The translations under genes were made by a program, and so were the position numbers. The notes under the pieces were generated by a model. That model worked only from the letters and a program-made list of their open reading frames with translations, did no database searches and was not told the DNA's origin. Positions 1 to 64,000 of a DNA stretch of 64,000 bases are shown one piece after another (position 1 is the first letter of the stretch; each line of letters starts with the position of its first letter). Origin of the DNA: Erodium maritimum. Its lineage: Eukaryota > Streptophyta > Magnoliopsida > Geraniales > Geraniaceae. The stretch is taken from contig OY997588.1 of the NCBI GenBank assembly GCA_963921825.1, positions 14,336,001 to 14,400,000 on the forward strand, read 5' to 3'.

Positions 1-260
1 AATTAATGTACTACCTACTTGACGGGGGTGTAAACAGTTTTTGACAATTATTGTACTCAGACAAATCCCAAATTATTGTAACCAGATTTTTCTGGGAGAT
101 GTATCTTGTTCTAGGGTATTAGGTCTACAAACCTACATCGCGTGCCAAAGTATAAAGGTAGCATAACCAAACTACTCCCAGGTATGCAAACAAGAAAATG
201 ATACCCAGGCATTAGATTTCAGTAAAGAAAATAACTAATGAATATATGAAGCAAAGGACC
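1..260. other. AT-rich leader with no recognised gene
   Basis: This stretch lies downstream of the minus-strand gene ending at 990. I see no open frame with coding character, no splice-consistent exon and no repeat ends. Confidence 0.4.
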
Positions 261-436
261 AATACACTCCTACAAACCACTCACAGCCTTTGGGTAAGTA
301 AATGGACAACTAAGTTTAAAGTTTACGTAGATTTCATATTTTAGTGTTGTAGATTACATTTTTTTTATTGTTGTACTTTTTTAACAAAAAATATTTTTTT
401 TGATAATATAGATTACATGGTTTGTAGGAGTGTATT
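261..436. mobile_element. Small TIR element (Stowaway-like MITE)
   Basis: A 19-bp perfect terminal inverted repeat is visible: AATACACTCCTACAAACCA at 261-279 and its reverse complement at 418-436. Trimming the symmetric AATA leaves a TIR starting CACTCC flanked on both sides by TA, which fits a Tc1/mariner-type TA duplication. The element is about 176 bp with no coding capacity. The TIR is not the standard Stowaway CTCCCTCC, so the family assignment is inference. Confidence 0.6.
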
Positions 437-510
437 ATAGGATATGTCATGTAGAACAACTTGCCCTTGAAGCAAGAAACAAGTTCAGGTGCTAACTCCC
501 CCTTATGCAT

Positions 511-700
511 TACACTCCTAGAAACCACTCATGGCTCTTGGATCAGTAAAATGGACAACTGAGATTAAAGTTCGCATAGATTTCATATTTCAATGTTGTA
601 GATTTCATTTTTGATGCTATAGATTACATGATTTATAGGAAGGTTATAAGTATGGTTTGCACGACAACTTGCTCCTCTGAGCTAATAGGTAATTCTATTT
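511..700. mobile_element. Second, degenerate copy of the small TIR element
   Basis: From 511 the sequence repeats the element at 261-436: TACACTCCTAGAAACCACTC, the segment about a 'TGGACAACT' motif, and the AGATTTCATATTT segment. Its right end near 622-650 is degraded and no longer an exact inverted repeat. The right boundary is approximate. Confidence 0.45.
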
Positions 701-989
701 TGTGAGTATGGAACACGCCTACAGAACTATCAAAAGCATTGAAAAAAAGATTACTGTAACTTGGGCAAGGGATTATATTCGGAGGATTTGGGCCATATGA
801 CAGTTGTAGTTCAAGCCCTACAGAAGGCGCCATTGCAATCGAAAGTATTTGTAAAGTTTGAGTCTGTAAGGAAAACAGAACATGCAAGATGTAAAGGTCG
901 CAGAACACAATTATTTCGAGTAACATTGTAATTTTATAACCAGAACTCTATGGTGAGAAAAAAAGGAAATGTCAAACGGCCCTTAGTTT

Positions 990-1124
990 TCAAACTACTA
1001 TCATAAGAAAAGTGTATATATGTAATAAAAAGTAAATGCATAGTGGTTTCTCGTAACTTAATGATGGTCTCCGGATATCACTTGCAATATAATTGCAAAT
1101 CTCTTTCTCTATGAGAATAGGTTT
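990..1124 (-). CDS. Unrecognised host gene, probable last coding exon
   Basis: On the minus strand an acceptor (TTTTCAG, 5' of 1124) opens a frame of 44 codons that begins KPILIEKEICNYIASDIRRP and ends at a TGA at 990-992. Its phase 0 entry matches the phase 0 exit of the exon at 1337-1407, so the two join without a frame break. The tail is hydrophobic (FLLHIYTFLMIVV), which could be a membrane anchor or could be intron read-through if a donor inside the exon is used. I do not recognise the protein family. Function unknown. Confidence 0.35.
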   Translation of the reverse strand, partial: KPILIEKEICNYIASDIRRPSLSYEKPLCIYFLLHIYTFLMIVV

Positions 1125-1336
1125 CTGAAAAGGATCCAAAAAGTTCTTAAAATCCCTCAATAACCAGATCCATAGGGTGATTCTATATCAATTCCAGAAT
1201 ATGACATATACTGGGAGGCTTCGCACAAAGAATGTTGTACATTAAATTGTATAAAATAGTCCCTGTATTTCTTTAAGGGACACCAGGAATATTTGCATAG
1301 GTAGGAATCACACAGATATTACAAGTAGATAACTAC

Positions 1337-1407
1337 CTGCAACCTCGCTCTTCTGTCTTCCTTCCGATGTGCAATTGGAACATATTGTAGTTTGTGGACT
1401 ATCATCT
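1337..1407 (-). CDS. Unrecognised host gene, internal exon
   Basis: A 71-base minus-strand exon is bounded by a good acceptor (CTTGCAG) and donor (CAG|GTAGTT). It is open in the frame that reads MIVHKLQYVPIAHRKEDRRA..., a basic, charged stretch. Its two leading bases complete the codon left by the exon at 4182-4294 (Q-E-M-I-V), so the join is in phase across a 2.8-kb intron. Phase match at both ends and clean splice sites are the evidence that it is a real exon. No family is recognised. Confidence 0.5.
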
Positions 1408-1514
1408 CTGCAAGCTACTCACACACACACAAAGTATCAAATGTAGAGAGGAGGGCAAAAAAAGAGAGAGCAGTATATGCATCACAGTATTACAGAGATG
1501 GGAATAAGAAGAAA

Positions 1515-2714
1515 TGTTAAAGTATATCTATAATCTATTATATTTAAGTTTCAAATTTAAATATTCGAATATATTTTATTTGTATAGGATTAGATAGAAA
1601 TGGTGTATATCCTATAACTTAGGAAGTTGTTAGCTTGTAATCGTATATATACTCTAATATGTGAACAGAGAAAAGCACAATGCAATAACACATTTGCTAA
1701 TAGTGTCAGGGGGTAAAAGCAACCTCTTCTACAGGATTCTTCAAAAAATTAGATTATCTAGAAGTTGTGGAACCTAGAGCCGCCGCAATCAAGGACGGAG
1801 ATTATGGTCTTGGCCATGGTCATGATTGTTGCCATGGCTCATCCTCTTCTTTTTGCAGTGGTAACTCAACTTTATGAAGGTCTAATGACAGTGGCGAAGC
1901 ACAGTAGCCATGAGAAGGTGAGTGGCGGGTCGCAGACAAAGATGGCTAGGGGTTCTTCCTTGGCGTCTCCTCTTCAATCCCTACGTGCAATGGCCTCTTC
2001 TACTCGTTCCCTATCTCCGATTCTATTCCAAAATAATGAGAGCAGGCAGGTGGAGGTATTCACAGATGTTGATTGTGCCGGATGCCCAAATGATCGGAGG
2101 TCAACTTCAGCGTATTGTACATTTGTTTGGGGTAATCTTGTAATACGGAGAAGCAAAAAACAGCAAGTGGTGGCACGTAATAGTGCAGAGGCTGAATTCA
2201 GAGCCATGACTCAAGGAATATGTGAGGTACCATGGATACACACTATCCTAAAAGTACTACAGGTTATGTCCATAATGCCTATGAAACTTTATTGTGACAA
2301 CAAATCTGCATTGCTCATAATCCAGTTCAGCATGACCGGACAAAACATGTGGAAATCGATCGACATTTCATAAAGGAGAAGCTTGAGAAAGGAGAAATAT
2401 GCACGCCATTTGTTCCTTCTACAGAAGGACTAGTAAATGTTCTTACAAATAGATTATGCAGGCAAAAGGTTGATGATTTTCTAACCAAGTTGGGTATGAT
2501 AGACATCTTTGCACCAACTTGAGGAGGGTGTTAAAGTATATCTATCATCTATTATATTTTAGTTTCAAATTTAAATATGCGAATATATTCTATTTGTATA
2601 AGATTAGATAGAGATGATGTATATTCTATAACTTAGAAAGTCGTTTGCTTGTAATCCTATATATACTCTAAATATATAAATAGACAAAAGCACAATGCAA
2701 TAGCACATTTGCTA
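1515..2714 (+). mobile_element. Ty1/copia LTR fossil, internally reduced
   Basis: Two near-identical direct repeats of about 185 bp, 1515-1699 and 2529-2714, both begin TGTTAAAGTATATCT and both contain a TATATATACTCTA promoter-like segment. A primer-binding-like sequence follows the left LTR and a purine tract (GAGGAGGG, 2521-2528) precedes the right LTR. The 0.8-kb interior keeps only a remnant of copia RNase H (2047-2330, with the VEVFTDVDCAG and RNSAEAEFRAM motifs). It is broken and lacks gag, integrase and reverse transcriptase. LTR similarity suggests moderate age. It lies in an intron of the minus-strand gene. Confidence 0.8.
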
Positions 2715-2722
2715 TTAAGAAA

Positions 2723-3028
2723 AAAATAAGCTTAGTGCGTGAAATGCTTCTTCAGCGGTTAAAAAGGCCCCAATCTTACACCACTTGGAGTATGTTTGGG
2801 ATTATGCTTCATCATCTGGATGGAAAATAGACAGCTTGCACTTTCAAGTGCAGATTTCAGAGGTTGCCCTCACCTTCGAGACAAAGATCTACCCGAATAA
2901 TGTGGATCAACTCAGAGACATTTCTAAAAGGGGTTCAATGTACATTCGCTTTGCTTGCTATTGATATGATTAATACTTAATGTTATGCTTGTATTAGGAC
3001 CCCTGTTTAGATAATTTCATTTAGTTAA
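2723..3028. other. Intronic stretch, nothing recognised
   Basis: Between the copia fossil and the solo LTR I see no exon, TIR or repeat that I can support. Confidence 0.4.
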
Positions 3029-3033
3029 CCCAA

Positions 3034-3520
3034 TGTTACAGTCCCCTATTTAGGATCGAGTTATTTGTCTTTGAATGCCATAAGGTTGAGAGCTCAATTA
3101 ATGAGAGAATTCTCTAGTCTCAACAAGGAGCTTGATTAATGCGAGAACTCCATATCTCACTAGCACTCTTTTGGGTTGATAAGTTTATTCCCCCTTTTAT
3201 TCAAAACTCATGTGAGTCCTTAAATACATTCTACATAAAACTAACTATAGTGAGAAAGTGCAATTGCAAGTGTACATTCTACATAAAACTAACTATAATG
3301 AAAAAATGCAACTGCAAGTGGACACAGCTAACCAAATGTGATATGCTAATAACAGAGCTAACCAAATGTGATATGCTAATAAACAGAGCTAACCAAATAT
3401 GCTAATGTAATTAGCTGCTAAGAAATTGAAAATTGCTTCCTACATTGTATGGGCAGTGAAGACAACTATGCCACTTGCTTTGAATTTGTCTTGAGCTTGC
3501 CATGTGTCAAGATCCTAACA
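3034..3520. mobile_element. Solo LTR with perfect 5-bp target duplication
   Basis: The 487-bp block begins TGTTA and ends TAACA, and is flanked on both sides by CCCAA (3029-3033 and 3521-3525). This is the pattern of a solo LTR left by recombination between the two ends of an element. It carries no coding sequence. Superfamily cannot be told from the LTR alone. The intact TSD suggests limited age. Confidence 0.8.
3226..3407. repeat. Two short tandem arrays inside the solo LTR
   Basis: A 47-48-bp unit beginning ACATTCTACATAAAACTAAC is duplicated at 3226-3273 and 3274-3320. A second unit of about 30 bp around GCTAACCAAATGTGATATGC is present nearly three times at 3325-3407. Confidence 0.75.
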
Positions 3521-3525
3521 CCCAA

Positions 3526-4181
3526 ACATCGGAATTAATCAACTAGGGAAGATAAAGCCTAGATTTAGCTAGGGAGTTATTTGCCTGGGGAATAGAAGCA
3601 TTATCTTAGAACCTCACAATCCCATTAGGTAGAGCTTAATTTACTCAGAGCATCACTAGCACAGCAAAGATACATTACTAGGTCTTCTACTGGCAACCGG
3701 ATACTTCTCAGCAGAGACATTGGAGACCTATGAGACCCTAGGGAATAATAATCAAATCATGGATTTGAGTTGAGTAAATATTCAAGATTAAGACTAGTGA
3801 ATAATAGGGATAGCAATTCAGTCTCACTGATACACATCGTTTTACGCTATATATATGTTTTAAAATTTAAGCACTTAACTCCATCCATTACCAGATTTAA
3901 TTTAACTTGAAGAACAACAGCCTACTGTTTGTCACCGTATTAGTCCTAGTGGTATCAACTTTCAACGTAATCATCATTGTATCACTTGTAAACACATGCA
4001 GTTTCTAGCAAGATCTGGCATAATATTTATGTCTTAAAATAGCAACAGCGGACCTTTGTTACCAATTGCCTTGTCAAAGTTCTTGCACAAGGAGTTGATA
4101 AAAACGAAAATATGATTTTGCTATAAGGATAAGAATTGATGAAAAGCTAATACATAGTAACCAAACTGTAGATAGATGTAC
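3526..4181. other. Intronic stretch, nothing recognised
   Basis: AT-rich sequence between the solo LTR and the exon at 4182. No exon with good phase and no element ends were found. Confidence 0.4.
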
Positions 4182-4294
4182 CTTGATGAATTTGTTTCCA
4201 GTCCCACTTTTGCAGGGATCTAAATAGTAATACATAATCCTGATCGATCAACCATTCAATGGAGTGAAATTTAGTAAATGTAATGCCCGTGTCC
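4182..4294 (-). CDS. Unrecognised host gene, internal exon
   Basis: A 113-base minus-strand exon with acceptor CTGTAG and donor AAG|GTACAT. The open frame reads DTGITFTKFHSIEWLIDQDY then VLLFRSLQKWDWKQIHQ. It enters one base into a codon and leaves one base, which the exon at 1337-1407 completes. The peptide looks like globular host protein rather than transposon protein, but I cannot name it. The following intron (1408-4181) contains a copia fossil and a solo LTR, which explains its length. Confidence 0.5.
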
Positions 4295-4622
4295 CTACAG
4301 CAGAAATACATACACCAAAAAAAGTAAGAAAATATGGACATTCTTGAATGCAGAACAGAGAAGGCGAGTATACAACAAACATATGTAAATTTAGCACTGT
4401 GCCGAACAGATATGTAAGTTAGCCCGCCTAGCTGATGAACTCATGGACATTTTTATCATAAGAGATGATATGCTAACACAGAAAGGTAAACCTGGAGCTT
4501 CACAAAAACAATAACAGCCTCAGATTGCAGGTTAGTTCACACAATAGTGCACTGAACAGGAATCAATATCAAATGTGAAAATATAGCCCTAATTCTAAAC
4601 AGTGTTCTCGAGCAATTTTTAC

Positions 4623-4670
4623 AATACCCTTCAAAATCCTCATAGCCAATGCTATGCACGATTACATTCA
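4623..4670 (-). CDS. Unrecognised host gene, candidate small exon
   Basis: A 48-base segment with acceptor ATATCAG and donor GTAAAA. It reads VNVIVHSIGYEDFEGY when joined in phase to the candidate first exon at 4966-5002. Its exit phase (one base) does not directly fit the exon at 4182-4294, so at least one further exon would be needed or this one is wrong. Weak evidence. Confidence 0.2.
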
Positions 4671-4965
4671 CTGATATGACCTCCGGAAAGAATCACATTT
4701 CATCACGAATCATGAATAAGCACACCAATTTACCAAATTTCTATGGACTTAGAATTCATGGAAAACACTCAAATCGTTCCAATATGAAACCGCAGCGATC
4801 TCTATCTGCATGTCATCACCTACCAACCCATCAAACGAAACCCAGTACAGTTTCAAAGAGGACTAAGAAAATCAGAGTTCTAAAAAACAATTAACCGAGT
4901 AGAAAGGAGACCGGAACCGTCAGACGAAAATACAGAATAGAGTGCAGAGGGTAGAATGCTATAAC

Positions 4966-5002
4966 CTCTTAACAGTAGCGGGACCTCGCCGGAGCTCACC
5001 AT
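4966..5002 (-). CDS. Unrecognised host gene, candidate first coding exon
   Basis: An ATG at 5000-5002 (minus strand) starts MVSSGEVPLLLR and runs to a possible donor GAG|GTTATA at 4965. It follows a CT-rich stretch (about 5003-5060) that resembles a plant 5' leader. The start is chosen because it is the only ATG with coding character upstream of the two better exons. Continuity to the next exon is not proven. Confidence 0.25.
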
Positions 5003-5182
5003 CCCTACAGAGCTTTCGTATCAGCTTTCGATCTGGGAAGACGAGACCTAGGAAAGCCTAATTTTGTTAACATTAAGCGGGTCCCATATGATACGTGTCA
5101 CGGTCGCATCTGATGATTGTCGGTGCTGCGAGTATATCCAAACTTAGCATTGTTCCAAAAAAAGCCCGATCATGTCTGTTGA

Positions 5183-6617
5183 GAGCATCCACAACGTCCG
5201 TCGTCGGTATTATCGGAGAGTTGTTGACGGTGAGCATCAAAATAATATTTTTTGTCTCCCCCCGTCAGCTCACCGCCGGTGGGAAACATCAGTATTATGC
5301 AACGGATGACTTTTTGTCGACGGAGAGCCGTTAACGGTGTGATTAAAATATTTTCAAAATATATGATTAAATTAAACTAAATTGCATAAAAATAGAAGGA
5401 CTAGTAGAAGATGATCGATCGAAATTTGAACAACGAAGCGAATTAAACTAAGTTAAGTGTCTCCGAATTTATTCCAAATGTGTTCGACGAGGTCATCCTT
5501 CAATTGATAATGCATGAGTTTATCTTGCATCTTTCGAGTGTTTTCAAGTATGACCTGGGACGAGACGAAGCTTCCTCACGTAAAATTTGATTCACTTGCC
5601 CCCCCCCCCCCATCTGTTGGTTCAATGTAGTCGTCGTATGTATGACGTTCTGCCTCGACTATCATATTGTGCATGATAACACATGCATTCATCACCAAGC
5701 CAAGGTCCTGGGGCATCCACAAGTGAATCGGCCGAGTGATCATGTGAAACTGTGCTTGGAGAGCACCGAATGCTCATTCCACATCCTTCTTGCATGCTTC
5801 TTGGACTTCAGCAACTTCTTCTATTTCGGACGTCGAGCTAATGGAATTGTTTTCACAAAAACTGGCTATGAAGGGTAAATGCCATCACCAAGATAATACG
5901 AGAGTGTGTAATGGGTACCATTTATTGTATATTGAACCGGTGGTTGCCAATCGTTGATAACGTTCGCGAATAGTCTGGAATGATTGAGCACTGTTAAATC
6001 GTTGTTTGATCCCGCCATGCCAACGAACGAGTGCCAAATCCATAAGTCACGAGTGCCAACCGCCTTGAGAACCACGGTTGGTCGATTCCCGTGGTCCCTC
6101 CTAGAATGGGAGCCCCGTGGTGCCGTTGGACAATTCTTCCACTCCCAGTGGTTCAGATTCGACCATTGCATCCTCTAACCAACTGTCAACGAAGTCGATG
6201 GACATGAATTCTTCGAGTACTCTATCCAAAATGACATCCATATCGAAATCGTTAGCTCGGTCATTGGCCATTTCAACGAAAAAATGTGGGAGACAAATAA
6301 TGTGATAGTAGTAGGATGAGATGATGTGTAAATAGTGTGGTTGTTTATTCAAACACCCCTATTTATATAGCATTTGAAGATAAGGACATTAATATTTTTG
6401 TTATTTTCAAAACTATTTTTTATTTTTCAAGAACAAATAATAGGGAAAATGGATTTTCTAGGCGTCGGCGCTTAGTGTTCGCGTGGAGCTCCCAGTCGAT
6501 CCTCACCGCCAACGTCCTCCCCGCCAGCATCCCGCCAGTTCCGCGACACCTCCCCGTCGTCGGCTGCTCACCGCCAGCAGCTCCCCGCCACCTCCCCGGC
6601 CAACGTTGTGGATGCTC
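5183..6617 (-). mobile_element. PIF/Harbinger DNA transposon, degraded
   Basis: The ends are inverted repeats of GAGCATCCACAACG (5183-5196 and the complement ending at 6617). Flanks are TGA on the left and TTA on the right, one change from the TTA duplication expected of this superfamily. Inside, minus-strand frames match Harbinger DDE nuclease: EWKNCPTA, then GNRPTVVLKAVGTRDLWIWH, MAGSNNDLTVL and GDGIYP (6171-5866), continuing at 5860-5600 as QEACKKDVE, FGALQAQF and CVIMHNMIVEAE. Frame changes and stops are present and the region between the N-terminal part (6270-6100) and the nuclease is missing, so it is non-functional. A C12 run lies at about 5600-5611. The terminal 150 bp on each side are GC-rich. 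Confidence 0.8.
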
Positions 6618-8082
6618 TTAAGCGTCATTCTTTTGTTAATCGACCCGATAAATTTTCAATTAATTCAATTAATTTTTATTTAGTTTTCGATTAATCTTTA
6701 AAAAAATATAATTATTTGATTAGAACTTAACGATTTTTAAAACTTGAAATTTAAATTTTTTATTAATAATTTGTAAGTTATAGCACTAAAATTTCTTTTA
6801 TTTTACAGATGAATGTTATGTTTATGTTATGTTATGAAAGTTCATAGTTTATTCAACAACTAACAAAATTATTCACATTCACAGCCCATAGGGTCTTTCA
6901 TATCTATATTTTTATAGTCTTCGTTCGTAGTTCTTATCGACATTATTTTCGTTCGTCGCCCTCATTGTTACAGTCTTTGTTTGTCGCCTTCTACAAAAGT
7001 GATGGGATGTAACGATGTGGTTTGGAGAGAGATGAAGTTCTCTCGACAAATTTTAGTCGTCCCTTGTGTATCGGTGTTGCGCTGTAACCCGATCATGACG
7101 CTACTGTCGTGCACCCTGCCATCGGCGGTGCCTGGTCTCACCGGCACCACTGTCATCTCTCATGGGCTCCGCCCAATCTCCTCGTCCAGACGGGTCTCTC
7201 ATCATGTGTGCGGGTCTCCTACCTGGTATCTCTCCCCCAACGTCTTCGCCTCCAATAACATCAACGTCGTCGTCCTCCCCCACTATCGCTCATGATCTAG
7301 CATTACCTCCTCTTCCTCTCCCGTTAATGTCATCACCGCCACCTCCTCCTCCTCTCCTACCAAAACCATCATTGTCACCTTCTCCTCCCCCACTAGAATC
7401 GCCACCTCCGCATATGCCGTGTTCCTGCTTAATACCTCTGTGTTATGGATTTATTAAGATCGCATATCTCCTCTGCGACATGTCGATCATCCACGCTCTT
7501 CGGAGGCTCGAACCTGGATCCAACGTTATGATTGTGGCACACCCGATCAGTTGGGGACTCCCTACATAGACACTTCATCCCAATCTACTGGATCGGGACT
7601 CTGCCATCCCTGTTCGAAGTCAAGAAGAATGGAATCAACAATTGATCATGTCGGCGGAATCGAGTAAAAACTTAGCGCTCAACCCCATCTATTGGATGAA
7701 GAGCCTCTCTTTTTTCCATTGCCCCGCCAATGTCTCTACTAAGAGACCAGTGTCTTTCTCAAACACCACGGACATTTTCAGGTCGAACCAGGAAAAGAAT
7801 ATCGTGCCACGCACAACACTACGATCAAAAATAGTAATCTTGTTTCAGGATCAACGTCTCAGATCTTGTTTGTAAGATCTGAGATTATGTCTAGCCCTTT
7901 CTTATATTTCCACTTCAGTATTTCCATTTCATGTATGTTCACTTTTGAATTTTCAAAAGACTATCAACGAAATCTATTACTATGCTATAAAAATAACAAC
8001 TAACAAAATCATATAAAACGTTATTTGTGAAATGATTAAAAAAATGACACTTTTTTTTTAATTTTTACTATTAATTATTTTT
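6618..8082. other. Intergenic, no gene supported
   Basis: 6618-6960 is very AT-rich. 6960-7870 is GC-richer with a Pro/Ser-rich plus-strand frame (7162-7569) that has composition bias but no recognisable domain, so it may be eroded transposon coding DNA. 7880-8082 is AT-rich again. Confidence 0.4.
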
Positions 8083-8340
8083 GGGTAATTTTCACCTCAA
8101 TACACTAATTATTAATTTTTTTCACCTCAATACCATAACTATTTTTATTGACACCTCAATACCCTAGAATGCCTTTTTTTTCACCTCAATACCCTAACTA
8201 TTTTTTGTGGCACCTCACTACCCTAGAATGCATTTTTGTGGCACCTCACTACCATAGAATGCATTTTTGTGACATTAAAAACTGATTTTTAAAAGAAATT
8301 TTGAAAACCAATGAAATTCTTTAAAAATTTTGATTGTTAG

Positions 8341-11300
8341 TGTAAGAACCACCCCCGGTCGAACCGGTGATTTTTGGTAAAAATTGACTTTTCGTCAGAA
8401 AAGTCAACCAATGACTCCGGGAGTCATTCGGGAACTTTCCGGGACCCAAAAAGCTTAGACGTCATTACGGTTAGCTTAGTTGGGTCATTTCCTTTCAAAT
8501 GACACATTTTGTGAAAAAATCAAACCCGGGTCAAACTACGTCGATTTCGGAGTTTGAACGAATAAAAATATTATGAGCTGAGATATTTTGGGGTAGGAGT
8601 GGTCCTCACATGGACACATGTCCATGCTAGCTTGGAGGAGAAGAAAAGTGGGAGAAAAGACCAATTGGTCCCCACTTAAGGACAAAGGAGAGAGAGAGGG
8701 GCTAAAGGACGAAAGAGACATTTCCACCTTGAGAATAAGATCACATGGGGCAACAAATTCAGCATTTTCCTCCTTGTTGGTCGAACACCATAGCTAGAAA
8801 AGAGAGAAACAACTCCTCCATTGAAACTCCATTGCTTGAAGAAGAAGAAAGGGAGGAAAAGAGAGCTCCTTTGGGCCATTTCTTCACCAAACCTTCTCAA
8901 AAAACATCATCATCTTCATCATATCATCATTCCAAAGGTAAGTAAGCTCTCACAATCTCCTTTCAATCCATTTGAAGTTATGGGTTTTCATAGAAATTGC
9001 ATGAAATGGTTAGGTTTTGAGTTATTGTTGTTAGATGTTTGTTTATGAGAAGAAAATGGATGATTTATGTAGAAATCCTTTGGGGTTTTGTGTTTTTGAT
9101 GAAACCCACCATGGGTCTTGAAACTTTGGAGTGTTTGAGGTGGAATTTGAAGTTCTAAATCCTAAAATTGGTGTTGTGGAGAACTTAGAACTAGTTAGGA
9201 ATTTATTGGGAGAAAGAAAATATTTTTCCGGTGACCGGAGGTTCGCCGAAATCCGGCCATCGGAGGAAGGGAGGACTGGCCATAGCCGGCCACTTTTGGA
9301 CCGTGACCGGCCGGTCCGGTCCGGCCACCCACGGCCATGTGTGGCCGTGGGGCCCACATGGCCGGGAATTGGTGGTTTCGTACTTGGACAGTCTTGGGTG
9401 AACCCCGGGACATTAATTTCACACCCGGAACGAATTATGGATGTGATTCGTGAAATTTCGGGAAAAACGATTAGAAACTTTAATTACGAATTTAGAGCGC
9501 TCGGACCTCGGAATTTAATTCCGTCAAGTTCGTTGGAACAAGTAATTTTAATTATGAACGATAGAAACGAAAAGGGAAATTTTCGGAGTCCCGAGGGACG
9601 TTTTCCCGATTCCGTGCAAAATGGGCCTTCCGGGCCCATTTTGACAAGTTGAGCAATTGGGATTAGTTTGGGTATTTCCCTCTCTAAAACCGCTTTTGAA
9701 TTAATATTAATTCCCGGATTGCCTTTGATCTTAGACGTTGGACCCGAGCTCGGCGGAGGAGACTTTTGGGCATCTTGAAGTGACTAAGCGTTTGGAAAGC
9801 GATCGAGGTAGGGAAGAGTAGTAATTTCCGTTTTTAAATTAAAGAATGTTAATAGTATGCATATAGGACGTTAATAACCGGAAGAGTCTTAGCTTGCATA
9901 TAGGATGTGATTCACTAGAATAACCGCTTTCAATTATGGGAATTGTCGTGTTGTAGAATCACATGTGGCCATGTCGGGCCTTAGGATTGTGTGTTGGTTG
10001 TGTTTGATTGTGGTTAATAGTCCTTAATGTCGATAAAGAGTATATTCGTTGGTTAATTTAAGAATCATAGTATGCTATATGAATTATGATGAATGTGATA
10101 TGAATGGTTGTCTCGTGATATGGTTGAATGAATGGATGTGATGAATGTGATATGAATGGTTGTTTGTGATATAATCGGGTGAATGATAGACCGATATGGT
10201 GTGATTGGTAAGTTATGGTGGTAAGTTTTAACGGTATGATAAGTTCGGTGTGACATGTTTGGCATGGTATGGTATGGTGTGACTTGTACCTCATGATATG
10301 GGAAGATACCCGACCGAGGTGTGTGCCGGTCCGGTATGTTGTTTATGTAATTTACCCCGATGTGAGTTTTCGGGAAGACCGAGGTGCGTTTCCGGTATAG
10401 TGTTTACCCCGATGTGTGTTCCGGGAAGATCGATGATGTGCGTTTCCGGTATATTGTATTTCTTGTTTACCCCGATGTGTGTTCCGGGAAGACCGACGGT
10501 GCATTCCGGTATAGTGTATTGTTTGTTTGCCCCGATGTGTGTTTCCGGGAAGACATCAAGACCGATGTGAATTCCGGTACGATGTGGTTGAGCCGTGCCG
10601 CGTGATCCGGCGTATTATTGAACACTTGTTGTGTGTATGGTTATTAGTGATTGACTGTGTGTGTTTACTAGTTGGTACGTTGTAGTTGCTTATGCATGTT
10701 AAGTGATTCTTGTGTGACTCGAGTGTAACGTTATGGGTGTTCGACAACGAACGGTACGATGTAAATGTTGAGTTGTGCGTGGTGATCGGATTGTCATGGG
10801 TACTTGTTTTATGTTGTGAGATATCGGATATGAGTAATGTTCGTAATGATCTTAGCAAGTATAATGTCCCAGGGTTGGGTGTTGAGAACTGTCCGGTGTC
10901 CTTTCTTATGTCCGTATGATGTCGGGTTTGGGTGACGGTTGTAGTCGAGGTCGTAGAAGATTGTCCTACTGTTTATAGGGTTCTATATCTCGGATCTATT
11001 ATCGATATTGTTGTGCTCATGTTGGTTTCTGTTGTTGTTGTTGTTGTTTATTAATAAGTGTTGGGAATCGAGTAATTATGGCGACGAAACGGAAGACCTT
11101 TCCCGTTACTACTTTTTCCTACTAAGCGTAAGCTCACCCCCTCTGTTTTTATTGTTTTACAGGTTTCGATGGGGAGTCAGTTTAGAGGACGTCTCAGAGC
11201 TCGGTAGCTCATCGAGGGTCCGTGGGTTATCATTTAGTAGAGACGTACTATCTGTTTTTGTACTGAACACTGTTTTCTTATTTGATTTCAAGCGTTTGAC

Positions 11301-11431
11301 TCGCGGGATTTTATTGAGATTTGGAACTAAAATGCGAAGTTATATTTCTTTAATTTCCTTTTATTATTATTATTTTATCGTTACTTAGTTCACGTCTCGA
11401 GTCCGGCCAAAACCGGATTTGGGGCGTGACA
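8341..11431 (+). mobile_element. Giant solo LTR (Ty3/gypsy-type), copy 1
   Basis: A 3,091-bp block begins TGTAAGAACCACC and ends GGGGCGTGACA, with perfect 5-bp TSDs GTTAG at 8336-8340 and 11432-11436. Related blocks at 36124-38936 and 32836-35742 share the ends, the AAGCTTAG...TTGGGTCATTTCC segment and the terminal CACGTCTCGAGTCCGG segment. The copy at 32836 abuts a tRNA-iMet primer-binding site, which shows that these are LTRs and fixes orientation. The length and iMet primer fit a Tekay/Del-like chromovirus, which is inference. No coding remains. Intact TSD suggests it is not very old. Confidence 0.85.
10310..10600 (+). repeat. Minisatellite inside LTR copy 1
   Basis: About five imperfect units of 50-65 bp, each with CCCCGATGTGTGTTCCGGGA followed by GACCGA and TTCCGGTATA. 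The same position in the other two LTR copies holds a tandem array with a different unit. Confidence 0.75.
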
Positions 11432-11615
11432 GTTAGTGAGTGGTATTATGGACTTTTTAAGTGTTTTCATCTAAAAATGGATGACAAATTGACGGCATGT
11501 ATCAAAGTGAAAAAAATGCATTCTAGGGTATCGAGGTGCCACTAAAATAGTTAGGGTATTGAGGTGAAAAAAATTAACAGTTAGGGTATTGAGGTGAAAA
11601 TTACCCATTATTTTT

Positions 11616-12030
11616 TTTTGTATTATTGCTTCTAGTTATGGCTAATTACCAATCAATACTCAGTATACAAAGCTCATCAGTTAAATCAAACAGAAAATAA
11701 ACTCTTGAAGTCTTGCCAACGAAAAGAGCCTCTTACCCCCCCCCCCCCCCCCCTTGTTCCACCGTCACAGTTGCTACTTATTCTTTTCCTCACAATGTTT
11801 CATCAACGCTCTTACTTCACTCAAGGATCAAGTCAAGCACTAAGAATGTCGTCATCGATTGCGGTGCAACCATGTACGATTCGGTATAATTTTTCTTCTA
11901 TGGCATTTAGATACATATGATTTGCTTCATTTCGACACTTTTTATATCATTTTATATTTTCCTATAATTTGAGAAAATTTATTATTTGATTATGATTTGA
12001 CCGGTCTGCTTTTTTTGGTTTGCAATAACT
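11616..12030. other. Intergenic with a long C run
   Basis: No gene seen. A run of 17 C's lies at about 11738-11754. The right side ends in TTTGGTTTGCAATAAC just before the T-run that marks the 3' end of the LINE. Confidence 0.4.
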
Positions 12031-12799
12031 TTTTTTATCAGTAAAGACAAATTTAAATGATCTTGCTCTTTGAAGTAAAAAGTAAGGGATGAAGAACAAA
12101 CTAATGAGCATTCCATTTAAGGAACCTCAACCAACACCCCTCAATAAGATGGGGAAAGAATGAGAAGATTATAGTCAAAACCACAAACTGATTACAACAA
12201 GAACTAGTAGAACTATAAGTGAAGAATATATAACCCTATAAGGGGTGAACAAGCAGTAAAACCAAAAAATATTTAAAGTCTCAATACCAGAATTCACCAC
12301 CATGAAGAGCAAGAACAAAACTAAAACAGGTCTAAAAACCCATATGTTTCCACCATTAAGCACAAAGTATCCTTCCAACTACCCGAGACTCTCATTCCCT
12401 AATTGAAACCAATGTTGGGATAACGTCCAACCTCTGCTCGAAAGAACCACGCACCCTCCACTGAGAGTGACGAGGTCTTTAGGTAGCGGGTGGCCAGGTT
12501 CGTTGACGAATGAGCAAAACCAGTAGAGAAAATGACCAGAACCCATAAAACCAAACAAACATAAATCGAGTGGCTTCTGAGGGAGGAGTTGCCCATAAAA
12601 CTCGTCGACAACCAACACCGATTAACCGGTAAGCTTGAACCATCACGTGGCCGAGAAGACTAGAAGACCAAACGAAGAGTTGAAGGAAGGGGGAGGGAGA
12701 AGAAAATCTAAGCAAAGCCAAGGAAGAGAAGAGGAATCAAACCAGAAGGGCCTAAAATTTGGACTGAAGTCCAGATCTAGAGGCGGAGCAGACGAGGGA

Positions 12800-15700
12800 G
12801 AGAGTGCGATGCTTGGATCCATTCCAGGGCCTGCCAGATTGCCATTGCCTCCGAATATTCAGGGTTTAGGGAACCACTCCCACAGCCATTCCTCGCTTCC
12901 CGAACCCCCCCCCCCCCCCCCCCGTTTCCGTACGACATATCCAACTCCATCCAAACTGACCTGAATCTATAAAGGTAGCTCCATCTACATTGATCAAGGA
13001 CCAGTTAGGAGGTGGTGGTTTCTAGCTAGTTTTCCTATGCTGGGGGATAATGGCGGGTTTCGGTCGGCCATTCTGTGCTTTTGACCAGCTATGCTGGTTA
13101 CTGAGGACCGTGGCAACCAGCTCCTGTGTAGTGGAGGTGGCCTGGTCCCAGACCATAGCATTCCTCGCTTTCCATATCTCCCACAAGAAAAGACAAGCTT
13201 TACTCCGGGACAGAGGATCCGCAACAGAAATATGGCAGAAAGCAAATCATGTAGCGAGGACGATAAAGGAACGGGGATTGGTAAACCTGCAATGTCCCAG
13301 ACCGATCTTGCAAATGGGCAATATAGCAGGAGATGGTCTGTAGATTCCTGTGCGGCTTGACACATTTGGCAAGTGTCCGGAATTGGGACAAACTTTGTTT
13401 GGAGATTCACCGCTACCTGTAGGGTACCAGAAATAGATCGCCAGAGGAATACCTTGATGCGGGGTTGAATGTCTTGGTCCCATATTCCTGTCCATACAGT
13501 CGTTCCAGCCGATACGTGCCAACGGCAATTCTCTCTGGATAGCGCCCTGTAACCCTCTTTGACTGAATAATCCCCTCAGATATTAATTTCCAAGACCATC
13601 TATCTGCGTGTCGGGGAAGTGGCGGGGGTACCTGTAGAACATCCTCAACAATGGACGGAGGAAGGTTTTGTTGTAGTTTCTGTACGTCCCATTGATGAGT
13701 AGCAGTGGCTAGGTCCGACACCCTTAGAGCTGGAGTGATACAAGTATGAAGTGGGATGACCGGATTGTTCCCCATGAGCCATGGGGAGCCCTCAACCATA
13801 GTAGAACAGTCGTCCCCAATAGTTCGAATCAATCCCCCTCGGAGCAGTCCCTGGGTTGTACGGAGACCTGTCCAGACCTGATTGGACCCATTCCCTCCTT
13901 CCGCCGAAAGGAAGTCGCTCTTTGGATAATATCTTGCTTTGAGGATACAGGCAACCAAGCAGTCGGGTTGGGATAATAGCTTCCACCCCATTTTTTCCAG
14001 CATTGCAATGTTCATGTCCCTCATGTCCCGGAAGCCCATCCCACTATCCTCTTTCGGCCTGCACAGTTTCGCCCAATCCTGCCAAATAATCGGTTTCGTG
14101 CCTATGGGGTACCCGCCCACCAGTATCGAGCTAATGCGACGTGGATCTTATTGATAGATTCCCTTGGAAACAGGAACACACTCATCGCATAAATCGGCAT
14201 GGCTTGGAGAACTGACTTGATCATCACCTCCTTCCCCCCCCTGCAGACAGCATCTGACCATCCCATGTTCCAATTTTGGTCATGATTCGGTCACACAGAA
14301 ATTGGAGGCTCTAGCCTTTTCATCGGCCCAACATATTGGGAACACCCAGGTACTTAGTCGGACCAGAGATTTCCTGAATCCCTAATATGTCGCAGTAGGC
14401 CGATCTGTTGGCCGGTGTTGTATTAGTGCTGAAGAATATGGACGATTTACCTTTATTGATGACCTGGACCGAGAGGCAGCCAAATGTATGGAGAATTTGG
14501 TTCATCTGGGACGCCTCTTCCCGATCCGCCCTGCAGAAGTATAACAATCATCCGCAAAGAATATGTGGGAGACAAGCGGTGCCCCTCTAGCCACCAAGAC
14601 TCCGTGAATCTTTCCAGCCCTCTCTGCTTGGTTGAGCATCCGGGACAAGCCCTCCATACAGAACAAGAATAGATACGGAGATAAAGGGTCGCCTTGCCTG
14701 ATACCCCGTCCTACTGTGAATGGTGTCGTATGCTTCCCATCAGAGCTCACTGTATATTCTATGGAACGCATGCAAGCTAAAACCATAGCCCGCCACCCCA
14801 TACCGAAACCAAAGGCTCCCATCATAGATAACAGGAAAGACCACTCCACCCTGTCGTAAGCCTTGCTCATATCCAATTTTAGATCCATAAAGCCTCTTTG
14901 CCCTTGTGTTCTGCACCGGAGATTATATATAATCTCATAGGAGATAATGACATCGTCCTGAATGTGTCTGCCTGGCACAAAAGCTCCCTGGTTTGTAGAA
15001 ATAATCGGGTCCAGGAGTGGTTTTATCCGATTCGCCAGAAATTTAGAAAGGATTCTAAATATCACATTACACAAGGCGATCAGCCTCAATTCTGCAATCT
15101 TCTTTGCCCCTGGGATCTTTGGAATCATGATCAGGGTGATTTTGTTAATGTCCTGGTCAATGGTACATGTCATCACTACAGTACGGACAAAGTCTATCAC
15201 CTTTGGAGACACAGTGTCCCAGAAGTGTTGAAAGAATTTCGGATTAAGTCCGTTAGGGCCTGGAGATTTCGACGGTCACATTTGGAATACTGCATGTCGC
15301 ACTTCCGCGTCTGTTACCCTCTTGGTCAGTTGCATATTTTATGCCGAAGTGATCATACACGGGACAGACATGGGGAGATCATAATCAGCAATGTCGCATG
15401 CGGTGAAAATGTTCGCAAAGTATGAGTGTAGTAACTCACTCATTCCCGTATGCCATTGCACTTCCACTCCTGCATCGTTCATCAGAGTCTTCAGTTTGTT
15501 TTTAGACTGTCGCTTCGTAGACGATCTCTGGAAGAACTTCGTATTACAGTCTCCTTCCCCGAGCCAATGTTGTTTTGCTCTCTGACGCCAAAACTGTTCT
15601 TGTGTTGGCAAGGCCTTATTGTACTATTTCTGGATTGCCAAACACCGTTTGATTCCCTGTCTATCAGTTCGACCGTTTAGCTCGGCTAACGTCCTCTGTA

Positions 15701-16643
15701 AACGTCTGATCTGATTAATATTGTCCCGATAGATTGTCTGGCCCCAGTCATCCAGCGAAACCCCGATATCTTTGATGTGATGCTTGATGTGGCGGTTCTC
15801 TGGCTGACCCCATTCAGATTGAACCAGCGTACCGCATTCAGGATGGTCTAGCCACATGTTCTCAAACCGAAACTGGCGAGGTCGGCGTTCCACCGGGTCC
15901 TTCTAGAGCTGGAGCAGGATGGGTTTATGGTCCGATGTTAAGACTCCCAGGTTCTGTAATGACACGTCCCTGAACCGAATACGAGCCTGCGGAGAGATGA
16001 AGGCCCTATCCAGTTGACATTCCACCTGCGTCTCAGGGTACTGACCCCGGGCCCACGTGAACTGATGCCCCTGTAAAGACACATCTTCCACGTCAATATC
16101 AGAGATGGCATGTTGGAAGCCTTGCATAAGGGCTAGAGGGTGCGCCCGACCACCTCGTTTTTCTGAAGGTCGGAGGATACCATTGAAATCCCCCAGTATA
16201 ATCCAATCCACTGGCGCCGAGACTGTGGCCAATTGCCTTATATTGTCCCAAGTCACATGACGGTTCTCCCAGACTGGTTACCCGTATATGCCTGTGAACC
16301 GAAATGGTACCTCTTGTCCAATCTGAATTATCGTATCAATATGAGTTTGCTGCGTTGACAAGACCGTAACCGTACATTTTTCAGCCCATAACATCATGAT
16401 CCCCCCTTTATTCGACATGGGACGAAGACCCGGGATGGCCTGTGGGATGATACCCGGTATACCTGTACCACCATGAAATCCTAATGTTCTGCGCAGAATA
16501 GCGAGGCGGGACCTCGAATTACGGGAATCCACATGTCGGGTTTCAGTCAAAAACAAAAATGTTGGGTCTGTACGGCCTACCAGATCCTTCAACTAACGCC
16601 GGTTATGATCTGTTCTCAGCCCCCGACAATTCCAAGCCAACAT
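12800..16643 (-). pseudogene. LINE ORF2 (EN-RT-RNase H) pseudogene
   Basis: ORF2 starts at an ATG near 16643 with MLAWNCRGLRTDHNRR, the conserved endonuclease opening. Downstream are TETRHVDSRNSRSRL, VDWIILGDFNGILRP, QLDRAFISPQARIRF and LTSDHKPILLQL (endonuclease), then SKFLANRIKPLL, NQGAFVPGRHIQDDVI, DMSKAYDRVEWSF, GIRQGDPLSPYLF and FFADD (reverse transcriptase; FADD near 14550). zf-RVT motifs follow: WQDWAKLCRPKEDSGMGFRD, then CQMCQAAQESTDHLLLYCPF at about 13360-13300. RNase H is suggested by INVDGA at about 12985 and NPEYSEAMAIWQALEW at about 12870. Stops and shifts interrupt it at least six times, so it is dead. It would nick target DNA and copy its RNA in an intact element. Confidence 0.8.
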
Positions 16644-16799
16644 AGTCGGTATTGCAAAAGATAAACAGGAACCCTAGAACAAAGAGTAGGAACGATAGTA
16701 CCTGTCGTCGTCACGGGCGATGGAGGAAGCACGGTAGTCTAAACCGGAGTCGTCCAGTGTCCCGTTAACCGGCTTCTTCCCCGACTTCACTAATAACGG

Positions 16800-17130
16800 G
16801 AGATCGGGAGCCGAGGGAGACGAGGAGTAGCAGCAACGATAAAAGAGCAGCGGCGGGTTCTGTGGCAGCGAAACGAGGATAAAGCGGAGTGGAGTGGGGG
16901 CGGCGAGGTCGCCGGGGGCAGAGGAGGTGGCGGTGATCGCCGGCGGCGGAGAGCAAGCGACGTGAGATCGTGGATCGAGGGAGACGATGAGTAGCAGCAA
17001 CGAGAAAAGGGCAGAGGCGGGTTCTGTGTCAGCGATGCGAGAATAAAGAGGATTGGAGTGGGGGCGGCGAGGTCGCCGGAGGCAGAGGAGGTGGCGGTGA
17101 TCGTCGGCGGCGGAGATCGTGGCGACGATA
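16800..17130. repeat. 164-bp tandem duplication in the LINE 5' region
   Basis: CGAGGGAGACG at 16812 recurs at 16976, an offset of 164 bp, and the following text (AGTAGCAGCAACGA, GCGGGTTCTGTG, GTGGGGGCGGCGAGGTCGCC, AGGAGGTGGCGGTGATCG) is repeated in the same order. The second unit ends near 17130. Confidence 0.8.
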
Positions 17131-17140
17131 AACCCTAAGT

Positions 17141-17879
17141 AGGGTGGGTCAGGAACCTCTCTTGGAGGTGTATGAAGAGCGGTTGTTAGATAGATTTACT
17201 ATAGTTAAATGGGATGGACTGGGTCAATTTTCAAATTCTTAGTGTTATGCAACATTTTGGATATTGGTATGGTTTCTTGGCAACCTGATAATGATACGTT
17301 ATCATGTCATAGTAATATCTACATCCGAAAAGAAGGCGAGTGTTGTGTATTTAAACACGGAGACTCGGTCTCTAACCTTTCCCCAGTTGCGATTTTAGGT
17401 GTCAATTTTCGATATAGACAATTAAGCCTCGACCTTCGACATCGAAAGCTCAGTCTTGACATCGAAGGGAACCTTCAACGTCGACGATCGGGCACCGCAA
17501 GCCTCTCACTAAATCCTCACCCTGCATAACATGTGGTTATTTCGTTCATAAAAGCCAATGGTCCGAATTCTATAAAAAAATAGCACATTGAAAATATCAA
17601 TAAAATAAAGAAAAAATAATATTTTTGTTCTTCCTTGAAATACCTTATTATGTTCTCACACCCTTACTCTTCTCTCTCAAGCTCAAAATATTTCTCAAAT
17701 GAAATCTTCTCTCACCCAAATTTAAGGAAATATATTTTCATCCAAACCAACGATTTGGGACAAATGATGGACGATTGGAATAAAAAATATGAAGCGGCGG
17801 AGGAGAAAAAATTTGAAGAATTGAAGGAAAGGTTAACTAGTGGAGAAGCATTTTAGATACCTTATCTGAGTTCCTGTAG
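17141..17879. other. Intergenic; possible transposon edge
   Basis: No gene is supported. A short plus-strand frame at 17760-17856 (MMDDWNKKYEAAEEKKFEEL...) is charged and could be the N-terminal part of the Harbinger fragment that follows. Confidence 0.35.
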
Positions 17880-18390
17880 ATGGTCATGAACGACTCATGA
17901 TGTGGAGAAGAGTCGTTTTAACTTTAGCTTCAGATGGGACGATATCGTTTTCTTCGCGTTATGGACGCTATACTTCGTTCAAAAGACCAATGCTCAAGGA
18001 GTGTTAAGGTAAAGTTCACACAAGAAATGCATAATTGTATTGAGAATGCTAGATTATGGTTGTTTTGTGGATTCGCTAGATAAAACAACGTGAATAAATG
18101 CGACAACTATCATGGAATGCCTACGAAAGTTTTGCAAATGTGTGATCTCTATATTCGGAAAAAAAGAAGTATATGAGGCGATTAATTTGAAAGACATGAG
18201 ACGCTTATTGTGGGCAGTAAGTGATGGGCCTTCCGAGGCATGATTGGAAGTCTGAATTGCATGCATTGACGTTAAAAGAATTGTCCCACCATATGTAAAG
18301 GACAATTCACACGGGAAGATCAGTGTTTCCCAATAATCATGCTCGAAACAATAGCCTCTCATGACCTCTGAATATTGCATGCCTTATATG
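17880..18390 (+). mobile_element. PIF/Harbinger transposase fragment
   Basis: Plus-strand frames match the N-terminal half of Harbinger nuclease: RWDDIVFFALWTLYFVQKTN, HKKCIIVLRMLDYGCFVDSL, ATTIMECLRKFCKCVISIFG, EAINLKDMRRLL, and then the GFPGMIGSLNCMHW-like segment at about 18218-18262 in another frame. These correspond to the stretch that precedes the region preserved in the element at 5183-6617. TIRs and TSD were not found. Frame changes make it non-functional. Confidence 0.65.
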
Positions 18391-19633
18391 ATATTTGTTA
18401 GAAGTTAGAAGTATTATACAATTTTCTGTTCCTGTATAAATTAGTTAAATTAGAATATTTTCTGATTGGGTAGGTTTCTCCCTTATATAAATTGATCTCC
18501 CCCTGTGAACCCAGAACCTTGTATTATGGGAGTTTAGTACTCATGAACAAGGAAGGGTAAGAAGTCATGGAAGAACACAAACAAGCAAGCTTCAGAATAA
18601 AAAAGTGTAGAGAAATACAATACCAAATTGTGATTACAAATGACGTTCTTTAAGGTTTGAATCTCCTTTTATCCTACCTCTCAACTCTCCTCTCTTTTAA
18701 GCTCTTCAAAATACAAGTTAGCCCTATTCTAAGACTGAAAGTTGAGTTAAAAAGGGCAAATTCCAAGTTTGAAATGAAATAGAGAAGACAACATGTGCGT
18801 GCGTCACGGGCAGGGTGTCGGCTCCGCATACGGTCCGTCACGGCTCCGGCACTCTGCTTGCATGCGAACAGCAAGGTTTTGGCTCAGATCGCTACAGTGC
18901 TCACGGTTTTGATGCCGACTTCGGGTGCAAGTCCGTTACGGGCTCCTTTCCGGCTCCGGGTCTTGGTCAGTGATGGAACAGTGCTGTAAAAAGAGTCCTT
19001 TTGCGGATTTTCGCTCCTATTTCTCTCCAAGACCTGATAACCATAAGACATATTAGAAACATGTGAAATACTGGAGAGTGAGATCTAAACGGGCTAATAT
19101 TACTCATAAAAACCCCCTAAATATAGCATTTTCTGTGCTAAGATGCGACCAAGTAACTTTGTTTTTGCATTTGGATTCATCACAGTTGACGTGAACCGAG
19201 GGGTTCCTGGCTAATCATGCCTTAAATTTGCCTGGCTAGAGCTTTCCTGTTCAAAACGATAGATGATAAGAGCAACGTGGGATTGTGATTCACCTGGTAT
19301 GGTTGAATTCTGTGTCTGTTTGTTCATTGTCCAACGTTGTATGTTTGAATGACTGGATTTCTAGAGGATCTTGGTATTGATTTTCTCCTTGTTCCGCATC
19401 AAAGGATATGCCAATTGTTGCAACGATAATTGATCCATTCTTGTCCTGATTGTGAATCTATAGGAGAGAAGAATCGTCTCACTCTCTCCACAACATCAAT
19501 GCCCCAACAACGCTAAAAATAACAGTTTTAGTAATTATAATAGTTTGGGTAATAATACAATTCCAATTGTGTTGGTCTTTCTTTACGTAATGTTACCAGG
19601 GAGATGACTTTGTATGGTCCTTTGTCGTTGCAG
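18391..19633. other. Intergenic, no gene supported
   Basis: 18398-18540 begins TGTTAGAAGTTAGAAG and includes CTTATATAAATTG, which resembles a copia-type LTR with a TATA box, but I could not find the other end or a TSD. 18780-18990 is GC-richer and without a recognisable protein. Confidence 0.35.
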
Positions 19634-19866
19634 GTTGGTCTTGTTTCAGATTATGACTTGTTGGCTCTGGACAGTGGACTTTATATCGGGTAAGTTAACA
19701 TGGTCAAACTATTTTTTTTTCCTTTCTGCGGGATATAGCTATCCATTTAAATCCACTTGTAAAGGTCACTCATTTCTCTCTTAGTGACATGAAGTGTTTC
19801 TATATTTCATCTAGGTGTGGTGCAAGAAGTGATACTAGCATATTTCCTGAAGTTGGCAGCATCTGA
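19634..19866 (+). pseudogene. CBSX-like gene fragment (two exons of a CBS-domain protein)
   Basis: Exon A, 19634-19689, follows a GTTGCAG acceptor and reads VGLVSDYDLLALDSGLYI, close to the VGVVSDYDLLALDS segment of plant CBSX1/CBSX2, chloroplast CBS-domain proteins that modulate thioredoxins. It ends at a GG|GTAAGT donor. Exon B, 19815-19866, follows a CATCTAG acceptor and reads CGARSDTSIFPEVGSI then TGA, matching the SISG...MFPEV region of the family. The phase across the intron is consistent. The rest of the protein (transit peptide, second CBS half) is absent on either side, so this looks like a captured or decayed gene fragment. Confidence 0.65.
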
Positions 19867-19970
19867 AAATTATGTTAGATTCATATCTCTTGGATGAATT
19901 CAACACAAAATGACCGTCAAAGCTGTTTCATTTCAATTTCTTCTCACACCCCATTACCAGATACATTCAT

Positions 19971-20445
19971 TTTTTTATAAGCTAATTTTTTTATTAAGCA
20001 AATGTTCTACAAGAGAGTAGAACGAAATAAGGAAGCGGTCCTCAAAAAAAGGACCTTTTCCTCATACCAGTACAGCTATAAGAGCAAAACAGATAGCAAA
20101 ACAAACTCAAGCAAGACAAAAAAACAAAAGAAGCCGCTCAATTGCCGCCTACCTTACTTGCGTCCTACCTGAGTTCAAGCACAGAAAACGGTTGGAAACC
20201 AAAATAGGGGTTACAACTTTTCCTGGAGACGCATCAGGGAAAACCTCATCCTCACTATCCTTGACGTTCTCCTCAAGACGCAACGCAACGTCTAAAGAAT
20301 GTTCAGGCACCAAATGGAAAGCCTTTTTACCAATTTTCGTGCTAAAACTCCAGTCACCCAAGCTATCCTTTTTGGCAATATCAATAATACAGCTTCTCAA
20401 ATTGCCTCCTCTATCAACAGATTTTTTAGCTCTTGTCTGATAGAA
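19971..20445 (-). mobile_element. Retroposed insertion with 15-bp target duplication
   Basis: Flanks are ACCAGATACATTCAT (19956-19970) and ACCAGATACACTCAT (20446-20460), 14 of 15 identical. The left TSD is followed by TTTTTTATAAGC, i.e. an A-tail on the minus strand. So a minus-strand transcript was retroposed here, probably by LINE machinery and truncated at its 5' end. An open minus-strand frame from inside the right TSD to about 20149 (FYQTRAKKSVDRGGNLRSCI...) shows no domain that I recognise; it could be LINE ORF1 or a host mRNA. Confidence 0.75.
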
Positions 20446-20460
20446 ACCAGATACACTCAT

Positions 20461-22253
20461 ACACACACATAACTATACCAATATACATGTTTATATATTG
20501 GTCTTCCATACCTATATAGATGTGTAATAAAGGTTGAATTATCTGCTTCCTGGGGTTGTTAAAAAAAACGTGTTCCTTTTATGAACTTTGTAGTACAAAA
20601 GAATGAAATACATAAGTTGCTACGGTAGAAATACATAGATGTCATGTGGGTGTTGTGGTTAGGCTTTCTCGTGCAATTAAACCATGGGTAGGACTCTGAT
20701 ATAGAGGCAAAGTTATAGGTGTAGACAGTCCTGTAAGCAACTGTTGATGCAATGGTTGGTGAACTCATATTGATTTGGGTTTGGTCCTTTTTCCTGCCAC
20801 ACCAGCTTAAGTTTTAACTAACTGGTTGAAATTTGCTGCTTTGAAACTTTGGATCCTCATTTATGCCCAAATTTATTTCCCTGCTCTATCTCCTGATGCC
20901 TACTACGACTACTGCCATGTCTTCCAAATTAATATATATCTTACCTTGAATTAATTTTATGTATAATCCAATCCAATCCCAGTGATTTTGTCATTTTAAA
21001 AATGTGTGGTAATAAAGCATATATAGAGAGAGACAAATTTGAGGAATTGGAAAGTTGTGGAAATAATTTTGGCTGTTTTTGCATGTAATTTCCACCAATA
21101 AGCTATGGGTTTGATCACAGTTACCTATATCATCACCGTCAAGTGTAGGTGTAGACACTAGGCAATGGCCAATAAATAGGGTCCTTGAATACATATAAAA
21201 ATGAGAAACAACCACTCTCCGCTAATGGTGGGTGAGCCCTTGTCTTTTACTGGAAATTTTGGCATTCAAGTTGTTTACCGGACAACAGCTCAGAAACTCC
21301 CTTTGCCATTGGATCTCCTTTTTTGCACTAAATATAAATAAATACAAAAACCCTTTTTTGCTCTCTTATTTTCAGTAATACAACCAGATACTACGTTCCG
21401 TTCTGATTCTTCTAAATCAATTATAGGTATTGGTTTTGCTACACTATCATCATCACTGTCACCGACGTCTAAGGTATCATCACAAACGAAAGCGGACAAT
21501 AAATACTATAGAGACACGAAACGAAGAAAACAATAAACATGGGACCTAGGATGATAAATATTCAATTGATAGGGGCGTTTGTTTTTAGGACAAGTTGGGG
21601 AGAACCGACCATCAATGACCGGTCATGGTCGAGCACATCCTCGTCGGTCGGAGGAGCCACAAGTCACTCTGTGTGTTTAGTGTTGATTTGTCCACAAAAA
21701 TAAAAAGATCACAACTCAATCTCATAATTAAGTCATGACGATTCACACACCACCACCTTTGGGTTTGGCTTTGGTAGGCTAATAGTACAAGTAGTTATGT
21801 CTTTTGTAACTTTAGTGGTTCGCATGCTTATTCCACATAACTGCTGCCGGAGATATGGCCCTCCTTGTCCCTTCATATTTTCACACTCACTCTCTAACTC
21901 GCTTTTAACTTTCAAATTAAGACATCACTAATTATTGGATACAATGAATGAATGAGAGATTAACAGCAAAAGAACGAAGAAAGCTGGGATGGAAAAAGAG
22001 ATTTTGATTGCTTGCTTGGTGCTGAAAGCTAATGTACAGCTACTTTAATTACTACTACAAGTAGTTCAATTTTTTTTTACAAAAGGGCCAAAATTTCTTT
22101 TAACCGCAAAAGATAAAAGGAAACTAAAAAGATAAGGATACCTAATTGGCAATCATTTTTTCTTATCGGCCTCCCCCGGCGCACCTTAGCAAAACGCCGT
22201 CGCGGAAACAGAACTCGAAAGGTCTCTGCTTTGCTTTGTCTTTGTCTCTCTAG
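20461..22253. other. Intergenic; two orphan exon-like frames
   Basis: Minus-strand frames at 21360-21499 (AFVCDDTLDVGDSDDDSVAK..., acidic, then ERNVVSGCITENKRAKKG) and 21733-21915 (KSELESECENMKGQGGPYLR...) have coding-like composition but no family match and no proven joins. 20461-21290 and 21916-22253 show nothing I can support. The last 250 bp would hold the 3' UTR of the gene at 22254. Confidence 0.3.
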
Positions 22254-22727
22254 CTAATCCCTCTCCCACTCGTCGCCGGACGACTCCGGGTCCGGCACCT
22301 TATTCAAATCCACCCGCTCCAAAAACCCAGCACAGGACTTCAACTGATCGGCGGCTCCAGGCGAAACGTGGTGGTGGTGGTGCAGGGAAGTTTCGAGAGC
22401 GTCGACTCTGGCGCCGACCTCGGTGGCCTTCTTCCTGATAGAGGCGGCGGACAGATCGGCGGCGCCGCACTCCCCGGCGAGAAGGTCGGGGAAATTGAGC
22501 CTGGCGGAGGGGCCCCTGAGGTAGAAAACGGCGGTGTCGTAGGCCCGGGCGGCGGCGACGGGAGAGGAGTAGGATCCGAGCCAAATCCGGGAGCGCTTGT
22601 TGGGTTCTCGAATCTCGGCGACCCACTTGCCCCACTTCCTCATCCTTATCCCCTTATACCTCTTGTCGCTCTCCTTGTGATTGACCCTCTTCCTCGCCTC
22701 TCCTCCTCCTCCTGCTTCCATCTCCAT
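22254..22727 (-). CDS. AP2/ERF repressor, DREB A-5 (DEAR-like)
   Basis: This encodes a 157-aa nuclear transcription factor. The AP2 DNA-binding domain spans about residues 23-82: [19 protein letters not shown], then [39 protein letters not shown]. Val14 and Glu19 of the domain are the DREB-type residues. The C-terminus has an EAR repression motif, [12 protein letters not shown]2 plus DLNxxP and the short length fit Arabidopsis DEAR1/CEJ1-type proteins, which repress DREB-responsive genes in cold and defence responses. The start is the ATG at 22725-22727; the frame stays open upstream to a GTG at 22751 but has no ATG there. A second ATG lies two codons in. It is intronless, as usual for the group. 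A polyhistidine run (HHHHH) sits before the EAR motif. Confidence 0.9.
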
Positions 22728-23338
22728 CTCTGCGGCTCCAAACTCACTCACCTTCTTCCTCCCTCTTATACCACTGAAATTCTCATACGAAAATGAAAAA
22801 GAAGGGGTTTGTTTGTGTTGTGGTTAATGAAACTTAGAAGGGAGCAGAGGGCTGACATGATGCTACTTGGCTACTCAAATTTGTCATCTGGGTAGGCATA
22901 CACGTTGACAAAATTTTCCGAGAAAACAAAAAAGAAAAAGAAAATTCCCCAACTCAAATGTGTGTTTTAAAGGGCTGCTTTTGTTTCCATATTTCTATAG
23001 AGAGAAGAAGCCCATGACATTTATTTTAGGTTTCAAACAGGCTGGAGACCTAGACGTTTTTCTATTTTGCACATCTGTCTATTCCTTACTCCCTCTTTGG
23101 CACCCCAGCAATTTTTAATTTTACTAAATACACGTACCTGGATAAAGTATCAATTGTGTTACTCTCCCCAAACATGATACAGACGTATTTTAGTGGTGAA
23201 ATCGGATACAAACCACTCTTAACCTAAGAATTAGAGAATCAATCCTAGCCACACACACCAAAAATCCAACATTCACCATGGTGACACATTATCACCCCAA
23301 TTTCACCAAATCTCACGCCAATTTCATCATTTCTCACA
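22728..23338 (-). promoter_or_regulatory. Upstream region of the DEAR-like gene
   Basis: The minus-strand leader from 22800 to 22728 is purine-rich and contains GGTATAAGAGGG, a possible TATA-like box about 40 bp before the ATG. 22850-23338 has no other gene. No DRE/CCGAC core was noticed in the proximal part. Confidence 0.3.
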
Positions 23339-24530
23339 CAAGTAAAGGCATAATTGTAAAAGCATGGTGTCATGTGGACAAGTGTCCATTTTTTTCTTCA
23401 CCAATTCATTAATTTAATATTTCCCGATTCGTTTGAACTCCGATTAGCTTCAAACTTGCGCCAATATTTTTATTTTTTCAAGGGCTTTAAATCAAGATCA
23501 ATCATGAATATATTTTGAAGCACGAAAATAAAAAGGTATATCGGAGTGATAAAAAATGTTGAGTGTTGATAAATCTTCACTAATAAATGTTTTATATCGG
23601 AGGTAAACTAGTGTTAAATGTTGATAAAAACATGTACTGAGGTGATAAAAATCATGTTCAATTTTGATAATAAGTGTGATAAACTAATCATGATCACTTT
23701 TGGAGAATTGGGTGATAAAACCAGTGTAGAGTGTTGATAAAACCAGTGTAGAGTGTTGATAAAACCAGAGCAAAGTGTTGATAAAAATTAGTCATATATA
23801 ATTTCTTTAAAAACCAGCCCCAAAATATAAAAAAATTTGTGCTTCAAAAAAACCATGTGATGGGGATGATAAAACACATGTAATTGAATGATAAACCTAA
23901 TGTTTAGTGTTGATAAAACTAGTATTCATAAAAAGCATGCGATGAGGTGCTAAAAACATGATCAGTTTTGGAAAATGAGGTGATAAAACCAGTGTAAAGT
24001 GTTGATAAAACCAGAGCAAAGTGTTGATAAAAATTAGTCATATATAATTTCTTTAAAAACCAGCCCCAAAATAAAATAAAATAAATCGTGCTTCAAAAAA
24101 ACCATGTGATGGGGATGATAAAACACATGTAATTGAATGATAAACCTAATGTTTAGTGTTGATAAAACTAGTGTTCATAAAAAGCACGCGATGAGGTGAT
24201 AAAAACATGATCAGTTTTGGAAAATGAGGTGATAAAACCAGTGTAAAGTGTTGATAAAACCAGTGTAAAAGTGTTGATAAATCCAGAGCAAAGTGTTGAT
24301 AAAAATTACCCAGATTTTTAAAAAAAAAAAATCAACACCGATTTTTTTTTCGTGCTTCAAAATATATTCATGACTGATCTTGGTTTATAGCCCTTAAAAA
24401 AACAAAACTAATGGCGCAAGTTTGAAGCCAATCGGAGTTCAAACGAAGCGGGAAAAAATTAAATTAGTGAATTGATTAAAAAAAATAACATGATAGTTTT
24501 ACTAAAAAGCCCTTACCACTTATTAAAAAG
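23339..24530. mobile_element. Inverted-repeat (foldback/MULE-like) element with internal repeats
   Basis: About 190 bp at each end are inverted copies. The best parts are 23398-23533 (TTGAACTCCGATTAGCTTCA, CAAACTTGCGCCA, CATGAATATATTTTGAAGCA) against 24346-24478 on the other strand. The outermost similarity begins near GTAAAGGCATAATTGTAAAA at 23343 and ends near 24523. I found no TSD. The interior (23540-24330) is non-coding and tandemly repeated. Family is uncertain: a foldback element or a long-TIR Mutator derivative. Confidence 0.65.
23560..24320. repeat. GTGTTGATAAAACCAG array with 246-bp higher-order unit
   Basis: The short motif (AGTGTTGATAAAACCAG and variants, about 20 bp) recurs a dozen or more times. 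A higher-order unit repeats: ACCAGAGCAAAGTGTTGATA at 23764 and again at 24010, with the same following text including CAACCCCAAAATA-like and CCATGTGATGGGGATGATAA segments. A third, partial copy starts at about 24282. Confidence 0.8.
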
Positions 24531-24664
24531 TGCTGTTTTTTTTGCAGTCAACTACTCAATTGCATCTCATCCATCCATTATTAAAATGGATGGCTTAGAT
24601 TGGTTCTCTAGTTTTTAGGTTAAGACATGGTTTGTATTTGATTTCTCCTCCGTATTCTAACCTC

Positions 24665-24705
24665 TCTTTCTTTCTTTCTTTCTTTTTTGTTGTTGTTGTT
24701 GTTGT
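24665..24705. repeat. CTTT and GTT microsatellites
   Basis: Adjacent runs of about five CTTT and six GTT units. Confidence 0.85.
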
Positions 24706-24797
24706 GAAAAACAAACTTATAGTATTAACTAATCTAGTAAAAGAGTCGGTACATAAAATAGACGACTTCAATATTTCATTTATAAGCTTTAAAACAT

Positions 24798-26924
24798 CTA
24801 GGGGAGGACTTAGGGGGTTTAGGGTATGCCACGGCATATCCTTCTCCGAGAAAATTACATAATATTGTAGAGCTTTCAGATATCTTCGATTTGATATTTT
24901 ACGGGTCTAAATTGAAATTCGTATGAAAAAATTATGGTCATATAAAGATCGACTGCGTGTTTAACCCCATTTTACTTGAAAATATAATTTTTAAACTTCA
25001 AACGTTTATAACACTTTCCGACTATTTATTCACAAGTTTTTGTACGATGTATTTGAAAAATTAGGTGTCGTTCGGGTATACATATATTTGTTACTTATAG
25101 TGTTTAATAATGAAATAGTTTTGACTCATTTTAAAAAAAAATAATCGCATTATATCATTTACTACATTGTAATCAGTTTAAATCTAATGATCGTACATAG
25201 TCATGTGAATAGTTTTTTTTTAACTTAAACGATGGATATTATTAAATGTTGACAATAAGAATACGTTGGAATGGATCCGGTATAAACTCTCCTTGTCATT
25301 CCAAGACAAGGGAGGAACATGCCGCCCTAACAAGGCAGTGAGTTGCTTTGTTCGTTGTCCGCTTAACAAAATCTAGTTGCACCTACTCGAGTCTAGATAA
25401 AAGGGAAATAAAATCACTTATGACTATCCCTAAAGGAGAGGAAGACTTTCTCCTTGTGTTGATCATATCCACTATGATCTTGCAATCATTTCTGATGATT
25501 GATCTCTGACGCGGTTCCTGCTCGAGCCACCGTAGTGTGTCTATGATGGCATAAGCCTCTACCAATCCTGGATTTTGGGGACCTTGAAAAAAGGAGGATC
25601 GGGCTCGAGTGATTTGACCCGTTTCATCCCTGCACACCCATCTTGTTCCTAGTTTTCCCGTTGAGGCAAAAAACGTTCCATCCGTATTAATGACCCAGGA
25701 CCCTTGGGGCAGGTAGGTCCAAATGGTTTATGACCACTATCTGTCTGAATGTGGGGTGTTGTCTTTGTCCCCTTTCGGTTTTTAGCTTCCATCCACCCCG
25801 CGTTTAGAATGGTTGTCGTATGTTGAATGGTTGAGGCACTAGAAGTGACATTCTTCCACACTTTCTTGTTTCTAGATTTCTAAATTTCCCATAGAAGGCA
25901 CCCCACTTCTCCTCCTCTGGTCACCGGGTTGAGACGTAGGATGGATCGCAAACATTTTGTAATGTCCCCACCTTCAGTAGGGAGTATTAAGCCACTTAGC
26001 CGCCAGTATTCCGCCGCCACCGGACACTTGAGTAAAAGATGAAACTCATATTCCTCCTCTACTTGACACATGAGGCATCCAGGTTCCATGTCCACTCTAC
26101 GCATCCGAAGTCTGGTCTCTACCGGGAGACACCCTGCACATGTGTGTCATAGGAATGTGCACACTTTCGGGAATACTTCTAGGGCCCATATTGACGGCCA
26201 AATGTCTGAGCGGACAGCCCCGGGATAGTGGTCAAGATTAATTATGTCTTAGGCCGAATTTACCGAGTATTGGCCAAGTTGCTCCCCTGACCAGTACCAT
26301 GAGTCTGAGAGAGCCGACTTACTCGTTGGCACTATAAGAATAGCCGCCTTGTCTCTATCGTTACATAGATTTTGGGTCTTCTCCTCATCCCATTGCCTCG
26401 TGTCTTGTGTCATAAGTCCCGTCACATTCAGATGTTCAAGCTCCGGGATTACCGTAGTTATCCAAGGTTCCGTTCCCAGGAGCCAAGGATGGCGAAGGGC
26501 TGAAGTTGACGATTTTGGGCCTACGGATCTCCTCGCCCCTTGTTGGACTAAGTCCTGGGCCGAGAGGAGACTTTGCCAGACAAAACTCTGATGTAAACCT
26601 CGTTTTGCCTCAAGAGCTGAGAAGTCCGGAAAGTATCTTGCTTTCAGGACCCGAGCCAACATGCTTGATTCTTCAGTTGCAATCTTCCATAGCTACTTGC
26701 CTAATAGCGTTGTATTGAAATATTGGAGGTTTCTCAACCCGAGACCTCCCACTTCCTTGGATTGAGCCATAGCCGACCAAGATTGCCAGATTATTGGCAT
26801 ATTACCACCACCTGAGGATTTCCACCAGATCTATATCTAAGACTCCCTAAACCGATTTTGATATTTTTTTTCTATATTCATTGTCGGCGGCATACCCTAA
26901 AGTAAAATTATGGATCCGCCCTTG
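24798..26924. mobile_element. hAT-like element interrupted by a LINE fragment
   Basis: The left end reads CTAGGGGAGGACTTAGGGGG then TTTAGGGTATGCC. The right end, reverse-complemented, reads CAAGGGCGGATCCATAATTT then TACTTTAGGGTATGCC. The paired ends and the GGGGCGGA-type terminus fit hAT non-autonomous elements. I could not confirm an 8-bp TSD (TAAAACAT against AAAATAGT). Non-LINE parts are AT-rich and non-coding. Confidence 0.5.
25212..26850 (-). mobile_element. LINE fragment, 3' part of ORF2
   Basis: A T9 run at about 25212-25220 marks the A-tail of a minus-strand LINE. Minus-strand frames give zf-RVT (LARVLKARYFPDFSALEAKR, HPWLLG, then CLMCQVEEEYEFHLLLKCPV at about 26085-26025) and RNase H of the RVT_3 type (GLVEAYAIIDTLRWLEQEP, then IIRNDCKIIVDMI, at 25580-25450). 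Endonuclease and reverse transcriptase are missing, so it is truncated at the 5' side near 26850. Frame changes are present. Confidence 0.75.
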
Positions 26925-27299
26925 AAAATAGTTGTCAAAGAAAAATTCGATTGTAATATGAAAAAATAAAGTGCGATAAATAATGATGAAACATATTATA
27001 ATCAATTGAAGAGTTCTGTTTAGGACGGTGTCTAAACGATGATTGATCCTATAACGAGGACTCATTTTTAGATAGGAGTGTAATCAAACAATACTCACTT
27101 CAAAAGGAGGGAGAATCAAAACTAACTCTGAGGTCTCTTCCTATACTGCCTCTTCTTCTGTTTTTCTTTTTTCGACGATCATATTTTGAGACTAGTAGAA
27201 ATTATCAAATACTCATTATGCTCTAAAATATTTGAGTGAAGTAACTTTTTTATATATTTAATTAACCTCTGGTTAGATAATTTTGCATGTTTTGACTGA
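26925..27299. other. Intergenic, nothing recognised
   Basis: AT-rich stretch between the hAT right end and the LINE 3' end. No gene supported. Confidence 0.4.
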
Positions 27300-28960
27300 A
27301 AATAAGTAACTTTTATTAAATAAAGAGTTTGTACAGGTAAAGAGTCTCCGAAGGGATCAACACACATAACTCTAGGACAAAGTAATCGTTGGAGACAGTA
27401 TTGAATTTTCCGTATAGACATGAAGGAAAGGTGGGGTTGGAAAATGAAAATGAAATTTCTACTTAAGGTAATTCCTAAACACTGCATATTGGGGGCGAAA
27501 CGACCGAACTTGAACTCATCAGTTGTAGGAGGTAGAGCATTCACCAAGGACCCCTCCTGAAGCCATTCTCTGAAGCCATAGGATCATAACATTCCTCCTG
27601 GTGAGGCTGCTTACCAACTCTCGCTTAATCATATCGGAGATCTCCAACGGACCCCCTCTTCACGCCACTCGTACCAGCCGTGGAGAAACCTGAAACTTTG
27701 GTTTCCTTACCACCAGAGAGTTGGCCACATACCAAATTTTTCCATCCGGGATCAACCCTCTTGATTGGGGTGCATACATGTGGTTCTGTACCATTAGGTA
27801 TAGTGTTCAGGATACAATTGGGCTCTTTCCTCGAGGTGAGGCGCCCGTATTTACAGTGTTCGGGGATAAGGTCCTAAAGCTTAGAGGGACGACCGGATAC
27901 ACCTTTTCTGTCCATGGGATCAATGTCCCTGAGTAAAAGAGGACGGTTATCAAAGCACCAGGGCTCATTGCCCCGGACACATAAGCTATCCTCCTCCGAT
28001 TAGAAGTAAAAGCCAAAGATCCCCCTGACCAATGTCCTTGATGACCAGACCCACGGCGGACCGTCCCCGAGCGTTGGTGATGATCCGGAGGAGAACTTCC
28101 TTCCAGGGAGGCCTCGAAGCCCAAAGTTTCCCTACCATGTCGAATTGTTGGCGGGCCAGCACCGATGGGTTGATCGGGAGTATGGAACCATGACCTCCAC
28201 CTCCTCATCCTCTTCAAGGGAACACAAAGAGATGAAGTCTTAGAGGGTTTCCATGGATGCGATCAAACAAGACGAATCTGGGGCCTTTGACGTTAGGGTT
28301 TCCTTCGGGGGAAGCATTATCTTTCGTCCGTGTACCTGTTTGGCAGGGATAATGAGTAAGGACGGGATCATTAGAATCGATCCGCATTAGGGAACGAGAG
28401 CCCCGCATGCTGTGCCTCCAAAGCCGAATCTCGATCACCGTCAACCAGAGCTTTCCCACAACTAGGATCTCGTTGCAATGGAGGCGGAGAATGATGTCTG
28501 TATCTAGAAGCGGGTAGAAGGAACGGTGGTGGATTGTTTGTAGCTGAAGGTACGACTTTGCTTTTCACCGAACGACCTCTTTTAAGTTTTCCCGACGATG
28601 GTGCTGGTGAGGAGAAACACAGAGAGAATGGCACGGTAGTCGTGGTGGTGAAGAATGCGTAAGAGGAAGGCCGACTAGGGTTTGCTTATATTTTCTCCTA
28701 CGTCGAGCCTTTAAAGGCGGTGAGATCTTCGAAGAGGGACGAGGAGGTGGGTTGGCAGAGAACTGCATCAGAAAGGGCAACGACTAACAAGACCAACATA
28801 GGGCACAGTAGTATCGACGATAATATCAACGACGATGGCAGAAGTTGAAAACTCCATAAATAAACGGGAGATACGATTTTACAAAAGAAACCCTCGATAG
28901 CAACCAAAGAGTTTGATAAAAAGATGCATGATAAGTTTGCATTTGTGCTGTAGCATTCAC
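27300..28960 (-). mobile_element. LINE ORF1 copy, degraded
   Basis: Minus-strand frames from 28780 to 27807 match the ORF1 at 38937-40660: LKARRRRKYKQT against LKARRRRKPKAT, and KRGRSVKSKVVPSATNNPPP against the RRGRSVKTLTV segment, followed by PPPLQRDPS. The low-coordinate end has TTTATTAAATAAAG, a LINE 3'-end style sequence. No ORF2 domain is present in this copy. Several stops and frame changes. Ends are approximate, no TSD found. Confidence 0.6.
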
Positions 28961-29440
28961 CGTAGGATATTTATTTTATAACAGAGGTATAAATAATTTT
29001 AACATAAATTTGAGGATAAAAATCCGAGTTTTTTATAATGACAAAGTAAGACAAATAAAGAGAATTAATATTTGAGGTGGAGACGGGTGGTGTCGTTTTG
29101 GGCAAGTGTTGAGAGGCAAAGGAAAAAGAATCATTGATATGTGATGGGTAAGAGATTGATTCACATATATGTATATATTAAATGTAAAAATATGCATTAA
29201 TCATTTTAATTTCTTTTAGGAGGTCGGTGGTCGGTGGATAGATACCGTTAGGAATTGACTTTCCCTCCACGCAATATCGATTTGGCTGTGAGGACATTTT
29301 TGTCATTGCATACAAAAGCATGTGTCGTGCTGTAAGCCTGTAAGACTGTTTGGTAGCATTCAGTTTCTTGAGAATCAGTTTCTGTGATACGGTGAAAATG
29401 ACGTGTGCTTGATAAAAAAAATAACAAAAATCGGGATAGA
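28961..29440. other. Intergenic, nothing recognised
   Basis: AT-rich, with a short TATATGTATATATTAAATG segment near 29166. No gene or element ends. Confidence 0.4.
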
Positions 29441-29444
29441 TATT

Positions 29445-30239
29445 AAGTTTTTTTTTTCTGAAACGGTGATTAAGGAAATGCATTACTGTAAAAAAATAAA
29501 TCATAAAAAGTAGGGCGTACAAGTCCTGAACTTCAAAATATTGTTCGGACTGATCGTAACTAACCCGACTCTTATGGACCCGTAGAAACAGTTTACTTTG
29601 GATAGTAGACACTACCTCAAGACATCCTTTTACCGACATTTCAAACAAAAAGTGCAGAAAACTAAAAGTCCAACCATACAGACTAAGGAAAAGCATCCAA
29701 ACTAATACAGTAATAAAAAGCAGGAGAAGATCGTGTGTTGTGCACATGGCTTTCCCGAAACGACCCAACACCGGCCATCCCGGGTCTGGGGGAATAGCCC
29801 TCGTCGAACCTTCCCCCCATCGTCGGGGCTCCTCACTGATCTAGAGGAGGTTGTTGGGCCCCCGTCTGTGGATCCTTCGTCTCCTCCTCGTCCACCTGTT
29901 GATGGTCCAGCACCACGTCATTTCTTCCCAATCCGACGCCGGTAGACGCCTCCCCGCTTCAGATCTGGAAGGATTCTGGGACATCCTTGCCGGAATGGCC
30001 ACAACCATGGACGAAGTGACTTAATGAGTGGTGGTCACAACTCGGGGCCTCGACGTCGCCTTCCCCGATTCTACATGTGATAGTCGCAGAACCGGTCAGG
30101 CCGCCGCTTGGGGTTCACCTAGAAGGCAAGGCCGAGAATCCCTGTGGCTTTCGTTCGATGGGGTCCCGGCCAAGTGAGGAGACCGCGACTACGGGGAGTT
30201 CGTATGCGGCGAGGCATCTTCGCGCACATTAGGGGCAGA
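29445..30239 (-). mobile_element. LINE 3'-end-like repeat
   Basis: A T10 run at about 29450 followed by CTGAAACGG starts a minus-strand block that resembles 44968-45300: shared features in order are AGTAGGGC...AAGTCCTG, GACTCTTATGGACCCGTA against GACTCGTACAAAAT, AGTAGAC...ACATC and CCGACATTTCAA against CCGCAATTTCAA. This is likely the 3' region of a LINE. 29730-30239 is GC-rich and not identified. Confidence 0.45.
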
Positions 30240-32270
30240 GAGGATGAGACCAAAGGAAGGTTCATGTCCAACAACAAGTATAACCTCGAGGGAGATGATC
30301 ACACTGTCTTGAATACATCGCCCTGGAATAAACGCCCCTTGAGTTTCAAAGATCACCGATTGTAGGAGGGGTCGAGCCTGTTAGCCAAAAGCTTAGACAG
30401 GATCCGGAAGATAACATTGCATAATGCAATAGGTCGTAGATTAGTAATCCTCTCCGGGTTTGGATTTTTAGAGATAAGGACAATAAATGTGTCGTTTAGG
30501 ATAGGCTCGAAAGCCTGAGTGGAAATTACCACTTTGATGAAACGCACAACCTCGTTTGCTTCCGTGGGCCAATAGTGTTGGTAGAAACGAGGATTCAACC
30601 CGTCCGGGCCGGGGTATTTATCCCGCCGCATTTGGAACACCGCTGCCCTAACTTCATATAATATGTCCAGGGCTAGGAGCAGGGATTGCTCCTGACCCGA
30701 TAATCTTGTCGGGAAGGGGTCCAAGACCGAATGATGGGAAGTAAAGAGATGTTGAAAGTAATCAATTACCAGCTCCCTCATGCTTGTTTCTTAAGTTATC
30801 ATGTGTCCACCGTGTCGTGAAGGGCTAGGACCGTGTTAGTGCAACAGCGATAGGAAGCAACAGCCTGGAAGAGTTTTGTGTTTCGATCCTCGTCGACGTA
30901 CCAATAATGCTTTGCATGTTGCCTCCAAAATGCTTCCTAGTTAAGTAAATCCTTCTCATACTGAATTTGTATCGCCTTCCTCCTATGAACCCCAGATCTA
31001 TCGACCCGGCCATTGAGATCCGTGATACATCCTTAACATCATCTGATATGGAGGGTATTCTTCCCATAGTAGTCCCGACCCCAATTGTGAAGCGAGGCGC
31101 CTACCTATCGGATGGCCTCCACCATAGCTCCTTTCGGATCCGTGTTCCAGTTCTCCTTAATTATTTTCCCACAATCAGGGTCCTGCACCCATTGGGATTG
31201 AAATTTGCACTTCCGAGGACCTTGATGTTCCACTTTACAATCGAGAGAAAGAAGAATTGGCCAGTGGTTTGATGTGGTAGTACCTGTCTTACCAAAATTC
31301 AGATTAAGGAGCCTATAGTAATACGGCCTAGAGATCATGGCTTGATCCAACCGGTACTAGATACGTCTCTCATGGTGACGCCCAACAACCATGTGTACTG
31401 ATGACCCGACATTGGCACGTCCACTAGGTCTAGATAATCAAGCACTTAGCGAAAGCCATCAATGAGCGAGCTCGGGTTGCTACCTCCACCTATTGTTTCA
31501 AATGAATCCAAGATACCATTTAGATCACCAATGAAAATCCACTCCGTCTTGGCTTGCTGGTGAAGACGACGTAGAAGCTCCCAAGTCAGATGTCTCAAGT
31601 CCCGTTGTTGCTCCCTATAGCCCCCGTGTAACGTAATCCATCATAACCCGGGGCCAAGAATTCAACACCAATGAATCGATCATCCACCGGTCATTGATCA
31701 ATTTGCACACCCGATACCCAAAACAGAGCCAAGCCCCGTTGTGTGTTCGAAACAAGGACACATATATGACCCACAAACCCAGACGATATGGTCAAGATGA
31801 GGCACCCTTGACGCGATAACAAGGTCTCAGAGAGGAATAAGATATGGGGCTTACGATCCTGGAGAAGATGTCGGAGTGTTGTTTGTGGGTGCGAGGACCC
31901 ATTCCCTGGCAGTTCCAGGCAAGGATACAGAAGTTTGGTTTCTTGGGAAAGGGGTTTGGGTTCAAAAATTGCTCAGAGCCCGGATTGACCCACCGTTGAC
32001 ATTGCGACATTGGGGTTGGTGTGAAAGACCCAAAACTGTCGGGTTCATAGACAGAGACGTCAGAGTCGTAGGCTTAGAGGGCGTTTTCCCTTGAATCAGT
32101 TGTAAATTCGGGGTAAAAACTCAAAAGGTCGAGAAGATCGAGGTTAGGAGACCACCAGACAGGGTTCCTAGGGAAGATGAACGTCGTCATTGCGACGGAA
32201 AGGAGACATCGATCTTGTTCCGGAAGGAACGATGCCGTCTAGAGCGTATGGCCACCTAGACTAGTGGTTC
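30240..32270 (-). mobile_element. LINE fragment, endonuclease and N-terminal reverse transcriptase
   Basis: The minus strand starts with the end of a GC-rich ORF1-like part (32270-32020), then the endonuclease opening ILAWNCQGMGPRTHKQ at about 31920. Reverse transcriptase follows at 30781-30240: DKYPGPDGLNPRFYQHYW, IVLISKNPNPERITNLRPIA, LCNVIFRILSKLLANRLDP and QGAFIPGRCIQDSVI. The RT palm motif FADD and everything downstream are missing; the sequence ends abruptly near 30240. Stops and shifts are present. Confidence 0.75.
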
Positions 32271-32289
32271 TAAAGAAACCTTAACAAAG

Positions 32290-35200
32290 CTCGTATTGAG
32301 ATTTAATTGTAAGAAACTCAAACAATAGTGTACATATATTTCTACCTCTTTTAATTGGAGATTAGCAAATAAAATAGTACATGAGTAGTTCGTGCAGTAC
32401 ATGGAGTAGTTCCAAAAGTCAACCAACAACAACTAACACACGAAAGCTCTTAGTGACCCAATCGTAAAACAAATTAACCAACCGCTTAAGCGGGACAACA
32501 AAATCACAAATCAAACAACGACCAACCAAGGTGGCAACCCACATATCCATTAATCCACCAATGCGTCATAACCACCTGAGTATCGTTCGTTAACCAACCT
32601 CGATCTCAACCGATCGGCATCATGGATCCTCTAAGGTGGACAACACACCGCGATTAAGGTTCAAATCAAATACGGTAAAACTTAAACAGCACACTTAACA
32701 AACGAGCTCTTGTCGTTTCGACTCTACGCATAAGATATTCGCGTCACTGAGCACTACGACTTGAACCACCTAATTGATGTACGGTCCGAGATTTGAAAAA
32801 TCATTTCAAATTGCAACCAGGCTCTGATACCAAATTGTCACTCCCCTAATCCGGTATTGACCGGACCCGAGACGTGACTTGGGTGAAGTTAAATAAAAGA
32901 AGTAAAAACAACTTAAATAGATTAAAGGATCCAAAGTTGGTTCAACAACCACATAGTAAATAAGTCAACTGAATCAATACAAATTTCAAATGTAACGTAC
33001 GTCTCTAATGCGTAAAAGTAAAAGGGACATTACTCCCGGACCTTCGCTAGCTCCATGCTTCGCGATGTCCTCTACTCCAAAGCATAGCTATCACCTGTAG
33101 AAAATACAGTAAAGGGGTGAGCTTGACGCTCAGTAGGGAATACCATAAAAACCACCTCTTACCGTTTTACGATGAACGCAAAACCAAGATTTAGGGTTTA
33201 ACATTAAATACAAGGTTTAGTAAACGTAAAGCGACACTTAAACATTTTAAAGCCAACTTGGTTCACTGGTCACTCCCCAAACCAACACCCTCCAACCTCA
33301 ACTCGACAAGGGCAAAAGATCAAAGCAACACCGGAATAGTCAACCAAAGAAACCACCACAGCCCCAAGCACCATAACACTCAACATAGTAAAGCTCAATC
33401 AAACCAAGGTAAAAACAACACAACAATTCACAGCTAAAGCACGGTCTCGGGAGTAACCCGCTCGGCCCGGCAAAGCCGTGCACAACTTTCCCCAACACAA
33501 AGTCGAGAGAGGCGGTTGACCCATCTGTGGAACACAGGCCCAGCCTCTTCACGGAACAACCTCATTGCGAAACACAGGCCCAACCTCTTCGCAGAACAAC
33601 CTCATCGCGGAACACAGGCCCAGCCTCTTCGCGAAACAACCTCATTGCGGCATCGCGGAACAACCTCATCGCGGAACACAGGCCCAACCTCTTCGCGGAA
33701 CAACCTCATCGCGGAACACCTTCCTCAAGTAACCAACCTCAACCACAATCACAATCAAAAGCACAATCATAATCACAACAACAGGTAACCACAGTACCAC
33801 CACCACAATCATGATCACGTCGGTTTATCACTCACCCGACCATATCACAACCAACGATTCACATCATAATAATCACGACACACTTGCCCACACATAGCAG
33901 CGACATATCACACCGAATATTAATATGCTTTGACCCTTGATTACACTCTCAACTGTTCCGCACTTACCATCCCTTACCGACACCACACTCCACATGGTAA
34001 CCCCACCGGCTTAACTGGTATTCGTCCCCCAACATCCCCAAATCAACAGATCATATAAACAGGAATAAAGTCGCCCAATCACCATATGCATCATCAAGTT
34101 CAACTCTACTCGTTTTCATGTTCATTATTTATTAACCGTTCAAGCATCAAATAGCACACAAGTAGATACATTCAGCACACAATTCCTACGGGCGCGACAT
34201 GGCCCAATTCTACCAGCACAGCAATTTCCCAAGATAGAATCGTTAATACGTCTACGCTAGTTATTCACATCCTACATGCATACTAGTTTGTTATCCGGTT
34301 ATTAGGTTTCCCTATATGCATTCTAGTGCAACCGTATTAAAGTGGGTATCGTGGTAATCCCTACCTCTAGACGAACCGACTGATGCGTCTCCTAGTTGTT
34401 GACGTCCTGGCCAACACCGGTCTTCTTCGTGCTCGGGGTAAAGGCCTGGTTTAACACAAAAGGGACGGTATCAATCCCGGTCCAAACCGTAACGGTCCTC
34501 AAATTTAATAATTAAGTCCAATAATTAGATTTGTCCAAAAGTCCTTTAGAAGTCCGAAGTCCAAGTATTTATCTTATTTTAAGTCAAAATATTAATTAAT
34601 TAATTAATTAATCTGGCCTGACCCGGATCCGACCCGAGTCCGAGATACGGACCCGAATCCGACCCGGATCCGACCCGTCCACGTCGTCCGGCCAGGACCT
34701 GACCCGAGCCCGACCCAGACCCGGACCCGGCTCAGAACCCGGACCTCAGATCCAGTCCAGGCCCGAACCAAGTTCGGCCCAAGGCCCAGACCGGAGCTAA
34801 GGCCTGATCCCGAGTACCGTCCCTGGCCCGAGCCCAACTCGCTCAGGTCCGGTGAAGCGTCTAGGGTTCCGGTTGATTTTGGCGACGACGACGACGGCGA
34901 CGGCAACGGTGCTTGAGGGTGTGTTTCCACGGCGGTGAGGGCGTTAGAGGCTCGGGATGGGTGTTCCACGGCGGTCAGGGCGTCAGAGGAAGAAGAAGAG
35001 GCGAGGGGAACTGGCTGGCGTGGTTCTCCGTCCGGAACTGACGTCGTGGCGAGCTCGCCGGCGAGGAAACATCAGGTCTGACGCGTGCGAACTCCGACGA
35101 CTCTCTACACCTAAAACCGACCTCAAAAGTTCGCGAGGGAGCGAAACTTAGGGGAGAAAAGGAGTCGGAAATGACGAGTCGAGGTCGGATTTCATCTTAC

Positions 35201-35742
35201 CGACTCAGATCTGCTTGATTCCGGCGAGGCGAGGTCGAGACGCGCGCAACGGCGCTGCTTCGTGACGTGCTGAGGAGGAAGAAGACGAAGGAGGCGAGAG
35301 GGCTTCAGGGTTGCGATGAAATTGGAGCTGAGGGGAGATCCGGGTGTGAGTGGAGAAGAAGAAGAAGATGAGGAGGAGGAGGTGGTGGAGAACGTCTCCG
35401 GCGAGCTTCGGGGAAGCAGAGAGAGTTCGAGAGAGAGACGGAGGCGAGGAGGATGATGTCTAGGGATGCGTGCGAGGCAAATGGTATCTAAAACGGCGCT
35501 GGCGAGGTTTTGTGCTAGGGTTTTGGGGTGCATGGGCCTTGGGCCGGTCCTGGTGCGCGCACGCGTAATGGGCCTGGTCTGGCTTGGCCCAAAGTCGAGT
35601 CTGATCAGGGCCAAACCTGATTCCCCCTTCTTCATTTTTGAAATTCCTTTTTTTTTTGCCCTCGCTCCAAATTCTCAATCCGTTTTCCAATCTCGTCGTT
35701 TTAAAACCGAAAATTAGACAATTAAGATACCAGGACTTTACA
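32290..35742 (-). mobile_element. Giant-LTR gypsy fossil, copy 2: LTR, PBS and leader
   Basis: The LTR occupies 32836-35742 on the minus strand (TGTAAAGTCCTGG ... GTCACTCCC complement, ending TGACA). Directly next to it, 32821-32833 reads the complement of TGGTATCAGAGC, the tRNA-iMet primer-binding site, and about 530 bp of leader follow to 32290. No gag-pol is present, so this is a truncated 5' end. It belongs to the family of the solo LTRs at 8341 and 36124. Flanks show no TSD, as expected of a truncated copy. It is broken. Confidence 0.8.
33527..33725 (-). repeat. Minisatellite inside LTR copy 2
   Basis: A unit of about 41 bp (GGAACACAGGCCCAACCTC, then TTCGCGGAACAACCTCATCG) is repeated four to five times. 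Confidence 0.85.
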
Positions 35743-36715
35743 ACAGCGGGTCTGGTGCACTGCTAGGGTTTGTGAACAAGGAGAGTGTTTCTATGTTCTG
35801 TCCAATAAGTTTAGATTAGCTTATATTAATTATTACAAAACATATAAAATGAATTTGTACATTAAAAGCAACCATCACTTATGTTCAGTATAATAATAGG
35901 ATCGGAGTTAGTAACATTTACAATTAATATATTTGTAACGAAAAAAAGTATTCTCTCACACTATGTCATTTGAGAAAACCCTAGTCCTATATATGGTACT
36001 TCCTATCTTATCACCGTTGTTGACAACGCAAATCTAGCGTCCGAACTTGTCCCATCACTATCCCTACCATGCAATTCTTTGTATCGCTGATCGCCCCACC
36101 CCTATGTCCTTCATCTGACGTCTTGTAAGGACCGCTCCGGGTCAACCCCGAGAGTTCCGGGTGACTTAGGGCAACTATGTAAATAGACCTAAACTTGACC
36201 CCGAGAGTCATATCGGACCTAAGTTGACCCCGATATCGACCAAAATGAGTTCCGGGTAACTTAGGGCAACTATGTGATCAATTCGGGAAAAGTTGACTTT
36301 TCGCCGAAAAAGTCAACCGAACGAAGTTCGGCCCGTTCGAGGCCCGAAAGGGACCCAAAAAGCTTAGCCGTCGTTGGAGCAGTCTTAGTTGGGTCATTTC
36401 CTCGTAAAACGCGAGATTTCGTAAAAATCTCGAAAACGGACTGAACGGGGCCCAAGACATCCGATTTTGGCAAATCTGACAAAAATAAGAATATCTACAA
36501 GATACTTTGGTGGGTCTTGGGACCACTTTCCACTTGTCACCTTGTGGGTGAGAAGGAGTGAGAAATGACCTCACAACCCTTAACTTAGAGGCTAAAAGAC
36601 AAAAAAGGTAGTAAATGTGGGTCTTTTGATTCAATTTTGGATCTACAAAGGGGAGAGAGAGAGAGGGAGTGGTCGGCCACATAGAGAAAGAAAAAAAGAG
36701 AAAGCCAAGGGAAGA

Positions 36716-36785
36716 AGCAGAAGAAGAAGAAGAAGAAGAAGAAGAAGAAGAAGAAGAAGAAGAAGAAGAAGAAGAAGAAGAAGAA

Positions 36786-36817
<32 letters not shown>

Positions 36818-36823
36818 AGAAGT
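36716..36823 (+). repeat. Long GAA microsatellite in LTR copy 3
   Basis: About 33 consecutive GAA units, slightly interrupted near the right end. The matching place in LTR copy 1 (about 8836-8855) has only a few units. Poly-Glu, poly-Arg and poly-Leu frames over it are not genes. Confidence 0.95.
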
Positions 36824-38059
36824 GAGGCGAATTCCCGACGATCCAACCGAAAGATCGTCTTGATTTTTACATATTCATGATCCTCTCATCATTTCCTACG
36901 GTAGGCACTCTTTCTTTTCTCAATTTGACAAGTTTGATTTCGTGGGTTTTTGGTAGAAATGGTAGAAATATTGGTGGATGAGAGTCTAGAGCTTGTTAGG
37001 AACTTTTTGGGAAAATAAGATATTTTTCCGGCGACCGGAGGTTCGCCGGAGCTCCGACCGGTCACCGGAGCTCTGGCCACCGAGTGGTGTGACCGGCTAT
37101 GGCCAGAGGGAGGGCCACAGAACCGTGACTGGCCACAACGGTGGCGGTCCGGTCCGACCGCTCACGGCCCAAGTGTGGTCGTGGGGCCCACTTGGCCGGG
37201 GTTCGGGTTTGTCGTGTTCGGGTGGTCTTGGGTGATCCCGGATCGATAATTTTCACCCGGAACGAATTGTGGAAGTGATTCGTGAAAATTCAGAAAATGT
37301 GGTTAGAAACTTAAATTACGGAATTAGAACGCTCGGGCATCGAAAATTGATTCCGCCAAGTGCGTTGGAACACGTGAATTTAATTAGGAATGATAGAAAC
37401 GAAAATGGAAATTTTCGGAGCCCCGAGGGACGTTTTCCCGATCCTGGGCAGATTCGCCAAGCCGGGTGAAATGGCCCATTTTGACAACGTCGAGTAATTG
37501 GGAAGTTTGGGAGTGATCGGTACTTGTCGGGGTTGCATTTAGGTGTTGATTTCATAAAAATCAAAGTTGGCTTGCGTATTAAAAAGTGTGTTGTTTCGTC
37601 ACTCTAGATTTTACCACCGATCGCGGAAGAGGGGAGCTTTAGGCGGGTGCGCTTCCGGATCTACGTTTGGAGTGAATTGCGTTTGAGGTAGGGAAAAGTA
37701 GCGAATACTGGTACGATTTAGGAAAGTTACTAGTAAATGCATATGGGCACCTAGTGGTGTCCGTTGGTGATGAATTATCGATATAATATAGATGTGCATG
37801 TGGGTCCCTGGTTGGGCTCATAGGTTTGCGGACTTGTCGTGCTGTAGAATTGCATGTGGGTACTTGGTTGTACTCGTAGGTTGTGTGTGCTCTGTGATCG
37901 TCGTGACTTGTCTATTGACACATGTTGTGTTTTTGTGATTGACCTGCTGCACGTTTGAAGTGTTGAAACCGCGTTTGTAGTGAATAAGTTGTGAATTGAA
38001 TGATGTGTGCGACGTAATAGATTCCATGTGATATTTGGTTGTGATTGTGATTGTTCTGG

Positions 38060-38310
38060 TGATACCCGGATGAGCTGTGCCCGAGAGGTGTGTCGTACCT
38101 TCCGATGCGCGGCCGGTAAAGTGTGAGAGTTGTGTTTCCCGCGAGGTGTGTCATACCTTCCGGCGCGCGATCGGTAAAGTGTGAGGCTTGAGATTCCGCG
38201 AAGAGGTGTTTTCCCCACCTACCGACTAGCACTCGGGAAGTGTGCGCTTATTCCGCGAGGAGGTCGATCGCCTGGCCCGACTGTGTGTCGGGGAAAGTGC
38301 GTGGGGCAGT
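38060..38310 (+). repeat. Minisatellite inside LTR copy 3
   Basis: Three to four units of about 64 bp containing GAGGTGTGTCGTACCTTCCG and GGTAAAGTGTGAG. Same position as the arrays in the other two copies but with a diverged unit. Confidence 0.75.
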
Positions 38311-40690
38311 GCCAGACCCAGCCGGATTGCTACCGGAAACTGGGCAGAAGGTTTGTTGATCCATTGTGATCTTGGGTGTTTGTGTGTGTTGCTTAATGCA
38401 GTGTTGTGTGTGTTTGCATTTGGTTGTTGTACATATGACCGGTGTCATGTGACTTCCTATGTGAAATGGAGAGTATAGGTATGGATGTTGAGAATTGCCT
38501 TGTGACGATTGGGTGTCAGGTGTGAGATATGTTTTCCCTTAGGTTTGGACTGGGTGTTGATATTTGTTTTACCTGTTTTAAATTGTTGGTTCGTTGATGC
38601 TTTACTAGTATGCCTTGGTCAGACGGGTATTCGTGGCGGTGAGCGAAATGCTCATCCCCTTTACTACTTTTCCTACAGGTTGGTCGTGAGTTGGTTAGAA
38701 GGACATCTCGAAGCTAGGGAGCTCATAGCGAGAGTCCGGGTTTTGGGCAGTATTTAGAGATGTACTCCTTTTGCATCAAACTTATTTATTTTGGACTTGA
38801 GCGTATGACTCATTTTATGTCAATTTCTGTTGTTATAGAGCATTTGGGATGATATTTTTGGTTTTAAAACTGTTTCCATTATAATTTTTCTGGTTCACGT
38901 CTCGAGTCCGGTCAAAACCGGATTTAGGGTGTGACACGTCTTGAGCCCCTTAAAAGCACGACGTAGGAGGAAGCCGAAGGCAACCTCTACCGGACTACCT
39001 CCATCGCCACCATCGTCCACGTTAATTGTGTTTTTCTCTCCAAGGCTCACCACATTGTCGGTGTCGCCACTATTGAAGTTTCGGAGGGGTCGTTCGGTGA
39101 AAACCCTAACCGTGCCTATGGCTTCACGCAACCCTCCATCAACCGCTCCTCCTATCACTAGAGACGATTCTGAGTCTCTACCTCCACTGCAGAGGGACCC
39201 TAATTGAGGGAAGGCGTCTGTCGATGTCCGTCGTAGAAAGGAGATGGAGGCGTTTGTGCATATTGCCCTCTCCTTCCCCAATACTGATCGGATCCTGGTG
39301 ATCCCGTCCTTACTCATTGTTCATGTAGGTATGGTTCGACGAGGAGGAACAACGTTGCCTCCGTATGAAACCCTAGCACCAGAAGTCCTGGTGCCACTGG
39401 GATTGCTTGCGTCCACCATAGAAAATCTACAAGACTGTCTCTCCCCATGCTCTCTCAATGAGGAAGAGGAAACGGAGGTGCTGGTTCCCTACTTAGTGGT
39501 TAATCCATCTATGTTGGCACGCCAACAATTTGGCATGGTGGGTAAGCTCTGGGCCCCAAGGCTTCCTCGGAAGAAATTCTTACTGCGCATCATCACCAAT
39601 GCATGAGGATTGTCGACGGTGGGTTTGGTTATCAAGGTCATAGGCCCGGGGGTCTTTGGTTTATACTTTGAATCGGCAGAAGCTTGGGTATGGGTCTGGG
39701 ACAATGAACCTTGGTGCTTTGATGGTCGTCCTCTCCTCCTTGGGGACATTGTCCCGTTGGCCAGGGAACTTCCTGCCCTGGATCTTCTGCAGGTATGGGT
39801 CCATGTACATGTTCTCCCTCCATTGGTCCGGACGAAGTCGACAGGAGAAACAATTGGTGTGGCTTTAGGTACTTGTGTGGAGGTCTCGTGCGATCAATGG
39901 GGTCTGTGTTGGGGAGGGGCGGTAAAGGTTCAGTTTTGGCACCCCGTGGAACGTCCTCTTTGTCGACATCTGTTGTTGCGTTCTAGGGAGTTCCCGAACC
40001 CCGTTCGGGTTTCGCTCACCTACACGAAGCTCCCCACATTTTGATTGAACTGTGGGAGGATCTGTCATGGGGCTCGAGAGTATGATCGGGAGATGCGTGG
40101 TACCCATGATTTGATGACTCGATACGGGAGTTTCAGAAGGATCGAAAGGCCAAGCAATATGCAACTGATTGGGAGGTTAAGGTGTCTCCAGACGTCCCAC
40201 TAGGTTTCGGACTCATGTCCCCGAATATTGTACCTAAGGGCGCCTCATATCGAGGCAGAGGCCCAATAGTATCCCCGAACATTGTACCTAATGGTACAGG
40301 AAAACGGGTAGGTATCCAAGCCGGACTAGGTGATCTCAGTTGTAAAAACCTGGTGGTCGGCCAGCCCTCTAGAAGCAAGGAAACCGAAGTTTCATGTTCC
40401 TCCCCGATTAGAGCTAGAGGAGTAAAGAGTGGGCCAGCTGGAGAACCCGCGAAGATCAAGCGAGGGCAGGAAAACAGTCTCGGCATAATGTTAGGACACG
40501 ATGGTTTTAGGAACTTGTCTTGAGAGGGGTCCCTTGTGAAAGTCATTCCTCCTACTATTGAGGAGTTCAGGTTCGGTCGCATCGCACAAGCAGGCAATAC
40601 CTTGAGCAGTACTCCCAGTTCCGTTTTCGAACACCCCCCTCCCCTTTCCTGCATGCCTATGTAATGATTTCAATACCGTCTATGACAATT

Positions 40691-42438
40691 ATATTGTTTT
40701 AGAATTATGTGTTATGAGTCATTTAGAAACTCTTTACTTGTATCGGTTCTCCTATTATTAATAAAATAGGTATTTTTTAAGTAGAAATATAGTATGATAT
40801 TGTTTTGGTCGTCTCCAGAAGATAAATTAACATTCTCAAGTAACCAATTTATTATTTCATATGAATAAATATCTTTATGGCAGGAATTTCAAGGCTAGTT
40901 ATGTAATTGAATTAATAATTAATATATATCAACACAGAACGCCAGAATTAATAATTATTTTTGTCACGTTCATAGCCAATACCACAGTAAGATAGTACGT
41001 AGTCCAATACATAAGAAGAGAGAAAAATAGATCCAAAGCGAGACAATGATGGAATGGAGACATTGTGTTCTCAGCTATATAGCCACGGGTTGTCCATTTT
41101 ATTTGTGTCCTCTTCCTTTGCTATGAGTTTTCAAAGCCTATGCCTTTAGAATTTAGGACACATGACTTTTAGTGTGGAGTAGTTGGGCTTATGAGCAATG
41201 CATAACAGAAAATTAAATATCCCATTACTGACTTTCATTTATCTGTATATTTCAATTTACTGACTTTCAGGAAAAAAACATATTAAAAGTTATAACTGTT
41301 AATTAATATTTAGTTATAACCTTCAGTTTAACTTAAACCAAAAAAATGTTTTTATTTGTAATTTTCAAGTCCTTATTTGACTTTTTACGAAATCTTGTGA
41401 GTTCTGACCAGATAAATGATTGATATCAAACTTCTGTCCAAATATAAATAATTCTTAAGGATATAATTATAAAAAGGTGATAATATGCATTTAAGTATAA
41501 ACTTAAAAAGATTTAGTTGAATTTATGCTAACTTATATAAATAAAGACAAGGTGAATACTATGTTCTACAAGTTTTTTTTAAAAAATAAATAAATGAAAC
41601 AACGTAAATGAGAATTACGTCTACCGAATCCAATCACCAAAAAATAATTTACTTAAACTTTTGCTTCTTTCACAATTTGGCTAAAATATCACTATCCAGT
41701 ATCCACCACCACCCTTCTTATTTACACGTACACTGATTGGGCATCTTTTGACTATTTGAGAGTGAGACAATAGTTTTCAAGTCAATGCAATTAGAAGAAA
41801 AAAAACATTGACAACGCTGAACGTATGTACATTTGGATGTCTGATTGCAGTGAGTGACTAAACCAAAAGTCAAATTTAAGTGAGTCACTAGATGGATAGT
41901 GACTTAAATTTCACTATTTTCCAATGAATTGCATATGGACATTGAATCCACCTATCTTATTGACCACTCATCCTTGACGTGTTTAGTTGACTAAAAATAG
42001 GATTTACTCAACGTTTCAATCAGTATACCATTATCACTCCATAGGCGTATCCAATCAGTAGATTTTCACTTCACTAACATTTCTAGTTTCATTATTCAAA
42101 CTGAAATCTATTTTCGTGAGTGGATGAATTTGAAACCAAAGAACTCGCCAGAGATGTAGAGCTCTTAAAGGGCCATATAGCACTGAGAAGTGCATCAAAT
42201 TGATGGTACCAGTGACTGTCTAGTATAACTTCTACATCGAGGCAATAAATACAAATTCCAATTCAGTTTTAAAAAATACAAATTCCAATTGAATAAAAAC
42301 TCACAGCAATCAGTTTACTACACATAATGCCAGCTAAAGTTACCTGGCAGCAAAACCACAATTGAAAAGGAACTGAATGACCAACTCACAATCATCAAAA
42401 CATCATATGTCTGTAGAAAAGAGTTGTAATACTTAGCA
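40691..42438. other. Intergenic, 3' side of SCE1
   Basis: AT-rich with no gene supported. 41828-41960 has weak inverted ends (TTGGATGTCTGATTGCA against the complement of TTGCATATGGACATTGAA) and an internal AGTGACT hairpin; it may be a small MITE. 42200-42438 should contain the SCE1 3' UTR. Confidence 0.4.
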
Positions 42439-42501
42439 CTATATAACTTGTGGGTAATTCTTAGCCTGCAGCCGAACCCTTCTCTTATACTCTGTAGCAT
42501 C
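42439..42501 (-). CDS. SCE1: SCE1 exon 5
   Basis: 21 codons including TAG, acceptor TTATGCAG. Encodes the C-terminal helix. Confidence 0.9.
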   Translation of the reverse strand, partial: DATEYKRRVRLQAKNYPQVI

Positions 42502-44452
42502 CTGCATAAAGCCAGCTTACAAATGTCAAGTATAAAAATAAAATTTACGATTTCAAGTATAACGAAGTTTACAAATGTCAAGTATCACAAACTTTATCGC
42601 TTATATCAACTCCTATTAAAACAAGCTTCACACATTACTACGGACTTCTACTCTTTGGTCTTCACCCCCAAATTGTTAAATGGTATTAAGCATACTGAGT
42701 AATGAAGTGAATGAGCCTAGCCAATACAAGCAAACAAATATAGCAGTAGTTTATGTTAGCAGCATACCTGAATAAAGAGGTGGTATCCTTCTGTTTGGGC
42801 AGGATCTGCAGGATTTGGCTGATCCAACAGATCTTGGATACCAACGAGAATCTGCTTTACCGTAATGGCCGGTCTCCATCCCTGCACAACATACAATCAT
42901 GCTGAGTACCATGGAAAAAATAACCCATATACTTCATTTTTTATTTTGTCAAAAGAAGTGGAAGGTACTCACACTGTCCTCATTGAGTATTGACAAACAA
43001 ACAGTCCCGGATGGGTAGACATTAGGGTGGAAAAACCCAGGTGGGAATTTACACTTGGGGGGCTTGCTGGGATAGTCTTCGCTGAAATGAAGTGTAAGAG
43101 GGTAGAAACCACCTTCCCAATCAGTCTGCAATAACACATCAAATACCGCAACGTGACAAATCAACAAAACACTTTCTAGTATCCTTGAATCACAAGCTAC
43201 CCCCATATCATAATGGACAAGAATGAAGCAAAATACTGAGATGTTCTAGTGTGCAGGACTTGAAGCATTTAAACATATTAGGAGGGAAACAGGGGTTTAT
43301 AACCCACAGAAAAGTCCCCTTCCTCTAAACAAACTAGAGCATGAGGATTTGTAATCCAAAGAATAACCGAGTAAGAATGCTTTCAGAATATAATTTGAGG
43401 GAGAGCAATCATCTTGAAATGATAGAAATTATCAATGTTGTAAAAAGCTGGCTTCAAAATGTGAGGCAGTCCTGTCACAATGGATTCCCTAGTGTTTAAG
43501 TTCTCACCCTATATCTTTCAAATTTTAGCATTGAACATTCAATTCTTGTAAAGAGTCTTTCAAGCCTAGCTCATTGAAACATGGGTGTTTTAAGTTTTTC
43601 ATGGCTAACTTCATTGGGGAAAAACATTGCTTTACTATTACATTCTGCAGCAAAACAAATCAGTTTTGACTCTATGGATATGCTATTTGCTGGCTAGTAT
43701 AAAGTGTAATATTGCCCATATAAATATTCTTGATTTAAAAACCAATCCCAAGAGGGTTGAAAATGCATACTCTAAACCTTTTTTACCCTCAAACAATGCA
43801 GAGGGCCAAACTGAGTTCAAATCAAACTTGGAACATGTGTAGTCTATATACCTAATCTCTGACCAGCCATAAACTGCTTCCATGTAACACATTGAGACAT
43901 CTTATCGTGCACTAGAATATCCATTTCATAAGATAATTAACCACACTTGCTTAGCTAGAGCAATCAGTACAAACAATAGTAACAAAAGCCTATTTGTACA
44001 TGCACCGAAGCCAAGCAATTAACCTAACTAGTGCAAATAATAGTGCCATCTTACAATGCAATGAAGACAACAGGTAAATTGCATATCAAATCACCCTAAG
44101 AAGCATGTATATTGATTTGGAAACTGACACAAGTAATTTCAAATCACAAAACATTCAGGTAAATAGAAGCGCGATAAATCTAACATGAAACTGAAGAGAC
44201 GGACACATACCCCAGCTTTACCAGGTATCGTGCAGTTCCACACCATCAGATTGACGTTTCCGTCGGCCATCGTCTCCGGCCTCGCAACGAACCCCTGGAG
44301 AAGAAAATCAAACAAAGCAACCGTTACAATTGAAGGACAGAGTGTGATGAATAAACCTAGCGCAGAGCTTCGGAAATTGCACGGACGTGAGGATGATTCT
44401 TCCGCCATGATTTCCTCTCCTCCGTAAGACGACCGCGCGCAATTCCAGCCAT
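42439..44452 (-). CDS. SCE1: SUMO-conjugating enzyme E2 (UBC9/SCE1), five coding exons
   Basis: This E2 takes SUMO from the SAE1/SAE2 activating enzyme and transfers it to target lysines, mainly in the nucleus. Exons on the minus strand: 44387-44452 ([20 protein letters not shown]), 44211-44294 ([19 protein letters not shown]), 42973-43125 ([20 protein letters not shown] ... LNEDS), 42768-42881 ([20 protein letters not shown] ...) and 42439-42501 ([20 protein letters not shown], stop). All introns fall at phase 0 with GT-AG ends. The product is 159 aa, against 160 for Arabidopsis SCE1. The active-site cysteine is Cys93 in SGTVCLSIL, and the HPN motif of E2 enzymes is intact ([10 protein letters not shown]). 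The N-terminus MAGIARG is one residue shorter than MASGIARG. No defect seen, so probably functional. Confidence 0.95.
42768..42881 (-). CDS. SCE1: SCE1 exon 4
   Basis: 38 codons between acceptor TGTGCAG and donor CAG|GTATGC. Contains the [12 protein letters not shown] and [14 protein letters not shown] segments typical of UBC9. Confidence 0.95.
42973..43125 (-). CDS. SCE1: SCE1 exon 3 (catalytic)
   Basis: 51 codons between acceptor TTGCAG and donor AGT|GTGAGT. Carries the HPN motif and catalytic Cys93. Confidence 0.95.
44211..44294 (-). CDS. SCE1: SCE1 exon 2
   Basis: 28 codons between acceptor TTCTCCAG and donor GGG|GTATGT; reads [18 protein letters not shown] then [10 protein letters not shown]. 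Confidence 0.95.
44387..44452 (-). CDS. SCE1: SCE1 exon 1
   Basis: 22 codons from the ATG at 44450-44452 to donor CAC|GTCCGT. N-terminal basic helix that contacts SUMO and the E1 in this family. Confidence 0.9.
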
Positions 44453-44967
44453 GGAAGCCTTCTTCTTCTTCTTCTACGTCGCTTCGCTTCTCGTCTCAGC
44501 GCAGTGATTTGATTTCCTACGAGAAAGAGAGTCGCTTCGTGTTCCTCCCGAAACTGCCCTCATCTCCTCGAATCCGATCGCCATTTATCGTAGGGGAAGA
44601 TTCACCAAATCCTACGGTCCAGATTTGTTCGTCATTTGGATACGGCCTACCAACTTGCGTAGAATTATTGTCGCTTTTGTGGATATATACGGATAAATTC
44701 ATTTCCCAGTTTTATTTTAATCTCAAGCCATCTGGGCGTGAGAATCACGCTACTATGTTCTCTCACCCATCACGAGTCGCTTTATTTGGGACTGGTGATG
44801 CATACGCGGTGCCACTTGGTGACACTGACCCTCTGTTTGGGCCTTTCTTTTGGGCCTTGATCATGTCCGCTTGCAGATGAAATTTGGCCCATCGAGTTAG
44901 CGATTCTGACCCCTTCATTTGGGTCACTCGTTATGTCCGCTTAAAGATTTAATTCGGCCCACCAAGA
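44453..44967. promoter_or_regulatory. SCE1 5' leader and upstream region
   Basis: The leader contains a GAA/CTT microsatellite (about 44459-44475). Upstream, 44820-44962 is an imperfect tandem duplication of about 75 bp sharing CTGACCC...TTTGGGCC, ATGTCCGCTT and AATTTGGCCCA-type segments. GGCCCA motifs recur there; in plants such site II-like elements are common in promoters of housekeeping genes, which would fit SCE1 (inference). The plus-strand frame at 44509-44880 shows no domain. Confidence 0.35.
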
Positions 44968-45505
44968 AACAACAATTTTTTTTTTGAAACGGGAATTAAA
45001 AGATTACAAAGTAGGGCCGAAGTCCTGGGTAAAAGAATATTATCCGAGCCTCCTGTAAATGACTCAGCTCTCTTGGACTCGTACAAAATAGTCTATTTTT
45101 CATCGTAGACGAACATCGAAGACAACCACTTACCGCAATTTCAAAGTTAGTGGACCTAAAACAAGCAGTCCAACTGAACCTAAAAATCCAACAAAACCAA
45201 CAAATGATGAAGTTCATACTGAAAAGAAACCAACTAAAACAATATAGAAGACGGAGATCTTGCGCTGTTCTTTTTGCTTTCCCGAGACTTTCTAGTATTG
45301 GACGCACAAGGTCTCGTCTTATCGTCCTAGCCCCAGGAGCCCAAACTCATCGATTGAGTTGCTCCAAGACCTTCTTCAATCGACTCGTATACGTGTTTGG
45401 TTGATAAAACTTTAGCTGTTGTCGGTTTGTGTTCGATCCCGCACCTCGACAATTCGAAACCATGAACTTGGCCATCGAAACCTCAAAACACTAGTGCACA
45501 ACAAA
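44968..45505 (-). mobile_element. LINE 3'-end-like insertion
   Basis: T10 followed by GAAACGGG opens a minus-strand block resembling 29445-29740. Its flanks share only ACAACAA (44968 side and 45500 side), so the TSD is weak. No ORF2 domain is recognisable. Probably a 5'-truncated LINE. Confidence 0.45.
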
Positions 45506-45892
45506 TACTAGAAGACGGAAGTGTGCCAATAACACCGTGTACCTGGAGGCGATCGATTTCGGAACAGTCGTAAATACTTGGTATAGTCTCTTAGACTCGA
45601 CTCGATCGGTGATGAAAGTGATAGAAATCCCTTGACAACGGCTCAAGTTTTTTTGAAAGTGATTCTTTACATGGGAGAGGGAGAAGATACTCAAGAGAGC
45701 AGTACAACGAATACTTTTTAACTTATGCTGGCGGCAAATTATGATTGCTGGTGAAGTGAAGGTCCATATGAACATTATGAACGATTAGATTTTGTTGGGA
45801 GGTACTGATTAGATTTAGATTAATGATGACCCAATTAAAGTACTAAAATCAATGTTCTGATTCAATATAAGTAATCATGGCCTCAAATGTGC
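45506..45892. other. Intergenic, nothing recognised
   Basis: No gene or element ends that I can support. Confidence 0.4.
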
Positions 45893-45896
45893 ATAT

Positions 45897-47035
45897 TGTG
45901 ACGCCCGGGGAGGTGAGCGGACCGGGCCAAGCTATGATGCTGACGTCCTGGCTTCGCTCACATGGACGCCCGACACTTGGACAGGGAAACTTCGGCGAAC
46001 CTGTCCCAAGTCAGTCTTTTTTGCTACCCTCTGCGACGGCACGAGAGGTCTCGTCTCGGAGCGCAACTGTGACACCCTGCGAGTTCTCCCTGAGAAGCGT
46101 GACTCGGCTCTCGTCTCGCCCCTCTCGGCTCGCTCGGTTCCCGGTCAGCCTTTTGAGATCGGTGCGCTGCGGAAGTCTTGATTCGTTGCATTACGGAAGC
46201 GTTCATTTCCATACCAAGGGAATTATCAACTCTTGACCTCAAACCACCAATATAACGAGCACAAGAACAAGGTAACGATGTTTTGAGCTTCAAAAGCTTT
46301 TTGGCATTATAAAGGAAAAGGGGTACAAAGAACTACGGTTACAACTATACAATTTGAGCTAGGTTTGCAGAGGGATGAATGCCTTAAACTAACAACTAAC
46401 TATCCTATTTATACTAACTCTCGGCTACACAACTTCCCAAGCCTTAATGGTTAAGCTAACTCTCACAATTAATGCTTCCAATTGGTTCAACTTGTTCCAC
46501 GCCTTTTCATGTATTAAATGAGCCACCAAAACCAATCCATTATTGCTAAGTAAAGCTTGGCATGTGTTCTTCTTAGGTTGAGAATGGTGAGGCCGTGTGC
46601 TCCTTGTGCTAGGATGGTGAGTGACATGAGCTTCACGTGCTTGGATGATGTTGTCTTGTGCTAAGCCTTTCATTGGCTTGGGTTTCCACTCGTGGGACGC
46701 AAGCACCCACCTTGCCAAATAAGTAAGTCTAAATGGCTCCAAGAATATACATGCACGGCATGCATGCATGTCACCTTTGCATGGTCTTGGTTGGCCAAGG
46801 ACACTAGGTCGTCGGAACGAGCACGACGGGTAAAACATAGCACTTCACATCGTGCTTCAATCCACCGAGAAGCTCGTCGCCTCGAGCTTCACAAAAACCG
46901 CACGTAGTACCGTGCGCTACAACGGAACCGCATCGCCATATCGGGCGAACACCGAAACAAGTACGTCGCCTCGTGCCTCGTATAAAATACGCGCATTCGT
47001 GCGCCTAAACCTGATGAACCGGTCGGGGCGTGACA
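45897..47035. mobile_element. Solo LTR (gypsy-type), 1.14 kb
   Basis: It begins TGTGACGCCCGGGG and ends CGGTCGGGGCGTGACA, so its ends are inverted over about 10 bp. ATAT is present on both sides (45893-45896 and 47036-47039), a possible 4-bp TSD. The terminal GGGGCGTGACA also ends the giant LTR copy 1, which suggests a related lineage. It has no coding sequence. Condition: fossil. Confidence 0.6.
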
Positions 47036-47141
47036 ATATGATATAAATATATCGTTGTATATATGTACATTTAGTTCATTGCGCTTCTTGAAAACCTGTC
47101 CAATAGTAATCACTGCAAATGATGCTCTTAATGCTTTAGAC

Positions 47142-49494
47142 GGAATAACCAATCTCATCAAAATAGGTTCTCTCTAATTCCCCCCTGTTATAAACCCTAC
47201 CTCAAGCTTATCCAAAAAAAATAAACCCTACCTCAAACTCTTAAGGCCGTCGGCGTCTGGGTTGGCCTTATGGTCGGCCGACCGTCGGTAGTCCTCGTCC
47301 CTTCTCCTTTCCCTTTCCTCCCCTCCCTCATTTCCCGTTCACCCAGCCGTCCGACTTGTTCGTTGACCTTCTGATTCGAGCGGATCCCTGACGTTCGTGG
47401 CGTCCTCAATCTCCTGTGTCCGAACACCCTTCAGCTTGTGCTCCGGCGTTGTGCAGGTCTCTGCACAGGTGCTGCTCAGGGTTGGGGCAATCGTCCTCGT
47501 CGTTTCTTCAACAGATTCGGCTATTCTGTCAGATCGTGGCTTCTTCTCCTATCTACTCCTCCTGTTCTTGCAGACCGAGCTCGGGTTTCCTCTGCTCAGC
47601 TTTAGCCCGTGGTTGGGTGGTTGGGTTCGTGTGGTTGTTGCCGGCTTCGGAGATGAGTTTGAAGATGGTGGGTTCATCTGAAAGCGGCAAGGATTTTGTT
47701 CTGTTTTGGTTTTGAGCTGGTAGGGTTCATACTGGATTGGGTCGGGTCAACCGGGTCGGACCAATCGGGTCGTCCATTTTCAGTTCCTCCCCTTTTCGCT
47801 CTGGTTTCATGGGCTGTCTTTGCTTCTTCTCGGGCCCTTAGTTTAGGGGAGTTCAAGATCGCTCGCGAGAGCAATTTTTGGGCTGTTTCTGGGTCTGGTT
47901 TCGCTCTTGCTCGGTATTATTATAAACTTTTCCCTTCGGGTCCTCGTTTGGTGTTAGTCCACGAGGGGTTATCGGCTTCGGTATCGGAACGCTCAGCTTG
48001 AGTTCTAGTCTCGGACTCCTTTTAGTGGAGCGGTAAGTCTTCGACCAGTTGTGTGGTGGTGGAAGCAGGGTGGCTTTTCTTTGTCCGGACCCGTTCGTGG
48101 TGATTCTCAGGCGGCTGGTTTCAGAGTTTGTGTGCTTTTCCGGAGAAAGGTCATCTCGACATTGTCGCTTGTGGTGGTTGAGGGTGTTCCGTTGAGGTTG
48201 ACTATGGCTCTGCTGGCTGGCTTTGGTGTCTCCTTTGTCTCGGTCTGGGTTGGATCGTGCTCGGTATCATTACAGGCCTTCTCCTTCGGGTCCTCGTTGT
48301 CAATTGACGAGGGGTTACCGGTCTCGGTTTCAGAACGCTCAGCACGCATTCCAGCTTTGGTTTCTCGGATTTGTAGACTTTCTGTTGACGGCCTGGAGTT
48401 TGGAGCTTGTACTCGGTAGAAATACCGGTCCTCCCCCTTTTTTGGTCAACTTTTCGGAGGACATTTGAGGTGTGTGGCTCTAGCTCAGGTCGTGAGACGC
48501 GCTTCTACATCCTATTGGGTTTGGATCGTTGTTGAGCTATACTAGCCGCTTCTGGTGCTTCGCCACCCGGTCTTTGGATTGTTGGTCGGCTTTTCTGAGG
48601 GATAGGGCCTCGCTGGTTTTCCTCTTCACCTCGGTTTTTCGGAGTTCATCGGGCTTCTAGCGTCTCTTGTTGCTGCTGGTGCCTGGCTGCTGGGTCTGCC
48701 TCATGCTCGGTAGAAATACCGGTTCCTCTCTTCTATGGGCGTTTCCAAGTGCTGGTCGGTTTTGTGAAGAGGACCGGGCGTGAGTGCATGTCTTGTTGGC
48801 CAGACCTAAGGTAGTCTCTTTCCTATATCCTTGTTTGGTTAGTCTTCTCCTATCCGTTCATGCTTTCCTTTGTATTTTTGCTTCACTTCTTCTCGACCCG
48901 GTTGTGGGTCGAGCTCGTCGGTTAAAGGCGTTGACCGCTGGCGAGTTTCTTGGGTGTTGTCTGCCCTCCAGAAGCCATCTGCTAGGGTTTGGATGGTAAT
49001 CCGGGTCTATCTCAGTCGTTAGCGGGGTTGGCCGTCGGTATTTTAGTTGTTGTCTTTTTGTTATCAGAGGATTGACAGCTCTATTGAGATGTGAGTTAGT
49101 TGATTCATTCAAGGTTAGGGTTTGGATGTCATCTGGTTGGGTTCGTTAGTTGGAAACTTCTCCCCACGGTGCTTCATGGTGGTCAGATTTGGGTACTCAA
49201 GACCCGATTTTCAAAAATATATCTTCATGGTGGTTATATTCGGATTCCAGATCCTTCTTTGTTTTTTTCTTGGGAGTGTTTATGTTCTATTTGTTGGTTG
49301 TTTCAAGTTGTTCTTTGGTTGTTTCTTCTTGGTTATTTTGGTCTTGCCCGGGTTGTAGGGGTTGTAGGTGTTCCCTTAAAAGACGACTTTGAGCGTCTTG
49401 GGGTTCTTTTTTGTAGGTTTGTAGCTAAACCTTGCTTTCCTCTTTCTCCTCAAAAGAGGGTTTATAAAACTTTCAATATGCTTTGCCGATAAAA
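47142..49494 (+). mobile_element. 2.35-kb retroposon with 12-bp target duplication, no recognisable protein
   Basis: AATGCTTTAGAC flanks the block at 47130-47141 and 49495-49506. The right end has an A-tail style end (TTTGCCGATAAAAA), as in the plant LINEs of this window, so it was retroposed as a plus-strand transcript. The left half is GC-rich with four related segments starting GCTCGGTA. The right half is T/GT-rich like the 3' region of the LINE at 12031. No endonuclease, RT, RNase H or DUF4283 domain is seen. It is probably a non-autonomous LINE partner. Confidence 0.7.
47905..48760 (+). repeat. Diverged internal repeats of the retroposon
   Basis: TGCTCGGTATTATTA at 47909 and TGCTCGGTATCATTA at 48259 (350 bp apart) are each followed by CTTCGGGTCCTCGT, an inverted ACGAGGGGTTA and CGGAACGCTCAGC-type text. 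ACTCGGTAGAAATACCGGT at 48411 and GCTCGGTAGAAATACCGGT at 48705 form a second pair. Confidence 0.75.
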
Positions 49495-49506
49495 AATGCT
49501 TTAGAC

Positions 49507-50835
49507 CGATTGTTGGGTAAACTAAAAAATTGTATCTTTGTGCTTGTGTTTTCTCTCTCTCTGTGATAGAGTTCGCTAGGGTTTGTAAGTCATGGTGCCC
49601 ATCATGTTCTCAACAATTTCGGTCTTTCTCTTGTGTGGCTCCTTCCCTTCCAGGACAAAGATAGCGGCTATTATGTCTTGGGTATCTTCGAGGCCGTACA
49701 TGGTTGACGATCCTTCTCCATATAGACGATAGGCGTATGGTGGCAAGCAAGGAAGTGCAGCTCAGGATAGCGTTGGGAAATAAATGGGCTGCATGACAAA
49801 CTTGGAGGGATGTCCCTCAAGTCGGTAAAGATCCCCCACGAAGAAGTGTACAACAAGTCGGTCTCCTTTCGGTACTCCATGATCGGGAAACTAATGCCAG
49901 GGAAGGATTATAATTGGACCATCCTAACTAACGTTATGGGGATACTCTAGCAGATGCCATAAATGATTGTGAGGCCCCTCAGTAGAGGGTTCTCGATTTC
50001 TTCTTTGACACGGTGAAGAAAAGAAGGGGTCCTCAAGGCATATTGTGGGCTTTTCACAATTCCCTAATGGCCTTGACGGATTTGACACCGAGGATGCGGT
50101 CGGTAGAGACACTTTTCTCCCACACCTCTATCTAGAGTCGGGCTTCGAAGCTCCCCATCGGAGCGATGAACAAACGTATGGGTTTCCGAATTGAGAATGA
50201 TATCGGGGTTTGCGCGATAGTGGAAAGGAATGCACATAAGTGTTATTGGGTAGATTTTCTCTAAATCTGCACCCATATTGTGATAGATTTTTTTATCCGC
50301 TAATGCAAATTTAATTAAATCTCTTCAGAGGTAGAAAATGAGTATATGATATGGTCTAGCTACAGACCTGTGAGTGAATCGAGCGTTGGCATGTCAGCTC
50401 AACCTCATGAGAGTCCCAACAAGGGGAATAAACTGATACATGAAAGACCGTTCCTATACAATGAACCTCGTCATCCCAACATGCATAATTATTTTGTTTG
50501 CAAACAGTTCACAACTATAATCAGTTGTTATCTACTCGTTTATAAACGAGGTATATTGTCGAAAGAATCTTTTTTTTATTCGCAAAGTAAGGTGTATCAA
50601 GAATATTTGGTCTCCATCTTATTTATGTAGAAGCAAGGGTGCACCAAACTTTTTTTTATTCCTAAAGAACTTTTTAAGGTTGATTTATCAAAAAATATTT
50701 GGTCTCAACTTATACTTATGTAGAAGTAAGGGAGCACCCAAACATTTTGACCCCGACTTTGAGAGAGGCCCAAGAAGAGGTTCACTGTGATAATAATACC
50801 CACAAGTATAGATAATTTTCCAAACATTGTAATCG
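49507..50835. other. Intergenic, unidentified; short tandem duplication
   Basis: 49660-50280 has minus-strand frames (for example SWGIFTDLRDIPPSLS) that may be eroded transposon protein, but no motif is convincing. 50571-50745 contains two imperfect copies of about 80-95 bp sharing TTTTTTTATTC, ATATTTGGTCTC and TTATGTAGAAG(C/T)AAGGG. Confidence 0.35.
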
Positions 50836-50844
50836 TATGATCAA

Positions 50845-51591
50845 GGGAAAATGACACATAACCCCTGCTAACTATCACCGTTTTTCACATCGCCCCCCCT
50901 AATTATTTTTTGTGACATTTAACTCCTCTAACTTTTAGTTTTTTTCACTTTAGTCCAACGATGTTAACTTTCCATCCAATGAAAGTCGAATGTCCAAAAT
51001 ACCCCTCATTAACCATCAAATTTTCAAAACCTTTTTTCACATCACCCCCCTAACTATTAGTTTTTTATTTCCATTATTTTCTTTTATTTTTTAAAAAATT
51101 CGTTAATCTTTTTTTATTCTCTACCTTTATTTTAATAATTATGTTTTTAATATTGATATTTTTATTTTTAATTCAATATTATTACTTTTATATTAAAGAA
51201 TGTTTTTTTCTTTACTAATTTTTATTTTCATTTATGTGTTTTTATTCTCTTCCTTTATTTTCATTATTGTTTAAATATTTACTACTTCTATTCATTATTG
51301 TTTGGAGTTGGAAGCTTTGTGTGGTTGAGAGGATATGAGAAAGAGGAAGAGGGGGAGAAATAAGAGCTTGAGTTTAGTTAGGTTAAGTTAGTATATATGA
51401 AATGGTAGTTATGTCATTTAATAAAAATAAAACATCATGTGCTTTGCACATGGTTGTTTCCATCCAAAATTTAACATCGTTAGACTAAAATGAAAAAAAT
51501 AAAAGTTAGAGGAGTTAAATGTCACAAAAAATAGTTAGGGGGACGATGTGAAAAACAGTGATAGTTAACAGGATTTATATGTCATTTTACC
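50845..51591. mobile_element. Mutator-type MITE with perfect 9-bp TSD
   Basis: 747 bp. The left end GGGAAAATGACACATAACCC is matched by the complement of the right end, GGTAAAATGACATATAAATC, and similarity continues for about 110 bp through TTTTTCACATCG and GTGACATTTAACTCCTCTAA. The 9-bp TSD TATGATCAA is perfect (50836-50844 and 51592-51600). The interior is AT-rich and non-coding. It resembles the MITE at 8083 in its G-G-G start and its arm style. Confidence 0.9.
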
Positions 51592-51600
51592 TATGATCAA

Positions 51601-52579
51601 TATGGTTCTTTATTTTCTCTCTTCTACAAACACCATGTTCATTTCGTAGGTATTATATAAACAATGGTTGTTTCATAAATGGGATAGAATAATTCGATTG
51701 AATTAGGGTTCAAATAGTAATTCATTTGTATCGTAATCAACAAATTTTCAAGGTTCGAAAAAGTAAAGAAAGAAAAAGGTATAAATAATGTAAAAAGAAA
51801 AGAGAGCTACGGGAACATAGTTATGAAAGCTCTGGGTACCATAAATGAGAAGCAGAACCAAACCTGTTACGAGCATTCTTAATTAAAGTTGGTGACAAAT
51901 AACATTTTCCCATGTTTCAGAAACTCTCTCGCGTTCGGTGTTCAGGTTTTCCAGACAACTTGCACGTGCTTCTTTCTTTTCATGACACTATATCGTTACG
52001 TTAACAACGCACATAATATCATCGATAAATGTCTTTGATTATGCACATGCACAATAAGATACATGCTTTTATATAATTGCAAGTTTCTCTTGTAACCACA
52101 TATCATTTGTAATTGTTTTTAGCTAAGAGGAGTAACTTCTATTAACATAAGAAATCTGAAATAAAAGAAGAATATTAAGAAAGTAATTCGTTCTTACACA
52201 AACTATAACTAATCTTTTAAAATAATCTGAGGTACATACAAATTTTTAGATAACTAATCACTTAGGCTAAAGTATGAAAAGACTAATCAAAACGAAATTG
52301 AAAAAAAAAACTCATGCAACATGACTTAATCCGATTACCAAAACCTAACTAAAAATTTATGAAACATTTTTAAGTTTTTACCATTATTTAATTCATCTTT
52401 TATAACTATATACACGGATAAATACTCTCTGGAGGAATTATCACAAGAGAAAGAACTCGCAAGGATAACCTCGAGGTAATGCATTCACATATTCTACGAC
52501 AATTGATAAAAAGAATCTAAACAAATGATTGCATATTTTTTCTAGTAATAGAAGAGACATGAAAGATGTTTGAATTAAA
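51601..52579. other. Intergenic, AT-rich
   Basis: No open frame, TIR or exon that I can support. Confidence 0.45.
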
Positions 52580-52593
52580 ATTAGTTTATTGGT

Positions 52594-54189
52594 ACCACCA
52601 TTTGTGACAAATTAGGAAAACAAAATATAATCTCTCTCGAGCTTTGGGAGCCTACTCTAGCCCTAACTTGTACTTGTCGCTATGAAACTTTCATCTGACA
52701 CAGTTGTTGTTGCGCCGCCTGAGACTGTTGGTTTCGCGGTCCCCGTCTTCATCTATCCCATCCAACTGACCTCCTCGTAGACCATGCCTGGTGCGGGGTT
52801 TAAATACGAGTGGAAATGGAGGAGTGCTCCACACCCCTAAGTGTCTTCTCTTCCCCCCGCCCCCTCGTGGTTTCGTCGTCTCTCGGCTCGACCGCCATGA
52901 ATCCCTGACCCCTTTTTAATGGTGTCGCCTGGGAATCCTGCTCCGGAGTGCCTGTTTTTTCCACCGTCGCATTCGTCTCCCATCTGGTCAACCCCCTCGC
53001 AGACCACGACTGGTGCGGGGGATAAACCCGTAGGGTTTTGCTGTCACCATCAAGTTTCGATCCTTCTTATTTCCACATATCGCCGATTCTGGCCTTGAGT
53101 TTCATGCCACTCGGGTCACTCCTCCTCCCATCGAGGCCCTCGGAGGATGGGTTGGATCTGCTGCCTCCTCCACATGGGGAATTCCGCCCCGGGATTCTAC
53201 GACGGTAGGCACAAGTGATGTCTGGCCCACACTATTGGGAGGCTTCCCTCAGGCCAACCCCGACCTTGGTTACCCGGCCTCACCATGACCTTGCTCTGGT
53301 GCCATCTCGGATGACGACGGGACGGGCTGCGACGAGGTACTTGGTGGGGAGCACGATTGTGCAAGAGGCGAGGGGCATCTCTCCTGGAGCGTGCTATCAG
53401 CGGTGGTCGTGAAGGCGGCGTAGGGTTTGGGATCCCTACGGAGGAGATCCGTTAGGGCATGGGCCTAAGTTGGGTAATGGGCCGGTTCCGCGCGGACGGG
53501 TTGTGTTGATCCATAGGGTTACCTTTGCTGGAACCTAGGCACTGAGGCACCAGAGGGATTGGTTACTCTCTAGAAGGGTTGATTGCGGAGCTGGTTGGTG
53601 GCTACAGGACAAAGGCGAAGGCGGTGCCTTAGAAAGGAATATGAAAGATGGGGCGAAATTGTTCGGACTTAGGGGGACGTTGGTCCCACCCCACTGGCGT
53701 TGGATCAGAGACCTAAGGATGGACAGCTTAGAGGACGAGGTGCCCGTGTGACGTTGGACACGGGACCTAACCCGGGGCCTCGTCCTTTGTATTGGGGTAG
53801 CACCTGGCTGCCCGAGATAAGCCTCCTTGGGAGGATTTCTCCTCTACGGGAAGCCATAGTGAGGGCGGGGGAGGTGCCCTGTCAGGAGGGATGACGCATC
53901 GTCTGAGCATCGGGACTGGCCCTGGGAGGGGTCCCCAAACGATGTTTTGCCTCCCGCCACCACCTTCGCTGTTGAGATCCCTCAGGATCTCCGACACCGT
54001 TTCTCCCTCTCCGCCTTCTCTCCTTGCCCACGAGGCACCAAAATACCGTCTATGACGGCTATAATACTATAAGGTCCAGAGAACCTTTGTTCGGTAAAGC
54101 TGGTCTTCCAATAATCGGGAAGCATGTTCCCTGGTGCAAGATAATGTAATCATTTTAGAAGTTATAAATTTGCACCTTTCGATAAAAAA
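52594..54189 (+). mobile_element. Short LINE-like insertion with TSD, no ORF2
   Basis: Flanked by ATTAGTTTATTGGT (52580-52593) and ACTAGTTTATTGGT (54190-54203), 13 of 14 identical. It ends TTTCGATAAAAAAA, the same 3' style as other LINEs here, so it is in plus orientation. The 1.6-kb interior is GC-rich with many stops; plus-strand frames are Gly/Arg/Pro-rich as in LINE ORF1 but no DUF4283 motif is clear. It shares ATACCGTCTATGAC (54044) with the LINE end near 40672. Confidence 0.7.
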
Positions 54190-54511
54190 ACTAGTTTATT
54201 GGTTGAAAGATTTTTTTTCCTAAAATTGTTTTTTGAGTAGGGATGGCAATTTGACCCGGCCCCAACGGGGACCCGATGATTCCGACCCGATCGGGGCAGG
54301 TTCGGATCAGGTCTATTCACACCCAGGGCGGGTATCAGGGCGTTGACCGGGGATGTTGACCGGGTCCGGGTCGGTTCCGGGATTGGTGAGCCCCGCCCCG
54401 ATATGCCCAAGTCCAGCCAAAACCTACCATTTGAGCCAAGGTCCAGCCTAACCATGTGAGCCCAAGTACAGCCCAAGCCAACTATTTGAGACACTCAAAA
54501 ATAAGTGTAGC

Positions 54512-54560
54512 ATGGTTCGAACACATGACCTTCTGGTTAAGGTTTACCAACTCAACTAAG
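54512..54560 (-). ncRNA. tRNA-like pol III module 1 in the hAT element
   Basis: On the minus strand an A-box-like TAGTTGAGTTGG (54558-54547) is followed after about 22 bp by a B-box-like GTGTTCGAACC (54524-54514). It is not a full tRNA: the acceptor stem is not evident. Likely tRNA-derived relic. Confidence 0.5.
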
Positions 54561-54635
54561 ATCAATTTGTGATACATGTATTTTAGCAATATATAAGTAT
54601 AAACTACTTAGCGCAAATAACACTAAAATAGAAAC

Positions 54636-54700
54636 AAGTAGGACTCGAACCTACGACCTCTCACTCTTTTTTGAGTTGTTCTACCAACTCAACCAGTAAC
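54636..54700 (-). ncRNA. tRNA-like pol III module 2 in the hAT element
   Basis: Minus strand: A box TGGTTGAGTTGG (54695-54684), then B box GGTTCGAGTCC (54651-54641) inside a perfect T-arm hairpin GTAGG...CCTAC (54654-54638). Spacing fits a tRNA-type internal promoter. The D-side sequence is normal but the anticodon arm is not convincing and the acceptor stem does not pair clearly, so a functional tRNA is unlikely. The sequence between the two modules is duplicated too, with a CA(A/G)TTTGTGATNC tag after each A box. Confidence 0.55.
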
Positions 54701-54766
54701 AGTTTGTGATCCTTTGTCTATTTTTGTTATATAAGTAACTTGTATGCAATTCTAAACACCTGGCAA

Positions 54767-54818
54767 AGTCCCACATCGCCCATGTTATATAAAATTATCT
54801 TTTCTTGCTTCTATATAA
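54767..54818 (+). promoter_or_regulatory. Plant snRNA-type USE plus TATA pair
   Basis: AGTCCCACATCG at 54767-54778 matches the plant U-snRNA upstream sequence element (RTCCCACATCG). A TATATAA starts at 54812, 33 bp downstream, the spacing known for pol II-type snRNA promoters. A nearer TTATATAAAA lies at 54785. No U1, U2, U4 or U5 RNA start is recognisable downstream, so this is a promoter motif without a known gene. Confidence 0.5.
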
Positions 54819-56710
54819 TGAGGCTCATCTTCTTATTTATAATCAATATATTTATTCTTGAGTTTCTTTGTTAAACTCCATATAGTAAACTTGTTTTACT
54901 AGCATATAATTTTTCTTGATCCAAATCTTAGGGTCTTATTAGTTCAATATTTTTCGAATTTTCACACTTTGTTCTTGATGGATAACTGATGCGGGGCGGG
55001 TCGGGGTCAAGGCCAGGGCGGGGTGTGGCCGGGGCATGCTCGGGTTCGGGGCGGGGACAGGGCAAGACTTTGGGGATCGGGTCAGGGTCGGGTTTTATAA
55101 AACCCGCCCCGTTGCCATCCCTATTTTTGAGTTGTTTTTATTCTCTCCTAGTCTTTAAACTGATCCTCTTTTGAGAGTATCATTTTTATTTTGTATGTTT
55201 TTATCACAAAATATATGATATCATTCTTTATAATAAAAAATATTTTAACCATTTATCCCTATTAGTTTTGAAGTTTTCATCTACGTGCTTTCGTTTCTCT
55301 TGCAACTTGAAACATGAGTAGGAAAAGGAAATGAACGACAACCCTTCTCACGGTATACCTTTGACGACGACGGTAGCATGCTCCGGCAACAACGAGAATG
55401 GAACTCAACTTTCCAGTTCGCTTGGTGAGTCCCCCCTCTCCCGTCCGATGGTAGGTCCATTCGGGATCCTCTTGACAATAGAGGCATGATTAGTGTTCTC
55501 CGCGCAGACGATGATGGAGCCTTCTCCGACCATGCTAGTGGCAGGGGAAGAGGCTTACGTTTAGGAGGTCCATTGGTAACCGAGTGGACTCGTTCGCTGA
55601 ACTTCGGCGCGAGATCCTCGACCTCGGATGCCCCGAGGTATGGCGGGAACCAATCGGTCTCTCCACCATGAACATGTTTGGAAATTAGGCTACCTCCTTG
55701 CGTGACAGAGGAGTAGATTGAGGAGGTCATACTGGTGGTACAAGAGATAATGTAGGGTTCAATGGGCGAGGAGGCCGACGAGGGGTCCGATGAGGACAAC
55801 CGAACTTGGGAAGTACTAGAGTTTCACGGTCAACATCGGGAAGCCGGGACGGCCAGACTTGGAACGCGTAGCTGGCGGCGATAAGGACAAGTACCGGGTC
55901 CTAGGGTTCCAATTACGCGGGTGAGGCCTTGGGGCTGGCGCAGTTAGGGAGGTGGAGGCCTGCCGAGTCGTGGGCCGAGCATTTTGGAGGCTCATTGAGC
56001 CCATTGTCTGGAGCAACAATGGCTTCTGAGGAACAACTAGGGGTACATCGGGAGCTAGACACCTTCTCCCTTCCGACATGACGAAAGCGTCCGGCAGCGG
56101 AAGACCAGGATTTGAAGTTAGAGGGCTCTACAAACTCCGCGGGAGCAAATTGTACAACGACGGGGGGCATGAAGCACCCTCGCATCGCCCACTGAGGAGT
56201 TCGTGGTCAAGTGGGGTTGGCTAGCAACACCGCCTCACTGGACGTAGGGTTGCAGTAGTCCCGCCAAGTTCTGACATGGTACTCTCCTACTACTTTGTGG
56301 GCCAACATTCTTATATTCTTGGAGCCCTACACTATCATTCCATAAAGGAGGACGCACGTTGGTTCCTCGAGAGGGTACATAGTCCGCCTAGACACCACTC
56401 CATAAATAGGCCGACTCTATCTTAGCTTCCCGTTTGGATTCGTTGTACCCAGAGGCGGACTCATAAAGGGCCTAGGGGGGCACGTGCCCCCCTCAAATTA
56501 TAAAAAAAAACATAATATATCCTAAATTTTTATATTTCTGTCTATATAATCCTGTTTTCTACCATGAGTGGCCCCTCGAAAAGTGGAGAAATGTATTATC
56601 ATCTATTTTATTTTTATTTCCTTCCATAAAACTTTATTTTGTTAATAAATTTTCTCTATTTCCTTATATAAAACTCTATTTGGATTATAAATTTTCTAAC
56701 TTCTATATTT

Positions 56711-59140
56711 CTTTTTTGATAGGAATGACAATATTATTAATATAAAAGCATATTGGTGCCTGCAGAAACCTGAGGCACCGTACAAGGAAACCAAACTAAC
56801 ATAACAATAACGACATAAGCAGGAAAGTAAATTTTTCTCTTTGACATCGGGGCGGTCGGAGGGGTGGGACTGCGGTAGCGTCCAAGGACACCGATACAGT
56901 ATACTACAACCATAAGATACTGACCGAGCAGGTCAGAGGATAAGCAACCAGTGGTGGACCGATTACTCCCCCGGTAAGTCAGCGTGCGTCGTCCTCCCTT
57001 GACTGATAATGGTAGGGCTCCTGAACGCGGGATTGCTGACTCCGAAGTGGTAGGGAAGTAATTTACCGACTGTTGGTGGTACCATTGCCACCTATACACC
57101 AGAGAGGAGGTGCAGTCGATCAACCTCTCCCTGGCCAACTCAGCACTCATTCCTGGAGGCGAGGGTGCTTGAAGCCCCCCGCCGCTGCTGAAGACGTCCC
57201 GTTTGACGCCGCTGATTCTTCATCCTCTGCTGAGTCCACATCTCGCCCTGCTCTCTTGTTTCCCGATAGGGTCGGCGTCGATTCCTGCGGCAGCCAGCCT
57301 ACGGGCTCATCTGCTCCCTCTGCCTCCTGCTGACCCCAGCGCCCCATATCCTCATGCCTTAGGGGAGTTCGAGGAGACCCCCTAGACCGGTCCCCCATCC
57401 CCGACCCACTCAGGTAAGTCCAATTTTTCCCCGGGATAGGTTTCCCATGTTTGGCCTTTTCTAGCGCCGACCTCGGGTCCCCTGGTGCCTTCAACGAGAC
57501 TCCCCGGAGACCTCCCACGACCGGACAGACCGGGAACAGGTGTCCCGCGCAGCAGCAATCAAAACAGTGTTCAGGTAAGTGTTCATACGAGATATAGAGC
57601 CGAGTTCGTACGTGAGACACCGACAGCCGGAACCAGAGTTGACTTTGTAATGGAATCCGAATGTCAGCCCTGATCCTGACCTTCATAAAGTCTCCCCAGC
57701 AGAGACCCTTCTTGTCCACATCCACTCCTTGACACACACCCAGCGTGTTTCCAATTCTGAAGCCCACATCCCTCGTCCACGCCCCTATCGGAAAATTCGA
57801 AACCCGTGCCCACACCGAGAAGTGGTGAAAGTGCAGATCCGATACATGCATATGGGCCCGTATGTCAGTGAACAACACCAAGGAGTCCCAGAAGGACCAT
57901 GGTTCGCCCACCAATACACGTACCCTTTCCTTCGCAGACCTGAAGAAAAAAGCCACGAGCCCTCCTTCCAGAGGCTTAGCCTCAACTTTCATACCCCAGA
58001 GATCTTCCATTTGTGCCACCACCGACTTCCAAAAGATCTTCTTGGTAGACAGGACATTCGCTGCTAAAGCGAAGCGATACATATATCCTCGCCCTGTTAC
58101 CTCTTGGACAGGCACCACCACCTCCTTGATCCTCATAGCTCCCATTTGGGAGTCCAGCTGTCCCATGGCTCCTCCCTCCGGTCGCCTTCCCCCCGGGTAT
58201 GGGTCCCCGACCGGGCATGACTTTCCTGCTTGGGTCGGCCGTGTGGTACCCCCATCCGTACGTCCCGCCCCAAACCTTGCAGCCCAACGAGCCACATCCC
58301 CGCCTTCTCCCTGGGCCCATACCGACTTGCGGCCCAACGTGGCCGCCCAGCGAGCATCGCCCATGAACCCACGACCCGGCTCCACCGGGCGTTCAACCCT
58401 ACCCGGCTCCTCAGTTACCACGCCCTTTCCCTTTCTTTGGCGCCAAGCAACCTCGACCGGGGTCTCCTCTACCACGTCCGTCGGGGTCTTGGCCGACCCC
58501 GACGAAACCGGGATCGGCGTGGATTGCTCCCCCAACGCCGTCAGCACCCGGGCACCAGCAGCCACGCCCCGATCCGGGATCAGCGTGGATTGCACCCCCA
58601 ACGCCGTTAGCACCGGAGCACCAGCAGCCACACCCCGATGTACGCCCGTCTTCCTTGGCCGGGGTCCCCTCGCCGGCGTTCGCCGGAGGCAAGCAGGCCC
58701 CGATCGGACCCTACTCCCCGGAACCCAGCCCTGATCCTCCCCTGCCGAGAAACACACGATAGGTGCCCCTCCCGTCCTCGGTGTCCACTGCTCCTCCGAG
58801 TGCACGGGCTCTCCCAACGAACCCGCACCTGTTGTAGGACCCTTCCTTCCGCCACCGTCATCACCAGCGGTGTCAACACCGCTGTCGGCTGCGGCTCCTC
58901 CATCGGATCAGTGTCCGATCGATCTTCACCGGCGTCGGATTCAACACCTACGCCACTCTCCTCCGGCAATACAGGTCCCCAATGAACAAACCCGTCGCCG
59001 ACATACTCTCCACCACCCTCCATACCCGTGAACTCCATGAAGATTGATGCAAAAATCGCAAAACCCTCCTTTTGTAAACCCTAGGTCGTGAGCCCTAGCA
59101 GAGAGAAATAGGGAGGCGCTGCCACTATAATTTTATTTGA
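56711..59140 (-). mobile_element. ORF1-only LINE with 16-bp target duplication
   Basis: TCTAACTTCTATATTT flanks both sides perfectly (56695-56710 and 59141-59156). On the minus strand it runs from a 5' UTR (59140-59039), through a long ORF1 (59038-57147), to a 430-bp 3' region ending CTATCAAAAAAG at 56711. Its total length of 2,430 bp leaves no room for ORF2. The perfect TSD and nearly open ORF1 make it one of the youngest insertions in the window. Confidence 0.85.
57147..59038 (-). pseudogene. LINE ORF1 with DUF4283 and CCHC-type zinc knuckle
   Basis: The ATG at 59036-59038 starts MEFTGMEGGGEYVGDGFVHW. The frame changes once, somewhere in about 58925-58820, and then stays open for 556 codons to 57147. 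A Gly/Arg/Pro-rich N-terminal region is followed by DUF4283 (RFALAANVLSTKKIFWKSVV, EPWSFWDSLVLFTDI, FSVWARVSNFPIGAWTRDVG, DVDKKGLCWGDFMKVRIRAD) and the zinc knuckle CFDCCCAGHLFPVC, which fits CX2CX4HX4C. Such proteins bind LINE RNA. The Ser/Gly-rich tail ends GGFKHPRLQE. A long plus-strand frame at 57862-58734 is its antisense shadow. Confidence 0.8.
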
Positions 59141-59886
59141 TCTAACTTCTATATTTTGTTTCCTTATGTTATTTATTATATTAATTTTTTACTTACGTAA
59201 TTCATTTATATTTTCTATTATTTTTGTTTTTCAATTCCTACAAAATATTTTTTTTGAATTTAAGTCATTGTCTTAAAATTCAAGACGTTTTTCATTTGAG
59301 TTTTGAGAACAATTATTCTTTAAGGTATAAGACTATTATCATTTTCAATTTAGTAATCTACAAATTAATTATTAAGTCATGGAGATATATTTTAAAAAGA
59401 ATCTGACTCAATATTTTGATAAGAAGAAAAAAAAATCAAGAAGCCGATAAATATCGTGTACGTCAAAAAAGACAGGTTTTATCGTATTCACAATGAAATT
59501 GTTTTACCATATTTCCAAAATTCGAAGTTTCGATGTCATGTGTTGTCATAAGTATTAATTATTATCTTTTTATACATATTAATATTTTTAACGTTATTTT
59601 GTATTATTTTTACGTTATTATTACAAAAAAAATTGGTGTCCCTCCTCGCTAAAAAACCTAGATCCGCCACTGGTTGTACCCACTTTTCGGACGTTATTGC
59701 AGTATCACCTTCCGAATATCTTAGTTAGCCGATTCGATATTTGAGCATTTACTTTTATGGTATTTTGGTCTCATGATGTTAAGATCTGTTTTCCAACACT
59801 CTTACGGTTTAACTTTTGTGCATGCTCTGATTACGTTCTACTTTCTTGATAATATATTGCTCTGTATTCCATTCAAAAAAAAAATC

Positions 59887-60929
59887 GATCGTGAAACTAA
59901 TGTAAAGAAATCTAATACTTTATTCACATTTAGATATTGATTTTTTCGTAATTAGGAGGGTTATGATTTTGAATGCAAAGAGATTTTCGGTTACTTTATT
60001 TATTTCTGAGAATTTTGAGGAAGAAACGAATAACCCAAACTTGATGAGCGTAAAAGTTACTTTTAACGGCTAATTGCCACCAAAAAAATAAAATAACTCG
60101 AAAAGCTTGAAAGTAAAAACGGCAAATAAGTACGAGGACCACATTTGGCCAATGGAAACTGATAAATTAGGAGAGCATGTGAGGGTGGGCCTACCACTTG
60201 CTTCTTTGCTTGTGCTATATATTAACTCTTTTGGGGCAATAGCTTTCGGTCACTCTCTTTCAACCAAAAATAATCATGTTGCGTGGATCATATGATGCTA
60301 TTTTCATTCTGCAACTCTTAATTGTTTTGTACTGGTGCAGTAACCACTCCCAAAATTTTCCGTAAGAAAATGTATGGTCAAATGAAGTACTAGAAACGAA
60401 GACACCATCAACCACGTTTTCTTTATTATCAGAAAAATATATATTACATTAAAAAATCAGTACGGGTTTTAGGAAGGAGACCCCAAACCATAATTCAATT
60501 CAATTAATTAATAAAATCATATACTATTTTATTTGCTGGAAAAGATCATTCAAATTTGTAATGGTAAATTTTCAAAAAAAAAGTTTTTATATAAAAAATA
60601 AATTTCATTAATCATTACATTCAGATTTTAATTTGTTTTTTAAGTATAATTTGAAAAATATATTAAAATTTTAATTGAATAATTAATACAATTGAATAAA
60701 ATATGTATTTTTGTAAAAATATATATAAAAAATTGAATAATATCTATTATAAATTTAAATTATCTTTTTAAAAATATTTGTCAAAATAATATGTGTTTTA
60801 TAAAACAGATTAAAATATTATTTTAATAATTAATAAAGTTGAATGCAATATTTTGAAATAACTTTTCTCAATTTAGTTAGATATGATTTTGTAATGTAGT
60901 ATGAGGTAATATATTAATTAAAAAAAATA
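59887..60929. other. Intergenic, very AT-rich
   Basis: 60530-60910 is extremely AT-rich with no codon-like structure. 60107-60295 has a short plus-strand frame without features. Nothing recognised. Confidence 0.45.
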
Positions 60930-61350
60930 TCCAATCTAAAATGGACACAACCAAATATTGTAAGATAAATAAACGGTCCTAACATTATGGGACCAAACTG
61001 AATATAAAAATGCTCAAGTGACCGAATCGTTCCACTGAGACGTTCAGAAGTTAATGTTGTGGTAGCGCCGCAAGACACCGATTCAGTAGAACCGAATTGG
61101 GAGTTAGGACAAAGTCGGCCCATTTTCGGGGTAATGCCGAGGTGGACTGAAGACTCCCCCGGGTTACGTGCGTCTTCCTGCCTGAATTGATAAAGTAGAG
61201 AGTTTTGAGATTACTGGCATCCGAGATGGTAGGAGAGTACCGTACCGAAACTTGGTGGAACCACTGTCACCTTACGTCTAGTGGGACCGTGTTGTTGGCC
61301 GACCCCCATTAGACCACGAACTCTTCATTGGGCGAGGCAACAAGTCTTGT
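60930..61350 (-). mobile_element. LINE 3'-region repeat
   Basis: 61030-61345 is homologous to 56860-57130 (shared: GGTAGCG..., AAGACACCGAT, ACTCCCCCGGGTTACGTGCGTC against ACTCCCCCGGTAAGTCAGCGTGCGTC, TGGTAGG(A/G)AAGTA, CTTGGTGGAACCACTGTCACC against TGTTGGTGGTACCATTGCCACC) and, inverted, to 56170-56440. As the first of these is the 3' region of the TSD-proven LINE, this is probably a LINE 3' fragment. Confidence 0.6.
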
Positions 61351-63785
61351 TGTCCCTTGTCATTGCTCGTGCCGCTCCATCGGAATGTGTAGATACCTTC
61401 ACTCTGATATCCATCGGGCCCGTCCTACCCTAGAGAGAAACCATAATTGGAGACAGAACATACCCTTATTCCTGAATCAATGTAAGCGACCCCAACTAGA
61501 TTCTCCGTAGAATGGTAGCCAGGTAGGGGAATGGAGCTCCCAGGAGATACTAGCGTTTCGAGCTATCCAAAGAAACCTTAATCTCAAAAGTTGAAGAACG
61601 CACCCCACAAATAGAAGGTCAAGAAGAGATGAACAAAACAAGAAACAAAGGGAAAGCATAGAGCCCCTCATACGAAACTCATCCACAAGTAACGAGAAGT
61701 TGAGAGGTGTTCTCAATGTGTCTGTTGTACATAAGACACATCCAAAGACCATTCAGAATCGGAAAACCTCTCGTCGCCGAGGAAGATATAATAGGAATGC
61801 CCTCGAGAGCGATAAACGACAAGCCAAAAAAATATTATAACTTAGGCGAAGCAGCACTATTACAAACTAAAGAAGCTCATAAAACCGAGTTTAACCCGTC
61901 AATACCGAAAGAGACGTAAAAAGATATCGAAATTGAGAAACCATGAGAAGTATTGGAGAAGTATTGTGAAAAGAATTTAATCATGAGTTGGGTCACTTGG
62001 CTTGATTCGAGTTCATAAGTTGGACTTGACCTACAATCCACTCCTTGAAAACATATCACTTAAATTTGAGTAGGTTGTAGTCAAACCAAAGTGGGAGGTC
62101 TATTCGCTATGATGTGTTCTCCTTTACCGCTCGGAAATTTTAGGGTCGCTATAGAAGCCACCTCTATTTTCGGTGACGCATCCCGTCTTCGACCAGTGCT
62201 CTAGGTACACTATGACGGTGAAGTAGTTGCTCGCGAGGTACTGGGTTTTCCCACAGTTCGAGCAACACCTCTACGCCACTTCTTGGTACTACAAATGACC
62301 CATGAAGTCGGAATTGCATTTGTCATCGCCCGTATGACTTGCAAACACCATAGGTTTATGCAGTTGTCGAACGACGACATGTCTTTCGGTTTCCTCTTGC
62401 ACCGGCGAAATCGGCACATTCAAATCCACACCCATTTCACCTCTATTGCATTCTTCTACTTTCACTCATGAGCTCTTCAGTTTATAGGTATTGTTAGCAA
62501 GTTTCACATTTAGTGGAGAGAGTGGGTGCACTGTCAGATTGAAGGTGTGTAGCCTAGGGAAGCAACTATTGCTGATCGCCGTTGAGGGAATATCAGAATT
62601 GTTACTTTCAAGTTAGTGAGTTGATTATACCACACCACTTCAGCCCTATTGACGTCACATGACTGTATAACTAGTTTTGTTGTTTTTTTATCCGCTAGTT
62701 ATGAGCTTTAGGGTTTTCTCTTTATAATCGTTGTTTTCGTTAACACACTTATTTCTTTTTGATAAAATATATTATACCACACCATAAATTGAAGTTTAAA
62801 TTGTATAAACTCTTTTTTATATTCAATCATTGCTATATTATTCTTATTTTTACCAAGAGTTGGTGATTCCCGACAAGGGCCACCGTTACTTTGTGAAAAA
62901 ATTGGGCACTCAACACCATGGAGCACCCATTCCGGCGGATGACAATTTGGTTCTCGTAGAGTTCGAGAGGATCGAAGTGAGGCGAACAACCATTTTGGTC
63001 CTGCAAATTGAGCATCGATTTTAGAAAGACACGAAAATGGTGTATATCGAAGACCCTTGTGTGGAACAAATCAATACATCCTGAACTCATTATTCCAAGG
63101 ATATACGAATTTTTAGAGTCATGCTTTAAAATCAGCATTTTCTTTTACATTCTGAACATTTTGCAAACATAAAACGGATGTAAGATACAATTTTACAACG
63201 AAGAACAAAATACGACAAGTTTTCACAAAATGCACATGAAACAGGCTTAGTTTTGAAAATTGTTCCATATGATACAGAGATAATAATGAAATTAGAAAAT
63301 AAATCAATGGAAATAAATGACACTTACCATAGTTGCAGATGAATAATTTTCTTAATGTGTCGTGATACTCAAGTGACATGGTCCAACAAACACAAGAATT
63401 TCCAGTTTTTGTTAATGAAATCTAAGCAATATTAGGAAGGTAATTAATTAGGTAGGTGAGGAATGGGAAGAAGGAAACGGTCAAAGGGCATATGTGTAAT
63501 TTGGATTGGTGGGTACTGAAAAGGAAAAAGTAGTCAGCTTGTAAAAGATGCTCGCTCCCTATCCTAGGACTCCAACAATTAACAAAGCTGCAGTGCAGAG
63601 GTCCAGTCCAGCCTAAGAGTGGTACCGTAGCATTGTTGGTGGTTGATGCTTCTCCTACTGCTGTTGGCTGTTGCTTTCACCTCAATCCTCCTCCATTTCT
63701 GAAATTACCCTTTTCGATTCAGTCCCCAACCACCATTTCCAACAACAGAACTAGACCCTCTGTTTCTTCTCACCAACCCGTTCTA
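61351..63785. other. Mixed intergenic DNA and 5' region of the kinesin gene
   Basis: 61351-62620 may be eroded LINE DNA, with no clear motif. 62620-63440 shows nothing supported. 63560-63785 is the likely promoter and 5' UTR of the kinesin gene: it turns CT/CA-rich (CCCAACCACCATTTCCAACA) just before the ATG. Confidence 0.35.
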
Positions 63786-64000
63786 ATGGAGGCATCGGAG
63801 AATTGCTCCGTCAAGGTCGCCGTCCACGTGCGCCCCCTCGTCGGCGATGAGCGCCAACAGGGTTGCACAGAATGCGTCAGGGTTACGCCTGCAAAGCCTC
63901 AGGTCTGCTCATTACTTCTTCATTTTTGTGATTTTGTCCCTTTTTCTCTGCCCAAAACCTTGTTGTGTTGCGTGACTGAATTTTGGCATCTGGGTTTTAT
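63786..64000 (+). CDS. KIN4A: Kinesin-4 family motor (KIN-4A/FRA1-like), first exon, runs off the window
   Basis: The ATG at 63786 opens exon 1 (63786-63902, 39 codons, donor CAG|GTCTGC). It reads MEASENCSVKVAVHVRPLVG then DERQQGCTECVRVTPAKPQ, matching the start of the motor domain of Arabidopsis FRA1/KIN-4A (DCSVKVAVHIRPLIGDERIQ ... GKPQ), including the VAVHVRPL strand and an exon end at KPQ. The family walks along cortical microtubules and delivers wall material, affecting cellulose order. The P-loop (GQTGSGKT) and the rest lie beyond 64000. The remaining bases here are intron 1. KIN-4A is preferred to KIN-4C because of the HVRPL and GDER residues. Confidence 0.85.
   Translation, partial: MEASENCSVKVAVHVRPLVGDERQQGCTECVRVTPAKPQVCSLLLHFCDFVPFSLPKTLLCCVTEFWHLGF

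Follow-up and report, generated by a model that had tools for sequence, protein, structure and literature searches.

Non-autonomous hAT elements of Erodium maritimum carry a probable divergent small-RNA promoter cassette in their interior

RESULTS

A short hAT element with two kinds of promoter signals

The window analyzed here, a 64-kb stretch of the Erodium maritimum genome, contains at positions 54238-55123 an 886-bp non-autonomous hAT element with GC-rich ends and an AT-rich interior. Its terminal inverted repeat (TIR) TAGGGATGGCAA and the inverse copy at the other end match in 12 of 12 positions, and the target-site duplication (TSD) TTTTTGAG on both sides is identical in 8 of 8, in agreement with an earlier reading of these letters (the sequence-only reading), which had proposed a TSD-proven hAT element with the same ends. 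The terminal features are as follows:

54230..54237, no strand: left copy of the TSD TTTTTGAG (sequence match)
54238..54249, plus: 5' TIR TAGGGATGGCAA (12/12 with the 3' end)
54250..54480, no strand: 5' subterminal region, GC-rich (first 164 bases common to many copies at 79-91%)
54990..55111, no strand: 3' subterminal region, GC-rich (near-palindrome adjoining the TIR at 55085-55110)
55112..55123, minus: 3' TIR (12/12 with the 5' end)
55124..55131, no strand: right copy of the TSD TTTTTGAG (sequence match)

Members of the hAT superfamily have short TIRs starting with YAGNG. A start of this type was observed in the window element and its copies, and the 8-bp TSD expected of the superfamily is present in the window copy (8/8). 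Positions 54238-55123 contain no open frame that reaches 130 aa. Short, present in many copies, devoid of coding capacity and bounded by TIR and TSD, the element is a non-autonomous hAT MITE.

On the minus strand, the interior harbors two modules 137 bp apart, each consisting of an A box and a B box, and on the plus strand a USE, followed by TATATAA at a distance of 33 bp. These signals and the features that accompany them are listed below; identities refer to 12 non-redundant copies, and comparison windows are those that scored as high (identity) or as low (change per site).

54497..54501, minus: distal module, T-run, possible Pol III terminator (T-run at most 30 nt from the B box in 25/27 second modules; by columns not slow-changing)
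54514..54522, minus: distal module, B box (identity 0.859; 23/492 comparison windows as high)
54547..54558, minus: distal module, A box (pattern match; identity across copies)
54590..54595, minus: distal module, TATATA upstream of the A box (identity 0.967; 3/485 as high)
54625..54628, minus: proximal module, T-run, possible Pol III terminator (module alignment; T-run counts)
54642..54650, minus: proximal module, B box with a perfect T-arm hairpin in the window copy (pattern match; tRNA model match; identity)
54684..54695, minus: proximal module, A box (pattern match; identity across copies)
54728..54734, minus: proximal module, TATA-like sequence upstream of the A box (TATAW at -45 to -18 in 33/36 first modules; by columns not slow-changing)
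54767..54778, plus: USE AGTCCCACATCG (identity 0.893; 4/489 as high)
54812..54818, plus: TATA box TATATAA, 33 bp after the USE (identity 0.911 for 54811-54818; 8/493 as high; spacing of 33 bp in 20/21 copies)
54845..54933, plus: predicted snRNA-type small RNA with inferred ends, a 5' hairpin and a hairpin at 54921-54933 (fold z, covariation)
54941..54947, plus: AGTTCAA, core of the plant snRNA 3' box AGTNNAA (54941-54949: 1.00 change per site; 39/492 as low)

When an A/B pair was defined as TRGYNNARNNGG, 20 to 70 bases and GWTCRANNC, the whole 64 kb contained only two such pairs and only one exact USE, all of them in this element. The tandem minus-strand modules and the plus-strand USE with TATATAA 33 bp further on, both of which had been singled out by the sequence-only reading, are thus the sole A/B pairs and the sole exact USE in the window, and the unusual set of signals that it had reported in a hAT element is confirmed. 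In 100 dinucleotide shuffles of the window we found on average 0.17 A/B pairs and 0.04 exact USE; neither two same-strand A/B pairs at 60-250 bp from each other nor a USE with TATA at 32-35 bp occurred in any shuffle. Looser patterns (USE with two mismatches, B box with one) showed no excess over chance in the window, as would be expected if all signals were chance matches. The probability of this reading is nevertheless close to nil, given the shuffles and the copy counts, identities, tree rates, genome-wide matches (224 versus 2 with the pattern reversed) and spacing (30 of 38 places at exactly 33 bp) described below. The two modules align over 109 ungapped columns, 88 of which are identical, with a score of 75.2 compared with at best 58.6 among 6286 other stretches of the window, and they are paralogous.

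Copies in the genome and retention of the boxes

The search for copies in the host genome (763 Mb, 40 contigs) returned at least 58 matches, with 40 of 268 candidates scored. We took 39 stretches (L017-L055), two of which, L028 and L029, are the halves of one interrupted copy; copy counts refer to n = 39, namely, the window copy and 38 from the same genome, with L029 left out. A TIR pair with a perfect 8-bp TSD was present in 19 of 39 stretches, with one mismatch in 5 and with two mismatches in 2; no such TIR/TSD pair was found in the other 13, some of which had one end outside the stretch. The copies comprise a shorter type of about 820-1000 bp, including the window copy, and a longer type of 1189-1256 bp with another interior after the modules. 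At least two modules were counted in 27 copies, one in 9 and none in 3; the A-box list used for the module, TATA and T-run counts was built from A boxes seen in the copies, so that these module counts lean upward, and the identity and tree analyses are independent of this list. USE (up to two mismatches) and CTATA occurred together in 21 of the 39 copies, 33 bp apart in 20 and 32 bp apart in one, the USE being exact in 13 of these 21. All eight copies of 1189-1256 bp lacked USE and TATA yet kept at least one module; the two halves of the cassette can therefore part.

These two types of copies bear on the main rival explanation, in which an autonomous parent would have used USE and TATA as promoter of its transposase gene. 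The MITEs would then be internal deletions that kept this promoter and a 5' leader, and the longer type would have kept another part of the parent. The different interior of the longer copies after the modules fits different deletions of one parent, and MITEs are generally described to arise by internal deletion (PMC7385995). However, no autonomous parent was found among the hAT dimerisation-domain candidates scored (150 of 849): hAT transposase domains are common in the genome, and none in that sample was linked to these ends. Also against this explanation, the 3'-box core and the foldable stretch described below lie at a similar distance after the TATA in families with different ends. Altogether, we consider a former transposase promoter unlikely.

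An alignment of 20 copies, mostly of the shorter type, was used to measure conservation. In the identity set of 12 copies with less than 85% mutual interior identity, the mean interior identity was 0.665. Besides the USE, its TATA and the distal TATATA listed above, the B boxes were above this mean (0.840 in the proximal module, with 36 of 492 comparison windows as high, next to 0.859 in the distal one), followed by the A boxes (0.756 and 0.783; 80 and 57 of 489). Identity was unremarkable at the CAA sites (0.581 and 0.706; 378 and 160 of 493) and at the proximal TATA (0.731; 119 of 490). A similar picture was obtained from the number of changes per site on a tree of 18 copies (L030 and L031 left out). 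Jointly, the eight box sites had 1.14 changes per site compared with 2.38 elsewhere, and none of 497 shifts of the mask gave a value as low. Taken singly, four sites changed slowly: the TATA after the USE (2 of 494 comparison windows as low), the USE itself (11 of 489) and, in the distal module, the B box (14 of 492) and the TATA (24 of 493). Slow change was less pronounced or absent at the remaining sites, namely the proximal B box (59 of 492), the A boxes (94 and 78 of 489) and the proximal TATA (266 of 492), the T-runs (279 of 494 and 204 of 495) and the CAA sites (287 and 135 of 496); of these, the A boxes, proximal TATA, T-runs and distal CAA are unremarkable by themselves. The sequence of the spacer between USE and TATA was not slow either (326 of 475), although its length was held. 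The sequence-only reading had named as its own refutation a family whose copies lack the modules or whose boxes are conserved no more than expected from drift; instead, 27 of 39 copies have at least two modules and the box set changes half as often as the rest.

Such a pattern might also reflect passive inheritance, in which an old piece captured from the host, with tRNA-like genes and an snRNA-type promoter, was copied without being used, and the slow sites are due to few master copies, composition or chance. The motifs are each short, several boxes are unremarkable singly, and copies within one family are not independent, since they share ancestry, which holds for all counts given here. On the other side, the slow sites coincide with the box set (0 of 497 shifts), the spacer between USE and TATA has a constant length although its sequence drifts, and the cassette outlasts the change of ends between this family (A) and a second one (C; see below). 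We therefore regard passive inheritance as improbable.

Modules with the layout of tRNA genes

In family A, the region of homology between modules reaches upstream to the TATA, and the position of the modules in the element is constant across copies. First and second modules were counted from the USE side, and the two are indistinguishable in copies with a single module. Among 36 first and 27 second modules, respectively, TATAW was present at -45 to -18 in 33 and 26, a T-run of at least four within 30 nt past the B box in 34 and 25, and CAA within the final 10 bases in 15 and 25; as the modules were picked by A- and B-box patterns, these counts are no test of the boxes themselves, and those for TATA and T-run are raw values in AT-rich DNA, not set against a chance rate. 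The modules thus have the outer layout of tRNA genes, in which TATA, CAA and a T-run flank the A and B boxes. The same elements, namely upstream TATA and CAA, A and B boxes and a downstream T-run, are described for plant nuclear tRNA genes in a survey with which this layout agrees (PMC11700998).

In contrast to these tRNA genes, the transposon modules do not keep the pairing of the cloverleaf. Pairing was no better than in permuted sequences, as 1995 and 1884 of 2000 permutations were as high for T-arm and acceptor of the first modules, and 1419 and 1605 for those of the second modules. ARAGORN called no tRNA gene in the window and none in the 28 copies and relatives scanned. Together, these data rule out a conserved tRNA cloverleaf in the modules. 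The proximal module matched the tRNA model with 22.9 bits, below the cut-off of 29, and the distal module gave no tRNA match. The perfect T-arm hairpin pointed out in the sequence-only reading is real in the window copy, but T-arm pairing is not kept across the family. By their sequence, the modules can be described as tRNA-like rather than as tRNA genes, and they appear to keep a Pol III layout without tRNA pairing. The earlier suggestion of a SINE-like piece is not supported, since the upstream TATA and downstream T-run resemble tRNA genes and not a SINE head; the reach of the module homology up to the TATA and the constant place of the modules in the element also argue against it.

Boxes kept without tRNA pairing would also be expected if the modules acted mainly as DNA, that is, as TFIIIC/SNAPc sites that insulate the element or its neighbors, with RNA as a by-product. 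However, TATA, T-run and 3'-box core, which are needed only for making RNA, are present in most modules or copies, and we consider a mainly DNA-based role very unlikely. Such a role and a use of the cassette as promoter can both hold.

An snRNA-type unit with a 3'-box core and a foldable stretch

In plant Pol II snRNA genes, USE and TATA are four helical turns apart (PMC9845283), and the 3' box is CA(N)3-10AGTNNAA (PMC5079582). Two of eight host U2 loci (L081 and L085) pass a pattern of USE (one mismatch) and TATAW, both with a spacing of 33 bp. The spacing in the transposon is identical to that of these two loci and corresponds to the four-turn arrangement. A core AGTNNAA was found 90-150 bp after the TATA in 19 of 21 family A copies, 15 of 16 family C copies and 2 of 2 copies of group D2, compared with 7-8% in shuffles. 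The 3' motif was present in 3 of 3 copies of group D, based on two longer motifs that were added after seeing D, so that this value is no test. Among single loci, L064 and L101 have the core and L058, L099 and L100 do not. For comparison, among the five host U2 loci with a placed 5' end, AGTNNAA lies at +206 (L080), +204 (L081) and +238 (L085) and is absent in two. CA was absent 3-10 bases before the core in the A and C sequences read; the full plant 3' box is hence not present in them.

The predicted transcript folds better than shuffled sequences, with a mean z of -1.74 in A, -3.85 in C, -1.13 in D and -1.74 in D2, whereas the upstream control gave -0.29, -0.28, +1.02 and +0.54, respectively. 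The reverse complement folds as well or better in A (-2.19), D (-1.17) and D2 (-2.40), so that folding does not settle the strand of the RNA. On 15 family A sequences, a three-helix structure, picked from the same alignment on which it was tested, had 85.7% of cells paired and 10 double-changed cells compared with 3.9 in shuffles (0 of 500 as high), and versions slid along the alignment were all worse. The number of pair types in family A was not above shuffles (241 of 500), and RNAalifold alone recovered only the 3' hairpin. At the gathering cut-off, Rfam gave no match in the element and hence no known snRNA body, which rules out a known-family snRNA as the product. The signals of the snRNA-type promoter proposed in the sequence-only reading are therefore present, but that reading had overlooked the 3'-box core and the foldable stretch, which turn a loose promoter into a candidate small-RNA gene. 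The unit shares with plant Pol II snRNA genes (U1, U2, U4 and U5; PMC5079582, PMC9845283) the USE, the TATA at the spacing of two host U2 loci and the core AGTNNAA; it differs from them in that it is mobile, has neither a known snRNA body nor the CA part of the 3' box, and stands head-to-head with tRNA-like modules.

The cassette in a second hAT family and other elements

The 15-mer GTCCCACATCGCCCA has 58 exact matches in the genome, and its reversed pattern has one. We examined 38 of the 58 places; TATAW lies exactly 33 bp after the USE in 30 of them, 34 bp in one and at neither distance in seven. The pattern RTCCCACATCG-N33-TATAWA matched 224 genome sites, compared with 2 for the reversed control, and among the sites listed at least 7 are located, by their coordinates, upstream of U2-type matches.

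A second hAT family, C, with the ends CAGTGTTGTAA...TTACATGCCTG, combines a minus-strand module with the USE-33-TATA unit and a 3' motif in collinear position. In 15 of 16 family C copies, the module pattern is upstream of the USE, mostly 81 bp from it, and an exact 8-bp TSD was present in 5 of 16; since these copies were found via the USE, their USE conservation is no evidence. The layout is also kept in elements with a TAGGGATGGCAA-type TIR and other interiors (L096-L098; L072 and L090) and in L058, with the A box 76-87 bp from the USE (103 bp in L072). The layout shared by these elements comprises a minus-strand module with its A box mostly 72-87 bp from the USE, the USE-33-TATA unit and a 3'-box core mostly 115-140 bp further. 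No module was detected by pattern in L064, though its sequence suggests one, nor in L059, L099, L100 and L101, which have USE and TATA (34 bp apart in L059). The sequence-only reading had envisaged a cassette captured by this single hAT element, which does not agree with the distribution of the modules: their position is the same in most copies, and they recur in divergent subfamilies as well as in a second hAT family whose termini differ.

DISCUSSION

The simplest account of these data is that the cassette would be older than the insertion in the window and common to hAT families with different ends, and that USE, TATA, B boxes and 3' core would have been kept while much else drifts; selection on active elements is taken as the cause of this retention. 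The interior of the hAT MITE is probably an old, conserved, divergent small-RNA promoter cassette, with Pol III modules in one direction and an snRNA-type Pol II unit in the other, that is held by selection on the elements. The preserved back-to-back promoters suggest that the elements maintain their own small-RNA gene. In a stronger form, several hAT families would carry a non-coding RNA gene in which an snRNA-type Pol II unit (USE, TATA, structured RNA of about 80-105 nt and 3' box) stands head-to-head with tRNA-type Pol III promoters and is kept by selection for spread; we put this forward tentatively, at somewhat less than even chances.

From the sequence we infer transcription of the cassette, the polymerases involved, the RNA ends and a benefit to the element. 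The tRNA-like modules of the minus strand, of which there are usually two (range one to three), each with a TATA near -30, an A box, a B box and a T-run, would recruit TFIIIC, TFIIIB and Pol III and give rise to short RNAs. The plus-strand USE and TATA, set at Pol II snRNA spacing, may recruit a plant SNAPc-like complex and Pol II, which would start about 30 bp past the TATA box and produce a structured RNA of roughly 80-105 nt that ends before the AGTNNAA 3' box. The benefit that we think most likely is that such a promoter island keeps the element open to transposase and hard to silence, or that the RNA aids its spread.

As a MITE, the element belongs to a known superfamily, and its novelty lies in the cassette. 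With plant non-autonomous hAT MITEs such as rice nDart1 (PMC12595863) and Brassica BniHAT-1/2 (PMC7385995) it has in common the 8-bp TSD, the short TIR, a size below 1.3 kb, many copies and, in the window copy, no frame of 130 aa. As far as the text available from these sources goes, the conserved divergent Pol III/snRNA-type cassette is seen only in the Erodium elements: the words tRNA, Pol III and snRNA are absent from the main text of the MITE review (PMC12595863), and tRNA is not mentioned in that of the Brassica paper (PMC7385995). Partial parallels are described in other systems. The Leishmania U2 gene, driven by tRNA-like sequences (PMC4950102), is likewise an snRNA gene beside a tRNA-like element, but it is a Pol III-made protist host gene and not a transposon. 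The Pr77 promoter of trypanosomatid retrotransposons is bound by TBP and SNAP50 (PMC8190864) and thus also links a transposable element with an snRNA-type transcription factor, although it involves a retroelement, another motif and other organisms. In Pack-TYPE hAT elements (PMC8903248), hAT ends likewise surround acquired DNA; those elements carry captured coding DNA, whereas the cassette described here is non-coding and common to families. In the literature searched, which was restricted to open-licence papers and is thus weak evidence of absence, we found no DNA transposon with such a cassette.

A cassette of this kind matters for the view of MITEs as a group. MITEs are usually regarded as promoterless deletion derivatives that rely on their ends alone. 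Internal Pol III and snRNA-type signals conserved across hAT families with different ends would mean that selection acts on the interior as well, which would offer a testable route to how MITEs stay active and multiply. It is plausible that the element can spread promoters, as the sequence-only reading had proposed, in which case these elements would act as mobile carriers of USE/TATA and A/B-box promoters. The genome has 224 USE-N33-TATAWA sites, some of them beside U2-type genes and others within elements of this type; new small-RNA genes could thus arise from the elements, and the annotation of snRNA and tRNA genes could be confused by them. A small-RNA gene belonging to hAT families would, if true, be a new kind of RNA gene owned by DNA transposons.

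Additional observations

Several candidates were discarded in the course of the analysis. The 6.4-kb gap between L028 and L029 was considered as an autonomous body, and its junctions look, by eye, like those of an inserted TG...CA element. L032 and L033, considered as autonomous elements, have the same left TSD as L018 and lie about 12.45 kb from each other; they therefore look like segmental duplicates and were rejected. The idea that the USE marks an LTR is at odds with the hAT ends of the element. In viral contigs, the USE-TATA pattern matched four loci (L001-L004) and the TIR pattern one (L005), with matched stretches that contain no such element. The TIR pattern also matched three loci (L006-L008) in genome contigs outside the host, which have bacterial titles. 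Of 16 cassette loci, 11 contain open frames of at least 150 aa. LINE-type domains (reverse transcriptase, zf-RVT and DUF4283) were also found and, like the plant-type USE, fit a plant genome.

Sequence match between the target site and the proximal module

The proximal of the minus-strand tRNA-like A-box/B-box modules within the hAT MITE (window 54238-55123) shares a 14-base match, TTTTTTGAGTTGTT, at 54667-54680 with the empty target site, obtained by joining 54229-54237 to 55132-55136. Among approximately 300 random 60-mers of the window, none had 14 bases in common with the element interior. This match between target site and module may reflect chance or target choice.

Variation among family copies

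Module number changes by tandem duplication, since one family copy from the same genome, L047, carries three A/B modules in tandem. Three further copies (L018, L032, and L033) have an identical left TSD and a spacing of ~12.45 kb, and the modules are absent from two of them; these copies probably represent a segmental duplication in which the element was rearranged.

In the longer-type copies L036, L039, L040, L043, L045, L049, and L052, the USE half is replaced by AT-rich sequence with internal near-repeats. Another family copy, recovered as the two halves L028 and L029 (C1:110018100-110026100), is interrupted directly after the TATA box by a 6.4-kb insertion, the junctions of which look like TG...CA ends. 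The USE 15-mer was also observed in a different repeat (L069 and L075), without a TATA box at 33 bp, and occurs three times in L069.

Other repeats and reading frames in the window

The segment at 8083-11606 has inverted ends of 12 bases (GGGTAATTTTCA), is flanked by a 9-bp direct repeat (ATTATTTTT), and is perhaps a Mutator-like element. A tandem-repeat array at 23515-24360 is bracketed by inverted ends (TTGAAGCACGAA) as well as a direct repeat of 8 bp (AATATATT). The minus strand at 12994-15272 and 57147-58904 contains fragments of a LINE-type reverse transcriptase and zf-RVT, together with a DUF4283/zinc-knuckle frame.
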